From the NCBI GenBank assembly GCA_003212035.1, contig QCRA01000001.1, forward strand, positions 1-64,000: a stretch of DNA of 64,000 bases. The letters run 5' to 3'. The translations under genes and the position numbers were made by a program. Source of the stretch: Prochlorococcus sp. AG-459-D04. Lineage in GTDB: Bacteria; Cyanobacteriota; Cyanobacteriia; PCC-6307; Cyanobiaceae. How positions within the stretch are numbered: position 1 is the stretch's first letter; the number at the start of each line of letters is the position of its first letter. Positions 1 to 64,000 of the stretch are shown in pieces. Below the pieces are notes generated by a model. The model had not been told where the DNA came from. It did not search any database and was given only the letters and a program-made list of their open reading frames with translations.

Positions 1-74
1 CTGCTAATTTTTTTTTTAAAAGGAAAAGTTATACAAAAAACAATAAACAAATTATTTTTTTTTAACTTTTTATC

Positions 75-458
75 CTAAAACATTTTCGATTTTAGTAAAT
101 CAACTCTTTTTTGGTTTACTCCCAAATCACTTTCTCCAACTCTTGATTCTGATCTTATTGATAAGATGTTTGATTCAGGTAGAAAGGATACTTCTAAATC
201 GTCTATATATTTCATCCATTTACTAGTTGCCTCAGCATGAAGATAATCGCCATCAATTTCTACAATTTCAGTTCTTGGAGTGTTTTCGATAAATGTTTTA
301 ATCTCTTCAAAAGGGTTCTCAATATTCTTAACCTCCCATTCTTCTCGTACACAATGAGCAATCTCTACACAAGGTTTTAGTTCAACATGTGAGGCAAATG
401 ATGAAGAAGGGAATAAAAAGCTTGAAGAAATCAAAATTGCTAAAAAAAGTATTTTCAT
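75..458 (-). CDS. Conserved hypothetical protein with N-terminal signal peptide
   Basis: 127 aa ORF; MKILFLAILISSSFLFPSSSFAS signal-like N-terminus. Confidence 0.6.
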   Translation of the reverse strand: MKILFLAILISSSFLFPSSSFASHVELKPCVEIAHCVREEWEVKNIENPFEEIKTFIENTPRTEIVEIDGDYLHAEATSKWMKYIDDLEVSFLPESNILSIRSESRVGESDLGVNQKRVDLLKSKMF

Positions 459-589
459 TAACAGAAGAATTTATTAACTCATAATCTAACTAATAAAATA
501 ACTAATTTGTAATTACGTATCTCATTATTTATTTTGGGAGAAAGCATATTTGTTTTTACCTTCAGGATTTAATATTTATTTCTTATAAT

Positions 590-622
590 CCAAAAAAAAA
601 GATCTCTCAGAAAGAGATCTTT
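590..622 (-). terminator. Rho-independent terminator (minus strand)
   Basis: Perfect 10-bp stem AAAGATCTCT/AGAGATCTTT (598-607/613-622), followed on the minus strand by a T-tract. Confidence 0.75.
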
Positions 623-686
623 ATAAATTGATTTAAATCAAATGTTTCCATGTTTCCACTGAAATAAATCAATTCCTCCTACACAC
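590..686 (-). ncRNA. Yfr2-family-like small RNA
   Basis: Minus strand: stem AATTGATTTA...TAAATCAATT enclosing tandem GGAAACATGGAAACA, followed by a 10-bp hairpin and U-tract; TATTAT -10-like element at 691-696. Confidence 0.55.
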
Positions 687-761
687 AATGATAATATCAC
701 ACCAAAATTCTAAAAGTGTAATGCCTGATAGACCTCTATCTTAACTGTCACATCGCGCAAA

Positions 762-860
762 ATACAAAAAAGTACCCAAACATAGCGATCGAGTACTTTT
801 TAAGTTATCAGAAAAAAGTGTGTGAGGAGTTTCTGATCTATTTAATTTACTCCTTAGGCA
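762..860 (-). ncRNA. Candidate small RNA carrying the Yfr1 ACTCCTCACACAC motif
   Basis: Exact 13-mer at 818-830 (minus) in the loop of an 8-bp hairpin (807-814/830-837), followed by a terminator-like hairpin (767-775/793-801) with T-run; 5' end estimated. Confidence 0.5.
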
Positions 861-911
861 ATTTATAAGGCTACAGTATAAATTACTAATTATTTAAATC
901 TTTCAGAAAAA

Positions 912-1100
912 TTGGATATTGATGAAAAATATAATCAAAAAAATAAAAAATTCATGAAAAGCATTTACAAAAAAATCATTTTTATTATTTCAGCAATCGC
1001 TCTTTTTACAGTAATAGTTGCTGTTGTCAAATATTCGCTTACTTATATTGAAAATAATCCCGAAAAATACTTACCTACACAAAAGAAAGACAGAAATTAA
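912..1100 (+). CDS. Small hypothetical single-TM protein
   Basis: 62 aa ORF with one hydrophobic helix. Confidence 0.35.
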   Translation: MDIDEKYNQKNKKFMKSIYKKIIFIISAIALFTVIVAVVKYSLTYIENNPEKYLPTQKKDRN

Positions 1101-1318
1101 GTATAAATTCACTTCAAAAAATCTATAAAGTATCTTAAATATGTGAAACGTAGACAGCTTGAGTCATGAAAATCAAAAATACTTCAGTTCTTAATCAGAA
1201 TAATATTCATTTAAATCAATTTAAAAATATGCATAAATATCAAATACTTGAGAATTACTGGAAGAAAAGAAAGAAAGAATGTGAAAAAAATCTTTCAAAA
1301 TTTTGCTAACCAATACTT

Positions 1319-1567
1319 ATGAATTTTATTTTTTCTTTTTTATTAGCATCTGTTATGTGGGTACAAGTTCCACAGTGGGAAGCTGACTGGTCAAAATGTG
1401 CTGTAGATGTTCCAGATTCATCATGTCACTGGTACGTAGCTGCTCCCGATAATACGTTTGGGGAAGGATTTAATTGGGAAAACGCTCCTTGGTTTGATGC
1501 TAATGGATTACAGGATGTAGCTAAGATTGAGAAAGAATCTGTAGTAGAAAAACTTCAAAATAACTAA
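1319..1567 (+). CDS. Small hypothetical protein with signal-like N-terminus
   Basis: 82 aa ORF; hydrophobic N-terminus then Trp-rich segment. Confidence 0.5.
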   Translation: MNFIFSFLLASVMWVQVPQWEADWSKCAVDVPDSSCHWYVAAPDNTFGEGFNWENAPWFDANGLQDVAKIEKESVVEKLQNN

Positions 1568-1651
1568 AGTTTCTATTTCATCAATTAACTTTTAAAAGTA
1601 TTTAAATTTAGTTGCTCAGTGGTTAACTTTATGATTAATTAAAAAATTTTT

Positions 1652-1798
1652 ATGCGTTTCAAAGTAAGTCTTAAAAAAAATGGGAAAGAATTTGATGAAG
1701 TTGTTATAGCTAACAATAAAAAAGAGGCTACGGAAGTAGCTTTAAAAAACAATCCGGAAGCTCAAGCATTAAACTCTGACTGGACATTTAAAATTTAA
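1652..1798 (+). CDS. Small conserved hypothetical protein (48 aa)
   Basis: MRFKVSLKKNGKEFDEVVIANNKKEATEVALKNNPEAQALNSDWTFKI; below track cutoff; fits exactly against the znuB stop. Confidence 0.55.
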   Translation: MRFKVSLKKNGKEFDEVVIANNKKEATEVALKNNPEAQALNSDWTFKI

Positions 1799-2584
1799 TT
1801 ATTTGCGATGTTTAGGAATCAAAAGAGATGCGACACAAATAACACTAATTGCGGGCCCTGGTGACAGATTAAAGACTAAAGAGAGAATAAAGCCCAGCAG
1901 AGAGATGAATAATCCAAAAAATGAAGATTTCATCATTGCAATTCTTAAACTTTGAGCCTTATTTAGCCCTAAGAGAGTTGGGGTAGAAAGAAGAGCAATA
2001 ACAAGAATTACTCCCACTGCTGACATTGAACTGACAATTACTAATGCTGTTGTAAAACTAAGCGCAAGATTTAATAAAGAAACATTTATACCACTCGCAG
2101 ATGCACCTTCTGGATCTAGTCCAACGTAAACAACCTTTTCATATCCAAAAGTTATCAAGATCATAAATACTAAAAATGCAATTATTGTTCTAATTAAATC
2201 CCCAAAATTTGCTGTCAATAAATCGCCAAATAATACTGCTTCCAAATCAATCCTTATTCCAAGTAGAGGAATAATAAGTACTCCAAAACCAAGCATTCCA
2301 GCGAGAATAGTGTTCATAACTGCTTCATAATTTTCACTTTTTCTATTAGTTAAACTTTCAGCAATTACAGAGCCTAAAAGACCACTTATAACACCACCAA
2401 TTGAGGGGTGAATTCCAAGCGCTAATGCGAGAGCAAGTCCAGGCAACACACAATGAGAGATCAAATTAACTTGTAATAATCTTTTATGAGTAATTAATAC
2501 AGTTCCCATTGCTGGACATAAGATCCCTGAAAAAATAGTTATTATTAATGGAACAGTCCACCAGTTGTTATTAATAAAAGACAT
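1799..2584 (-). CDS. znuB: Zinc/manganese ABC transporter permease (ZnuB family)
   Basis: Multi-TM ABC-3 family protein; znu gene neighbourhood. Confidence 0.85.
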   Translation of the reverse strand: MSFINNNWWTVPLIITIFSGILCPAMGTVLITHKRLLQVNLISHCVLPGLALALALGIHPSIGGVISGLLGSVIAESLTNRKSENYEAVMNTILAGMLGFGVLIIPLLGIRIDLEAVLFGDLLTANFGDLIRTIIAFLVFMILITFGYEKVVYVGLDPEGASASGINVSLLNLALSFTTALVIVSSMSAVGVILVIALLSTPTLLGLNKAQSLRIAMMKSSFFGLFISLLGFILSLVFNLSPGPAISVICVASLLIPKHRK

Positions 2585-2601
2585 TATTCGAATGATTCGG
2601 T

Positions 2602-3036
2602 ATGATCAGAATTACGGGCCATAAAAAGATCTCGAAAACAATGGTAACTAAGTCTGACATTACCAAAAGACAAGAACAACTTCTTGAAGAACTGAATAAC
2701 TGTGATGATGAATTGAGCGGACAAGAGTTGCATAGGCAGCTGATGACTAAAGGTAAATCTATGGGTTTGACAACTGTTTATAGAAATCTGCAAATCTTGA
2801 TAAAACATGGTTTAATTCGTTCTAGACATCTCCCAAATGGAGAAGTTCTTTATACTCCCGTTGATAGAGATATTCATCATTTGACCTGTGTTCAATGCGG
2901 AGAAACTTCGAAAATGGAAGGTTGTCCTGTTAAAGATATTCAAACGCCAAAAAAAAATCCCAAAAAGTTTCAACTTTTGTTTCATACACTCGAATATTTT
3001 GGACTTTGCCAAAACTGTTATCAAGCTCAAAATTAA
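2602..3036 (+). CDS. zur: Fur-family transcriptional regulator, probably Zur
   Basis: Fur winged helix (TTVYRNLQILIKHGLIR), HHLTCVQCG and CQNC motifs; lies between znuB and znuC. Likely start ATG 2641. Confidence 0.8.
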   Translation: MIRITGHKKISKTMVTKSDITKRQEQLLEELNNCDDELSGQELHRQLMTKGKSMGLTTVYRNLQILIKHGLIRSRHLPNGEVLYTPVDRDIHHLTCVQCGETSKMEGCPVKDIQTPKKNPKKFQLLFHTLEYFGLCQNCYQAQN

Positions 3037-3062
3037 GAGAGAAAATTTTCTAAACATGGAAA

Positions 3063-3818
3063 TTATTTTTTGATAGAGCTAATATTTATTGCCTCTAATT
3101 TATCTTTTATTGAATCGGGACTACCAACTGCTAAAACAGCTTTATCAAGAACTATTACTTGATCGTAATTATTAAGAGACTCGCCCCAATCATGGCTACT
3201 CACAACTAAAGAAAGACCTACATCCGCAAGTTGACGAACAATTTTTAGAAAATCCTCTTTTGCAGGAGGATCCAAAGCCGCGCAAGGTTCGTCAAGAAGA
3301 AAGATTTTTGCAGGAGACATAAGAGTCTTTGCCAATAGAGCTCTTTGCTGTTGACCTCCAGAAAGAGAATCAAGTCTTCTATTAGCTAAATTAGCAATGC
3401 CAACCCTTTGCATTGTCGCCTCTAATTCGCAACATTTATTAATCCATGCATTAGGATATGCGAGAAGTGTTTTGATTTGAAAAGGAGTATTGCTTTTAGA
3501 TTTTGAATACTTTATTTGCCCAAGAGATACCAATTTTTCTACTGTAATTGGAAACTTCCAATTCATGGAACTTCTTTGGGGCATAAGAGCGACAAGGGAT
3601 CTAGATCTATGTAAGTTCTCACCATCAATTTTTATTTCGCCTTTATCTGGAGCATTCTGTCCTTGCAATATTTTTAATAAAGTAGATTTACCCGCACCGT
3701 TTGGACCAACTAGCGCTGTGAGAGTTCCAGGTTTGATCTCAACCGATACCTTATTTAAAGCTGGCTTACTTTTTTTAGTGTAGGAATAGGTTAAATTTTC
3801 AGCGACTAAAGTAGCCAT
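3063..3818 (-). CDS. znuC: Zinc/manganese ABC transporter ATP-binding protein
   Basis: Walker A GPNGAGKST, LSGGQQQR signature, LLDEP Walker B. Confidence 0.88.
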   Translation of the reverse strand: MATLVAENLTYSYTKKSKPALNKVSVEIKPGTLTALVGPNGAGKSTLLKILQGQNAPDKGEIKIDGENLHRSRSLVALMPQRSSMNWKFPITVEKLVSLGQIKYSKSKSNTPFQIKTLLAYPNAWINKCCELEATMQRVGIANLANRRLDSLSGGQQQRALLAKTLMSPAKIFLLDEPCAALDPPAKEDFLKIVRQLADVGLSLVVSSHDWGESLNNYDQVIVLDKAVLAVGSPDSIKDKLEAINISSIKK

Positions 3819-3914
3819 TAATCAATATTTTAAAGTCATTTAATAAGCTTAACAATATTATAACTTCGTATTATTTTCATAACATTTAATACTTTTAGTT
3901 GTCATCAAAAATGG

Positions 3915-3929
3915 AAATGATTATCATTT
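3915..3929. promoter_or_regulatory. Fur/Zur-type operator in the znuC-znuA divergent region
   Basis: Perfect 7-1-7 palindrome AAATGATTATCATTT. Confidence 0.75.
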
Positions 3930-3932
3930 TTT

Positions 3933-5789
3933 ATGTATTTAATTTTTTTTATGTCAATTTTTAAAAGACTCTTAACAAATAAAACAACTGCAAGTAAGTC
4001 AATTATTAAAAATTCTGTTATCGCTGGAACGATTATATTTTCTGGTTTTGGGCAGGATGTCATGGCTAAAGGAAAATCATATGTAGCAGTAGAACCGCTA
4101 GTTTGTGATTTAGTTAAATCAATTGCATTACCTTCCGATGAAGTTACATGCTTAGTAGATAGAAAACAGGATGTTCATGACTTAAAGATCAATCCAAGGC
4201 AAGCTCAATTATTAAATAGCGCAGACAAAGTTTTCACTCTAGGTAAAGAAATGACTCCCACTATGAAAAACTGGGAAGATAAGTCAAATACTGTTGTGGT
4301 TGGTGTTAGTGCCATCGAAGTTGATAATCCTTCTAGTGAAGAGGGAGGAGCTTTTGAATGGGCTGGTCTTTTTGAACTTTCAGCAGGAAACTACAAATGG
4401 TCATTTGCGAAGGTTGATGGTGAATATGCAGACCCTGCTATGAAAATGGTCATTCTTGAATCAGATGACATTGAATTATCTGAAGAATTAGCAGAAGATC
4501 TATTGGGATCTGATCAAAATATTGAAAAAAGCAATGATGGTATTCTTTCTGCAAGTGACAAAGCTTACGTTTTAAATTTTGATCAAAAGAAAGATATCAC
4601 GGAATTTAATGTAGAAATCAAAAAAGATGGTAAGTATGCTTTCTTTACAGAACATATGCCTTTTGAATTTGAAGCAGATGAACACTTCTTTAAAGATCTA
4701 GCTAAAAATGATATCGAACCAGTTGCACAAGAACCTGATATGGGTGGCCATAGTGAACATGGCGCAGAAGGCTTTGAATGGGCAGGGACTTTTGATCTTG
4801 AGGAAGGATCATATAAATGGTCATTTGCAAAAGTCGATGGTGAATATGCAGATCCTGCTATGAAAATGGTTATCCTTAAATCTGGCGATATTGAAGAATC
4901 TGAAGAACTTGCTAAAGAACTTTTAGAATCTGATGATTCTATCTACAAAGCTGATAATGATGTTTTAATAGCCAGTTCAAAAGCAATATCACTTAATTTT
5001 GATCAAGGTAAAGAAAGCACAATATTTAATGTAGAAATCAAAAAAGATGGTAAATATACATTCTTCACAGAACATATGCCTTTTGAATTTGAAGCAGATG
5101 AACACTTCTTCAAAGATGTATCCAACAATGATGTAGAGCCTATTGCGCAAGTTCCAGATGAGGGAGACGGGCATCACCACCATCATCATGGACATGGAAG
5201 TTTGGACCCTCATGTATGGCATGATCCAACCAACATTATAAAAATGAGTAAAGTAATCTCAAAAAATCTAAAAAAGGATATCTCTATTTTTAACAGAAAA
5301 GATAGAAAATCCATCAATGAAAGAATTGATTCAACTGAATCTTTACTCAGCGGACTAAATGGATGGATTGTTGCACAGGTCTCAACAATACCTGAGCAAG
5401 ACAGGGTGCTTGTCTCAAAACACAAAGCTATGGATTATTATGGTGCTGCATACGGATTTGAGACAGTTAGTTTACTAGACTTCCTTGGCGATTCATCAAG
5501 CTTAAGACCTGAAAACATTAGTTCAACTTTGAATATGCTTAAGGAAGAAAATGTTAAGGCAATATTTCCAGAACAAATACCAGCTTCTAAGTTATTAAAA
5601 AACTTAAGTAGGCAAAGTTCTGTACCTTTAGCTTCTAATCAAATATTCGTTGATGGTTTAATGATGAAGGGAAATACTATAAGCGTTGCTGTTCACAACA
5701 CTTGTACAATTGTTAATTCATTAGGTGGAAGCTGTGATAAAGAATCTGGCTCCAATCTTGAGTCTGAATGGTACAAACTTTCAGATTAA
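3933..5789 (+). CDS. znuA: Zinc ABC transporter substrate-binding protein (ZnuA) with two inserted repeat domains and a His-rich loop
   Basis: VAVEPLVCDLVKSIA and LDPHVWHDP typical of ZnuA; HHHHHHGHG loop; likely start ATG 3951. Confidence 0.85.
   Translation: MYLIFFMSIFKRLLTNKTTASKSIIKNSVIAGTIIFSGFGQDVMAKGKSYVAVEPLVCDLVKSIALPSDEVTCLVDRKQDVHDLKINPRQAQLLNSADKVFTLGKEMTPTMKNWEDKSNTVVVGVSAIEVDNPSSEEGGAFEWAGLFELSAGNYKWSFAKVDGEYADPAMKMVILESDDIELSEELAEDLLGSDQNIEKSNDGILSASDKAYVLNFDQKKDITEFNVEIKKDGKYAFFTEHMPFEFEADEHFFKDLAKNDIEPVAQEPDMGGHSEHGAEGFEWAGTFDLEEGSYKWSFAKVDGEYADPAMKMVILKSGDIEESEELAKELLESDDSIYKADNDVLIASSKAISLNFDQGKESTIFNVEIKKDGKYTFFTEHMPFEFEADEHFFKDVSNNDVEPIAQVPDEGDGHHHHHHGHGSLDPHVWHDPTNIIKMSKVISKNLKKDISIFNRKDRKSINERIDSTESLLSGLNGWIVAQVSTIPEQDRVLVSKHKAMDYYGAAYGFETVSLLDFLGDSSSLRPENISSTLNMLKEENVKAIFPEQIPASKLLKNLSRQSSVPLASNQIFVDGLMMKGNTISVAVHNTCTIVNSLGGSCDKESGSNLESEWYKLSD
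4353..5159 (+). repeat. Tandem repeat of a ~130 aa domain within znuA (period 420 bp)
   Basis: FEWAG at 4353 and 4773; long identical stretches incl. SFAKVDGEYADPAMKMVIL and FFTEHMPFEFEADEHFFKD. Confidence 0.9.
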
Positions 5790-5866
5790 ATATTTCTAAT
5801 TAAAACGGTTTTCATTTCTTATTATTACTATTATAAGACTATTGTTTATTTAGTAAAAATCAGTAG

Positions 5867-7222
5867 ATGAGCATCAAAGATAAAGTTCCAGTAACGATCC
5901 TTACTGGATTCTTAGGTTCAGGGAAAACTACTTTGCTTAATAGAATATTAAGTGAAGAACATGGTAAAAGAATAGCCGTAATCGAGAATGAATACGGTGA
6001 AGTCGGTATAGATCAAGGACTCGTTATTAATGCGGATGAAGAAGTATTTGAGATGTCAAATGGGTGTATCTGTTGTACCGTTCGCGGAGATTTGATAAGA
6101 GTCCTTGGCAACCTTATGAAAAGAAGAGATAAGTTTGACTATGTATTGGTAGAAACAACGGGCTTGGCAGATCCTGGTCCCGTTGCCCAGACATTTTTCA
6201 TGGATGAAGAAATTAGTTCTGAATTTACTCTAGATGGAATTGTGACTTTAGTTGATGCTGCACATATTGATCAACAATTAGGAAGAAGTGATGAAAGTTC
6301 TGAACAAGTAGCATTTGCTGATGTTTTAGTGCTTAATAAAACAGATTTAGTTTCCTGTGATGAACTAGATACTCTTGAATCGAGATTAAGAGATATGAAT
6401 CGTATGACTCGAATTATTCGAGCCGAGAATGCCCAAGTACCAATAGAAACTGTTTTAAATCTTAGTGCATTTGATCTTGATCAAATTCTTAAACGAAGAC
6501 CAACATTTCTTGAACCAGAATATCCGTTTGAATGGACAGGCGTTTACGATCTTGCTGCAGGTAAGTATGAATTAATGCTCGAAGAGGGTCCCGATCCAGA
6601 AATGTCATTAGTAGCTCTCGCCAACCAAGGTGAGAGTGAAGAGGAACTTAAAGACGGTGCTGAATCCTCCGTAAGACTTTATGCAGAAAAAGCTAATAGT
6701 TTAGCTCCTGGGGATACCATCCCCTTTGGAGAACATATAAATCTCAAATTAGAGGATAAAGGTAATAAATCCTTCATACTGAACACAGAAAAGCCAACAA
6801 AAATTGGCTTATTTACACAGCATACTGCTGAAGAATTCAATATGAAAGTCGTTAAAATTGAAGAAAATAATTCAAAAGAGATTCCATTTAATACTGAAAG
6901 GTTCTGGCAAGCAGAGCACGAACATGATGATGAAGTTGGCTCAATTGCCATTGAGCGTTTTGGAGATGTTGATCCAGAAAAACTAAATACTTGGATGGGA
7001 AGGCTTCTCTCAGAAAAAGGGGTGGATATATTCAGAACTAAAGGTTTCATAAGTTACTCAGGGAACCCAAGGAAAATAGTTTTCCAAGGAGTGCACATGT
7101 TATTTACTGCACAACCTGACAAAGAATGGGGTAACGAACCTCGTAGAAACCAACTTGTTTTTATAGGTAGAAATTTGAACGAGAAAGAGATGCAAGAAGG
7201 CTTTGATAAATGCCTGATTTAG
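5867..7222 (+). CDS. CobW/COG0523-family GTPase (putative zinc metallochaperone) with inserted FEWxG domain
   Basis: GFLGSGKTTLLN P-loop, GCICC motif, NKTD; insert at ~6527-6868; HEHDD segment. Confidence 0.9.
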   Translation: MSIKDKVPVTILTGFLGSGKTTLLNRILSEEHGKRIAVIENEYGEVGIDQGLVINADEEVFEMSNGCICCTVRGDLIRVLGNLMKRRDKFDYVLVETTGLADPGPVAQTFFMDEEISSEFTLDGIVTLVDAAHIDQQLGRSDESSEQVAFADVLVLNKTDLVSCDELDTLESRLRDMNRMTRIIRAENAQVPIETVLNLSAFDLDQILKRRPTFLEPEYPFEWTGVYDLAAGKYELMLEEGPDPEMSLVALANQGESEEELKDGAESSVRLYAEKANSLAPGDTIPFGEHINLKLEDKGNKSFILNTEKPTKIGLFTQHTAEEFNMKVVKIEENNSKEIPFNTERFWQAEHEHDDEVGSIAIERFGDVDPEKLNTWMGRLLSEKGVDIFRTKGFISYSGNPRKIVFQGVHMLFTAQPDKEWGNEPRRNQLVFIGRNLNEKEMQEGFDKCLI

Positions 7223-8283
7223 AACCATTTAGCCCAAGAGGAATGTTCCACGAGGGATGGACAGCTGAAGTTAACGATTATGCCATAGCATGTGGCTGGG
7301 CTCTAAAGGGGAAACAATTTATTGTGGGTGACGTAGCAGGAGGTCTTTTTGCATTCGAAGGAGATACTGGAAAAATTGTTTGGGAAAAACAAAATACACA
7401 CTCTGGTGGTCTACTAGCACTGGCCATTCATCCCGAGGGAGAAATTTTTGCGACATCAGGTCAGGATGGCAATGTTCAAATTTGTAATTGCGATGAAGGT
7501 AAATTAATTAAAACACTTGATCTTGGCAAAGGTTGGGTAGAACACCTCAAGTGGTCTAATGACGGTTTATTTCTAGCGATAGCTTCATCAAAAAAAGTAT
7601 ATGTTTTTAATGAAAATGGGGAAGAGAAATGGATCTCGGAAGACCATCCAAGTACAGTAAGTGCAATAACATGGTCAAATAAAAATGAGTTAGCCACTGC
7701 TTGCTACGGAAGAGTAACTTTCTTTGACATAGTTAATAACAAAACGAATCAAAAACTAGAGTGGCAAGGGTCATTGGTATCAATGGAATTAAGTCCTGAT
7801 GGAGATATAGTCGCCTGCGGGAGTCAAGACAATTCTGTTCATTTCTGGAGAAGATCAACGGGAATGGATGCAGAAATGACTGGATATCCTGGGAAACCAA
7901 GTCACCTTTCTTTTGATGACAGCGGAAAATTACTAGCAACTAGTGGTAGTGAAAGAATTACAGTATGGAGCTTTATTGGAAATGGTCCAGAGGGGACTAT
8001 GCCAGGAGAGCTATGTCACCATACAGAACCGATTTCAAGCCTAGCCTTTTCAAATAAAGGTATGCTTGTAGCCTCAGGATCGAGGGATGGTTCTGTTGTT
8101 GCAAGTTTTTTAAAAAAAGACGGTAATGGAGACCCAGTTGGGGCTGCATTCGCCGGAGATCTAGTAGGAGCAATATCCTGGAGACCTGATGATTGTGCAC
8201 TTGCAGCAGTTAACGCAAAAGGTGTGGTGAATGTATGGAATTTCAAAGTCCGTACTAATCTTTTTTCAAAAGGATTTAAATAA
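7210..8283 (+). CDS. WD40 repeat beta-propeller protein
   Basis: Repeated LAIHPEGEIFATSGQDGNVQIC, SLAFSNKGMLVASGSRDGSV units; start overlaps cobW end by 13 nt. Confidence 0.85.
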   Translation: MPDLEPFSPRGMFHEGWTAEVNDYAIACGWALKGKQFIVGDVAGGLFAFEGDTGKIVWEKQNTHSGGLLALAIHPEGEIFATSGQDGNVQICNCDEGKLIKTLDLGKGWVEHLKWSNDGLFLAIASSKKVYVFNENGEEKWISEDHPSTVSAITWSNKNELATACYGRVTFFDIVNNKTNQKLEWQGSLVSMELSPDGDIVACGSQDNSVHFWRRSTGMDAEMTGYPGKPSHLSFDDSGKLLATSGSERITVWSFIGNGPEGTMPGELCHHTEPISSLAFSNKGMLVASGSRDGSVVASFLKKDGNGDPVGAAFAGDLVGAISWRPDDCALAAVNAKGVVNVWNFKVRTNLFSKGFK

Positions 8284-8300
8284 AAAGTAGAAATTGAAAA

Positions 8301-8456
8301 TTACCAATAGTTAGCTTTTAAATGCCTTTCCATACAAATGACCTCACAGTCATTATCTATACCTTTTGGGTGAATATCGCAATATGAAAGACATTGAAAA
8401 TATTCGTCTATAGGATTAGATTGATCAGTCTTACTAATTTCTTTGGAATGATTCAT
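8301..8456 (-). CDS. Small hypothetical protein with four Cys in two clusters (51 aa)
   Basis: MNHSKEISKTDQSNPIDEYFQCLSYCDIHPKGIDNDCEVICMERHLKANYW: twin CX3C; not in ORF track. Confidence 0.6.
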   Translation of the reverse strand: MNHSKEISKTDQSNPIDEYFQCLSYCDIHPKGIDNDCEVICMERHLKANYW

Positions 8457-8927
8457 AAAAGATTTCCTCAATTATTAAAGTCAAGATAGTCGAATTAAAT
8501 ATCAAAAGAAATAAGCAAAACTTACTAAATAAATCTCAAAAAAAAAACAGCAATTGATTTCTACTCTCGTACATTTTTAAACAGAAATCAATGCGTATAA
8601 TAACGGATTGTTTTTAGAGAAATATTTTCCTAATTTTAAATTGATGAGTTCTAGGAGGTCTTTCAAAATGATCGATAGCCTGCCTGAAATTTCGGAATAA
8701 ACCGAACTAATTTAATTAACTGCTCCAATTATTTTTTATTAATGTCTAAGCTTCCTTCTTTTGCATCGTTTAGGTGCCCTTTAAGAAACAAGCTTAATTC
8801 TAGAGTTTTTGCCCCAGTTAAAAACAATTAGTTAATTTTGGTGAGCATTAGCTTAAAAGTAGTTAGCAACAAGGATCCAAGATTTAGGTGCGTTATTAAC
8901 TTCAGGAAAAAATATAAGTAAGAGATC

Positions 8928-8956
8928 AAAGAGGGCTTAATAAAGCCCTCTTTTTT
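8928..8956 (+). terminator. Rho-independent terminator
   Basis: AAAGAGGGCTT-AATA-AAGCCCTCTTT followed by T-run. Confidence 0.8.
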
Positions 8957-9022
8957 AGTTACAAAAAATAAGATGACATTATACTAGCCTCGTAGATAAT
9001 GATTAAAACAGTAAATTAAAAG

Positions 9023-9307
9023 ATGATTAGATATTATTGCCCCTATTGCAATCCTAAATATCAATTTCAAAAACAATCTTCAAAAGGTACTCTAATTTGT
9101 GGCTTGTGCGGAGAGGATCTTGTAAAAAAACCATTTATTAGGTTAAACCAAATAATTGCTTTAGTTGCTGTGTCGTCTTTACTTCTGCCTCTAATATATA
9201 CCTTTATTTTTTTAATTAAAAATCAAATCAATCCTCCTAATAAAAATTATCAAGCAAATAGTCAATTGATGATAGGCATCAAAGATCAAATATATAAAAT
9301 AAATTAA
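9023..9307 (+). CDS. Small zinc-ribbon membrane protein
   Basis: CPYC...CGLCG knuckles followed by one TM helix. Confidence 0.55.
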   Translation: MIRYYCPYCNPKYQFQKQSSKGTLICGLCGEDLVKKPFIRLNQIIALVAVSSLLLPLIYTFIFLIKNQINPPNKNYQANSQLMIGIKDQIYKIN

Positions 9308-9452
9308 AAATTTAAGTATATCAACTTATTACAAGAATCTTTTGTAATTTAATAGAAACTTGTTTTATCTTAAATGTCACTTTATAGCCTAAATATTTAA
9401 TCTTTAATGAATTATTTAAGGTTACTAGAAATTCAAAATTAAATTAATTAAG

Positions 9453-9477
9453 AATAAAAATGATTATCATTTTTATT
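9453..9477. promoter_or_regulatory. Fur/Zur-type operator 1 upstream of cyanate cluster
   Basis: Perfect 12-1-12 palindrome AATAAAAATGATTATCATTTTTATT. Confidence 0.7.
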
Positions 9478-9500
9478 ATTAGAAAAAACTCAGTTAAATG

Positions 9501-9517
9501 AAAATGATAATCATTTT
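9501..9517. promoter_or_regulatory. Fur/Zur-type operator 2 upstream of cyanate cluster
   Basis: Perfect 8-1-8 palindrome AAAATGATAATCATTTT. Confidence 0.68.
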
Positions 9518-9696
9518 TATAATTTTAAAAAGCCCAGCCTAATTAATATGATTGATTTATTAAACTATTTTTATTTAGTTTGTGGAATATTTTCATTCAA
9601 AAATATTTATACTTATTGTCTATAAAAAGTATTTATTTATACATCTCAAAAATAATTCTAGATAAATAATTTATACATTAAGTTAAAGATTGTTTA

Positions 9697-11382
9697 ATGA
9701 TTGTTCCAGCTAGTAATTTTACTCAAAAATATAATTTTGAATGTAAAACCTCAAATCAGATTTCAGAAAATAACCCATCGAGTAATAAAACTTTTCTTAA
9801 AAATAACTTTTTAAATCCATCAAACGATCATGGTTATTTCTGTGCATGCGTAGAATGTCGACCAATAGGAAATGATCATGAAAATTTTATGGCAGACATG
9901 CCAGATGACCCTGCTGAAATAATTTCAGATTTTTCTAGGATGGGGCTCATCAAAAATGAGGCTTATGAAATTGCTGATGCTATTTCAACTGCAGAAATGA
10001 GAGATCTTTTATTTTATAAAAACGCTTCAAATGGTGATCCATATAAAGAACAATTGCTTAGAGAATTAGCTAAAGAGGCTGGTGGGTTAGATCAAGCCTT
10101 TCAAGCAGCATTTGGACCTCAAGCAGGTAAATTTTTTGCTAAAACAAAAGCTTCTTCTCCAATGGGAAGAAGACAGTTTTTATCCAGCTTGGCTGCAGGT
10201 GCAGCGTTAATTACAGTAGCTTGTTCAAACCAAAATAAACCTGCTAAACAACCAATTGATGACACTCCTATTAATGTTAATAACTTAGAAAAACAAACCC
10301 TGAGAGTTGGTTTCATACCTATAACTTGTGCCTCTCCAATAATAATGGCCGAACCTATGGGTTTCTACAACAAGTTTGGTATGGATGTAAAAGTTGTCAA
10401 AATGCCAAGTTGGGGAGCTGTTAGAGATTCTGCAATTGCTGGTGAATTAGATGCCTACCATATGCTAGCTCCAATGCCAATTTCCATGACACTTGGATTA
10501 GGAACTGCACCATTTAGCGTGAAACTAGCAAGCATTGAAAATATAAATGGACAAGCTATTACTGTTGCTAACCGTCATAAAGGAAAAGTTAATGGTCCTG
10601 CCGATATGAAAGGATTCGTTTTTGGAGTTCCATTCCCATACTCAATGCATAATCTTTTATTGAGATATTATCTAGCCAAAGGTGGGGTTGATCCAGATAA
10701 AGACGTTCAGATTCGTCCTGTTCCACCACCAGATAGTATTGCACAATTAGTTGCTGGTGATATCGACGCATACTTAATGCCTGATCCATTTAATCAAAGG
10801 GCAGTTTACGAAGATGCAGGTTTTATACATCTTCTTACTAAAGAATTATGGCCTGGCCATCCATGTTGTGCGTTTGCAGCTGGGGAACCTTGGATTAAAG
10901 AACATCCTGAAACTTTCAGAGCTCTTAATAAATCTATTATTGATGCTGCTGCTTATGTCTCAACTCCTTCTAACAGAAAAGAAGTCGCTAAAGCTATTTC
11001 TGGAAGAGGATTTCTAAACCAACCTACAGAAGTTGTTGAAGCTGTTCTTACAGGCAAATTTGAAGATGGATTAGGTAAAACACAAAATGTTCCAGACAGA
11101 ATTGACTTTAAACCCTACCCTTGGCAAAGCTTCTCACATTGGATTCAATCTCAATTAATTCGTTGGGATTTAGGAGGTGCAGTTGCTGCTATTCAAGCAG
11201 GCGATTTTAACCCTAATAGCGCTTCAATATTTTTAACAGATGAAGCTCAAGCCCTCGAAAGGGAAATGGGAGGCAATCCACCAACAGCAAGGTTTAGAAA
11301 AGAAATCTTAGCTTATGATGAATTTGACCCTAGCAATCCAATTAAATACATTAAAGATCAAATTAAAAGGGATGGTTTTTAA
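9697..11382 (+). CDS. cynA: Cyanate/nitrate-type ABC transporter substrate-binding protein, with ~155 aa N-terminal extension before a Tat-like lipoprotein signal
   Basis: NrtA/CmpA-like binding protein; GRRQFLSSLAAGAALITVACS at residue ~156; next to permease, ATPase and cyanase. Confidence 0.8.
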   Translation: MIVPASNFTQKYNFECKTSNQISENNPSSNKTFLKNNFLNPSNDHGYFCACVECRPIGNDHENFMADMPDDPAEIISDFSRMGLIKNEAYEIADAISTAEMRDLLFYKNASNGDPYKEQLLRELAKEAGGLDQAFQAAFGPQAGKFFAKTKASSPMGRRQFLSSLAAGAALITVACSNQNKPAKQPIDDTPINVNNLEKQTLRVGFIPITCASPIIMAEPMGFYNKFGMDVKVVKMPSWGAVRDSAIAGELDAYHMLAPMPISMTLGLGTAPFSVKLASIENINGQAITVANRHKGKVNGPADMKGFVFGVPFPYSMHNLLLRYYLAKGGVDPDKDVQIRPVPPPDSIAQLVAGDIDAYLMPDPFNQRAVYEDAGFIHLLTKELWPGHPCCAFAAGEPWIKEHPETFRALNKSIIDAAAYVSTPSNRKEVAKAISGRGFLNQPTEVVEAVLTGKFEDGLGKTQNVPDRIDFKPYPWQSFSHWIQSQLIRWDLGGAVAAIQAGDFNPNSASIFLTDEAQALEREMGGNPPTARFRKEILAYDEFDPSNPIKYIKDQIKRDGF

Positions 11383-11448
11383 TTTATAAGAAATTATATC
11401 TTTTGGTATTTATTAATACTCCAATTTTGATTTTCTAGTTAAATAATC

Positions 11449-12237
11449 TTGAAGATGAACAAAGCTATTTCTACAAGGCTTACCTTTGCAGTAGCAATTT
11501 TGAGCCTCTTAATATTTATCATTCTTTGGCAAGTAATTGCTCAACAAGGTTTATTAGTCAAGAATTTCCCAGGGTCATTTAAAACAATAGGATCATTAAT
11601 TTGGTGGGTATCAGATCCATTTTTTGATAATGGTCCAAATGATTTGGGAATTGGAACTAACTTACTTATAAGTTTAAGAAGAGTATTAATCGGATATAGC
11701 TTGGCTGTTTTAGTCGCTATTCCTTTGGGGGTTCTAATGGGGATGTCGAAGTTAGCTCAGTCTTCTTTAAATCCATATGTGCAACTTTTAAAACCTGTTT
11801 CCCCTTTAGCTTGGCTACCTGTAGGACTTTTTGTTTTTAGAAACTCAGAGATCACAGGCATTTTTGTGATTTTCATCACAAGTATTTGGCCAACATTAAT
11901 TAATACTGCATTTGGTGTGGCTAGTATTAATCCTGATTATTTGAGAGTTTCTAAATCTTTAGGAGCAAGTAAATCAATAACTATTAGGAGGGTTATTTTG
12001 CCCGCAATTATGCCAAATATTCTTGCAGGTATGAGAATATCAATGGGAACAGCTTGGCTTGTTATTGTTGCTGCAGAAATGCTATTGGGTACAGGAATTG
12101 GTTATTTTATTTGGAATGAATGGAATAATTTATCTCTTGAAAATATATTTGTTGCAATAATAATTATTGGTTTTACAGGATTTATTTTGGATCAATTTTT
12201 TGGATTTCTTCAAGATAAATTCGACTACAGTATCTAA
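11449..12237 (+). CDS. cynB: Cyanate/nitrate-type ABC transporter permease
   Basis: BPD_transp_1 type; SLGASKSITIRRVILPAIMPNILAGMR EAA-like loop. Confidence 0.82.
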   Translation: MKMNKAISTRLTFAVAILSLLIFIILWQVIAQQGLLVKNFPGSFKTIGSLIWWVSDPFFDNGPNDLGIGTNLLISLRRVLIGYSLAVLVAIPLGVLMGMSKLAQSSLNPYVQLLKPVSPLAWLPVGLFVFRNSEITGIFVIFITSIWPTLINTAFGVASINPDYLRVSKSLGASKSITIRRVILPAIMPNILAGMRISMGTAWLVIVAAEMLLGTGIGYFIWNEWNNLSLENIFVAIIIIGFTGFILDQFFGFLQDKFDYSI

Positions 12238-13117
12238 ACCTATTGATTACATGAATAAAAAATCATCAAAAATATCTACTTCAAATAAAAATTATTCTCA
12301 CCTTGAATTAGTGAATTTAGGAAAGATTTTTTTTAAAGAAAAGAAGTTTATTGATTTTCGCTCCAAAGGAAATAGAAGTGGGTTTGAAGCTATTAAAGAT
12401 ATTAACCTAAAGATAGAGAAGAACACATTTGTATCAATAATAGGTCCTTCTGGTTGTGGAAAATCAACATTGCTAAATTTAATAGCAGGCTTACAAGCGC
12501 CAACATCTGGGAAAATTATTATTGACGGACAAGCCATAAAAGGTCCAGGTCCCGATAGAGGTGTTATTTTTCAAAATTACGCTTTGATGCCATGGTTAAC
12601 AACTATTCAAAATATTGAATTTGCCTTAAATACTGTTTTCCCAGCAAAAACAAAAGCTGATGTTAAAGATAGAGCTAGAAAATATTTACGAATGGTTGGT
12701 TTAGAAAAAGCTTCAAACAAATTTCCAAAAGAATTATCTGGAGGAATGAAGCAAAGAGTTGCAATTGCCAGAGCCTTATCTATTAATCCAAATATGTTGT
12801 TAATGGATGAACCCTTTGGGGCTCTGGATGCATTAACCAGATCCTATTTACAAGATGAATTATTATCCATTTGGAGAAAAAATAAAGTAACTGTTGTTTT
12901 AATTACTCATAGCATTGAAGAAGCATTGCTTTTGTCTGACAAGATTGTTTTGATGTCAAGCGGTCCTTCTGCCATAATTTCTGAGGAAATTTCAGTTGAT
13001 TTAGAAAGACCAAGAGATAGAGAAAAAATTGAACAAGATCCTACATATTTAAAAATTAAAATGCGTTTGGAAAAACATCTTTTAAGAGAAACAAGAGCTG
13101 TAGAAGAGGTTACTTAG
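12167..13117 (+). CDS. cynD: Cyanate/nitrate-type ABC transporter ATPase (likely start 12251)
   Basis: GPSGCGKST, LSGGMKQR, LLMDEPFGALD. Confidence 0.85.
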   Translation: MVLQDLFWINFLDFFKINSTTVSKPIDYMNKKSSKISTSNKNYSHLELVNLGKIFFKEKKFIDFRSKGNRSGFEAIKDINLKIEKNTFVSIIGPSGCGKSTLLNLIAGLQAPTSGKIIIDGQAIKGPGPDRGVIFQNYALMPWLTTIQNIEFALNTVFPAKTKADVKDRARKYLRMVGLEKASNKFPKELSGGMKQRVAIARALSINPNMLLMDEPFGALDALTRSYLQDELLSIWRKNKVTVVLITHSIEEALLLSDKIVLMSSGPSAIISEEISVDLERPRDREKIEQDPTYLKIKMRLEKHLLRETRAVEEVT

Positions 13118-13150
13118 ACTTCTTCTGCAATAAAAAAACAACAATTAATT

Positions 13151-13594
13151 ATGACTTTACCCTCATTTACACAAATACTATTAACAGCAAAAAAAGAAAA
13201 AAAATTATCCTTTGAGGATTTAGGTAAATTGATTAATAGAGATGAAGTATGGGTTGCAAGCTTATTTTATGGGCAAGCCACAGCTTCTGTAGAAGAAGCT
13301 AATATTTTAATTAAAGCTCTTGATTTACAATCAGAATTAGAAGATCAATTAACAACACCACCATTAAAAGGCTGCCTAGATCCTGTTATTCCTACAGATC
13401 CACTAATTTACAGATTCTATGAAATAATGCAAGTATATGGGCTTCCAATGAAGGATGTGATACAAGAAAAATTTGGTGATGGAATTATGAGTGCAATTGA
13501 CTTTTCAATTGAAGTTGATAAAGTAGAAGACCCAAAAGGGGATCGGGTATTAGTAAAAATGTGTGGTAAATTCTTGCCCTATAAAAAGTGGTAG
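13151..13594 (+). CDS. cynS: Cyanate hydratase (cyanase)
   Basis: [64 protein letters not shown]. Confidence 0.95.
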
Positions 13595-13630
13595 CTCTTT
13601 TTTTCGTTCTTTAAAAATATAAAAAAATAA

Positions 13631-13822
13631 TTATTCGTCATTTTCATTAAGTTTGAGAGTTTTATTTAATTCACTCTCAAATTCTTTAGAAGCAGATTGT
13701 AAACCTTTTATGGTCTTACCGAAAGTTTTCCCAAGCTGAGGTAAACGTTTTGGTCCAAAAATTAACAATGCAAGTAAAACAATTACAGCTACTTCTGGGA
13801 TCCCAATTCCGAAAATGTTCAT
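13631..13822 (-). CDS. tatA: Twin-arginine translocase TatA/E family protein
   Basis: GIPEVAVIVLLALLIFGPKRLPQLGKTFGKTIKG. Confidence 0.9.
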   Translation of the reverse strand: MNIFGIGIPEVAVIVLLALLIFGPKRLPQLGKTFGKTIKGLQSASKEFESELNKTLKLNENDE

Positions 13823-13914
13823 TAAAGTTAGAATATTTTTTAATTATAAAAAGTTTTTCTTCTGCTAAAAGTAACTAAAGTCACACATTCATTTTATTAA
13901 TCTATCTACTAAAA

Positions 13915-14238
13915 ATGGAAAGAAGTTGGGATCCTTATTATAGATATTTCAAAGAATTTGAATTTAATCTTTTTGAGATTTTTATATTTTTAGAATTTCA
14001 ACAAGAAATTATTGATTTAGGATATATCGGACAAAACAAAATCAACCAAAATGTTCTAAATCCTGGCCAGTTTTGTGTTGTCGATGGAGTAATTAAGATA
14101 GTTCATGATTTACCAAAATTCTTGCATGATGAAAAATTTATAAATAATTTAGATATAGAAAAATGGAAAATAGATTCTTATAACCTGCTTTCTTTAGATT
14201 TAAAATGGGTAAAAAAATCATCAATAATTATAATTTAA
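13915..14238 (+). CDS. Hypothetical protein
   Basis: 107 aa ORF, no family recognised. Confidence 0.5.
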   Translation: MERSWDPYYRYFKEFEFNLFEIFIFLEFQQEIIDLGYIGQNKINQNVLNPGQFCVVDGVIKIVHDLPKFLHDEKFINNLDIEKWKIDSYNLLSLDLKWVKKSSIIII

Positions 14239-14441
14239 TTATTTAGAAATATCTAGTTTAAATTTACTATTAAAATATAACTTATATCTTATAAAAATTA
14301 CTTATGAACTATTATTTATTTTTAATAATAATAACCATTTTCAAAATTTAGTTATTAGGTCTCACTAATAAAGGCTAACTAAGCTTGTCACAGTTATATT
14401 TTGAGGTATATTATTTACTACTAATAATAAAACTAATCATT

Positions 14442-14579
14442 ATGATTACTGTTAAACAAAATATATTACTTATAGACACTTCTATCTCTAATAAAAAAGT
14501 ACCCTGCCCTAGTTGTGGTTGTTTCTGTCCTTGTGAATGTAAAGATTGTAAAGAATGTTCACCTTGTAAAGATCATTAA
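14442..14579 (+). CDS. Cys-rich metallothionein-like small protein (45 aa)
   Basis: MITVKQNILLIDTSISNKKVPCPSCGCFCPCECKDCKECSPCKDH; nine Cys in ~24 residues. Confidence 0.6.
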   Translation: MITVKQNILLIDTSISNKKVPCPSCGCFCPCECKDCKECSPCKDH

Positions 14580-14694
14580 TCTCCTGAATAAATAAGATAA
14601 ATATAAGGTTTAAATTACGGTAATTTTCCCGAAAGAAGAACAATCAGCGGATATTAAATATTTTTTATATATTTCAATTTTTTATGCTTTAACT

Positions 14695-15177
14695 TTAAAG
14701 ACCAAGTTCGGTGAGGCCAGGAAAATCTTCTGGACGTGGACCTTCTCCCCATGTAAAAAGACGATCTTTTTTATCTATAGAAATGTCGTTTATACTTGCC
14801 TCTCTTCTTCGCATTAAACCAGTTTCAGAAAATTCCCAATTTTCGTTACCATGAGCACGAAAATAATTATATTCTGGGTCATGCCATTCATATTGGAATC
14901 GAACAGAAATTCGATTTGAATCATATGCCCACAATTCTTTAATAAGTTTATAACCAATTTCTTTATTCCATTTTCGTTTCAAAAATCTTACAATTTCTTC
15001 TCTACCTCTAATAAATTCGCTTCTATTTCTCCAAAAACTGTCTTCTGTATAGGCAAGTGATACAGTAACTGGATTTTTTGTATTCCAGGCATTTTCTGCC
15101 AATCTCACTTTTTTAATTGCCGTTTCAGCGTCAAAGGGAGGTAGAGGAGGTTTTGTCGACATTTGATATTTAAACAA
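14695..15177 (-). CDS. DUF1348 / SnoaL-like (NTF2-fold) protein
   Basis: [28 protein letters not shown]...; RREASINDI. Confidence 0.8.
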
Positions 15178-15264
15178 TTTAGTTTTTCTAATAATAAAAA
15201 AAATACTTACTTTATGATGATTATCAAAGAACCTATTTCAAATAAACTTGAAAATTTTAGTTGC

Positions 15265-15498
15265 TTATCCTCTGCATAGTGATTTATTTAAACAAGAATT
15301 TTTACTTTCAATATTTATTTGATCATCAAGATTTTGTAAATTGTTTTTATTATTTACTACTTTAAATTTTTTGCCACAATGTTCTTTACAACCACCGTTA
15401 AATAAATTATGTGAATATAAATTGGAAATATTCATAAGTAGTAAAAGAAAAATTATTTTATAAATTTTATAAAAATAAGACTTCATTTGTAATATCAT
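15265..15498 (-). CDS. Small hypothetical protein with four Cys
   Basis: 77 aa ORF with signal-like N-terminus. Confidence 0.45.
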   Translation of the reverse strand: MILQMKSYFYKIYKIIFLLLLMNISNLYSHNLFNGGCKEHCGKKFKVVNNKNNLQNLDDQINIESKNSCLNKSLCRG

Positions 15499-15529
15499 TT
15501 CCTCTGAATTAGTAAATAAATAATATCAG

Positions 15530-15766
15530 TTAATTCCAAGGAGTGTTTATAAGTCCCCAGATATCGAAGAAGAAAAATAAAACTGCAATAACAACAAGAT
15601 CCCATGCTCTTTCCCTAAAAGCCCAAGGCGCAATAAAAACTTCCCCAAGCCCGTGAAGTGCTGCCCCTACAGGTAGATGATCAAGAACCAACAAACTGTG
15701 AGAGAGGATAAAAAGAAAGCTTGCGAAATATCTAAAAAAAACAAATTGCCAATTACTAGAACTCAT
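15530..15766 (-). CDS. Small conserved hypothetical membrane protein
   Basis: 78 aa, two hydrophobic segments. Confidence 0.6.
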   Translation of the reverse strand: MSSSNWQFVFFRYFASFLFILSHSLLVLDHLPVGAALHGLGEVFIAPWAFRERAWDLVVIAVLFFFFDIWGLINTPWN

Positions 15767-15894
15767 ACCTTTTAGATTTTTAAGAAATATACTTCAATGA
15801 TCAAAATAATGGTATAAATCGAGTTAAGAGATATTATTTTTGGTAGCCATAAATACGAATAAAGATATAAAGCTAAAGTAAAAATTATTAAAAG

Positions 15895-17337
15895 ATGAAA
15901 TATATGTTTTCAAGTTATCAGCCTAAAAATAGTTTTGATGAATACTTTAAGGATAATGTTAACTCTGCAAGAGAAATATTGATTCCACTTCTTTCGTCTT
16001 TAGATAATATGGGCCTTGAAGAATTAAACAGGAATCATTCTGCCGCAAAAAAATTATTACTAAGACATGGTGCAACTTTTAGATTAAACGATACTGGTTT
16101 AAAAGGTACTGAGAGAATATTACCTTTTGATCCACTTCCTAGAATAATAAGTAAAGATGATTGGGAAACTTTAGAAAAAGGACTAAAACAAAGGCTTGAG
16201 GCAATTGATTTATTCCTAGATGATATTTATAATTCTCAAAAAATAATTAATGATGGAATCATTCCGAGAGAGTTAATAGAGAGTTCAGAAGGTTGGAGAC
16301 CTCAGATGATAGGTTTCAAACCTCCACTAAATAAATGGTGTCAAATTTCAGGACTTGATTTAATAAGAGACAGAAATGGTGATTGGCATGTTTTAGAAGA
16401 TAATTTAAGGTGCCCTTCTGGGGTTGCTTATTTTTTAGAAAATAGATTAGTTATGAAAAATATTTTTCCTAATCTTTTCTCCGGAAGAATAGTAAAACCA
16501 ATTGATGAATATCCATCATATCTTTTAAAAACTCTTCAAGAACTTGCTTTTTGGACAGATACTCCCAAGATAGTTCTACTAACTCCAGGAATTTTTAATA
16601 GTGCTTATTTTGAACATAGTTATTTAGCACAAGAAATGGGCATCCAACTTGTTCAGGGTCATGACTTAGTTTGTAATGATGATTATGTATATTTAAAAAC
16701 TACTTCTGGATTAAAAAGAGTAGATGTCATTTACAGGCGAATTGATGATGATTTCTTAGATCCTCTTAAATTCAGAAAAGATTCCTGCCTTGGTGTTAGC
16801 GGATTACTGGATGTTTTTAAGGCAGGTCATGTTGCTTTAGCAAATGCTCCTGGGACTGGAATAGCAGATGACAAAATGATTTATTCTTTAGTTCCAAAAA
16901 TGATTAAATATTATCTTGATGAAGAAATTATTATTAAAAATGTAGAAACTTATATTTGTCATTACCAAAAGGATCGAGAATATGTTTTAGAAAATTTAGC
17001 AAAACTTGTTGTTAAGTCCGTCTCAGAGGCTGGGGGTTATGGAATGTTAATTGGCCCTCACTCAACAACAACTGAAATAGAAGAATTCGCTAAAAAAATT
17101 AAAAAAAATCCTAGAAATTTCATAGCACAACCAACATTAGAATTATCAACTGTGCCATCGTTATGTGATGGAGAGCTATATCCATGTCATGTTGATTTAA
17201 GACCATACATCTTGAGAGGGAAAGATACATGGGTTAGCCCAGGCGGGCTTACAAGGGTAGCATTAAAAAAAGGGTCATTAGTCGTCAATTCTTCTCAAGG
17301 TGGAGGATGCAAAGATACATGGGTTGTAGGTAATTAA
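15895..17337 (+). CDS. Circularly permuted ATP-grasp family protein
   Basis: DWHVLEDNLRCPSGVAYFLENR, SVSEAGGYGMLIGP, FIAQPTLELSTVP, VDLRPYIL. Confidence 0.88.
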   Translation: MKYMFSSYQPKNSFDEYFKDNVNSAREILIPLLSSLDNMGLEELNRNHSAAKKLLLRHGATFRLNDTGLKGTERILPFDPLPRIISKDDWETLEKGLKQRLEAIDLFLDDIYNSQKIINDGIIPRELIESSEGWRPQMIGFKPPLNKWCQISGLDLIRDRNGDWHVLEDNLRCPSGVAYFLENRLVMKNIFPNLFSGRIVKPIDEYPSYLLKTLQELAFWTDTPKIVLLTPGIFNSAYFEHSYLAQEMGIQLVQGHDLVCNDDYVYLKTTSGLKRVDVIYRRIDDDFLDPLKFRKDSCLGVSGLLDVFKAGHVALANAPGTGIADDKMIYSLVPKMIKYYLDEEIIIKNVETYICHYQKDREYVLENLAKLVVKSVSEAGGYGMLIGPHSTTTEIEEFAKKIKKNPRNFIAQPTLELSTVPSLCDGELYPCHVDLRPYILRGKDTWVSPGGLTRVALKKGSLVVNSSQGGGCKDTWVVGN

Positions 17338-17338
17338 T

Positions 17339-18280
17339 ATGCTTTTAAGTCGCGTAGCAGAATCACTTTATTGGATCAATCGTTATTTAGAACGTGCTGA
17401 AAACATATCTCGTTTCGTGGAAGTAAGTGAAGCAATGTCATTAGATTGTCCACCAGGAAGTGCAGAACCTTGGCTCCCGTTAATTGAGGCTTCAAGTGAT
17501 AGAGAATTTTTTGATAAAAGATTCCCAGAAAAACAACCTGATGACGTTATTAATTTTTTAATAAGAGATCGTTTAAATCCAAACAGTATTATTTCTTGCA
17601 TTCAAATGGCAAGAGAAAATGCAAGACAAATCAGAGATGTAATGACCACGGAGATGTGGGAACAGATTAATATCTTATATTGGAATATGCAAGAAGGAGA
17701 GGCAATTTGGAATAAACCAAGACAAGAACAATTAAGTGAAATAAGGAGGGAATGTCAGCTATTTTATGGAATTACAGATGCGACTCTTAGCAAAGACCTT
17801 GCTTGGAGATTTAGCATTCTTGGAAGATTAATTGAGAGAGCGGACAAAACATCAAGAATTTTAGATGTCAAATATTATTTACTTCTACCCAGTTTAGATG
17901 AACTTGGAGGAGTTCTTGATGAGCTGCAATGGATTGCTCTTTTACGTTCAGCTGGAGCCTATCAAATGTTTAGGAAAGCAGTACAAAATTCTATAAAGCC
18001 TAATTCAGTTGCTAGATTTCTTTTACTTGATCCAATTTTCCCGAGATCAGTAAGATACTGTCTTGATGGAATAAGTAATACACTTAAAAGTATAGATACC
18101 TCTCCATCTACTGAAAATCCTTCAGAATTAGAATGCATGAGAGGTTTGCTTAAAGCAAAGTGGAGTTATATCAGAATTGAAGATATAATCAATCATGGTT
18201 TACATGAAGCAATCGATTCATTGCAAATGGATTTAAATAAATTAAATGATCTCATTCAAGAAAAATATTTTAATAATTAA
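17339..18280 (+). CDS. Alpha-E domain protein
   Basis: MLLSRVAESLYWINRYLERAENISRFVEV hallmark; downstream of ATP-grasp gene. Confidence 0.88.
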   Translation: MLLSRVAESLYWINRYLERAENISRFVEVSEAMSLDCPPGSAEPWLPLIEASSDREFFDKRFPEKQPDDVINFLIRDRLNPNSIISCIQMARENARQIRDVMTTEMWEQINILYWNMQEGEAIWNKPRQEQLSEIRRECQLFYGITDATLSKDLAWRFSILGRLIERADKTSRILDVKYYLLLPSLDELGGVLDELQWIALLRSAGAYQMFRKAVQNSIKPNSVARFLLLDPIFPRSVRYCLDGISNTLKSIDTSPSTENPSELECMRGLLKAKWSYIRIEDIINHGLHEAIDSLQMDLNKLNDLIQEKYFNN

Positions 18281-18291
18281 AAAGCTTTTTA

Positions 18292-19149
18292 ATGAGAATT
18301 AAATACATTCACAAACTTGAATATAAATACGAAGACCCTGTTCAATTAGGCGAGCATAGATTATGTATAAAGCCAAGGTCAAATGGATTCCAGAAACTAA
18401 AGAATTTTGAATTAAAAATAACCCCAGAACCAGAAATTATTTATCCTTTACTTGCTGCCAGCGGAGAAGAGATTAATAGAATCAGATTTAATGGATTAAC
18501 AGATAATTTAATAATTGAATCAATCAGCGATGTTGAAACTATTAAACATCCAAACATAATTGATGGGATTAAAAATAGAGATTTAACATTACCTTTTTGT
18601 AGAAGCATTATTAACAGAGATTTACAGGGAGCATTGGAGGGTTGGATGCCTAATGGACAACACGACCCCTCTGCCGTAGAACTTGCCCAAGAAGCCTTAG
18701 CCGGAAGCATTAATAACGCATTATCATTTACTTACCAGCTAATAGAGATTATTCAAGATCGGGTTAAATATACCAAAAGGCATACGGGTCCAGCATGGCC
18801 GGCTAGCAGAACACTTAGAGAACGTATAGGTTCATGCAGAGATTTAGCAATGCTGATGGTTGAAGCTTGCAGATCTATAGGTATTCCAAGTAGGTTTGTA
18901 AGTGGTTATCATTTTGAAGATCCGTTACCGTCTGAGTTGGATTTACATGCATGGGCTGAATTATATATTCCAGGTGCTGGTTGGAGAGGTTTTGATCCAA
19001 GCGGGAAAGGATTAATAGATGAAAGATATTTAACATTGGTATCCTCTTCCAAATCGAACTTAACCTCTGTAATTACAGGAAACTTTATAGGAAAAAATAA
19101 TCTAGAAAATACTTTATCCTGGGAAATCAAACCTCTTGAAATTAAATAA
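18292..19149 (+). CDS. Transglutaminase-like protein
   Basis: TLRERIGSCRDLAMLMVEACRSIGIPSRFVSGY ... LHAWAELYIPGAGWRGFDPS (Cys-His-Asp triad). Confidence 0.9.
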   Translation: MRIKYIHKLEYKYEDPVQLGEHRLCIKPRSNGFQKLKNFELKITPEPEIIYPLLAASGEEINRIRFNGLTDNLIIESISDVETIKHPNIIDGIKNRDLTLPFCRSIINRDLQGALEGWMPNGQHDPSAVELAQEALAGSINNALSFTYQLIEIIQDRVKYTKRHTGPAWPASRTLRERIGSCRDLAMLMVEACRSIGIPSRFVSGYHFEDPLPSELDLHAWAELYIPGAGWRGFDPSGKGLIDERYLTLVSSSKSNLTSVITGNFIGKNNLENTLSWEIKPLEIK

Positions 19150-19270
19150 TCACTAAATTTTTAATCTTTTAAAACAACAAAATAAATAAAAATACGTTTC
19201 TTTTTTAGTGTTAATTGATACGTTCTTATAGAAATTTATCTGTTTTCATTTGTTTAATATTTAAATAAAA

Positions 19271-19792
19271 TTGAACTCAAGTTTAGAAATTCCAGCTATC
19301 AAATCAAACAAATCAAAAATGTTTGAATTGATAAGTTATGAAAAATTTCGCGATACAAAAGATGTTAGATTTTTTGACATTAGTATTAATGAATCAAATT
19401 ATAGAGATCTAGTTATTCACAGTGGTCCTGCGATTAGTCCGCCAAATGATCACGAATTTAATAATTGGCAATTTTACATCCATCACAATCAAGAAGATAA
19501 TCTATTGGCTATCTCTGGAGGAAGAACATTTTTTCTTGTCAATTTTGGTTGGGATTATCCTTTTTATAAAGTTAGATTAGAATCTTGCGGATATATTCTA
19601 AGAATACCTAGAGGAACTTTTCATAGATCAGTATCTGACGGAAACGGTTCCATAGTTTTAAATCAAGCCATAAGAGATAAAAACGGTACGGTTGAATCTG
19701 AATTCAAGGTTACGAATAGCAAAGATAATAAAAGACTTCTAGATTGTATAACTAATCTGGAACCTAAATTTAAAATTTATAGTGTTAAATAA
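19271..19792 (+). CDS. Hypothetical protein, possibly cupin-like
   Basis: GYILRIPRGTFHRSVSDGNGSIVLNQAI resembles a cupin strand pattern. Confidence 0.5.
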   Translation: MNSSLEIPAIKSNKSKMFELISYEKFRDTKDVRFFDISINESNYRDLVIHSGPAISPPNDHEFNNWQFYIHHNQEDNLLAISGGRTFFLVNFGWDYPFYKVRLESCGYILRIPRGTFHRSVSDGNGSIVLNQAIRDKNGTVESEFKVTNSKDNKRLLDCITNLEPKFKIYSVK

Positions 19793-19857
19793 TCTTAAAA
19801 AGGCGTTTCAAATATATATTTCAATTTTAAAACTTATCTAATTGTTATAAAATAATA

Positions 19858-20394
19858 ATGTTCAAAATAATTAGTATGAAATCTTTTAAGTTTTTAAGAT
19901 ATTTTTTATGCATAACTTTTTCTTTCTTAGTTTTATCCTCTCCAGTTTTCGCAGGAGCAAATGTAGCTGTTAAGGGCGAGGGAGATGAAGTTCCAAGTTA
20001 TGTGAGATCTAATATTACAGGATATAATTTCCATGGAGAGGATCTTCATTTGTCTTCTATAGCTGGAGCAGTTGCAAGAGACGCAGATTTTAGTGACGTT
20101 GATTTACATGGGACAACCTTAACCCTATCTGATCTAAAAGGATCTAATTTAAATGGAATTGACCTAACCGATACTCTTTCGGATCGAGTTAACTTCCAAA
20201 AAACAGATCTTAGAAATGCTGTTTTAATAAATATGATAGCCTCAGGTAGTAGTTTTGCAGGAGCTCAAATAGAAGGTGCAGATTTTTCTTACGCTATTCT
20301 TGACAGTGAAGATCAAAGAAATCTTTGTGAAATAGCTGATGGTATCAATCCAAAAACAGGCGTTTCAACAAGAGAAAGTCTTGAGTGTAAATAG
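19858..20394 (+). CDS. Pentapeptide-repeat protein with signal peptide
   Basis: A(D/N)LXX pattern; possible lumenal protein. Confidence 0.8.
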
Positions 20395-20404
20395 AAATTA
20401 AAAA

Positions 20405-20758
20405 TTATAAGTAAACTTTTTTCCCATTATTAAATTTAAAAATTCTTTGTTCATCATCTTGAAATATCATTTCACCATTTAACTTGGATTTCTTAAATTT
20501 TGAAAGTCTTGCTCTATGTATATTTGATTTTCTATTTATATTATCTTCGTTATCATAGGCTCCAATATAAATATTTATATTGGGATTTGAAAAGGTTTTT
20601 TCTTCCTCTCTTAAAAAAATTCTGTCAATATTTGTTTGCGGGCTCTGAAGTTTATTTTTAAATTTATCTAATTTTAAATTCTTTGTTTTTTTAGAACTAA
20701 TTTTTTTGTAGCCAAAAAAAATAACTCCTAAAATTAGAAAAACTAAAAATAAATTCAT
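20405..20758 (-). CDS. Hypothetical protein, N-terminal TM
   Basis: 117 aa ORF. Confidence 0.45.
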   Translation of the reverse strand: MNLFLVFLILGVIFFGYKKISSKKTKNLKLDKFKNKLQSPQTNIDRIFLREEEKTFSNPNINIYIGAYDNEDNINRKSNIHRARLSKFKKSKLNGEMIFQDDEQRIFKFNNGKKVYL

Positions 20759-20949
20759 TACTTAATTTTTATTTTTATATCTACGCCTAAGTTACTTTTA
20801 GTAGTTAATATTTCTTTTTTTATGATTCCATAGGTAAAAATTTTAGATAAAGTTTTTAAAGATTTAAAAACTAAAAAAACAGTAAATAAAAAGAAAACAA
20901 TAATGTTTTCTACGAGAAGATTTTTATTTTTATTATCTAAATTGCTCAT
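20758..20949 (-). CDS. Small hypothetical protein
   Basis: 63 aa ORF abutting 20405..20758. Confidence 0.4.
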   Translation of the reverse strand: MSNLDNKNKNLLVENIIVFFLFTVFLVFKSLKTLSKIFTYGIIKKEILTTKSNLGVDIKIKIK

Positions 20950-20965
20950 ATAAGTCTTAAATTAA

Positions 20966-21835
20966 TTATTTTTCATCACTATTTGCATATGGGCCGAAAA
21001 ATTCACTGGCTTCTCTTCCCATTACTTTAGCAAGATTTAAACTTTTATCTATATCCCATTTAGATGCCATTCCATAAAGAATTCCAGCAGCAAAAGAATC
21101 GCCACATCCATAAGAATCTACCATTAATTTTTTGTTTTTAAGAGCCTTATATCTTCCTCCTGGGAATAGTATGCCTCCCTTCTCTCCCTCTGTTTTAATG
21201 GTATATTTGGGTTTTAATAATAATTCAGAAAAAGAAAAAACTTCCCCGGGATCAAGATTACTGCCTATTAATCCATCTAAAAGAACATTTGATTCATTAA
21301 TTGTATTTAATCCCACCCTTGGTGTTGTACAAAGTACTGAAGCTGATCTAGCCATTTTAAAAATTTCCGAATCAGATGCAGTAATAAAAATTCCGTCCAT
21401 TTTTTTTAAAATGTTCCATTCTAACTTATCTTTATGAGTTGGAGCTAACCTTTCTCCAATAACTGTTATTGCTCTTTCACCTTGAGAGTCAATTAAACTA
21501 AATCCTCTTCTAGTTGGTTTATTACGCCAAGCTACATGCAAATTAATTCCCATATTTGAGAGAATCTTGAAACACTTATCTCCATAATCATCATTACCTA
21601 ATGACGTAAAAAAATGAACTTGGTTTAAAGATAAATCAGAAAGTATTTTCGCGATAATAGAGCCACCGCCAGCTGGATACTCAAGGGAATTCTCTGAATG
21701 AGAAATGACTCCAGGTTTTGGTAATTGATCGACCTTTAGGAAATTTATCCACTCAACATGTCCAACAACAGCAAAATTTAAATTTCCTTTTTTAAATTTA
21801 TAGTCTTCAACTTTATTATTCTTTTCAACAACCAT
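20966..21835 (-). CDS. PfkB-family carbohydrate kinase
   Basis: AGGGSIIAKIL and C-terminal DSYGCGDSFAAGILYGMA. Confidence 0.85.
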   Translation of the reverse strand: MVVEKNNKVEDYKFKKGNLNFAVVGHVEWINFLKVDQLPKPGVISHSENSLEYPAGGGSIIAKILSDLSLNQVHFFTSLGNDDYGDKCFKILSNMGINLHVAWRNKPTRRGFSLIDSQGERAITVIGERLAPTHKDKLEWNILKKMDGIFITASDSEIFKMARSASVLCTTPRVGLNTINESNVLLDGLIGSNLDPGEVFSFSELLLKPKYTIKTEGEKGGILFPGGRYKALKNKKLMVDSYGCGDSFAAGILYGMASKWDIDKSLNLAKVMGREASEFFGPYANSDEK

Positions 21836-21876
21836 AAGCTTTTAAATACTATTATTAAAAGAAATATTTTTGACCA

Positions 21877-22248
21877 GTGAATTCATTTAACATTTTAAAA
21901 GATAATAAAAAAATACTATCTTATCTTTACCTTTTTCTATCAATTTTAGGTGCTGTCCTGCCAATGATGGCAAATTTCGAATTTGCTAAGGAATATGGCA
22001 ACAGCTTTGATATAAATAACTTCATTTCTTTAGCGAATGCAAATCCTGCAGCTCAGTCAATTTCAAGAGACTTATTAGTAGGTGCAAGCGCTATTTTTAT
22101 ATGGATAGTAAATGAATCAAAAAAACTAAACATGAAGAATATGTGGATTGTATACATTGGAACTTTTCTTATAGCCTTCGCATTCTCTGCACCTTTTTTC
22201 TTATTTCTAAGAGAGAGAAGAATTATAGAATTAGAAAAGATTAATTAA
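21877..22248 (+). CDS. DUF2834-like membrane protein
   Basis: LGAVLPMMANFEFAKEYG; three TM segments. Confidence 0.55.
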   Translation: MNSFNILKDNKKILSYLYLFLSILGAVLPMMANFEFAKEYGNSFDINNFISLANANPAAQSISRDLLVGASAIFIWIVNESKKLNMKNMWIVYIGTFLIAFAFSAPFFLFLRERRIIELEKIN

Positions 22249-23477
22249 AATAATCTCTTAAATAGAATTGCGAATACAATAAAGCAACAACATGAAATTG
22301 AAAGCCAGATTATTGAAGCATAACCAAATAGATCTAATATACGTCCTGAAATAAATGGTCCAAAAAAATAACCCATAGCGAAACATTGTGATAGTAGAGC
22401 AAGTGCTAAACCTTTTTTATTTGAAGGAGCTATTCTGAAAACAACATCTGTTGATGTTGGAAGAAATGAAGCAGTCCCTAAACTTACTAAAATCAATGAA
22501 AAAGAAATCAAATAAAACGATGGTATTATATTTAAGTAACTTGAAATAAATAATAAAAATGAAGCGAATGAGAAATTTATTAAACTAAATTTCAAGCCAA
22601 ATAATCTTTCTTTCCTAGATATCCAAGAACCGACAGGCCATTGTAAAAACAACAATAAGATTAACTGAATAGAAATTATAAGACTAATAATTTCTTTGCT
22701 TAATGCATTACGATATACTCCACCTTTAACAAGATCCAGAGGTAAAGTTACTTGAATCAAAGCTAAAGAAGTAGTTATCAATAAAATAGATAAAATTATT
22801 ATTGTTGAATTTTTATTCCATTTCAATTGTCCCTCATTAATTGGATCTACAGATCTTTTTTGGAAATTTTCTAAGTTTCCTCTAATAGAAGAATTATTTC
22901 TAGATATTAAAAATGTAATAACTATCATGCAAAATATATCATTAATAAAAATTGATTTAGTATACAAAAAATTCGTCATATAACCCCCTATGAATACTCC
23001 TAGAAATATTCCTAAAGCCTCAGAACTTCTAACAAGAGCATAAGCTTTGCGTGTTTCGATAGGATGGCAAAAATAAGGCACCCCGAACTCGGCAGCAGGC
23101 CAATAAATTCCTGCAGCAGCCCCAACAAATGATTGTCCAATTATGTACAAAAAGGTATCTCTTGAAAAAATGAGGCATAAGCTTGCAGCAATACTTAGGA
23201 TTGAAGAAGTAACTATTGGAAATTGTATTTTCCCAGTTTTATTAAGATAATTACCTGTAAAGAGTCTTGTTACGGTTCCAATTATTGCTGAAATGGTAAA
23301 CCCCAAGCCAATATCTGTTGCCGATAATCCTATGTTATTAAAAATAAGTGATGTTAAATAAATAACACCTCCTGCTCCAAATGCAGCGTAAAATCTTATC
23401 TTGGTTATTAACCTCAAATGATATGGAAATTTAATCCACCAATTTTTGCTAATTTGTAAACTATTTAGACTAATCAC
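22245..23477 (-). CDS. MFS transporter
   Basis: ~12 TM ORF of 410 aa. Confidence 0.8.
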   Translation of the reverse strand: MISLNSLQISKNWWIKFPYHLRLITKIRFYAAFGAGGVIYLTSLIFNNIGLSATDIGLGFTISAIIGTVTRLFTGNYLNKTGKIQFPIVTSSILSIAASLCLIFSRDTFLYIIGQSFVGAAAGIYWPAAEFGVPYFCHPIETRKAYALVRSSEALGIFLGVFIGGYMTNFLYTKSIFINDIFCMIVITFLISRNNSSIRGNLENFQKRSVDPINEGQLKWNKNSTIIILSILLITTSLALIQVTLPLDLVKGGVYRNALSKEIISLIISIQLILLLFLQWPVGSWISRKERLFGLKFSLINFSFASFLLFISSYLNIIPSFYLISFSLILVSLGTASFLPTSTDVVFRIAPSNKKGLALALLSQCFAMGYFFGPFISGRILDLFGYASIIWLSISCCCFIVFAILFKRLF

Positions 23478-23479
23478 AA

Positions 23480-25030
23480 GTGAAACACATTTTTATAATT
23501 TTTTTTAGTTTTTGTGGTTTATTTTTTAATAATGGTATAAAGGCTGCTGAAAAGATAAATATTAAATTTGAAGAGATGGAAATCCCTCTTACTATAGAAC
23601 AATTATCAAAATTAGAAAAATACAAAGATGATTCAACAGAATTAATAGATTGGTTAAAACAAAATGGATTAATAAGAGTATTTGAATTATCAAAATTTTT
23701 AGAATTTCCAGTTTTCAAGGAAGAGGGGTTAAATAGAGAAATATTAAGAAGTTGGATAGGGCGTAAAATTCTTACAGAATTAAGCAAAAGCATTAAAGTT
23801 CCAAATGACGATAATGGAACAGAAATTTATAACACTATAGAAAATTTATTAGATCAAAAAAAAGAAGTTTCAACTTTAGAAATCATAAAGGCATTACCAT
23901 CAGAACAAATTTCACTAGATATTGATAATTTAATTTTAATAATTTCATCTTGGAAAAATGAATTATCAATGCAACAAGAACTTTTATCCAAATTAAATAG
24001 ACTTAAAAGAACGAACCACAATGTCTTTAAAAATACTGAAAAAAAATCAACTCAAGATCTAACAAAAATTGATAAAAAAATTTATGCCCCTCACCGAGTG
24101 AAACCTTTTGAAATTGAAATATGGAAAAGCAATAAAACAAATGATGCTAAAGAACTAATAATTTTTATGCCAGGACTTGGAGGCGAAATTAATAATTTCA
24201 AATGGATAGGCAACGAATTGGCTAAAAGAGGTTGGCCAATATTATTCATAGATCACAGAGGGAGTAATTTAGAATCATTCATAGAAGTTGTCGAAGGTAA
24301 GGAAACAATACCGGGAAGTGCAGACTTTTTCTTATACAGAATTAAAGATTTAGATGCTGTATTAAAAGCTCATAAAAATGGAGAATTTGGTTTACCTAAT
24401 GATTCTTATATTTTAATGGGGCATTCACTTGGTGCTTTAATAGCACTTTTATATGAAGGCAATAAACCTACGGATCAACTAGTGGACAAATGTGATTCGG
24501 CATTAAAAGACTTTGCGGTAACAAATTTATCTAAATTACTTCAATGTCAGTTGAGCGAAATACCATTCCCTAAGAAAAATAACACTAATAAGGCCAGTGC
24601 GATTATAGGTTTTAATTCATTTGGCAGTTTAGTATGGCCAAAAGAGAATAGTGCAGGCATTAGAACACCCACTCTTCTAATAGGTGGCACGTTTGACCTT
24701 ATTACACCATTAATGAATGAACAATTTAGAGTTTTTTCTGCTTTAAATAATCCTTCAAACAGATTTCTAATTATTGAAGGAGCAAGTCATTTCTCTCCAA
24801 TAAGAATTAATAAAAGCTACGAAGAAAATAATGATATCTTCAAAATAAGTGAATCTTTTATTGGTTCAGAGCCAATATTAGTACAAGATTTATCTACGAA
24901 ATTTATAGTTGAATTTTTAAAAAATATTAAAGACCAAAAGGTCCCTAGACTAGTTAAAAACCAAAGAGATTTGGGACTTGATTTCCATCTTTTAGACCTT
25001 GAAACAATAAAAGAAATTTCCGAAAATTAG
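23480..25030 (+). CDS. Alpha/beta hydrolase (cyanobacterial DUF1400-like)
   Basis: FMPGLGGEINNF, GHSLGALIALL nucleophile elbow, GASHFSPI. Confidence 0.8.
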   Translation: MKHIFIIFFSFCGLFFNNGIKAAEKINIKFEEMEIPLTIEQLSKLEKYKDDSTELIDWLKQNGLIRVFELSKFLEFPVFKEEGLNREILRSWIGRKILTELSKSIKVPNDDNGTEIYNTIENLLDQKKEVSTLEIIKALPSEQISLDIDNLILIISSWKNELSMQQELLSKLNRLKRTNHNVFKNTEKKSTQDLTKIDKKIYAPHRVKPFEIEIWKSNKTNDAKELIIFMPGLGGEINNFKWIGNELAKRGWPILFIDHRGSNLESFIEVVEGKETIPGSADFFLYRIKDLDAVLKAHKNGEFGLPNDSYILMGHSLGALIALLYEGNKPTDQLVDKCDSALKDFAVTNLSKLLQCQLSEIPFPKKNNTNKASAIIGFNSFGSLVWPKENSAGIRTPTLLIGGTFDLITPLMNEQFRVFSALNNPSNRFLIIEGASHFSPIRINKSYEENNDIFKISESFIGSEPILVQDLSTKFIVEFLKNIKDQKVPRLVKNQRDLGLDFHLLDLETIKEISEN

Positions 25031-26049
25031 TACTCTATTCGTGGATCTAAATATGCGATTAAAATATCCACTAATAGATTTAAAGAGACTATTAACATAG
25101 AGGTAAAAATTACAATTCCTTGAACTAAGGTATAGTCTCTTTGAGAAATAGCTTCATGTAATCTTAAAGCTATACCTGGCCATGAAAAAGTTACCTCGAA
25201 CAATAGAGTACCTCCTGCTAATGAGGCCATAGTCAAGCCTGAAATAGTGACAATTGGCAATAGAGCATTGGGCAATGCATGGTTTAAAAATATTTTTTTC
25301 CTAGATATTCCTCTACATATAGCAGCATTTACATAATCACTTTTTAATGTCTTATCCAAATTTACTCTTAATGAGCGGCTGAATATACCACTTAATAAAA
25401 AGCCAAGGGATATCGAAGGAAGTGCTAGATGATAAAGACTATCTTTCAAAGCAATAATATTATTTGAAAGAATACTATCCAAAACTAGAAAACCTGTAAT
25501 TTGAGGTTGTTGCTGAAATATTGGAAATCTACCTCCAATTGGGGAAATATTAAAATATACAGAAAATAATAATTGCGCTAACATTGCACCCCAAAAAGGA
25601 GGGATCGAATATGTGGCAATTCCTAATATTCTCGCGGTATAATCAGTCTTTTTCCCTCTGTTTCTTAAGCCAATTAATCCCAGTGGAAATCCTATTAGTG
25701 TGGCACTTAATATTGAAAAGAATCCAAGCTCAAGACTTGCAGGCAATGACTTAATAATAATATTTAGGACTGGCTCTTGGGTACTAAGAGATTGGCCAAA
25801 ATCTAAATGCAATATATTTTTAATATATGAAAAATATTGATTTATTAAAGGTTCATTTAGGCCCAATTTATTTCTTAGAAATTCCCTTGAAACCTCATCT
25901 GCACCAGACCCAAGTATGGCATCGACGGGATCTCCTGGAGCAACTCTTAATAAAATAAAAACAAATGAAGAAATTATCCACAACATTATAGGTATTAATA
26001 AAATTTTTAATAAGGAATAATTTAGTAGTTTATTTAAATTTCTACTCAT
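25027..26049 (-). CDS. Peptide/nickel-type ABC transporter permease (DppB family)
   Basis: APGDPVDAILG; LPNALLPIVTISG. Confidence 0.85.
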   Translation of the reverse strand: MSRNLNKLLNYSLLKILLIPIMLWIISSFVFILLRVAPGDPVDAILGSGADEVSREFLRNKLGLNEPLINQYFSYIKNILHLDFGQSLSTQEPVLNIIIKSLPASLELGFFSILSATLIGFPLGLIGLRNRGKKTDYTARILGIATYSIPPFWGAMLAQLLFSVYFNISPIGGRFPIFQQQPQITGFLVLDSILSNNIIALKDSLYHLALPSISLGFLLSGIFSRSLRVNLDKTLKSDYVNAAICRGISRKKIFLNHALPNALLPIVTISGLTMASLAGGTLLFEVTFSWPGIALRLHEAISQRDYTLVQGIVIFTSMLIVSLNLLVDILIAYLDPRIEY

Positions 26050-27622
26050 CTATTAACTCAAGATCACTCAATGAAATTATTCCTGCACCATTAAAAACAG
26101 GTTTTGATATTTTATTTTGAGACCATGCTTTTTGAGAGGATATCCAAATAGGGATATAAGGGATTGAACTTGCTGCTATTTTTTCAATTTCAATAAGTTT
26201 TTCTAATCTTTTAATTCCAGTTATTTTTTCACTCTCAAGAAATAAACTTTCCACTTTATTAGATCCCCAAAAACTACCACTGTAGACTGATTCACCTTTT
26301 TTACATATCCCGCCAACTATTTCATTACAACTTAAAAGAGGGGTGAGATAGGCTTCTGGATCTGAATAAGCTCCAGTCCAATCGAGAATAACTGCAGTAT
26401 AAATTCCTAAACTTAGATTCCTATAAACTGTTGTCGATTCAACTCCATTGAGTTCAATATTAATACAATCTTTCAAAGAATTTTTAATTTCTTCCTGCCA
26501 TGTCAAGGCAATAAGCTTATCAGCTGGTACATTTGATCTATAAGTAAGAGGTATTTTCAGAATATTTCCATTACAATAGTTTTCTTTTTGCAATAAGCTT
26601 CTTGCTTCTAAATAATCATATTTAGGCCACAGTTCTTGATTATTTTTTTTTAATATCGGAGGGATAATTGATCTAGATGGCTTCCTTAATCCATAACTTA
26701 TTTTCTCACTAATTAATTTTCTATTAAGACTTTTTGCCAAAGCCAGTCTTAAATTAAGATTACTTAAGGGATAAGAACTAGTTTTAAGACTTATAAAACT
26801 TAATTCAGTGAAAGGGCTATTACCTTCTTTAAACTGTTTATCTTTGCTTAAATTATTTAGACTTTTTCTCTGACTATCATCAATAGAATTTGATAAGAGC
26901 ACGTCAATTTGTTTACTTTTTAAAGCCCCAAAAAGAGATGAAGAATTTGAATAACCCACAAAATTTATACCCTTATTTAAGGGTTTTTCACCCCAATAAT
27001 TCAAATGTGGATCAATTGATTGAACTTCATTAGAAAAACTGGTCAGCATATATTTGCCAGTACCAACAAATTTATGATTTAGAAATTTATCAGAATATTC
27101 TTTGTAAAATGTTGGAGATATTGGAGTTAAATTTACTGAAGTAAGTAAACCATTTAAAGAACTTGATGGTTTATTCAAATTTATTATGACGGAATATTCA
27201 CTCGGCGTTTCTATTGATTTAATCTTATTTCCTAAAATATAATTCATCGTTCCAATTCTTTTGAATCTATCAAAAGAAAACTTTATTGCATTTGAGTTAA
27301 ATGGTGTTCCATCATGAAAAAAAACATCTTTTCTTAAATTAATAATTATTTGAAGTTTATCCTTTGAAATAATTGGCATTTCCGATGCCAATTCAGGTAT
27401 TAATTCACCGTTAGAATTTAATTCATACAATGTGTCTCCTAAAGAACTGATTAATTGAATTGCTTTAAGAGTATTAGCTCTAGCTGGATCTAAAGATTCA
27501 ATTTTTCCAGAACTTGCTACTATGATTTTTTTAGATATTCTTTTTGAGCCGCAAGAAGTCTCTAAAAAAGAAATTAAAATAATGAATATCGATAAAACAA
27601 CTTTTTTTTTCATGTTTTCCAA
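26042..27622 (-). CDS. ABC transporter substrate-binding protein (SBP_bac_5)
   Basis: Lipoprotein signal (SFLETSCGS); VFFHDGTPFNSNAIKFSFDR. Confidence 0.88.
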   Translation of the reverse strand: MENMKKKVVLSIFIILISFLETSCGSKRISKKIIVASSGKIESLDPARANTLKAIQLISSLGDTLYELNSNGELIPELASEMPIISKDKLQIIINLRKDVFFHDGTPFNSNAIKFSFDRFKRIGTMNYILGNKIKSIETPSEYSVIINLNKPSSSLNGLLTSVNLTPISPTFYKEYSDKFLNHKFVGTGKYMLTSFSNEVQSIDPHLNYWGEKPLNKGINFVGYSNSSSLFGALKSKQIDVLLSNSIDDSQRKSLNNLSKDKQFKEGNSPFTELSFISLKTSSYPLSNLNLRLALAKSLNRKLISEKISYGLRKPSRSIIPPILKKNNQELWPKYDYLEARSLLQKENYCNGNILKIPLTYRSNVPADKLIALTWQEEIKNSLKDCINIELNGVESTTVYRNLSLGIYTAVILDWTGAYSDPEAYLTPLLSCNEIVGGICKKGESVYSGSFWGSNKVESLFLESEKITGIKRLEKLIEIEKIAASSIPYIPIWISSQKAWSQNKISKPVFNGAGIISLSDLELIDE

Positions 27623-27903
27623 TTACTTAATTGGTCTGAAGAATTATTAGAGCAAAAAATTTGTAAGGTTATTTGACTTATCTCTAAAGCAAATGTTTTT
27701 TTAGAATTAAAGGCAAAAGGCCATTCTCTCACCCAACAAATTTTTTTACCAATATTTAAACCAATTACTTGAAAAGTCTTTTTGCTATTTTTAATTTTTA
27801 CACAAGCACCTTTGTAAAGGTTTTCAGAACAAATTAAATTATCTTTTTCATTTTTTTTGTCTGATATTTTTGAATGAATCATCAAGGTGCTAAAACCAAA
27901 CAC
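27610..27903 (-). CDS. Hypothetical protein
   Basis: 97 aa ORF. Confidence 0.5.
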   Translation of the reverse strand: MFGFSTLMIHSKISDKKNEKDNLICSENLYKGACVKIKNSKKTFQVIGLNIGKKICWVREWPFAFNSKKTFALEISQITLQIFCSNNSSDQLSNWKT

Positions 27904-27952
27904 TTACTTTCTTCGGTTTAACAAGCTATAAAGAAATTTGCAAACTATTTTT

Positions 27953-29254
27953 TTAAATACAACTTAATTGACTTGCAATAATTTTAACTTCATTTAGCGA
28001 ATTTATTTCATCTTTCGATTTCTCAAAATCTCCATTATTCACCTCATGAGTAATAACGACAATTTCAGCTTTGTCCTCACTTGCATCTAGTTGAACAATT
28101 GATTCGATGGATACATTATTTTTTCCAAAAATATCTCCAATCTTTCCTATTACACCTGGACTATCAAGACAAATAATTCTAAGGTAATTTTTTTTATTTA
28201 TTTGTGAAGATCCGGTGATATGACAGTTTCTCCAGAAATCAAAAGATAATAATGGATCGATTGAATTATTATTTTTTGCTGAAGCGGCATGCAGATTTAA
28301 TATATCTGAAACTACTGACGCAGCAGTTGGGCCACTCCCTGCACCTGGACCATACAACATGATCTCTCCAAGAGGATCAGCCTCTATCAGTAAAGCATTA
28401 TTAACTCCCTTAACTGTGGCCAATGGATGAGATTTTGGAATCAAAGAAGGTCCTACCCAAATATTTAAAGCAAGTGAATCATTACTATTAATTTTCCCCC
28501 TTTCTGAGAGCGCTAAAAGTTTTATTTCAAATCCTAATTTATTGGCATATTCGATATCTTTGAGATTAATTTTACTAATACCCTCAGAATGTATCTCCTC
28601 TCTTTTGATTTTCCCTCCAAATGCAAGTTCACTAAGAATTGAAATCTTATCAGCAGCATCATGACCCTCAACATCTGCAGTTGGATCAAATTCTGCATAC
28701 CCAAGGCTTTGGGCCAATTTTAAGGTCTCCTTATAATCAGCTTTTTCATTTGTCATCTTTGAAAGAATAAAATTTGTCGTACCGTTTATTATCCCAACCA
28801 TTTTTTTAATGCTGTTACTTTTTAATGATCTTTTTAAGGGTTCAATTATAGGAATCCCCCCGCAAACTGCCGCCTCTGACAATATATAAACTCCTTCTTT
28901 AGATGCAGTTCTATATATTTCTTCTCCATATCTTGCAATGACTGCTTTATTTGCTGTAACAACAGATTTACCTAATTTTAATGATTGCAGAATAATATCT
29001 TTCGCTAAATCAACCCCACCCATTACTTCAACAATTACATCTATAGAGGGGTCACTAATTAATTTAAATGGATCATCAGTTAGTAAATTTTTATCTAGCT
29101 CAATATCCCTTTTTTTATTAAGGTCTTTGACAGCTATTTTAACAATTTCTATTTCTTTTAAAATTGGATGTGAATCAACTTTAGAACTTAATATTTTATA
29201 AATCCCTGAACCAACAGTCCCAAAACCTAAAATCCCAATTTTGCATTTTCTCAT
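27953..29254 (-). CDS. hom: Homoserine dehydrogenase
   Basis: GFGTVGSGIYKIL, NGTTNFILSKM, C-terminal ACT domain. Confidence 0.95.
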   Translation of the reverse strand: MRKCKIGILGFGTVGSGIYKILSSKVDSHPILKEIEIVKIAVKDLNKKRDIELDKNLLTDDPFKLISDPSIDVIVEVMGGVDLAKDIILQSLKLGKSVVTANKAVIARYGEEIYRTASKEGVYILSEAAVCGGIPIIEPLKRSLKSNSIKKMVGIINGTTNFILSKMTNEKADYKETLKLAQSLGYAEFDPTADVEGHDAADKISILSELAFGGKIKREEIHSEGISKINLKDIEYANKLGFEIKLLALSERGKINSNDSLALNIWVGPSLIPKSHPLATVKGVNNALLIEADPLGEIMLYGPGAGSGPTAASVVSDILNLHAASAKNNNSIDPLLSFDFWRNCHITGSSQINKKNYLRIICLDSPGVIGKIGDIFGKNNVSIESIVQLDASEDKAEIVVITHEVNNGDFEKSKDEINSLNEVKIIASQLSCI

Positions 29255-29298
29255 TTTTTATTTCTTTTAACTTTGAGTTTAATTTTATATTATTAAAC

Positions 29299-29718
29299 CT
29301 ACAGAAATTTATTTGCTTGAGACTGCATTTTCAATAATATGTTTAAAAAACCATTTGATCTTGAAGGCGTTAAGCTTGCTTTCAAACCAGTATCTTCAAT
29401 AAATTTCTTATCTATTTTAACAACCTCATTTGGTGTTAATTCATTTAACCCAGTAATTAAAAATGCTAATAAACCCTTAGTTATTAGTGCATCTGAGTAT
29501 CCTTCCCAAAATAATTTACCGCTTTTAAAATTTGCCTTAACAAAAACTTCTGAAACGCATCCCTTAACTTTATTTTCTTCAACAAGGATTTCACTATTTG
29601 GTTCTTTCAATTTTTTGCCTAACCACAAAATGTATTCATATTTTCTTTTTGGATCTTCTGATTTCTTCAACTTTTCTACTAATTTTGATAATTTATTGTA
29701 TTTTTCCTGATTTTCCAT
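29299..29718 (-). CDS. sufE: SufE-family protein
   Basis: YEYILWLGKKLKEP, VKGCVSEVFV. Confidence 0.92.
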   Translation of the reverse strand: MENQEKYNKLSKLVEKLKKSEDPKRKYEYILWLGKKLKEPNSEILVEENKVKGCVSEVFVKANFKSGKLFWEGYSDALITKGLLAFLITGLNELTPNEVVKIDKKFIEDTGLKASLTPSRSNGFLNILLKMQSQANKFL

Positions 29719-29756
29719 TTTTTAAAACTATAAATTAATCACTTTAGGATCTTCTA

Positions 29757-30314
29757 TTATACAAATATTTCTTTTTCTGTGATAAAGCCCGATAAAGGAA
29801 TATCCCACTCAGCTTTGGTTAATGGAATCTTACTTACACAATTAGAAGTTAATACTCCAATGCACGGAACATTTCTCCAATCATTATCCCTCCTTAATTT
29901 ATCAAAATAACCTCCTCCATAACCTAATCTTGTTAAATTTTTATCAACGGAAAGACATGGAACAAGTATCGTACTTATCTGGAAATGACTTAATTGGGAA
30001 GAGTTATTTGGACTTGGTATCCCCTCAGAATCTTTGGTAAGAGGTTTTTCATCCCATGGATAAAATAACAACTCTTTTTTGTCTTTACATCTAGGCAAAG
30101 CTAAAGGAAATTTTTTCTTAAGACTTCTTATATCTACTTCATTTTTAAGAGGCCAATATATTGCTATATAACCAATATTTTTATTTCCCTTAGCAAATGA
30201 ATCAACATATATTTTTACATTCTTTTCTACATTTTCTCTTTGATTAAGAGAAATTCCATCTCTTAGTTTTCTAAACGTATCCCTCTCCAATTTCTTATAT
30301 TCAAAGATCGTCAT
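29757..30314 (-). CDS. 5-formyltetrahydrofolate cyclo-ligase
   Basis: VPCLSVDKNLTRLGYGGGYFDKL. Confidence 0.9.
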   Translation of the reverse strand: MTIFEYKKLERDTFRKLRDGISLNQRENVEKNVKIYVDSFAKGNKNIGYIAIYWPLKNEVDIRSLKKKFPLALPRCKDKKELLFYPWDEKPLTKDSEGIPSPNNSSQLSHFQISTILVPCLSVDKNLTRLGYGGGYFDKLRRDNDWRNVPCIGVLTSNCVSKIPLTKAEWDIPLSGFITEKEIFV

Positions 30315-30323
30315 ATTAAATGT

Positions 30324-30797
30324 TCAGTTAAAGCCATCTTCATTTAGTTTTGTTAGTGCTATAGCCAATGCATCTGCTGAATCATCAGGTTTTGGAGGTT
30401 TATTAAGATCCAAGCTATACATAACAGCATCAAGAATATCTTTCTTAGATGCCTTTCCAGACCCAGCAATTGTTAATTTTATCTGAGCAGGTGAATATTC
30501 ACTAACCTGAATTTTTTTAGAGGCCAATACCATCATAATCACGCCTCTAGCCTGAACCACACTAATGGTAGTACTTGACCTGTAAAAGAAAAATTTTTCT
30601 ACCGCCGCTTCAGTAGGGTTCCAATGATTTATTAATTCATTAAGATCTTGAAATATCTCATAAAGTCTATCTTCTTCTTTTTTATCTTTACCTGTCTCTA
30701 TAACGCCGCAATCTAATAATATCTTTCTTTCATTTTCTATTTCAATTATTCCATAACCAACTCTAGCTAATCCAGGATCAATCCCAATTATTCTCAC
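30324..30797 (-). CDS. ruvC: Holliday junction resolvase RuvC
   Basis: [26 protein letters not shown]. Confidence 0.95.
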
Positions 30798-30802
30798 TTT
30801 TG

Positions 30803-31891
30803 TTAAGCTTCAGCAGACAATTGAAATTTTGAAAGATTTTCTTTTTCATCTAAATCAAATACTTTACAAAAAGCTTGAATGACTCTTTCACCTGAATCAA
30901 CTTGTTCTAAAGGATCTTTTCTTAGTCTATGTCTTAAAGAACAAGAAATTACCCTTGCTATGTCATCTTCTTGGACTTCAGTTCTGCCCTCAAAGGCTGC
31001 AATTGCCCTTGCAGACCTATTTGTAACAATATCTCCACGTAAACCATCGACATCTAATTCTCCGCAGATTGCAGAAATATTCAATCTTAGGTCATCATCC
31101 ATTTGAACAGAATTTAATATTTCTTGTGCTTTAATAACCTTTTGTTGAAGTTCATCCTGTTGCTTCTCAACACTCAATGAAAACTCATCAGGATTATCGT
31201 CAAAAGAAGTTCTTTGATCTACTACTTGAACTCTTAATTCAGCATCTCTAACTGTCTTAACCTCAACACTCATTCCAAATCTATCCAATAGTTGAGGCCT
31301 TAATTCACCTTCTTCTGGATTACCTGAACCGATAAGGACAAACCTCGCAGGATGTCGAACTGAAACTCCCTCCCTTTCAACTGTATTCCATCCGGAAGCA
31401 GCCGAATCTAGGAGTACATCGACTAAATGATCATCAAGCAAGTTCACTTCATCAACGTATAATAAACCCCTATTAGCTTTTGCTAACAAACCAGGTTCGA
31501 ATGCCTTAACACCCTCACTCAAAGCCTTCTCTATATCAATTGTTCCACAAAGCCTATCTTCAGTAGCCCCTAAAGGCAAGTCAACCATAGGTACTTGTTT
31601 TTGAATACTCTCTAGATTTTCTCCTTGTGTAATTTTTTCCAAAACTTCTTTACTTTGTAAATCAGGATCAACTAGAGAACTATTATATGGATCGTCTTTA
31701 ACAACATCGATTGCTGGCAACAAATCAGCTAAGGCTCTTATTGTAGTAGACTTTCCAGTCCCTCTATCACCCATTATCATTACTCCTCCAATTCTTGGAT
31801 CAATAACATTTAACAAGAGAGCCAATTTCATTTCTTCTTGACCAATTACTGCTGTAAAAGGAAAAACTCTTCTTTTCTTTGTTGTAGGCAC
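30803..31891 (-). CDS. chlI: Magnesium chelatase subunit I
   Basis: [40 protein letters not shown]. Confidence 0.97.
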
Positions 31892-32010
31892 AGTTTTAGT
31901 TTTCTTAAATATTCAAATAATCAATAGATGCTACTTCAGAAAATGTTTTTAGTAAATATCACTATAAATTAAAACAACAGGAAAAAATATATAGTCAAAT
32001 TTATTTTTAC

Positions 32011-32757
32011 TTATTTTCTTGAATTATCCAAAAACCAGTTTATTTGATGGACAATTCCTCTTAAAACATTTATATCGTGCATTGATGTATTTGCCCTCAA
32101 AATCAAATTCTTAAATTTACTTATTTTTGCCTTAGAAGTATGTTTCAATAGGTATCCAACTCGCAAAAGCATTTCCTCGATTTCCAGAAATGTATCATGT
32201 ACTTCGTTCGATGACGCTAAGTTAAAAATTTTTAATTCATTATTCAAATTCTTTTTAGAAGACTTATTCAATTCATACAAAACTATTGAAACAGCGTGCG
32301 AAAGATTTAATGAAGGATTATTCTGAGAAGTTGGGATATTAAAAGTTTTATTTGCCAGAAGCAATTCGCTGTTAGTTAAACCTCTATCTTCTCTTCCAAA
32401 TATAATTGCTAAATTATTTATCTTCTTAAAGGATAAAGTCCAATCAAATATATCTTCAGAAGATTCAAAAAATGAATCTTTATTTACATCAATCCTTCCA
32501 CAAGATGCCAAAACTAAATCACAATCAAAAATTGCTTTTTGAAGATCATCAAAAACCATACAATGATCAAGAAATTTTTGACCTTTAAGGGCCATTTTTT
32601 TTGTTTCTAAAGAAAATATATCGCATCTAGGAGAGACTATTCTTAATTCATCAACTTCAAAATTGCTGCATAATCTAGCCACGCTTCCTACATTTAAAGG
32701 GCCATTTGGTTCAACTAATATTACCTTTAAATTAGAAAAATTTTTTCCCAAAATCAT
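32011..32757 (-). CDS. SpoU/TrmJ-family RNA 2'-O-methyltransferase
   Basis: GPLNVGSVARLCSNF, IFGREDRGLTNSEL, SLNLSHAVSIVLYEL. Confidence 0.92.
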   Translation of the reverse strand: MILGKNFSNLKVILVEPNGPLNVGSVARLCSNFEVDELRIVSPRCDIFSLETKKMALKGQKFLDHCMVFDDLQKAIFDCDLVLASCGRIDVNKDSFFESSEDIFDWTLSFKKINNLAIIFGREDRGLTNSELLLANKTFNIPTSQNNPSLNLSHAVSIVLYELNKSSKKNLNNELKIFNLASSNEVHDTFLEIEEMLLRVGYLLKHTSKAKISKFKNLILRANTSMHDINVLRGIVHQINWFLDNSRK

Positions 32758-33140
32758 TCAAGGCTATGAAGATATTTTAATAAATTGGACATATTTACAG
32801 GATCAATTTCAAAACTTGGCATCGGAGGGGTTAGGCCTCCAGTAACTTGTTTTATTATCTCTTTATCATTCAAACGTTGAGTTATTGAGTGTAAGTCTGG
32901 GCCCACTAGTCCTCTTGCTGTAATTCCATGACATCCAACACAATTTATCTTAAAAAGAGCATCTCCTTCCTCAGCAGAGCCATTAAGTTCAAGAGTTTCA
33001 ATAATATATTTGTTATTTTCATGATGTTTTACGAAAAATATTGAAAAACAGATCAATAAAACTCCAAATACAATAAAAAAAATTTTTAAGAATTCACTTT
33101 TAAAGTCTCTTTCTGCTGCAGTTGATGAAGATGTTGACAC
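32754..33140 (-). CDS. cytM: Cytochrome c, probably cytochrome cM
   Basis: N-terminal TM; CVGCH heme site; [16 protein letters not shown]. Confidence 0.85.
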
Positions 33141-33195
33141 AAAAAATAGTCTCTATGTAACAATTGTGGATAAGAAATTCAAAAAAGGCAAAAAA

Positions 33196-33315
33196 ATGAT
33201 CGAGCCTCTTCTATGTGGTATTGTTTTAGGTTTAGTTCCAATAACTCTTCTTGGATTATTCGTCAGTGCATGGAATCAATACAGAAGAGGTTCAGGGATG
33301 CTGGACATTGATTAA
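33196..33315 (+). CDS. petG: Cytochrome b6f complex subunit V
   Basis: [39 protein letters not shown]; below ORF track cutoff. Confidence 0.95.
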
Positions 33316-33891
33316 AAATGTTAATCTTGACTGCCCATAATTTCTTACATCTATAGTTTCCCACAAAGTACTTTTTTTAATAAGTAGGTTTGGAGAATGT
33401 TCACAAATAACTGTTGAATCTTTTTTTAAAAAATTACAATTGAATAATTGATTTAAAACTAATTCATGGAAATCCACTTCATATGGAGGATCTAGATAAA
33501 CAAAATCAAATTTTAATTTGTTTAAATCCATATTTCTTGATGATAAGTTTCTCTCATAATTTGGTTTTGTCCATTTCAAAACGTCTTTACAAATAACTTC
33601 GATATCATTTCTCCTATTCTCTATATTCTCCAACGAGAGTAAATTTTCTAAGCAAATTTTTGAGTTGTTTTTGTTTTTTTCAATTGCAAGTATTTTTCTT
33701 GCCCCGTGATTATAGGCTTCACAAGATATGGCCCCTGTTCCACTAAATAAATCTAACCAGTTGCTATTCTCAACTTTATTGTTCAATATATTAAATATAG
33801 CCTCTCTCACTCTCAAAGTTGTAGGTCTAGTATGAGAATTATTTGGACTTTGGAGTTTTTTACCACCTATTAATCTTAAGTTTGTCTTCAT
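33292..33891 (-). CDS. rsmD: 16S rRNA (guanine966-N2)-methyltransferase
   Basis: [36 protein letters not shown]. Confidence 0.93.
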
Positions 33892-33904
33892 CAGTAATTA
33901 TCAA

Positions 33905-34522
33905 TTATTGAATATTACTAAGCCATCGTCTCAAAAGTTTTTCACCGGTTTTTCCAGATTTTTCCGGATGAAATTGACAGGCCAGTAAATTATCATTCTC
34001 GATCATTGCAGTTAATTTTTCAGAGCCATAATCAACCTGCGCCGCAATAATATTTAAGTCATCTGGGATTGCATGATAGGAATGTACAAAATAGACCCAA
34101 TTATTTAATTCTTCAATCCCAAATAAAGTATTTTTTTTTGTAGGTAAAAGTTGGCACCAACCCATGTGTGGGATTCTTTGGTTAACAATATTGGGTATTT
34201 TTTGTATTTTTCCTTTTAAAATTCCCATCCCTTGAACTTCTCCTTCATCACTAGATTCAAAAAGGAGTTGGAGTCCTAAACATATCCCAAAAAAGGACTT
34301 CCCGCTTTTAATCCAATTTTTCAAATCAGTTATCAAATCAGTATTTATAAGATTATTCATCGCTGGATCAAAAGCTCCAACCCCAGGAAGTATTATCGCC
34401 TTACAAAGCTTAGAATCATTAAAGTTTTTAATTAATATAATTTCTTCTCCAAGACTTTCTAGAGATTTCGTTACAGAATGAATATTACCCATTCCATAGT
34501 CTATTAGTCCGATTTTATGCAA
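33905..34522 (-). CDS. hisH: Imidazole glycerol phosphate synthase subunit HisH
   Basis: DYGMGNIHSV, LPGVGAFDPAM, GICLGLQLL. Confidence 0.95.
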   Translation of the reverse strand: MHKIGLIDYGMGNIHSVTKSLESLGEEIILIKNFNDSKLCKAIILPGVGAFDPAMNNLINTDLITDLKNWIKSGKSFFGICLGLQLLFESSDEGEVQGMGILKGKIQKIPNIVNQRIPHMGWCQLLPTKKNTLFGIEELNNWVYFVHSYHAIPDDLNIIAAQVDYGSEKLTAMIENDNLLACQFHPEKSGKTGEKLLRRWLSNIQ

Positions 34523-34533
34523 AGCTTTTAAAT

Positions 34534-34857
34534 TTATAAATGCTTAGTTAAAGTGCTGGAAAGAGTTGCTTTTGGCACAGCACCAACAACAGTATCAACC
34601 TTTTGACCTCCTTTAAAGATCATTAATGTAGGAATACTTCTAATTCCGTATTGACTCGCAACATTTGGATTCTCATCTGTGTTTAATTTAAAAACTTTAA
34701 TTTTCCCTTCAAAGTCTTTTGAGATTTCTTCTACAACTGGAGCGACCATCCTACATGGACCGCACCATGGTGCCCAAAAATCAACCAATACTGGTAGATC
34801 ACTTTGCAGTACATCCTTGTCAAATGAAGAATCAGTTACGGCTGGAGCTGATGACAT
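34534..34857 (-). CDS. trxA: Thioredoxin
   Basis: [20 protein letters not shown]. Confidence 0.97.
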
Positions 34858-34948
34858 AATTTAAGTATTCCTTTTTGAAAATTTAGCAAGCAATTCTTTT
34901 AAGTGATGATTTCATTACAGATAAAATAATATAAGTAACAAAATTTCT

Positions 34949-35007
34949 AAAAAAGCCCGATTAATCGGGCGATTTAGTGTGTGAGGAGTATGGGGTTTCC
35001 CCCATCA
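34949..35007 (-). ncRNA. yfr1: Yfr1 small RNA
   Basis: Minus strand: ATGGGG-GAAA-CCCCAT hairpin, ACTCCTCACACAC, then terminator GCCCGATTAATCGGGC-TTTTTT; between trxA and guaB. Confidence 0.93.
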
Positions 35008-35087
35008 TTTCATAATAACTCCTAATTAGAATATTTTTCAATTTAATACTTAATTCACTAAGGTTTTATAATTTTGCTCTAAATAAA

Positions 35088-36251
35088 TTACTTACCCATC
35101 CCAAGCTGCTGAGCTTTTTGATAAACCTTACCCTCTGTAAGAAGCGATGGTGCGATGACTATTTCAACTTTTTGCATTTCTTTAATATTTTTTGCTCCAA
35201 GAGTACTCATTGAGGTTCTAATGGCTCCTAATAAGTTATGTGTCCCATCATCAAGTAAGGCAGGGCCTTTAATTATCCTTTCTAAGGATCCTGTAGAACC
35301 AACTTCAATTCTTGTACCCCTCGGCAATACTGGACTAGGAGTAGCCATACCCCAGTGAAATCCTTTACCTGGAGCGTTTAAGGATTTAGCTATTGGAGAT
35401 CCAATCATTACAGCATCTGATCCACATGCCAAACATTTACAGATATCTCCGCCCGTCACAATTCCTCCATCACCAATAATTGGGATATAACGACCAGTTT
35501 CTTTAAAGAAATCATTTCTTGCCGCACTACAATCAGCAATTGCAGTTGCTTGAGGAATTCCAATTCCCAATACTCCTCTTGATGTACATGCCGCTCCAGG
35601 TCCTATTCCAACCATTAATCCTGCAACTCCAGCATCCATTAGAAGTTTTGCAACTTCATAAGTAACACAATTTCCGGCTACAACTGGAACATTCAAATAT
35701 TGGCAGAGATCTTTAATATTTAAGGTTTCCTTACCTTCCATACTAAGGTGTTCAGTTGAAACAACTGTTCCTTGAAGAAAAAATAAATCTATTTTGGAAT
35801 TATTAAGTGTTTCTTTAAACTTAATGGCAGCTTGAGGAGTCCCACTAAAAGCAGCGATGCCTCCTCCTTCTTTGACCTCATTTATTCTTTGTAAAATCAA
35901 TCCCTCCTTGACGGGTTCACTGTATATCTCCTGCATTAACGGTACAAAATCATTCTTCCCGACTGATGCTATTTGGTTCAAAATTTCATCAGGGTTTTCA
36001 TATCTTGTTTGTATGCCCTCCATATTAATCACCCCTAGGGATCCTAATTTTGTGAGTTCTACAGCTGTATTGACATCGACAACACTGTCCATAGCGCTTG
36101 CTACGATCGGAACTTCTCTTTTGATATCACCTATAGACCAAGAAGGGTCTGTTAAATCGTAATCAAGTGTTCTATTGCCAGGGACTAAAGCTATCTCATC
36201 AATGCCATAAGCCCTTCTGACTTTTTTATTTAAACCAAGTTCAATATTCAC
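35088..36251 (-). CDS. guaB: IMP dehydrogenase (GuaB-type, short form without CBS insert)
   Basis: VASAMDSVVDVNTAVELTKLGSLGVINMEG; GVAGLMVGIGPGAACTSR; 387 aa. Confidence 0.92.
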   Translation of the reverse strand: MNIELGLNKKVRRAYGIDEIALVPGNRTLDYDLTDPSWSIGDIKREVPIVASAMDSVVDVNTAVELTKLGSLGVINMEGIQTRYENPDEILNQIASVGKNDFVPLMQEIYSEPVKEGLILQRINEVKEGGGIAAFSGTPQAAIKFKETLNNSKIDLFFLQGTVVSTEHLSMEGKETLNIKDLCQYLNVPVVAGNCVTYEVAKLLMDAGVAGLMVGIGPGAACTSRGVLGIGIPQATAIADCSAARNDFFKETGRYIPIIGDGGIVTGGDICKCLACGSDAVMIGSPIAKSLNAPGKGFHWGMATPSPVLPRGTRIEVGSTGSLERIIKGPALLDDGTHNLLGAIRTSMSTLGAKNIKEMQKVEIVIAPSLLTEGKVYQKAQQLGMGK

Positions 36252-36432
36252 GGAATTTTTCTCTTTATTTTGAATAAATTAACAACTAAAGGGGTAATAA
36301 GCCAAGGTTTGTTCAAAAACAACAGGTTTTATTTTGATTTGTGTGTAAATGTGAGTATTTAGGAATTAAATAAATATTTTTTTTTTATTCATTATGACAA
36401 TCAGCGATTATTATTAAATAAAGGATTTTTAT

Positions 36433-39030
36433 ATGTCTGATACTTTAGATTCTGGCAACTCAGGATTAAGTGAAGATAACGACAGAATTATTCAGACTGA
36501 TCTAAGAAATGAGATGTCTCGCTCATACCTTGAGTATGCAATGAGCGTAATAGTTGGTCGTGCTCTTCCAGATGCAAGAGATGGATTAAAACCTGTTCAT
36601 AGAAGAATTCTTTATGCAATGTATGAACTTGGTTTAACTAGCGGTAGACCATACAGAAAATGTGCAAGAGTTGTTGGAGAAGTACTTGGGAAATACCACC
36701 CTCATGGCGATACTGCTGTTTATGATGCTTTAGTTAGGATGGCTCAGAATTTCTCTATGAGGATGCCTCTGATAGATGGCCATGGAAACTTTGGTTCTGT
36801 TGATAACGACCCTCCAGCAGCGATGAGATATACAGAATCTCGTTTACAGTCTCTTACAGATGAAAGTTTATTAGAGGATATTGAATCTGAAACCGTAGAT
36901 TTCGCCGATAATTTTGATGGCTCTCAGCAAGAGCCAACAGTATTGCCTGCTAGGATTCCCCAACTACTTCTAAATGGATCATCTGGAATAGCAGTTGGAA
37001 TGGCAACTAATATTCCACCTCACAATTTAGGGGAATTAATTAATGGTCTTAAATCAATAATCAAAAACCCTTCAATTGAAGATAAAGAACTTTTTGAAAT
37101 AATTAAGGGTCCTGATTTTCCTACAGGTGGTCAAATCTTAGGCAGAAGCGGTATCAAAGAAACTTTCAAAACAGGAAAGGGTTCGATTACTATGAGAGGT
37201 GTAGCAAATATTGAGCAAATTAAATCCCCTGGTAGAGCAGAAAAAGATGCAGTTATAATAACTGAGCTTCCATTTCAAACTAATAAAGCGGCATTGATAG
37301 AAAGAATTGCTGACTTGGTTAATGAAAAAAAATTAGAAGGTATTTCTGATATTAGAGATGAAAGCGATCGAGACGGAATGAGGATTGTAATTGAACTAAA
37401 AAGAGATGCCTACCCACAAGTAGTTTTAAATAATTTATTCAAGTTAACACCTCTACAGAATAACTTTAGTGCAAATATCCTTGCTTTAGTAAAAGGAGAG
37501 CCCACAACACTTTCACTCAGGAAAATGTTAGATGTATTTCTAGACTTTAGAGTAGAGACAATAAGGCGAAGAACAAAATTTTTATTAAAAAAGGCTGAAG
37601 AGAGGGATCATATTGTAAAAGGTCTTTTATTAGCATTAGGTGCTATGGATGAGATTATTAATCTAATAAGATCAGCAAAAGATACAGTTTCAGCCAGAGA
37701 AAAATTACAAGCTGATCATGAGTTATCTGCCACACAGGCAGAAGCTATTTTACAAATGCAATTAAGAAGATTAACAGCACTAGAAGCAGATAAAATCAAA
37801 GGTGAACATGATGAGTTAACAAGAAAAATCAACTTATATCAGCAAATATTGAATAGTAAAGAAAGAATTTTTGAGATTATCCTAGAAGAACTTAATAAAA
37901 TCGATGAAAGATTTTCTTCTCCAAGAAAAACAGAAATACTTGATTTAGGCGGTGGTTTAGATGATATTGATCTTATCGCTAATGACAGATCTGTAGTTTT
38001 ATTGACTGAAGCAGGTTATTTAAAAAGAATGCCAGTTAATGAATTCGAATCTACAAGTCGTGGGTCTAGAGGTAAAGCTGGAACTAAGACACAAGAAGAT
38101 GATGAAGTAAAACTATTTATAAGCTGTAATGATCATGATACTCTTTTGCTTTTCAGTGATAGAGGGGTATCTTATGCTCTGCCAGCATATAGAGTTCCCA
38201 TGAGTAGCAGAACAGCAAAAGGTACTCCATCAGTTCAACTTCTCCCAATACCAAAAGAAGAAAAGATAACTTCGCTAGTTGCAGTAGATTCTTTTGATAA
38301 CGATTGTTATCTATTAATGCTAACCAAAGCTGGATTTATAAAAAGAACTTCACTTTCTGCTTTCTCAAAAATTCGATCTAATGGATTAATAGCAATAAAT
38401 CTTGAAGATGGAGATGCTTTAACTTGGGTTAGGTTATCAAAAGAAGGCGACAGTGTTTTGATTGGATCAAGAACAGGAATGGCGATTCATTTCAGACTAG
38501 ATATTAACGAATTAAGGCCACTTGGCAGGACGGCAAGGGGGGTTAAATCTATGAACCTTAGGAAAGGAGACAATCTAGTATCTATGGATGTTTTAACATC
38601 TGATTTAGTTGATCAATTAGCAAAAAGCGAAGATCTTACGAAAGAGTCTGATGAAAATCTTGAAGTTAACTCTTCTGAAGGACCTTGGGTACTAATAGCC
38701 AGTGCATTTGGACTAGGTAAAAGAGTACCTGTAACTCAGTTTAGATTACAAAAAAGAGCTGGTATGGGATTGAGAGCAATAAAATTCAGAATTAAAGATG
38801 ATGTATTAGTTTGTTTGAAGGTCCTTGGAGAAGGGGAAGAATTACTTTTTGTAACCGAAAAAGGTGTGATAGTAAGAACAAACGCAGATAAAATATCCCA
38901 GCAATCTAGAGCCGCTACTGGAGTAAAATTACAAAGATTAGATGAGGGCGATCATTTATCAGAAGTTGTATTGGTTCCTCATGAACAAACAGAAGATGTA
39001 GGCCAATTCAACTCAGACAAAGAAAATTAA
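36433..39030 (+). CDS. gyrA: DNA gyrase subunit A
   Basis: [29 protein letters not shown]. Confidence 0.97.
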
Positions 39031-39053
39031 AATAAATTGGTTTATTAGATCAT

Positions 39054-40265
39054 ATGGAAATGCTTGATATTTTAATTTTAGGTTCCGGCCCTGCAGCACT
39101 ATGCTTAGCTGCAGAATTAGCCAAGCAAGATCTTAATATAAAGGGGATATCAACTAAATCTCCAAATGAAAAATGGGAGAATACATATGGTATTTGGGCT
39201 TCTGAATTAGAGGAATTAGGATTAGAGTCTTTGTTATCTCATCGGTGGGATAAAACAGTTAGTTTTTTTGGGAACGGGGAAAGTAAAAAGGGAGATAATC
39301 CAACAAAACATAATTATGATTATGGTTTAATAAATCAAGAAGCTTTTCAAAATGAACTTTTAAAAAAGTGTAAAGGGATTGAATGGTTGAATGAAACAGC
39401 AACAGATATTAAAGAGAAAAATAAACTATCTGAGGTTATTTGTTCTTCAGGACTGAAGTTAAAAGCGAGGTTAGTCATTGACGCAAGTGGTCATAAGAGT
39501 AATTTTGTAAAAAGACCGGTCCAAGATGAAATCGCTCAACAAGCTGCATATGGAATTGTTGGTAAATTTTCATCTCCACCAGTCAAAAAAGAACAGTTTG
39601 TTTTAATGGATTTTCGTCCAAATCATTTAAACGATGAAGAAAAGTTATCATCTCCTTCCTTTCTCTATGCAATGGATCTTGGAAATGAAACTTTTTTTGT
39701 TGAGGAAACATCATTAGCTAGTTATCCTGCACTATCTCAAGAAAATCTAAAAAAAAGACTTTTAAAAAGACTTAATAGTAAGGGTATTGAGGTGAGTGAA
39801 GTTTTTCATGAAGAGAATTGTCTTTTTCCAATGAATTTACCCCTTCCATTTAAAAAACAATTTGTTCTTGGTTTTGGAGGCTCAGCAAGCATGGTGCATC
39901 CTGCATCAGGATACATGATCGGATCCTTATTAAGAAGAGCTCCACTACTTGCAAAAAAATTAGCGATTTTTTTAAAAGAACCTAATCTAAGTTCTCTTGA
40001 ACTAGCGACAAAAGGTTGGGGGGTACTTTGGCCTTACGAGTTAACACAAAGACATAAACTTTACCAATATGGATTAAGAAGATTGATGAGTTTTGACGAA
40101 AGTAAATTAAGAAGCTTTTTCTCAAATTTCTTTAAATTATCGACCAATGAATGGGTAGGGTTTCTTACTAATACACATCCTCTTCCAAAATTAATTTATG
40201 TGATGAGTAAAATGTTTATAAATTCACCTCTAAAAGTAAAACTAGGAATGCTTAAATTAAATTAG
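39054..40265 (+). CDS. crtL: Lycopene cyclase
   Basis: DILILGSGPAALCLAAELA; ENTYGIWASELEELGL; FGGSASMVHPASGYMIGSLLRRAP. Confidence 0.92.
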   Translation: MEMLDILILGSGPAALCLAAELAKQDLNIKGISTKSPNEKWENTYGIWASELEELGLESLLSHRWDKTVSFFGNGESKKGDNPTKHNYDYGLINQEAFQNELLKKCKGIEWLNETATDIKEKNKLSEVICSSGLKLKARLVIDASGHKSNFVKRPVQDEIAQQAAYGIVGKFSSPPVKKEQFVLMDFRPNHLNDEEKLSSPSFLYAMDLGNETFFVEETSLASYPALSQENLKKRLLKRLNSKGIEVSEVFHEENCLFPMNLPLPFKKQFVLGFGGSASMVHPASGYMIGSLLRRAPLLAKKLAIFLKEPNLSSLELATKGWGVLWPYELTQRHKLYQYGLRRLMSFDESKLRSFFSNFFKLSTNEWVGFLTNTHPLPKLIYVMSKMFINSPLKVKLGMLKLN

Positions 40266-40271
40266 TATTTT

Positions 40272-41855
40272 TTATTTTCGCCAATCATCAATATTAATAT
40301 CTGGAAAAACTTTATCTTCTTCCTCAATATCTTCAAGAAAATTTAAATTAATATTGGAATGATTTCTAATCATTTCGACTATTTTCCAGAATCTGAACAA
40401 GTGTCTTTCTATCCTCTCTTTTGCAAGCTCAGTTGTAGTTCCAGCTCTTAGGATAAAACTCCAATCAGAGGACTCAGAGAGAAGTAATTCTCTTGCTGCT
40501 TGCTTGAAAAGTCTTGAGGATAAGTCATTATTAAAATTTTTCGAGCATAAATCAACAAAAGTTGAGCCTGCTTTTGTGATCTCTGGAACAATCCACGCAT
40601 TTGAATCATTAATCCAGTAATTATGGTAACCTCCTTGTCCCCAGCTTGATGGTGATGGATCGCAAATCTGAAGTTTTGGCTTTTGAAGTAAGAATTCTTT
40701 TAAATTTGTAAGCTTAATTGAATATTTACTAGAGTTCTTTAAAATATTTTCAATAAAAAAAGGCCCCTCATACCACCAATGACCAAATAACTCTGCATCA
40801 AATGGAGCCACCAATAAGGGCTTAAAGGAAGAGGATAATCTTAATTTTTCTAATTGTTTGGATCTTGCGAGAAGATAATCATCAGAATGTTCTGCAGCCT
40901 TCTTTTTGGCTTCATTTTCTAAGTAAAACTTCTTTTCCCCAAGGGGGGCCTTATCATCTGTAATCTTATGGAACTTCAAACCCAAAGGTCTTTTAGTTGA
41001 GATACCTTTCTTTTGGAGTTTAGAGATAGGCAATTCCCATCCCAAATCTTTGTGAAATTCTCTATAAACTTTATCTCCGGGGAATCCATCCTTAGCAGAC
41101 CAAACGGGCAAAGTTGACTCACTATCTCTTCCAAAGAAGGCAACACCTTTTTTCGAACAGATAGGGGCGTACACCCCATACCTAGGCCTTGGTGTGGCAT
41201 TAAGAATTCCATGACCATCTAATATCGCATATCTTATTCCGGAATTAATTAGTATTTCGTCTAAATTCTCATAATAAGCACATTCAGGTAACCAAATACC
41301 TAAAGGCTTTGTTCCAAAAATATTTTTGTGGCTCCTAATTGCAGTATTAATTTGTCCTTTAACAGTTTCAGGATTCTCCCTTAGAATCGGCAAATATCCG
41401 TGAGTAGCAGCACAAGTAAGAATATCTAAATTTCCAGAGTTATTTAAAACCCTAAACTTCTCAATTAAATTTCCAGAACAATTTTGCCAATATAAGTATT
41501 TTTCATTAAGATTTTTCATTAAAAATGCAGAGGCATTTTTTTCTTCTAGTGGTAGTTCGTTTAAGAAATCATTCCTTGTCTTAATCCAGTTTGGGAAAGT
41601 TTCTTGAATTTGTTTATTATTTAGAAGTGATAATAATGTTGGTGACAAACTAATAGTTAGTTTTGTATTTTCAGGATTTTCATTTTTGGAAGATTCTATT
41701 GATTGAAGTAGTGGTATATAACATTCCAAAATCGCCTGAAATAACCAATCCTCTTCTAAGGAATTCTTTTCATTTTTTCTAACATAAGGTAGATGAGCAT
41801 GTAAAACTATCGCTAACTGACCTAAAACATTTTTTTGGGGATATTGCCCATTCAT
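40272..41855 (-). CDS. GH57 / DUF1957-family glycoside hydrolase (1,4-alpha-glucan branching-like)
   Basis: VLHAHLPYVR, GIWLPECAYY, APFDAELFGHWWYEGP, WGQGGYHNYW. Confidence 0.92.
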   Translation of the reverse strand: MNGQYPQKNVLGQLAIVLHAHLPYVRKNEKNSLEEDWLFQAILECYIPLLQSIESSKNENPENTKLTISLSPTLLSLLNNKQIQETFPNWIKTRNDFLNELPLEEKNASAFLMKNLNEKYLYWQNCSGNLIEKFRVLNNSGNLDILTCAATHGYLPILRENPETVKGQINTAIRSHKNIFGTKPLGIWLPECAYYENLDEILINSGIRYAILDGHGILNATPRPRYGVYAPICSKKGVAFFGRDSESTLPVWSAKDGFPGDKVYREFHKDLGWELPISKLQKKGISTKRPLGLKFHKITDDKAPLGEKKFYLENEAKKKAAEHSDDYLLARSKQLEKLRLSSSFKPLLVAPFDAELFGHWWYEGPFFIENILKNSSKYSIKLTNLKEFLLQKPKLQICDPSPSSWGQGGYHNYWINDSNAWIVPEITKAGSTFVDLCSKNFNNDLSSRLFKQAARELLLSESSDWSFILRAGTTTELAKERIERHLFRFWKIVEMIRNHSNINLNFLEDIEEEDKVFPDINIDDWRK

Positions 41856-42081
41856 ACTTTTTATAATTTATGCATTTAATTCTATAAAAAATCAAAAATA
41901 ACCTTTTATAAAAGGAAGCTTTAATTTTAAAAGAATACTTTAATAATTTAAGTATTTCATTTTTATCTTCAGAATTTTAACCAATATTGTTTAAGTTACA
42001 AACTTTGAGCAAATTTTTATTGAACTAAATCTAGTCAAATTTTTTTAATTAGCTTAATATAAGTTTAGGTTATTCCCTTAA

Positions 42082-43722
42082 ATGTCAAAAGATCCTGGAA
42101 GAATTTTGATATTTGATACAACTCTTCGAGATGGAGAGCAATCTCCTGGTGCCAGTTTAAATCTTGAAGAAAAACTTGCTATCGCCCATCAATTAGCAAG
42201 ATTAGGGGTGGATGTTATTGAGGCTGGATTCCCTTTCGCAAGTCCTGGAGATTTTAAAGCTGTTAATAAAATTGCCAATGCCGTAGGGAAAGAAAATGGC
42301 CCTATTATATGTGGTTTGGCCAGAGCGTCAAAAGGAGATATAAAGGCATGTTATGAAGCTGTAAGTCCAGCGCCCAAGAAAAGAATACATACTTTTATTG
42401 CGACAAGTGATATTCACCTTAAACATAAACTTAAAAAATCCAGAAAAGATGTTCTTCAAATAGTTCCAGAAATGGTTAATTATGCAAAATCATTGGTAGA
42501 TGATATTGAGTTTTCTTGTGAAGATGCCTCAAGGAGTGATCCTGATTTTTTATACGAAGTGATTCAACTAGCAATTTCTTCAGGAGCAACAACAATAAAT
42601 ATCCCTGATACTGTTGGATTTACAACTCCTAGTGAATTTGGCAACCTAATTGCAGGTATAAATAAAAATGTTCCAAATATTGATGAGGCAGTAATCTCGG
42701 TTCATGGTCATAACGATTTAGGTTTAGCAGTAGCCAATTTTCTTGAGGCAGTAAAAAATGGAGCAAGACAACTAGAATGTACTATTAATGGAATTGGCGA
42801 GAGAGCCGGGAATGCCTCTCTAGAGGAATTAGTAATGGCACTGCACGTTAGGAAAAGTTTTTTTAATAGTTTCTTCAAAAGAAATCCAGATTCACCAACT
42901 CCTCTTACAGCAATAAGAACAGAAGAAATAACAAAAACCTCTAGACTTGTTTCCAATCTAACTGGAATGACTGTACAACCTAATAAAGCAATTGTGGGAG
43001 CTAACGCTTTTGCACATGAGTCAGGAATTCATCAGGATGGGGTTTTAAAAAATAGGCTAACTTACGAAATTATTGATGCAAAAACCGTTGGTTTGAGTGA
43101 CAACAAAATATCTTTAGGGAAGCTTAGTGGAAGAAGTGCAGTAAGAGCAAGATTAGAAGAGATGGGATATGACTTGAGCCGAGAAGATTTAAATGATGCT
43201 TTTGCTCGTTTTAAGGATTTAGCTGACAGGAAAAGAGAAATTACTGATAGAGATTTAGAAGCAATTGTTAGTGAACAAGTTCAGCTTCCTGAAGCTAAAT
43301 TTCAATTAAGTCTTGTCCAAGTAAGTTGCGGTAACGCGTCTAAACCTACTGCCACCATTTCGCTACTAAACACGGAAGATAATACTGAGGATACTGCTGT
43401 ATCAATAGGGACTGGACCAGTTGATGCTGTATGCGAGGCTTTAAATAAATTAGCTAAAGTTCCTAATGAATTAATTGAATTTTCTGTTAAGTCTGTAACA
43501 GAAGGAATTGACGCTTTGGGAGAAGTAACAATAAGAATAAGAAGGGATAATAAAATATATTCTGGTCATTCTGCTGATACTGATGTTGTAGTTGCTGCAG
43601 CGAATGCTTACGTTAATGCTTTAAATAGGCTTGTATTTTCTGAGAAAAAAAATTCAATCCATCCACAATTTGATAGTTTAGAAAATTCAGCTAATACGTT
43701 TCTATCTAATAACGCAAATTAA
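42082..43722 (+). CDS. leuA: 2-isopropylmalate synthase
   Basis: [31 protein letters not shown]-terminal regulatory domain. Confidence 0.97.
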
Positions 43723-43805
43723 ATTACTTTTTTTAGGAATATTAAGTAGCATTAAAAAAGTATCTTAAATATTGTAAATTAATCTAATAGTTAAAGCAGT
43801 TAATA

Positions 43806-44198
43806 ATGAGAGAAAGATTACTAGGATATTGGGCACTTTCATGGGTTGGGTTAATCAGCAATATCATTGCTCTTCCAATAATCGCAATAATAATAAGTTA
43901 TGGGCCTCCACTAAAAGTTGCAAATATAACTCTTGCCATAAGTCTTGGTTGGCCCTCTGCCATCGTTGGAATAGTATCTTCAGCAGCTCTTTTAGCAGAG
44001 AGAAAATGGGGAGTAACGTTAACTCTAGTATCTCTATCAATGGTAATTTCCGGGACGGGTCCTTATTCAGTGGTGAGACTTATAACTCTTAAAGACATTT
44101 TTGGAATTGGTGGCTTTACTCTTTTAACAACTTTATTAAGCACATTAGCGCTCCTATATTGGTGTAATCCAAAACATCGAAGAAGTATTAGGCTATAA
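43806..44198 (+). CDS. Conserved hypothetical membrane protein
   Basis: 130 aa, four hydrophobic segments. Confidence 0.65.
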   Translation: MRERLLGYWALSWVGLISNIIALPIIAIIISYGPPLKVANITLAISLGWPSAIVGIVSSAALLAERKWGVTLTLVSLSMVISGTGPYSVVRLITLKDIFGIGGFTLLTTLLSTLALLYWCNPKHRRSIRL

Positions 44199-44207
44199 AA
44201 TTAAAAA

Positions 44208-45680
44208 TTAAGAAAAAGTATTATTCTTACTAGTTGGATACTGAATTCTTCTATGTCTAATTCTTTTCCACACATTCAAGAATGCCCTTTTTATTAGATA
44301 TATTTCTCCTTTCGATAAATTACTATCATCTAATTGCCCATCTATTTGACGCGAATAAATAATATTAGATATTATTTCCAAAGCTTCTTTATCAGATGCA
44401 TTAATATTCATAGCTCTTAGTGCTGCTTCACAACCATCTGCAAGCATTAAAATAGCTGTTTCTTTTGACTGAGGAATAGGGCCTTTATATCTAAAAAAAT
44501 ATTCATTAATATCGAGATTTTTTTCTTTAGCTTTTTGAAAAAAATATCCCATTTTTAGGGTGCCTTGATGTTCAGGGACAAAATTAGCTATCGGCTTAGG
44601 TAGTCTATTTTTTTTTGCAAATTTTAATCCTTCATCAACGTGAGCTTGTAATACTTCTGCACTTTTAATCGGATCATCCAATTCGTCATGGGGATTTTTT
44701 GAACCATCTTGATTTTCGATAAACCAATTAGGTGCATGTAATTTACCAACATCATGATATAGACCACCAGTTTTAATTAAATCAATATCGCCACCAATCA
44801 TCCTCGTTGCTTCCTCTGCTAAACCACAAATTAGTAAGGTATGTTCAAAAGTACCAGGAGCTTCAAGAGACAATCTTCTAATTAAAGGTTTCTCTTTATC
44901 TGCCAATTCGAGTAATCTTGCTTTAGTTAATAATCCAAATATTGATTCAAAAATAGGAATAAATAATATAGTAAAAAGCATCACTATTGCCAACAGCAAA
45001 GAATCAGAAAATATATCCCCTTTAGCTAAAACAAATTCTTGATTGTCAAAAAGTGGTTTACTATCTTTACCTATCAAAATCCATTGACTCAAAAACGATC
45101 CTATGGGTACAAAAATTGATAGTTGAAGTAACTGAGCCCTACTTCTAATTCTTCCTCCAAGTAGAGATACTACTGACGCACAAACTAATAAAATAAAAAA
45201 TAAATTATTATTTACAGCAACTGCTGGGTCTGGCCAACTAAAGCTAGCTATTGATACCCAAGCTAAAGCTGTTATGCTTCCCATTCCTTGGGATATTATT
45301 AATGCCGGTGGAATTATGATAGATAATGAACTTATGGTTGAAGCTAAGGCTAATTTCGTAGCTTGTACTGCTAAAAGAAGAGTCATAATTAAAAAGATTT
45401 GCCTTGAAGAAATTGCAGGATTCTCTTTTTTTGAGACTAATATCAAAATTCCGGAACTAATAAGTATTTCTGTAAAGGTCAAAAGCCAAGAAGAAATATC
45501 TCTGATATTTAAAGGCGAAATAAGAAGCAGTTTATAAGAAGAAATTATTGAAATTAAAATGCATACTAAAAAAATTATGAGATTATCTATCTTTGAAAAT
45601 TTAATTGGTTGTTTGACTGGAACTTGACTTCGCCTCCACAGATAAAACAATTTCGTTAAGTAAGTTGTGATGTTTTGCAC
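44208..45680 (-). CDS. 7TM-HD family metal-dependent phosphohydrolase (PgpH-like)
   Basis: TKTGGLYHDVGKLHAPNWFIENQ, HDELDDPIKSAEVLQAHVDEG; N-terminal TMs. Confidence 0.9.
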   Translation of the reverse strand: MQNITTYLTKLFYLWRRSQVPVKQPIKFSKIDNLIIFLVCILISIISSYKLLLISPLNIRDISSWLLTFTEILISSGILILVSKKENPAISSRQIFLIMTLLLAVQATKLALASTISSLSIIIPPALIISQGMGSITALAWVSIASFSWPDPAVAVNNNLFFILLVCASVVSLLGGRIRSRAQLLQLSIFVPIGSFLSQWILIGKDSKPLFDNQEFVLAKGDIFSDSLLLAIVMLFTILFIPIFESIFGLLTKARLLELADKEKPLIRRLSLEAPGTFEHTLLICGLAEEATRMIGGDIDLIKTGGLYHDVGKLHAPNWFIENQDGSKNPHDELDDPIKSAEVLQAHVDEGLKFAKKNRLPKPIANFVPEHQGTLKMGYFFQKAKEKNLDINEYFFRYKGPIPQSKETAILMLADGCEAALRAMNINASDKEALEIISNIIYSRQIDGQLDDSNLSKGEIYLIKRAFLNVWKRIRHRRIQYPTSKNNTFS

Positions 45681-45754
45681 AGAATATAAATAAATCTATT
45701 TGAATAATTTAAAATTATAGGCATGCTAGGTGTAAAAAGGAGATGTTTTTCTAA

Positions 45755-46651
45755 ATGTCATTAAAATTAGATGGAAAAAAATTATCTCTTGAAATTGAAG
45801 AAAGATTAAATGAATATATTTCTAATAATAAAAAAATTGCAAAAAGAGTGCCCGGTTTAGCTGTAATAAGAATAGGTGAAGACCCTGCTAGTGGTGTTTA
45901 CGTCAATAACAAGGAAAAAGCATGTTCAAGAATTGGGATAAAAAGCTTTATCTTTCATCTAAGTGATAGTGTCGAGCAAAAAGAAGTTGAACAATTAATA
46001 ATCAAACTTAATTCTGATAATGATATTGATGGAATGTTGCTACAACTTCCCATCCCAAAAAAGTTTGATGATCAAAAACTGATCAGCCATATTAATCCAA
46101 GCAAAGATGTAGATGGATTGAATGAGATAAACATCGGCAAATTAGTAAAAAATGAGACTGGGATGAGATCATGCACACCAGCAGGAATTATTAATTTATT
46201 AAGATCCCAAAATATTAGAATTGAAGGTAAGAAAATTGTAGTTATAGGTAGAAGTCTGCTTGTTGGGAAACCCCTATCGCTTATGTTGTTGAATCTAAAT
46301 GGCACGGTAACAATGACTCATTCAAAAACAATAAATTTGAATAAAGTCTGTAGAGAAGCCGACATATTAATTGCGGCTGCTGGAAAACCCAATCTTGTGG
46401 ATTCGAGTTTTGTGAAAGAAGGAGCCGTAATTATTGATGTTGGAATACATAGATTAAAAAGTTCCGATAAAATTAAAACCAGATTATGTGGAGATGTATT
46501 ATTAGAAGATGTCATTTCTAAAGTATTTGCTTACACACCTGTACCAGGAGGTGTTGGACCAATGACAGTAACGATGTTACTTGTAAATACTATTTTTAGC
46601 TGGCAAAAACAATTTGGTTTATCATCAACTCTTAATGATCTTTTGCCATAG
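45755..46651 (+). CDS. folD: Methylenetetrahydrofolate dehydrogenase/cyclohydrolase
   Basis: [47 protein letters not shown]. Confidence 0.96.
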
Positions 46652-46687
46652 ACTCCAAGATGCAAAAATTTTTACTAAAGGTATAAA

Positions 46688-47590
46688 ATGACTGAAGTTA
46701 TAAATAGTATTTCTGATTTTGAAAAATATCTTAAAAACACAAAAAAGGTTGTGGAAGAGGCACTTGATTTTTCCTTGGGTCCTGAGAATCCAGAAATATT
46801 GAGAGAATCAATGAGATATTCCCTTTTAGCTGGAGGGAAAAGAATACGTCCAATTTTATGTTTAGCATCTTGCTCACTGGCGGGAGGAGAACCCTCTCTT
46901 GCTGTTCCCACTGCAGTAGCAATAGAAATGATCCATACAATGTCTTTGATTCATGATGACCTGCCCGCTATGGATAATGATGACTTGAGAAGAGGTAGGC
47001 CGACAAATCATAAAGTTTATGGAGATGCAATAGCTATACTTGCAGGTGATGCTTTATTAACCAGAGCCTTTGAAATGGTCTCTTTAAGAAGTCCAGGCGT
47101 TGATCCAACTAGATTGTTAAATGTAGTTGGTGAACTTTCATTGGTTGCGGGGGCACCCGGTTTAGTAGGAGGACAAGTAGTTGATTTAGAATGCGAAGGG
47201 AAAGAAGTTGACCTTGAAACTCTCGAATATATTCATCTTCATAAAACTGGGGCTTTATTAAAAGCTTGCGTAAGAACAGGCGCGATGATCGCAGGCGCTA
47301 ACGAAAAACTTTTGCAAGCACTGACAATATATGCAGAAGGTATCGGATTAGCCTTCCAGATAATAGATGACATCCTTGATTTGACTTCAAGTAGTGAAAA
47401 GCTTGGTAAAACTGCCGGGAAAGATCTTTTAGCTGACAAAACTACTTACCCTAAATTACTTGGAATGAAGGAATCAAAGAAAAGAGCATTTGATTTAGTT
47501 GAAAAAGCAAAAAAAGCAATTGAACCATGGGGGCCAGATGCAAAGTATTTAATATCATTAGCCGATTTTATTACAAATAGAGATAGATAA
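46688..47590 (+). CDS. crtE: Geranylgeranyl diphosphate synthase
   Basis: [32 protein letters not shown]. Confidence 0.96.
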
Positions 47591-47603
47591 ATAGTTTTAA
47601 TTT

Positions 47604-48083
47604 ATGTCTGAGTTTTTTGCCTTTTTTAATAATTCAGTTCTTTTTTGGAGTTTATTATCCTGTTTACTAGCTCAAATTTTTAAAATTGTATTCAATTTCT
47701 TTTCAACTGGAGAGATAAGATTTGGAATTATGTTCGAGACTGGTGGTATGCCCTCAAGTCATTCCGCGCTGATAACTGGTGCTGTATCAGGTATAGGTTA
47801 TGAATTAGGATTTGATAGCTCTATATTCGCATTAGGAGTTGCTGTAGCACTTATAGTTATGTATGACGCTAGTGGGGTTAGAAAATCAGCTGGAGTTCAA
47901 GCTGCAGAAATCAATAAACTATCAAAAAAACTAGACCCTAAATCTGAATTATTTTTAAAGGAAACACTAGGCCACACAAAAATTGAGGTCATGGTGGGAA
48001 GTTTTTTTGGACCTTTAATTACTTTGCCTGGAATGTTTTTTTTAGGTTCTCCTCTCAAAATATTTGATTTGATAATAAATTAG
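47604..48083 (+). CDS. DUF212 divergent PAP2 family membrane protein
   Basis: FETGGMPSSHSALITG; GVRKSAGVQA; LGHTKIEVMVGSFFG. Confidence 0.9.
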   Translation: MSEFFAFFNNSVLFWSLLSCLLAQIFKIVFNFFSTGEIRFGIMFETGGMPSSHSALITGAVSGIGYELGFDSSIFALGVAVALIVMYDASGVRKSAGVQAAEINKLSKKLDPKSELFLKETLGHTKIEVMVGSFFGPLITLPGMFFLGSPLKIFDLIIN

Positions 48084-49471
48084 GAATCCTTTGAAAAACT
48101 ATTTTGGGTGGCATCTATAAAGTTTTTTGCGACTTCTGGAGAACTTGGCAAATGTAAGTGAATCCAACTTGCATGTAATTTCTCATCAAAATAGCCTTCA
48201 TTTTTGTATTCAGTTTCCCAAGATTTGATTTTCCATGGGGAAATTAGTTTCTTCTGATGTTCAGCTTTTCTTACATCAAGTTCAGATAAATAACTTTCAA
48301 TTTCCCAATAATGAAATTCATGTCCTCTTATGAATTGATTTTGTTTAATGATCGGAGTATCTTTTAAACCCTTAATGTATCTATAACCCACTGTAAGCTT
48401 ACTTTTTTTTGATCTAAAAGGCAGGATACCACTCATCTTATGGTTATTACCATATTCATCTTTTATTGAGTCTCCTAAAATCATCATCCCACCGCACTCT
48501 GCATATATAAATCCGTTTTGGCGGAATTTCCTTAACGAATTTAAGCTTTTTATAGAGTTACTTATGTGATCAGCATATTTTTCGGGAAATCCCCCAGGAA
48601 TAATTAAAGAAGAAGCCTCATCTGGTATTTCTTCATCATCATAAATACTCCATGAAATCAATGGTATTCCTATTTCACTCAAAAACTCCTTAGTTTCAGG
48701 ATATTGAAAATGAAAGATTTTATCTTCTGCAATTGCGATAGGTTTACTTTTGTCTATTTTAAAATCTTCAAAACTAAAAGAATTAAATATTTTCTTTTGA
48801 GGAGATTTCAGAAATTTAATAAGAGAAAATACATTAAGATTTTTTTCGGCGAAATCTGCAAAATATTCAACATCAATTTCTTTACTATTATCCAATGGCG
48901 ATATCAATCCTAAATTAGCTTTGTTTAAAGTTATTTTTGAATCAGATGGTAAAAAACCAAGAATTTCGATATCCTCATTTTTAAAAACTTCTTCGATTAA
49001 TTTTTTATGTCTATCTGAATTAACGTTGTTAAATATAATTCCTGCTATTGACAACTCATTATCGAAATCTCTAAAACCTCGAACAGTAGCCAAAAGAGAA
49101 GCTACTTGACCTCTAGCATTAACAATAAAAATTACTGGGGCATTGAGAAGTTTAGAAATATTTGCTGTACTTGAATAGGTTGTTGCCCCTAATCCATCAA
49201 ATAGACCCATTGCTCCTTCAATTAATGAGAATTCATATTTCAAAGAATGTTTAAAAAAACTTTCTTGAACCCATTCCTCACCACTTAAAAAAATATCTAA
49301 ATTCCTACAAATAGGTTGGCCAATTGAACTAAGTTGTTGTTGATCGAGATAATCTGGGCCAACCTTGAAAGTTTGTATTTTTATACCTTTGATGAAAGCC
49401 CAACAAGATATCAAAAGCGACAATGTAGTTTTCCCGCTATCAGTTGAAGGAGAAGAGATTACACAAGGCAT
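48080..49471 (-). CDS. cobB: Cobyrinic acid a,c-diamide synthase
   Basis: SPSTDSGKTTLSL, FKVGPDYLD, IEGAMGLFDG, IPGGFPEKYA. Confidence 0.93.
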   Translation of the reverse strand: MPCVISSPSTDSGKTTLSLLISCWAFIKGIKIQTFKVGPDYLDQQQLSSIGQPICRNLDIFLSGEEWVQESFFKHSLKYEFSLIEGAMGLFDGLGATTYSSTANISKLLNAPVIFIVNARGQVASLLATVRGFRDFDNELSIAGIIFNNVNSDRHKKLIEEVFKNEDIEILGFLPSDSKITLNKANLGLISPLDNSKEIDVEYFADFAEKNLNVFSLIKFLKSPQKKIFNSFSFEDFKIDKSKPIAIAEDKIFHFQYPETKEFLSEIGIPLISWSIYDDEEIPDEASSLIIPGGFPEKYADHISNSIKSLNSLRKFRQNGFIYAECGGMMILGDSIKDEYGNNHKMSGILPFRSKKSKLTVGYRYIKGLKDTPIIKQNQFIRGHEFHYWEIESYLSELDVRKAEHQKKLISPWKIKSWETEYKNEGYFDEKLHASWIHLHLPSSPEVAKNFIDATQNSFSKDS

Positions 49472-49474
49472 TTA

Positions 49475-50776
49475 TTAGTTTTTAAAACCATTAAGTATTT
49501 GAAGAGCTATTTCGATAGAATTTTTAAAAAGAGGACTTGTATTACCTCTACTACTTCCCAATAGTTTACTAACATCAAACTCTGATGAAGAAAAAGAATT
49601 TGGAACAACTTGTTCTATTAATTCCATATTAGCCATTCCCCCTGCTTCAAGTCTCATACATTCCACTGTTTCACAGCCAAGTATTACACAAGTGTTATTT
49701 TTTTGAACCTCACTAATTTTTGAAATCAACCTCAATCCAATAACTTGTCCTAAATGGATACTTGGATTACCCAAAGATAAAGGATTAATTGATGCAGAAA
49801 TTATTTCGCCATTAATTCTTTCGAACTCTATTTTGATTGATTCTGTATCCCTTTCAACTCTTAGAAAAGACCAACCAAGTTTATCACTAATCCATGAGAT
49901 CAAAAACAAAGCTTGAATGATATGATCACCTGCGATATCAATATCAATATCTGTAATGTGATTTAAAATTGGTCTCCTCGATGGTGGATCAAAAATCATC
50001 GCCAATGATTCCCTCCAATTTTTCAACCTAACCCAATTCAAATCATTAATAGCTTTATTTGAATTATTTAATTGATCTAAAATTTTTAAACATCTGTTAG
50101 GCGATCCAAGAGCAGTATCAATTATTAACCTTAGACCATAATTAGTAAAATATTCGAAGATTTCGGGAGATTCATCTAAGCTTCCATTCCACCACAACCA
50201 AGAAGGTAATTCATCAATTGATAATTCATCAATAATTTTTAATCCTTTATGGGAAATTGAGGCTGAGTCCCCCCTAATAACAACTAAATCCCCACATATT
50301 GGTTGGAGAGCTGTAGTATCACTCAAAGGGCAGTAGGCGGATACAAAAGTTTTGATATCTGAATTTTTATTTATGGTTGGCGCTAGAGTTATTAATCTTC
50401 TCGGGTTTAATGTACTTATTGATGATTCAAAAAATTGTCCTCTAAAGTCTTCAAAGTCTTTATTAGATAAATCTTCCTTCAACAAATTCAATAATTCTTC
50501 ACTATTAAAGGAAGTAGTGAGAGGTAACCCTTGATCTAATATGAATTTTTTTGCAACTTCAATTATCTCTGGACTTAAATTTCCAGTAATTGGTCCATTT
50601 ACTAATCCTTTTTGTACCAAACATTGTTCTAGCCAAGCAGGCTGCCAGACCATTAATGTAAAAGTGTTAGCTCCAGTATTATCTTTATCTTCTGAAATCC
50701 ATAATTTATTAAGGTAATTAGAAATTTCCTGATAAGGCAACTCTAATGGGGTTTGGAGTGTTAGTTGAGGTTTCAT
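49475..50776 (-). CDS. opcA: OpcA, G6PDH assembly protein
   Basis: 433 aa; adjacent to zwf; PSWLWWNGSLDESPEIF. Confidence 0.9.
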   Translation of the reverse strand: MKPQLTLQTPLELPYQEISNYLNKLWISEDKDNTGANTFTLMVWQPAWLEQCLVQKGLVNGPITGNLSPEIIEVAKKFILDQGLPLTTSFNSEELLNLLKEDLSNKDFEDFRGQFFESSISTLNPRRLITLAPTINKNSDIKTFVSAYCPLSDTTALQPICGDLVVIRGDSASISHKGLKIIDELSIDELPSWLWWNGSLDESPEIFEYFTNYGLRLIIDTALGSPNRCLKILDQLNNSNKAINDLNWVRLKNWRESLAMIFDPPSRRPILNHITDIDIDIAGDHIIQALFLISWISDKLGWSFLRVERDTESIKIEFERINGEIISASINPLSLGNPSIHLGQVIGLRLISKISEVQKNNTCVILGCETVECMRLEAGGMANMELIEQVVPNSFSSSEFDVSKLLGSSRGNTSPLFKNSIEIALQILNGFKN

Positions 50777-50778
50777 TT

Positions 50779-52302
50779 TTAAGGTCTGCGCCAGAAAATA
50801 TTATCTTTTGAAAGTAATTGATCAGACTCAGGAGGGCCCCAAGTCATAGATTCATAATTATAAATAGGTAACTTCCAAGGTGAATTATCCATTAATTCTA
50901 TTAATGGCGTATAAAGTTTCCAGGCTGCCTCTACTTCATCACTTCGAGTAAATAAGGTTGGGTCAGAAAGCATTGCATCAGCTAATAATCTTACATAGCC
51001 TTCATCTGAGGGTTCTCCAAATGATTCATCATAAGAAAATTCCATCTCAACAGGTCTTGATTTCATTCCAGAGCCGGGAGATTTCACTTCAAATTTAAAA
51101 GTAGCGCCTTCATTTGGCTGAATTCTAAGGATAAGTTGATTTGGGGCAGGATTTATTATTGTTGATTCAAATAAATGAACAGGAACGTCTTTAAAAGTCA
51201 AGACTATTTCTCCAAGTCTTTTAGGTAGTCTTTTACCTGTTCTCAAATAAAAAGGAACTCCCTGCCAACGCCAGTTATCGACAAAAACTTTTGTCGCAAT
51301 ATAAGTTTCTGTAGTGCTATTAAAGTTAACACCATCTTCCTGTCTGTATCCTTTTAGTCGATTTGAGATATTTCCTCCTTCTCCATATTGACCTCTTATG
51401 CAACAATTCCACGGTTCATTTTCGTCAGCAAGTTTTGAAGCTTGAAGAACCTTAGCTTTTTCATTTCTTATTGCTTCTGGTTCAAATTTACCAGGAGGTT
51501 CCATAGCAGTAACAGCTAGCATTTGAGTCATATGATTTTGAAGCATATCTCTTAAAGCACCAGAACTTTCGTAATAGCCTGCTCTATCTTCAACGCCTAC
51601 TGTTTCAGATGACGTAATTTGTACACTTGATATATAATTTCTGTTCCAAATCGGTTCAAAAATAGTGTTGGCAAACCTCAAAACAAGAATGTTTTGAACT
51701 GTCTCTTTACCTAAATAATGATCAATCCTATAAATCTGACTTTCTTCTGCACAACTTTGAACGATCTTATTCAATTTTTTTGCACTTGAATAATCTCTTC
51801 CAAAAGGTTTTTCAATAACTAAACGACTTTTCTTCGGGTCATCTAAAAGGCCAGCTGCTTTAAGAGCTTTACATCCACTTGCATAGAAATTCGGAGACAC
51901 TGATAAATAAAATGTTCTATTACCATGAGTTGCTTGTGTTTTATCAATTTCATTTAATCTTTTAGAAAGCCTTATGACATGATCGCTTTGTTGTAAGTCA
52001 ACTGGTTCATAGAAAAGATAATTAGAAAATTGTTCCCAATCCCTTTCTTTACCAGATATTTGATTGGATAGCTTTACTTTCATCTTTTCTCTAAACTCAT
52101 TATCAGTCCAAGGTCTTCTCGCACAACCAACTATTCCAAATTCACTAGGAATTCTTCTTTGCAAATAGAGCTCAAATAAAGCTGGTATTAATTTTCTATG
52201 AGTAAGGTCTCCACTAGCACCAAATATCACTAAGCATTGTGGAGATATGACTCTTTCCTGCCGTAAACCTAATCTTAGAGGATTACTTAAAGTTGAGGGC
52301 AT
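50779..52302 (-). CDS. zwf: Glucose-6-phosphate 1-dehydrogenase
   Basis: IFGASGDLTHRKLIPALF; RIDHYLGKETVQN. Confidence 0.97.
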   Translation of the reverse strand: MPSTLSNPLRLGLRQERVISPQCLVIFGASGDLTHRKLIPALFELYLQRRIPSEFGIVGCARRPWTDNEFREKMKVKLSNQISGKERDWEQFSNYLFYEPVDLQQSDHVIRLSKRLNEIDKTQATHGNRTFYLSVSPNFYASGCKALKAAGLLDDPKKSRLVIEKPFGRDYSSAKKLNKIVQSCAEESQIYRIDHYLGKETVQNILVLRFANTIFEPIWNRNYISSVQITSSETVGVEDRAGYYESSGALRDMLQNHMTQMLAVTAMEPPGKFEPEAIRNEKAKVLQASKLADENEPWNCCIRGQYGEGGNISNRLKGYRQEDGVNFNSTTETYIATKVFVDNWRWQGVPFYLRTGKRLPKRLGEIVLTFKDVPVHLFESTIINPAPNQLILRIQPNEGATFKFEVKSPGSGMKSRPVEMEFSYDESFGEPSDEGYVRLLADAMLSDPTLFTRSDEVEAAWKLYTPLIELMDNSPWKLPIYNYESMTWGPPESDQLLSKDNIFWRRP

Positions 52303-52410
52303 ATTTTTAGTATTCTTTTTTTAAAATCCTCTTTTTTTCTAAGATTAGCTACATATTGTGTCTAAACCAAAAAGTATTTAGTAAGTAAAACTTAATCAAA
52401 TATCAAATAA

Positions 52411-53541
<1,131 letters not shown>

Positions 53542-53719
53542 TTAGATTTATTTTATAAAAGATTATCAATTTGTAGTTTAATTTGTAGTGATTTTACAAA
53601 AATGGTTACGTTTTGAGATCGGGATAAATAAAAGAAATTATTTTAATTTTTCAGTATTTGTTGTTTTTATCAGTATAGTTACACAGAAATAATTTTTTAT
53701 CTAATTAAAAAATTCATTT

Positions 53720-54256
53720 ATGAATAATCCTCAAGAATCAGAAGATCATTATAAAGACAATGATTACAGGACAATTGAGCAGACGATGGAAAAGTTTTCT
53801 GGTGGAACAAGAAGACTTGCAGCTCAACTTACAACTTCTGCAAGTATCGACTCTTTATGGAATGTTTTAACAGATTATGATCGACTAAATCTTTACATAC
53901 CAAATCTCTTATCAAGCAAAAAAATATATCAAAATAACAATAATATACATCTTAAACAAGTTGGGGCTCAGGATTTCCTTGGCATGAAATTTTCAGCTGA
54001 AGTAACTATCGATTTATTTGAAGATAAGGAACTTGGTATTTTAAGATTCAATTTAATTAAAGGCGATTTCAGAAAATTTGAAGGTAGTTGGAAAATTCAA
54101 AACATTAAAAATACTTCTAAAAATTCATTAATTTATGATCTTACTGTTCAAGGTTGTCAATGGATGCCTATAGGGATGATAGAGAAAAGACTAAAAAAAG
54201 ATCTTTCTGAAAATTTGATTGCTGTAGATAGACAAGCAAAAGCAACCAAAAATTAG
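53720..54256 (+). CDS. SRPBCC / polyketide cyclase-like protein
   Basis: SIDSLWNVLTDYDRLNLYIPNL; KRLKKDLSENLIAVDRQA. Confidence 0.85.
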   Translation: MNNPQESEDHYKDNDYRTIEQTMEKFSGGTRRLAAQLTTSASIDSLWNVLTDYDRLNLYIPNLLSSKKIYQNNNNIHLKQVGAQDFLGMKFSAEVTIDLFEDKELGILRFNLIKGDFRKFEGSWKIQNIKNTSKNSLIYDLTVQGCQWMPIGMIEKRLKKDLSENLIAVDRQAKATKN

Positions 54257-54273
54257 TTTGCAATTTTAAATAA

Positions 54274-54346
54274 TAGCCCCAAGGGGATTCGAACCCCTGT
54301 CGCCTCCGTGAAAGGGAGGTGTCCTAGGCCTCTAGACGATGGGGCC
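54274..54346 (-). tRNA. tRNA-Glu (UUC)
   Basis: GGCCCCATCGTCTAGAGGCCTAGGACACCTCCCTTTCACGGAGGCGACAGGGGTTCGAATCCCCTTGGGGCTA; complete cloverleaf. Confidence 0.97.
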
Positions 54347-54387
54347 AGGAAATTAGCATAACAGCTTATTAAAAACTAAGAGTAAGG

Positions 54388-55506
54388 CTAACCTTTCGTC
54401 AAGTATTGTTGCTCTTTGTTTTGTCCTTGCCACACAGGAACGGTAAAATGGAAGCAGGAACCTACACCAATTTCAGATACAACCCATATTCTTCCTCCAT
54501 GGACCTGTACTATTCTCCTGCATACAGATAATCCTATTCCAAATCCTGAAGTTCCTTCAGAAGTCTGAGGGAGTCTAACTCTATCAAGAAAAATTCTTTT
54601 TTGTTCGTTCAAAGGAATTCCTGCACCTTTGTCACAAATTGTTATTTCTACCCATTGATTTGTCTTATGGATCATAGTGATTTTTATAGATCCAGAGTCT
54701 TTAGAAAATTTAATAGCATTTTCAATTAAATTTAAAAATACTTGCCTCATTCTTCTTTGATCTGCAAATACGCTTGGCAGATCAGATGGAATATCAGTAT
54801 CAATTTGAATATTTCTTAATCTCCAGAATTTTTCTAATTCGAGTATTACTTCAGCACTAATATTACCTAAATCAATTTTCTGAGGATTAAATAACGCTTC
54901 CCATTTAGTTGTTCCAACCTCTAAAAGATCCTGAGATAAGAGTTCAATCTCTTCTAGACGTCTTTTAATTACCTCTTGCAATTTTGAAATGTCTATTTGT
55001 CCGAGTTTTTGACTTTGAACAGCCAAAGTAGCAGCAGTTAAGGGGGTTCTTAATTCATGCGCAACCATCCTTAATAATCTTTCCTGAGACTCTATTCTTT
55101 TTGTTAGTGTCTCGTTTTCTTGTCTTAAAACGAGAAGTTCGTCTTCCAATAAAAATTCTTTTTGAGTTCTTATTGAATCAATTTTGGATGGTTGTAAATT
55201 AATCCCAAGATTTTTTGTTAAACCTTCTTGTTTCCACCTCGGCAACCATTTTTGCAGCTGTGGGAAAATATTACTTCCAGCAAATATTTGCTTTGGAGCC
55301 GGGGAAACTTTTATAAGAGCCGGTATAGCAACTAATCTATGTAATTCAAGTAATTCCGGCTGCTCTGTGGGCTCAGAAACCTGGAGAGATATCTCAAATT
55401 CACAATCATCTGATTCTAAATAGGCTATTAGGGACTTAATATCATGACTAGATAGTTGATTTCTAGCTGCTACAAGTATTAATTTTAGCTCTTTTTTATC
55501 ATTCAA
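54388..55506 (-). CDS. sasA: SasA-like histidine kinase with KaiB-like N-terminal domain
   Basis: N-terminal thioredoxin/KaiB-like segment; [10 protein letters not shown]-box; [13 protein letters not shown]. Confidence 0.9.
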
Positions 55507-55612
55507 ATGATTTCCCCTGAAGTGTTGAAAAGCTGTTAATCCTTATAAACACCTTAAGATATTTTTTTTTATTTTACAGATAGGCTATGAAATAAATAGA
55601 ACTTATTTATAT

Positions 55613-56152
55613 ATGGTTGCTATTAATCAAAAGAAAAATTTACATTTTGGTGAAAATCCTCCAGAAATCCCTTTAAATAGCAATTTAAAAAGGTGGTTTT
55701 CGAGGAACATTGGATTGTGGAAATCACATAGAACGTATTTTCTTGATGAAGCACAGAGAACTTATAATTTAATTATGAATCTAAATATACAATCTCTCAA
55801 GAGTAAATCGGAATGGGAGTCGCATTATAAATTCACTTGGTATCCAGAAAAAAAATATAATTTCTTTAGCGATAACCCTCAGTATAAAGAAAGTGGAGAA
55901 ATGCATGCATTCTTAAAAGGCCATCAACTTATAAGAGAAAATTTTTATTTAAGTAATGTTGAAGGAATTTCAAATATTAAGCAAGTCGACGAACACGAAA
56001 TGATTTTTGAGTCTTTATATAATGATTGGTATATCATTGAACATACGAGACTAGTAGATTCTGATAATTATAGATATAGGGTTATATATTCATGGAACAA
56101 AAATAAGCTAAGAATAGTAGAGAATCATCACGAAATTAAAATTATTAAATAA
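55613..56152 (+). CDS. Hypothetical protein, possibly CpcS/CpeS-like lipocalin fold
   Basis: GLWKSHRTYFL ... ESGEMHAFLKG beta-rich pattern; weak. Confidence 0.5.
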   Translation: MVAINQKKNLHFGENPPEIPLNSNLKRWFSRNIGLWKSHRTYFLDEAQRTYNLIMNLNIQSLKSKSEWESHYKFTWYPEKKYNFFSDNPQYKESGEMHAFLKGHQLIRENFYLSNVEGISNIKQVDEHEMIFESLYNDWYIIEHTRLVDSDNYRYRVIYSWNKNKLRIVENHHEIKIIK

Positions 56153-56223
56153 ATTCTATTGGCAGTTTTAGTTTCAAAAATAAAAAATGTTATCTTTAAT
56201 AAGATTAATTAAAAAAATCAAAT

Positions 56224-56658
56224 ATGGGTTTTAAAGTTTCTAAAATTTTTGCAATCTCTCTAATTTTTTCATCTTTTTTATTTGATATAAATAACGAATT
56301 TAATAATTTAAATGCAAATGTAAAAAATTTGCCTGCCAACAAAAATGATTTAGATTTATATCATGGGATGGGGGTTTCATTTCTATGTAATGCGACAAGA
56401 AAAGGATTTGATTTAGACTTTCCAAAAACATTAAACGTAGCCTCAACAACTTTCGCTTCAGTAGTTTCACAAAAACATGGAGGAAAAATAATAGAAAAAA
56501 AGAGAGAACAAACAGTTGATATCAAACAATTGCAGTTTATTGCATCTCTTCAATTGGTTGAATCAGCTCTTCAGGTGTGTCCAGATAATGTTCCTGAAAA
56601 AATTGAAAAACAATTTAAGATTGAACTTGAGAGGGTTAAGAAATTACAAGGATTATAA
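56224..56658 (+). CDS. Conserved hypothetical protein with signal peptide
   Basis: 144 aa; hydrophobic N-terminus. Confidence 0.65.
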   Translation: MGFKVSKIFAISLIFSSFLFDINNEFNNLNANVKNLPANKNDLDLYHGMGVSFLCNATRKGFDLDFPKTLNVASTTFASVVSQKHGGKIIEKKREQTVDIKQLQFIASLQLVESALQVCPDNVPEKIEKQFKIELERVKKLQGL

Positions 56659-56671
56659 AAAAATAATTTTT

Positions 56672-57667
56672 TTATCTAAACATTGAACTAACAGAGCTTT
56701 CTTCGTGGATTCTCCAAATAGCTTCCCCAAGCATATTTGCAACAGAAAGAACTTTTAATTGTGGAAAATTATCTTTGTGTATAACGGGTATGCTATTAGT
56801 CACAATAACTTGTTCGAATAAATTCTTAGTACTTAATCTTTCATAAGAGGGAGGAGAAAATACAGCATGTGATGCACATGCAAAAATTCTATTAGCTCCT
56901 TCTTTTTTTAGTAAATTAGCTCCAGAGCAAATTGTGCCGCCAGTGTCTATCATATCGTCTATAAGAATAGCGGTTTTACCTCTAACTTCACCAATAACTG
57001 TTAGGCTTTCGGCGATATTATGAGCCGATCTCCTTTTGTCAATGATAGCCAAAGGAGCATCTTTCATTAATTTTGCAAATGCTCTCGCTCTAGCGACTCC
57101 ACCTACATCAGGGGAGACGACAACTATTTCTTCTAAATCTAAAGTTTCTAGATAATCAATTAATACAGGTGAACCATAAATATGATCGCATGGTATATCA
57201 AAATATCCCTGTATTTGAGCAGAGTGTAAGTCCATAGCAAGAACCCTATCAACTCCTGATTTTTCGAGTAAATTAGCAGTTAGCTTTGCTGTTATAGACT
57301 CTCTTCCTGAGGTCTTTCTGTCTGCTCTTGCATACCCAAAATACGGGATTACAGCCGTTATTTGTCTTGCAGACGCTCTTTTGCATGCGTCAACCATTAT
57401 CATAAGCTCCATCAAACTATCATTTACTGGAGCGGATGTAGGTTGTATCAGGAATACATCACAACCTCTAATAGATTGTTGAATCTGTACATAAAGTTCT
57501 CCATCAGCAAACCTTTTAGATATTAAAGGTACATTTTCAATACCTAAATATGATGCAATTTCTTCTGCTAATTTAGGATTTGTTGTCCCACTTACTAACC
57601 TTAATCTACTGTTAGTTAGATTAAAGTTTGATTCTTTACTCTGCATTGCCGTGATAAAACTTGTCAC
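56672..57667 (-). CDS. prs: Ribose-phosphate pyrophosphokinase
   Basis: FADGELYVQIQQSIRGCDVFLIQPT; AILIDDMIDTGGTI. Confidence 0.97.
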   Translation of the reverse strand: MTSFITAMQSKESNFNLTNSRLRLVSGTTNPKLAEEIASYLGIENVPLISKRFADGELYVQIQQSIRGCDVFLIQPTSAPVNDSLMELMIMVDACKRASARQITAVIPYFGYARADRKTSGRESITAKLTANLLEKSGVDRVLAMDLHSAQIQGYFDIPCDHIYGSPVLIDYLETLDLEEIVVVSPDVGGVARARAFAKLMKDAPLAIIDKRRSAHNIAESLTVIGEVRGKTAILIDDMIDTGGTICSGANLLKKEGANRIFACASHAVFSPPSYERLSTKNLFEQVIVTNSIPVIHKDNFPQLKVLSVANMLGEAIWRIHEESSVSSMFR

Positions 57668-57910
57668 GAAATTTGCACCATAAAACTATATTCTTATCGT
57701 AGTCGTTTATATGAATTTCGCAAAAGATAATGACTAGATCTTTTCAAAATTCACATCAATCAAGCAAAATATCGTTTATAAAAATCAGAATTACTATTTA
57801 TTCAGTCTTAAAAGCTAGGAATAATATTTGTCAACTAAAAAAAATTTGTATATGGTTGAATTTAGATAATTAAAAACACTTTAAGTGTAAAGAATATAAA
57901 TAATAAAAAA

Positions 57911-59431
57911 ATGCCTATAGAGTCAATTCTTGCAAAAAAATCATTAGGCATACTTATGCATCCAACATGTATTCCAGGAGGAAAAGTATGTGGAACTTTT
58001 GGGAGAGGAGCTAAAGAGTGGATAAATAAACTACATAAGCATGGGATTGAATACTGGCAATTTTTACCTCTTACACCTACTGACTCTACAGGTTCTCCAT
58101 ATAGTTCCCCATCTAGTTTTGCAATAAACCCATGGTTTTTGGATATAGATGATTTAATCGAAAAAGGTTTTATCTTCATTTCAAATGAAGAAAATCTAGG
58201 TCCAACAAATCAGAATAAAGATCATTTTGATTTTGATATTGCGGATGATTTAACAAAGAAATTAGGTCATCTCCTTTTGCAAGGTTGGAGTTCACAATCT
58301 GAGGAAAGAAAAATTAATTTCAATAAATGGTTAAGTAGGAATTCTTGGGTTGAAGACTATGCCACATTTGTTGTCATCAGAGAGGAGTTTAATATGTTGC
58401 CTTGGTGGGAATGGCCTAAAGAATTTAAAATAAAAAATGACAAGTTCTTAAAATCGTGGATTAAGACAAATAGTGAAGAGATACTTATAAAAAAATTAAT
58501 GCAGTGGCATCTTGATGAACAATGGAGTGCTATCAAAAACTTTGCAAAATCAAGAAATATTAAGCTAATTGGAGATTTGCCTTTTTATGTCTCTAGAGAC
58601 AGCGCCGATGTATGGAGTAATAGAACATTATTTTCAATTTTAAAAAATGGAGATTTAATCTTTCAAAGTGGTGTTCCCCCTGATTATTTTTCATCAACAG
58701 GACAATTATGGGGTACCCCAACTTACTTTTGGTCAAAACATAAGAGGACTAATTTCGATTGGTGGAGAAAGAGATTTCAAAGGCAATTTGAACTTGTGGA
58801 CATATTAAGATTTGATCATTTCAGGGGTTTAGCTGGTTACTGGAGAGTTAATGGCAGTTCTAAATCAGCAATTGTTGGGAAATGGATAAACTCTCCAGGT
58901 AGAACATTATTAAGTAAAGTAAAAAAGGATCTAGGAGTTAACAATTTACCAATAATTGCGGAGGATTTGGGCGTAATAACCCCAGATGTAGAGAAATTAA
59001 GGAAAAATTTTGTACTGCCTGGTATGAAAATACTACAATTCGCTTTTGATGGTAATGAAGATAATCCTTACTTACCTAAGAATATAACAGGAGAAAATTG
59101 GGTTGTTTATACAGGTACTCACGATAATTCTACTTCTGTTTCATGGTGGGAATATTTAGATGATGAATCAAAAGGAAGAATAAAAGATGAGTTTAAATTT
59201 TCAGAAAATCCTTCTTGGGCTTTAATAGAAATTGGCATGGACACAAATGCTAATCTCTTTATCGCTCCAATACAAGATCTATTATCTCTAGACGATTCAA
59301 GTAGATTAAACAAACCTGGGACAACGAAAAATAACTGGAAATGGAAGTTAAATCGATCTTTAGAAGAAATAGAGGATAATTTAAAAACCTTTAGTGAACT
59401 GGGAAATAGTTCTGGGAGAACTCGAAAGTAG
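57911..59431 (+). CDS. malQ: 4-alpha-glucanotransferase
   Basis: GDLPFYVSRDSADVWSN; IAEDLGVITPDV; YTGTHDNSTSVSWW. Confidence 0.96.
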   Translation: MPIESILAKKSLGILMHPTCIPGGKVCGTFGRGAKEWINKLHKHGIEYWQFLPLTPTDSTGSPYSSPSSFAINPWFLDIDDLIEKGFIFISNEENLGPTNQNKDHFDFDIADDLTKKLGHLLLQGWSSQSEERKINFNKWLSRNSWVEDYATFVVIREEFNMLPWWEWPKEFKIKNDKFLKSWIKTNSEEILIKKLMQWHLDEQWSAIKNFAKSRNIKLIGDLPFYVSRDSADVWSNRTLFSILKNGDLIFQSGVPPDYFSSTGQLWGTPTYFWSKHKRTNFDWWRKRFQRQFELVDILRFDHFRGLAGYWRVNGSSKSAIVGKWINSPGRTLLSKVKKDLGVNNLPIIAEDLGVITPDVEKLRKNFVLPGMKILQFAFDGNEDNPYLPKNITGENWVVYTGTHDNSTSVSWWEYLDDESKGRIKDEFKFSENPSWALIEIGMDTNANLFIAPIQDLLSLDDSSRLNKPGTTKNNWKWKLNRSLEEIEDNLKTFSELGNSSGRTRK

Positions 59432-59444
59432 AATTTATTAAAAA

Positions 59445-59939
59445 TTATTTATCAATTATTTGGTTTTCAATATTTTGAATCTCTATAACATTTACATTTA
59501 CAACAAAGTATCTCTTTAATATAAATATAGTTAGAACTAATATAAAAAAATACAAAAGGCTGCCTTGCCATGTGTTGATAAGATCGAATTTCCTCAACAG
59601 AAAATCCTTCTCCCCTTTCTTTAAAATTTTTCTTTCTCTAACTGCTAATTTTAATAATGAATTTCTTTTTAAGACTAAGCATTCCTCTAATTTAATTAAT
59701 ATAGACCTAATAAAAGGATACTCTGGCCTAATATTTTTATTATTGTTTTCAATAGAATTTAATATTCGTTCAGGAATTTTTGAAATGTATGATAATTCTT
59801 TTATTGTTAGATTTTGTTGAATTCTTGCTTCTTTCACTAATTTTGCAATCTCTATATATTGATCAACCAATCTAGGATTAAAGTCTTTATTTTTATCAGA
59901 TTTTTTTTTAAATAAAAAGAGATTTTTCAAAATATTCAT
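59445..59939 (-). CDS. HTH_25 (RodZ-like) helix-turn-helix protein with TM
   Basis: VKEARIQQNLTIKELSYISKIPERILNSIE; one C-terminal TM. Confidence 0.75.
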   Translation of the reverse strand: MNILKNLFLFKKKSDKNKDFNPRLVDQYIEIAKLVKEARIQQNLTIKELSYISKIPERILNSIENNNKNIRPEYPFIRSILIKLEECLVLKRNSLLKLAVRERKILKKGEKDFLLRKFDLINTWQGSLLYFFILVLTIFILKRYFVVNVNVIEIQNIENQIIDK

Positions 59940-60048
59940 TCGATATTCATTAGCTAATTAATCCTTTTAATACTAAATTTTTAAAACAAGAATTAATTTA
60001 ATTTTAATAGCATTAAAACCATAAGTAAATTTATTGGATATAAAAAAA

Positions 60049-61722
60049 CTAAACTGTAGAAATGATATTTTGCAATGCACTTTTTGCAATATTCAGAGGG
60101 CTAAAAGTATCTCTAATTAAAGCTAAGAGTTTTTTTGCATCGGTAAATTCTAATTTTTCATCTTTTATAAGGCTTAAAAGAAGATTCTTCCTGACTTCTG
60201 ATCCTTTTTTACTTACAAATAATTTCAAACCAGCGTTCGCAACTGGTATTAGGTCTGAATTAATATTCTCAGAATCTTTAAATAAAATATTTAACAAACT
60301 TTCAACTTTTTCTATTTGAATTTGACCTTTTTTATCAAAAACGACTTCTAAAAGGATTTCTAAAATCTCTTCAGAATTATCGGTAAGTAGTTTTTTAGCA
60401 ATATATGGATAAGCAATTTTTAAAATTTTAAATTCAGGATCTAGTCTAAGCGCTAAACCTTCTTGACTAACAACGGCTCTAATTATTAAAGCAAACCTAC
60501 TGGGAACTCTGAAAGGGTAGGAATACATTAGTTTTGAAAATTTATTAGTTACATTTTTTAGATTAAAATTACCAACTTCGGCACCTAGAGATCCTCCAAG
60601 AACTTCTTTTAATGGTTCAACGAGTTCTTGAAGATCTTGTTCTTTAGTTAAAAAACCTAATTTCTGGAAATCTTCTGCTAGAAGATAATATTCATCGTTT
60701 ATTATGTGAACGATTGCCTTTATAAGAGTAAGTCTATCTGAATTTGTAATAGTATCCATCATTCCGAAATCAACATAAGCTAAATTTCCACAATCTACAT
60801 TTCCTCCTTTGAGTGCAAACATATTTCCTGGATGTGGGTCTGCATGAAAATATCCAAATTCAAATAATTGCTGTAATCCACTTATTACGCAAGTTTTTAT
60901 AAAAGAAGCAGGTATTAAGTTATTTTCCTCCAATAAAGCACGATCTCTTAACTTAACTCCATCGATCCAAGAAGTTGTGATAATTCTTTTGGATGAAAAC
61001 TGTCTTTCTATTTTAGGTATAAAAATATTTGGGTTTTCTTTAAATAAATTTGCAAACCTCAAAGCATTTTTGGCCTCTTTTTCATAGTCAATTTCATCAA
61101 AAAGTGCTCTGCCGAATTCATCTATTATTTCTCCAATTCCAACACCGATATTTAATGGTAAGAATGGGGATAAAAAAGTTCCTAAAAACCTTAAGATTAC
61201 AACATCCCTTCTTATAAGAAAATACAAATTTGGCCTCTGTACTTTAACAGCTAGAAAATTATTATTTATTTTTGCTTTATAAACTTGACCTAAGCTTGCT
61301 GAAGCAACAGGACTATCTGGAAACTCATCAAATAATTCATTAGAAGATGCTCCGAGCTCCTCCTCAATAATTTTTAAAGCAATTTTGTGATCAAAGGCTG
61401 GGAGATTATCCTGTAAGTTTGTAAGTTCTGTAAGCCAATCTTGTCTAACAAGATCTGGTCTAGTTGAAAGTGCCTGACCTAATTTTATAAAACAAGGTCC
61501 TAAATCTGTAATTACATCAAAAAGATATTTCGAGAGATTTTTTTGTACATTTTTGTTTTTACTGTTACCTTGAAAAAGTATTCTTAAAAAAAGAAAAATA
61601 AAAGTTAAAAGGATATATAAAACTCTTGGGATAAAAATCCATGGTCTCAACATCAACCAAACCAAGTCATCTTTTGCTGAATATTTCGAATAAGAACTTT
61701 CCATTAAAGTTAAAAATATCAA
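60049..61722 (-). CDS. ABC1/UbiB-family protein kinase-like
   Basis: GPCFIKLGQALSTRPDL; ASLGQVYKAK; FHADPHPGN. Confidence 0.95.
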   Translation of the reverse strand: MIFLTLMESSYSKYSAKDDLVWLMLRPWIFIPRVLYILLTFIFLFLRILFQGNSKNKNVQKNLSKYLFDVITDLGPCFIKLGQALSTRPDLVRQDWLTELTNLQDNLPAFDHKIALKIIEEELGASSNELFDEFPDSPVASASLGQVYKAKINNNFLAVKVQRPNLYFLIRRDVVILRFLGTFLSPFLPLNIGVGIGEIIDEFGRALFDEIDYEKEAKNALRFANLFKENPNIFIPKIERQFSSKRIITTSWIDGVKLRDRALLEENNLIPASFIKTCVISGLQQLFEFGYFHADPHPGNMFALKGGNVDCGNLAYVDFGMMDTITNSDRLTLIKAIVHIINDEYYLLAEDFQKLGFLTKEQDLQELVEPLKEVLGGSLGAEVGNFNLKNVTNKFSKLMYSYPFRVPSRFALIIRAVVSQEGLALRLDPEFKILKIAYPYIAKKLLTDNSEEILEILLEVVFDKKGQIQIEKVESLLNILFKDSENINSDLIPVANAGLKLFVSKKGSEVRKNLLLSLIKDEKLEFTDAKKLLALIRDTFSPLNIAKSALQNIISTV

Positions 61723-61768
61723 AAAAAGAATATCATCTAGATCATTCTATATATGTCAATATTACTTT

Positions 61769-63166
61769 ATGAGCATTTCATCTTTTCTAACTAAAAAGTT
61801 TTTAAAATCTCTATACTTTCCTGCTCATAACAGAGGAGCAGCTTTACCAAGAAAATTAGTAAAATTATTAGAAAATCCAGCTGGCTATTGGGATTTGCCC
61901 GAACTACCAGAAATAGGCTCACCACTTTCCAAAAATGGATTGATTGCTAAATCTCAAAGAGAATTCTCTGACAAATTTGGAGCTAAAGGATGTTTTTTTG
62001 GTGTTAATGGAGCTTCTGGATTAATACAATCAGCAGTAATTGCAATGGCAAATCCAGGTGAAAATATTCTGATGCCTAGAAATGTTCATGTAAGTGTTAT
62101 AAAAACCTGCGTGATGCAGAACATAAATCCAATATTTTTTGACCTAGAATTTTCAACAGAAACGGGGCATTACAAACCAATTACAAAAATTTGGTTAGAA
62201 AATGTATTTAAAAAATTAAATTTTGATGAGAATAAAATTGTAGGTGTAATCCTTGTAAGCCCCTCTTATCATGGTTACGCTGGTGATTTAGAGCCTTTAA
62301 TAGATTTTTGTCATCAAAACAATTTACCTGTTTTAGTTGATGAAGCCCATGGTTCTTATTTTCTTTTTTGTGAAAACCTTAATTTACCTAAACCTGCCTT
62401 ATCATCAAACGCTGATTTAGTGGTTCATTCACTGCATAAGTCTCTCAATGGTTTAACTCAAACTGCAATACTTTGGTATAAAGGGAATTTAATAAATGAA
62501 CGTAATTTAATCAAGAGTATTGATTTGTTACAAACTACTAGCCCAAGTTCATTATTACTTTCTTCTTGTGAAGAGTCTATTAAAGATTGGATTAATAAAA
62601 AAAGTTTATCAAAATATCAAAAAAGAATTTTAGAGGCAAAAAGTATCTACAAAAAATTAATTCAAAAAAATATTCCTCTCATTGAAACCCAAGATCCCTT
62701 AAAAATTATCTTGAATACCTCCAAAGCTGGAATTGATGGTTTTACTGCTGATAAATTTTTTTATAGAAATGGTCTTATTGCAGAATTGCCAGAAATGATG
62801 ACTCTCACTTTTTGCTTAGGATTTGCAAATCAAAAAGATTTTCTTAATTTATTGGAAGAATTATGGAATAGATTACTATTGAATTCTAAAAATTCAAAAA
62901 GTTTAGAAGTGCTCCAATCGCCCTTTAAATTAGTTCAAGCACCCGAAATTGAAATTGGAATTGCTTGGAGAAGTGAGACTCGTAGTATTCCTTTTTCGCA
63001 ATCATTAAATAAAATATCTGGAGATATTATTTGCCCTTATCCTCCTGGAATTCCTCTATTAGTACCTGGAGAAAAAATTGATTTAGATAGGTTTAATTGG
63101 ATAAATAATCAAAGTTTATGTAACAAAGATCTGCTAAATTTTAATATAAGAGTCATAGAAAAATAG
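61769..63166 (+). CDS. Orn/Lys/Arg decarboxylase family PLP enzyme
   Basis: VLVDEAHGSYFLF; DLVVHSLHKSLNGLTQTA. Confidence 0.93.
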   Translation: MSISSFLTKKFLKSLYFPAHNRGAALPRKLVKLLENPAGYWDLPELPEIGSPLSKNGLIAKSQREFSDKFGAKGCFFGVNGASGLIQSAVIAMANPGENILMPRNVHVSVIKTCVMQNINPIFFDLEFSTETGHYKPITKIWLENVFKKLNFDENKIVGVILVSPSYHGYAGDLEPLIDFCHQNNLPVLVDEAHGSYFLFCENLNLPKPALSSNADLVVHSLHKSLNGLTQTAILWYKGNLINERNLIKSIDLLQTTSPSSLLLSSCEESIKDWINKKSLSKYQKRILEAKSIYKKLIQKNIPLIETQDPLKIILNTSKAGIDGFTADKFFYRNGLIAELPEMMTLTFCLGFANQKDFLNLLEELWNRLLLNSKNSKSLEVLQSPFKLVQAPEIEIGIAWRSETRSIPFSQSLNKISGDIICPYPPGIPLLVPGEKIDLDRFNWINNQSLCNKDLLNFNIRVIEK

Positions 63167-63175
63167 AAATTTTAT

Positions 63176-64000
63176 ATGAGATTAAGAAGCGGATTACTAA
63201 TAGGAATTTTTGGATTAATTGTTGTTTTGTTGGGGGGATGGGTTTTTACATTAGCAACTGCGCTGCTTACATATTTAGCTTTATTGGAATTTTTTAGAAT
63301 GGCAGAATTTAAAGGAATAAGACCAGCCACAAAAACAACATTATTTTCATCTTTCATTATTATAGTTTCAACTTATCTTGAGACAATTGGTGTGCTTGAA
63401 GGAGAAATATCAAATTCAATTTTGCCAATCTGTTCAGTTGGAATATGCACTTGGTTACTTTTGCAGCCAAAACCTGGAACAATTTCAGATATTGCAGCCT
63501 CTATTTTTGGATTATTCTATTTAGGGTTTTTACCTAGTTACTGGATCAAGTTAAGAGGATTGGATTCAGTGATAGTAAGTTCAAATCTAGGTTTTAATTC
63601 GTTTGAGAACTTGTCAAATACTACAGGTCTTTATTTAACTTTAACTGCTTGTTTATTAATTGTAGCTAGTGATATTGGTTCTTATTTTATTGGAAAGAAA
63701 TTTGGCAAAACATCTCTTTCTCCAATATCTCCGAGCAAAACTATGGAAGGTTTGATTGGAGGAATATCCTGTTCAATTTTACTAGCAATATTTTTCGCAT
63801 TTTTAATGAATTGGGGAAATCCAGTATTTATTGGCATCTTATATGGAATTTCAATTTCTCTTATGGCATTAGTTGGAGATTTAATTGAATCTATGATGAA
63901 GAGAGATGCAAAAATAAAAGATTCAGGTACTTTTTTACCGGGACACGGAGGGATTCTTGACCGAATTGACAGTTACATCTTTACTCCATCTGTTTTGTAT
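63176..64000 (+). CDS. cdsA: Phosphatidate cytidylyltransferase, truncated at window end
   Basis: ASDIGSYFIGKKFGK...SPSKTMEGLIGGI...GDLIESMMKRDAKIKDSGTFLPGHGGILDRIDS. Confidence 0.95.
   Translation, partial: MRLRSGLLIGIFGLIVVLLGGWVFTLATALLTYLALLEFFRMAEFKGIRPATKTTLFSSFIIIVSTYLETIGVLEGEISNSILPICSVGICTWLLLQPKPGTISDIAASIFGLFYLGFLPSYWIKLRGLDSVIVSSNLGFNSFENLSNTTGLYLTLTACLLIVASDIGSYFIGKKFGKTSLSPISPSKTMEGLIGGISCSILLAIFFAFLMNWGNPVFIGILYGISISLMALVGDLIESMMKRDAKIKDSGTFLPGHGGILDRIDSYIFTPSVLY

Follow-up and report, generated by a model that had tools for sequence, protein, structure and literature searches.

A previously undescribed and unnamed domain of metal-trafficking proteins was identified in two unrelated zinc-handling proteins of one Prochlorococcus zinc operon, twice in the binding protein ZnuA outside the inner membrane and once in the CobW-type GTPase inside it, and probably has a helper role in metal capture or transfer. 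The domain is common to the importer's binding protein and an adjacent cytoplasmic GTPase in an abundant photosynthetic genus of zinc-poor oceans, and it is a small, soluble and testable piece of an open route, that of zinc delivery in bacteria and the source that supplies COG0523 GTPases. A 2021 review described an annotated ZnuA cluster as almost absent from Prochlorococcus (PMC8786288), whereas most of the genomes searched here had such a ZnuA-like gene, which in the window (the whole 64,000-nucleotide stretch that was analysed) was found at the znuBC/Zur-box locus. A profile of the domain would let annotators recognise such genes.

The zinc locus and its three domain copies

Open reading frames in the window gave the gene order znuB(-), fur/zur(+), znuC(-), Zur-type box, znuA(+), cobW(+) and WD40(+). 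The Prochlorococcus genome holding the window has a GC content of 32%, and in the ZnuA tree the nearest relatives of the window ZnuA were from Prochlorococcus. The features of the locus were as follows.

1799..2584, minus strand: znuB-like ABC permease, an open reading frame typed by sequence reading and by position near znuC and zur
2602..3036, plus strand: Fur-family regulator, probably Zur, an open reading frame assigned from sequence and position
3063..3818, minus strand: znuC-like ABC ATPase, divergent from znuA, from open reading frame and sequence
3916..3928, strand not given: perfect Zur/Fur-type palindrome AATGATTATCATT between znuC and znuA, from motif and shuffles
3933..5789, plus strand: znuA with two domain copies, 618 aa, from open reading frame and Pfam ZnuA match (E 7.5e-41)
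4353..4706, plus strand: domain copy 1, ZnuA aa 141-258, candidate ligands E142, D167, H241 and E245
4707..4772, plus strand: inter-domain linker NDIEPVAQEPDMGGHSEHGAEG of ZnuA, a remnant of the upstream His-rich loop
4773..5126, plus strand: domain copy 2, ZnuA aa 281-398, candidate ligands E282, D307, H381 and E385
5172..5198, plus strand: His-rich stretch HHHHHHGHG directly 5' of the ZnuA core LDPHVWHDP
5867..7222, plus strand: COG0523/CobW-type G3E GTPase with one domain copy, 451 aa, from Pfam matches to cobW (E 1e-60) and CobW_C (E 3e-24)
6062..6076, plus strand: GCICC metal motif of the CobW GTPase, aa 66-70, from sequence, the defining motif according to PMC2770081
6527..6865, plus strand: domain copy in CobW, aa 221-333, candidate ligands E222, D243, H319 and E323
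6917..6934, plus strand: short His motif HEHDDE between the domain and CobW_C of CobW, from sequence
7210..8283, plus strand: WD40 beta-propeller gene with a 13-base overlap with the end of cobW, from open reading frame and profile

The palindrome AATGATTATCATT gave six matches, a number reached by 0 of 100 shuffles of the window, and in Synechococcus WH8102 a Zur box is likewise located between znuC and znuA (PMC9337993). Zinc as the metal transported by this ZnuA is predicted indirectly, from the Zur-type box. The ATG at 3951 was a more likely start of znuA than position 3933. By eye the N terminus of ZnuA resembled a signal peptide, which would place its two domain copies outside the cytoplasm and the CobW copy within it, while no evident signal peptide was seen in the WD40 protein.

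The three copies were located where the initial annotation had put them and its coordinates and residue pattern held, although the domain was shorter, at about 105-118 aa, than the ~130 aa it had proposed. The two ZnuA copies were 74% identical. A tblastn search of the whole genome with ZnuA copy 2 recovered two further places, copy 1 at 74% (E 1e-53) and the insert in CobW at 39% (E 5e-6), and none beyond the three known copies, and an hhalign comparison of the ZnuA-type and CobW-type alignments gave Prob 98.8 and E 1e-16 over 102 columns. Judged from these alignments the likeness is far above chance and the ZnuA-type and CobW-type copies are homologous, in agreement with the single shared domain that had been claimed.

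In ZnuA the Pfam match (PF01297) fell into two stretches split by the domain copies, which were nested between the first ZnuA half and LDPHVWHDP, the place of the His-rich loop in zinc-binding proteins, and a His-rich loop near the metal cleft was present (HHHHHHGHG, then LDPHVWHDP). In CobW the insert was located between the GTPase domain (PF02492, aa 8-184) and CobW_C (PF07683, aa 358-450), just 5' of the HEHDDE (HxH) motif.

Conserved residues and predicted fold

Among 22 diverse copies, with identities down to ~21%, Glu2, Gly12, Asp23, His99, Glu103 and Phe104 (CobW-insert numbering) were invariant (22/22), while Trp3 was conserved in 21/22 and Met26 in 18/22. A metal site of Trp, Asp, Met, His and Glu had been suggested initially; its Asp, His and Glu (Asp23, His99 and Glu103) stood as invariant together with Glu2, whereas Trp and Met did not. 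On this pattern of conservation Glu2, Asp23, His99 and Glu103 are the likeliest candidates for a ligand or contact set. Against a metal site, a single histidine alongside three carboxylates is atypical for zinc, although Zn, Mn or Ca could use such a set.

AlphaFold models of both types were of moderate confidence (pLDDT 76.9 and 70.5) and showed the same order of elements, strand-strand-strand-helix followed by more strands, in a beta-sandwich; both models were built on a mixed alignment and their agreement is not fully independent. With that caveat, the different fold that the initial annotation had named as evidence against a common domain was not what the models predicted. In Foldseek searches of the PDB neither model gave a match at E <= 0.001 (best E 0.02), and the nearest matches, none significant, were generic beta-sandwiches including GOLD, CBM35 and viral jelly rolls. 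In the domain region neither Pfam nor NCBIfam gave a model above cut-off, and the best hit of a PDB sequence-profile search, 38 residues of 8qai_A (chain sc-CC-7-LI) at E 0.008, was taken as chance. ZinT had no Pfam match and was not among the listed Foldseek matches, and the domain has one invariant His only and no three-His site. These models and searches describe a predicted beta-sandwich family of ~110 aa that is unnamed, as first suspected, and the searches likewise matched it to no known non-metal family, its hosts being mainly encoded in metal loci.

It is highly improbable that the domain is a divergent carbohydrate-binding or pre-peptidase beta-sandwich of the CBM35/PA14/PPC type that serves ordinary binding. 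Pfam matches below threshold to CBM_35 (on full ZnuA, 17.3 bits versus a cut-off of 28, E 0.006) and PA14 (E 0.14), and the CBM35 structures in both Foldseek lists (E 0.2-0.4), point that way, but no match reached a family cut-off and the best Foldseek E value was that given above, and a cytoplasmic copy and mainly metal-handling hosts agree poorly with sugar binding.

Distribution, gene neighbours and history

Domain carriers made up 62 of 201 genomes in the window's family and 23 of 297 genomes in an even sample of its phylum, and the best 80 of 444 matches in a genome-contig scan were from Prochlorococcus/Synechococcaceae only. CobW proteins with the domain also occurred in Pantoea, Paraburkholderia and five genomes of the phylum outside the family. 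The haloarchaeal carriers were ZnuA proteins of Halorubrum, Halorientalis and two Haloarcula species, where the domain was nested in HDHGHEEDHEGEHE-like loops, and stand-alone lipoproteins with His-rich ends from Halosolutus, Halomontanus and Natrinema. An Alicyclobacillus membrane protein carried the domain in or beside a His-rich segment, with metal regulators and transporters nearby. This protein is called a membrane protein only, as a NicO/RcnA-like assignment from its HSILPDHW motif had no profile support. No encoded relative was found in four scans of viral contigs, and none in phages. By sequence comparison the domain is widely scattered across bacteria and archaea, mainly in metal-trafficking genes, a breadth that beyond the cyanobacteria rests on plasmids and on a small number of genomes of the window's phylum.

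A WD40 gene was located directly 3' of the CobW-domain gene in all 78 Prochlorococcus loci with enough sequence and also in L039, L041, L151, L152, L154 and L157, the exception being L153, a contig whose CobW end looks broken. WD40 searches of 10 picocyanobacterial genomes lacking the CobW-domain gene gave no homolog, and three genomes with that gene had one. This near-absolute gene pairing raises the possibility of a protein-docking module that binds no metal, docking the WD40 protein in CobW and another partner in ZnuA and the lipoproteins, with the conserved polar residues as its interface. The one His and three carboxylates, unusual for zinc, and a generic beta-sandwich resembling the interaction folds GOLD and CBM35, though not significantly, are consistent with docking. 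However, no WD40 gene was located near the haloarchaeal ZnuA, haloarchaeal lipoprotein or Alicyclobacillus genes with the domain, and docking would leave unexplained why the domain is repeatedly nested in the His-rich loops of metal proteins that are unrelated, and why the same four polar residues stay invariant from archaea to bacteria. We regard docking without metal as possible and somewhat unlikely.

Neighbouring genes were mostly related to metals, in line with the original proposal that the domain belongs to metal loci rather than elsewhere. Besides ZnuA and COG0523 hosts, the CobW-domain and WD40 genes of L157, from a genome outside the family, were beside an ABC-3 permease (ZnuB) and ZIP and NicO transporters, and the CobW-domain gene of L151, also from outside the family, was beside NicO. 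The Natrinema lipoprotein gene (L180) was located directly 3' of ureC, the gamma subunit gene (ureA), ureG, ureD, ureE and ureF. The cobW gene had its own Zur-type box ~60 bp upstream at two loci, L158, where the domain occurs in that genome in CobW only, and L177, where cobW is far from znuA. Since genes for NicO-type nickel/cobalt transporters or for urease maturation adjoin some relatives, metals other than zinc may also be involved; zinc would be the most likely metal at the Prochlorococcus locus, with Ni or Co possible in relatives. Two stand-alone haloarchaeal genes (L034 and L042) had no metal neighbours, which counts against the metal reading.

The domain tree split all CobW copies from those of ZnuA, the lipoproteins and the membrane protein (92/90, not starred), and the extracytoplasmic branch held both the picocyanobacterial and haloarchaeal ZnuA copies. 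A forced clade of picocyanobacterial ZnuA and CobW domains was rejected (p-AU 0.009) in a test that was post hoc and on a tree with long branches. The split and the p-AU value suggest that the two versions probably came together in a single operon, neither being derived from the other, and the CobW-type and extracytoplasmic versions appear from the tree to be old, separate branches. The initial annotation had missed this split, as well as the near-constant WD40 neighbour of the CobW form and the closeness of the domain to His-rich segments. Adjacency of the genes in one operon and the 39% identity between copies would fit a ZnuA copy made recently from the neighbouring CobW insert by local gene conversion, which would be uninformative on shared function, but with the two types on separate sides of the tree and the joint clade rejected, subject to the same two caveats, we give such copying very little credence.

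ZnuA relatives in 61 genomes of the genus had zero, one or two copies. Among 80 named Prochlorococcus loci, the 70 complete znuA genes comprised forty-eight with one copy, thirteen with none and nine with two, while every readable CobW gene had one. The two-copy ZnuA had a single origin inside the one-copy clade (support 100). The two-copy alleles had lost the upstream HSDHGGHDD repeats and had ~10 His outside the domains versus ~19 in one-copy alleles; because the two-copy allele arose once, this exchange of histidines for a domain is one event and not a correlation. In L128 a ZnuA copy was lost recently with the gene intact. An apparent double copy in the Synechococcus-like G284 straddles a gap of Ns and probably reflects misassembly, and a 347-aa CobW relative in G300, considered as an insert-less ancestor, has a truncated CobW_C followed by WD40-like remnants and was read as a decayed locus.

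The domain is dispensable in ZnuA, being absent from 13 of the 70 complete Prochlorococcus genes, which counts against the metal-capture reading that we prefer. The variable copy number, the recent L128 loss and the tolerance of loops for inserts would suit a mobile or neutral insert, or a spacer that stiffens long His-rich loops, with no function of its own. Such an insert is unlikely, as it would not account for six positions that do not vary among 22 copies with identities as low as ~21%, for retention in every CobW gene readable among the 80 loci, or for hosts mainly limited to metal trafficking.

Proposed role and comparison with known systems

Our preferred reading, in which our confidence is evenly divided, is of an accessory metal-capture or transfer domain family with ZnuA and CobW versions, in which the four invariant residues would be the likeliest ligands or contacts. 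Recurrence mostly in genes of metal import and delivery suggests that the domain probably helps capture or hand over a scarce metal; the initial annotation had proposed that it may sense, buffer or hand over zinc. Its location in or beside His-rich segments of picocyanobacterial and haloarchaeal ZnuA, the Alicyclobacillus protein and the lipoproteins, and before the HxH of CobW, counts for this role. Outside the inner membrane, the ZnuA domain would collect scarce zinc together with the His-rich loop in which it sits. In the cytoplasm, the distinct version before the His motif of the COG0523 GTPase would help to receive or deliver metal, with the co-encoded WD40 propeller as a putative partner of the GTPase in this step. 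In related COG0523 proteins, uptake of Zn or Co at CxCC depends on GTP (PMC7895991), and the CobW insert may be a second holding or docking site in addition to this motif.

A more far-reaching form of this proposal, which we hold only tentatively and consider doubtful, is a common metal-transfer currency, where the same four-residue site in the extracytoplasmic ZnuA copies and in the WD40-bound COG0523 copy would hand zinc on along a single import route, with Co/Ni taking its place in relatives. This would involve a hand-over between two compartments built on one domain, which ZnuA, G3E GTPases, lipoproteins and a membrane protein, in bacteria and archaea, would each have acquired independently.

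Several described systems resemble parts of this locus. ZepA, a Zur-regulated Anabaena exoprotein, is likewise cyanobacterial and Zur-linked, with a beta-sandwich part and a role in zinc uptake, but has an H-x(2-9)-H-F/Y-H site and PEP-CTERM; it is set apart by this motif, which is absent from the domain described here (PMC10957091). COG0523 subfamily 5 comprises G3E GTPases clustered with WD40 genes and znuABC, several of them predicted to be Zur-regulated, and in Prochlorococcus COG0523 genes are found downstream of putative Zur sites, according to Haas 2009 (PMC2770081). The cobW gene here, with WD40 directly 3' and znuABC adjacent, is likened to that subfamily by its gene cluster, and the literature searches made here found no mention of an inserted folded domain in the subfamily or of its presence in ZnuA. 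AztD, a periplasmic zinc chaperone, is also a beta-propeller linked to a ZnuA-type protein, often to CobW genes, and transfers zinc directly, but it is secreted and 8-bladed, whereas the WD40 protein here was without an evident signal peptide by eye and follows a cytoplasmic GTPase (PMC6689063).

AdcA of Streptococcus pneumoniae is similar in being a cluster A-I zinc-binding protein with an extra domain besides its His-rich loop, the two being thought to cooperate in capture, and differs in that its domain is a C-terminal lipocalin-like ZinT with a 3-His site (PMC7858048). The domain described here has another fold, is nested in the loop, is without the 3-His site and occurs also in a cytoplasmic GTPase. 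Transfer of zinc from the AdcA domain to the cleft via the loop has been proposed (PMC7858048), and by analogy the ZnuA domain and loop may pass zinc to the ZnuA cleft. The accessory domain and His loop of AdcA are redundant in zinc-limited growth and only double loss is harmful (PMC7858048). The exchange of histidines for a domain in Prochlorococcus ZnuA is what such redundancy would allow, and the natural ZnuA alleles, which differ in having zero, one or two copies, already supply the material for a comparison.

Zur/Fur-type boxes at the cyanate-type operon

Two perfect Zur/Fur-type palindromes were located upstream of an ABC transporter operon that is followed by a cyanase-like gene.

9459-9471, palindrome, AATGATTATCATT
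9503-9515, palindrome, AATGATAATCATT
9697-13117, ABC transporter operon
13151-13594, cyanase-like gene

The position of these predicted boxes suggests that a cyanate-type operon is under metal control.

Metal-related genes beside domain loci

In the haloarchaeal operon of L035/L036, the ZnuA-domain gene was preceded on its 5' side by two genes for GTP-binding proteins, a gene for a MoCo-synthesis domain protein, and iron-sulfur scaffold and cobalt-factor II methyltransferase genes; a cobalt link is possible for this operon. NicO-family transporter genes (L151:8248-9060 and L157:4921-5739) adjoined the cobW-domain-WD40 pair at two loci outside the window's family. On a Natrinema versiforme plasmid, the gene for a lipoprotein with the domain in stand-alone form (L180:4872-5423) was located immediately 3' of a nickel-urease operon with ureC, the gamma subunit gene, ureG, ureD, ureE and ureF.

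Variant znuA and cobW loci

The Prochlorococcus genome G042 encoded two znuA genes (C1:354537-356066 and C1:977399-978550), one with a single domain copy and located apart from cobW and the other domain-less and immediately 5' of cobW. A CobW-like ORF in genome G300 (L175:5257-6297) adjoined a Fur-family gene; at the C terminus of this ORF, CobW_C was truncated and WD40-like sequence came after it, and the locus looks like a decayed cobW-WD40 locus.
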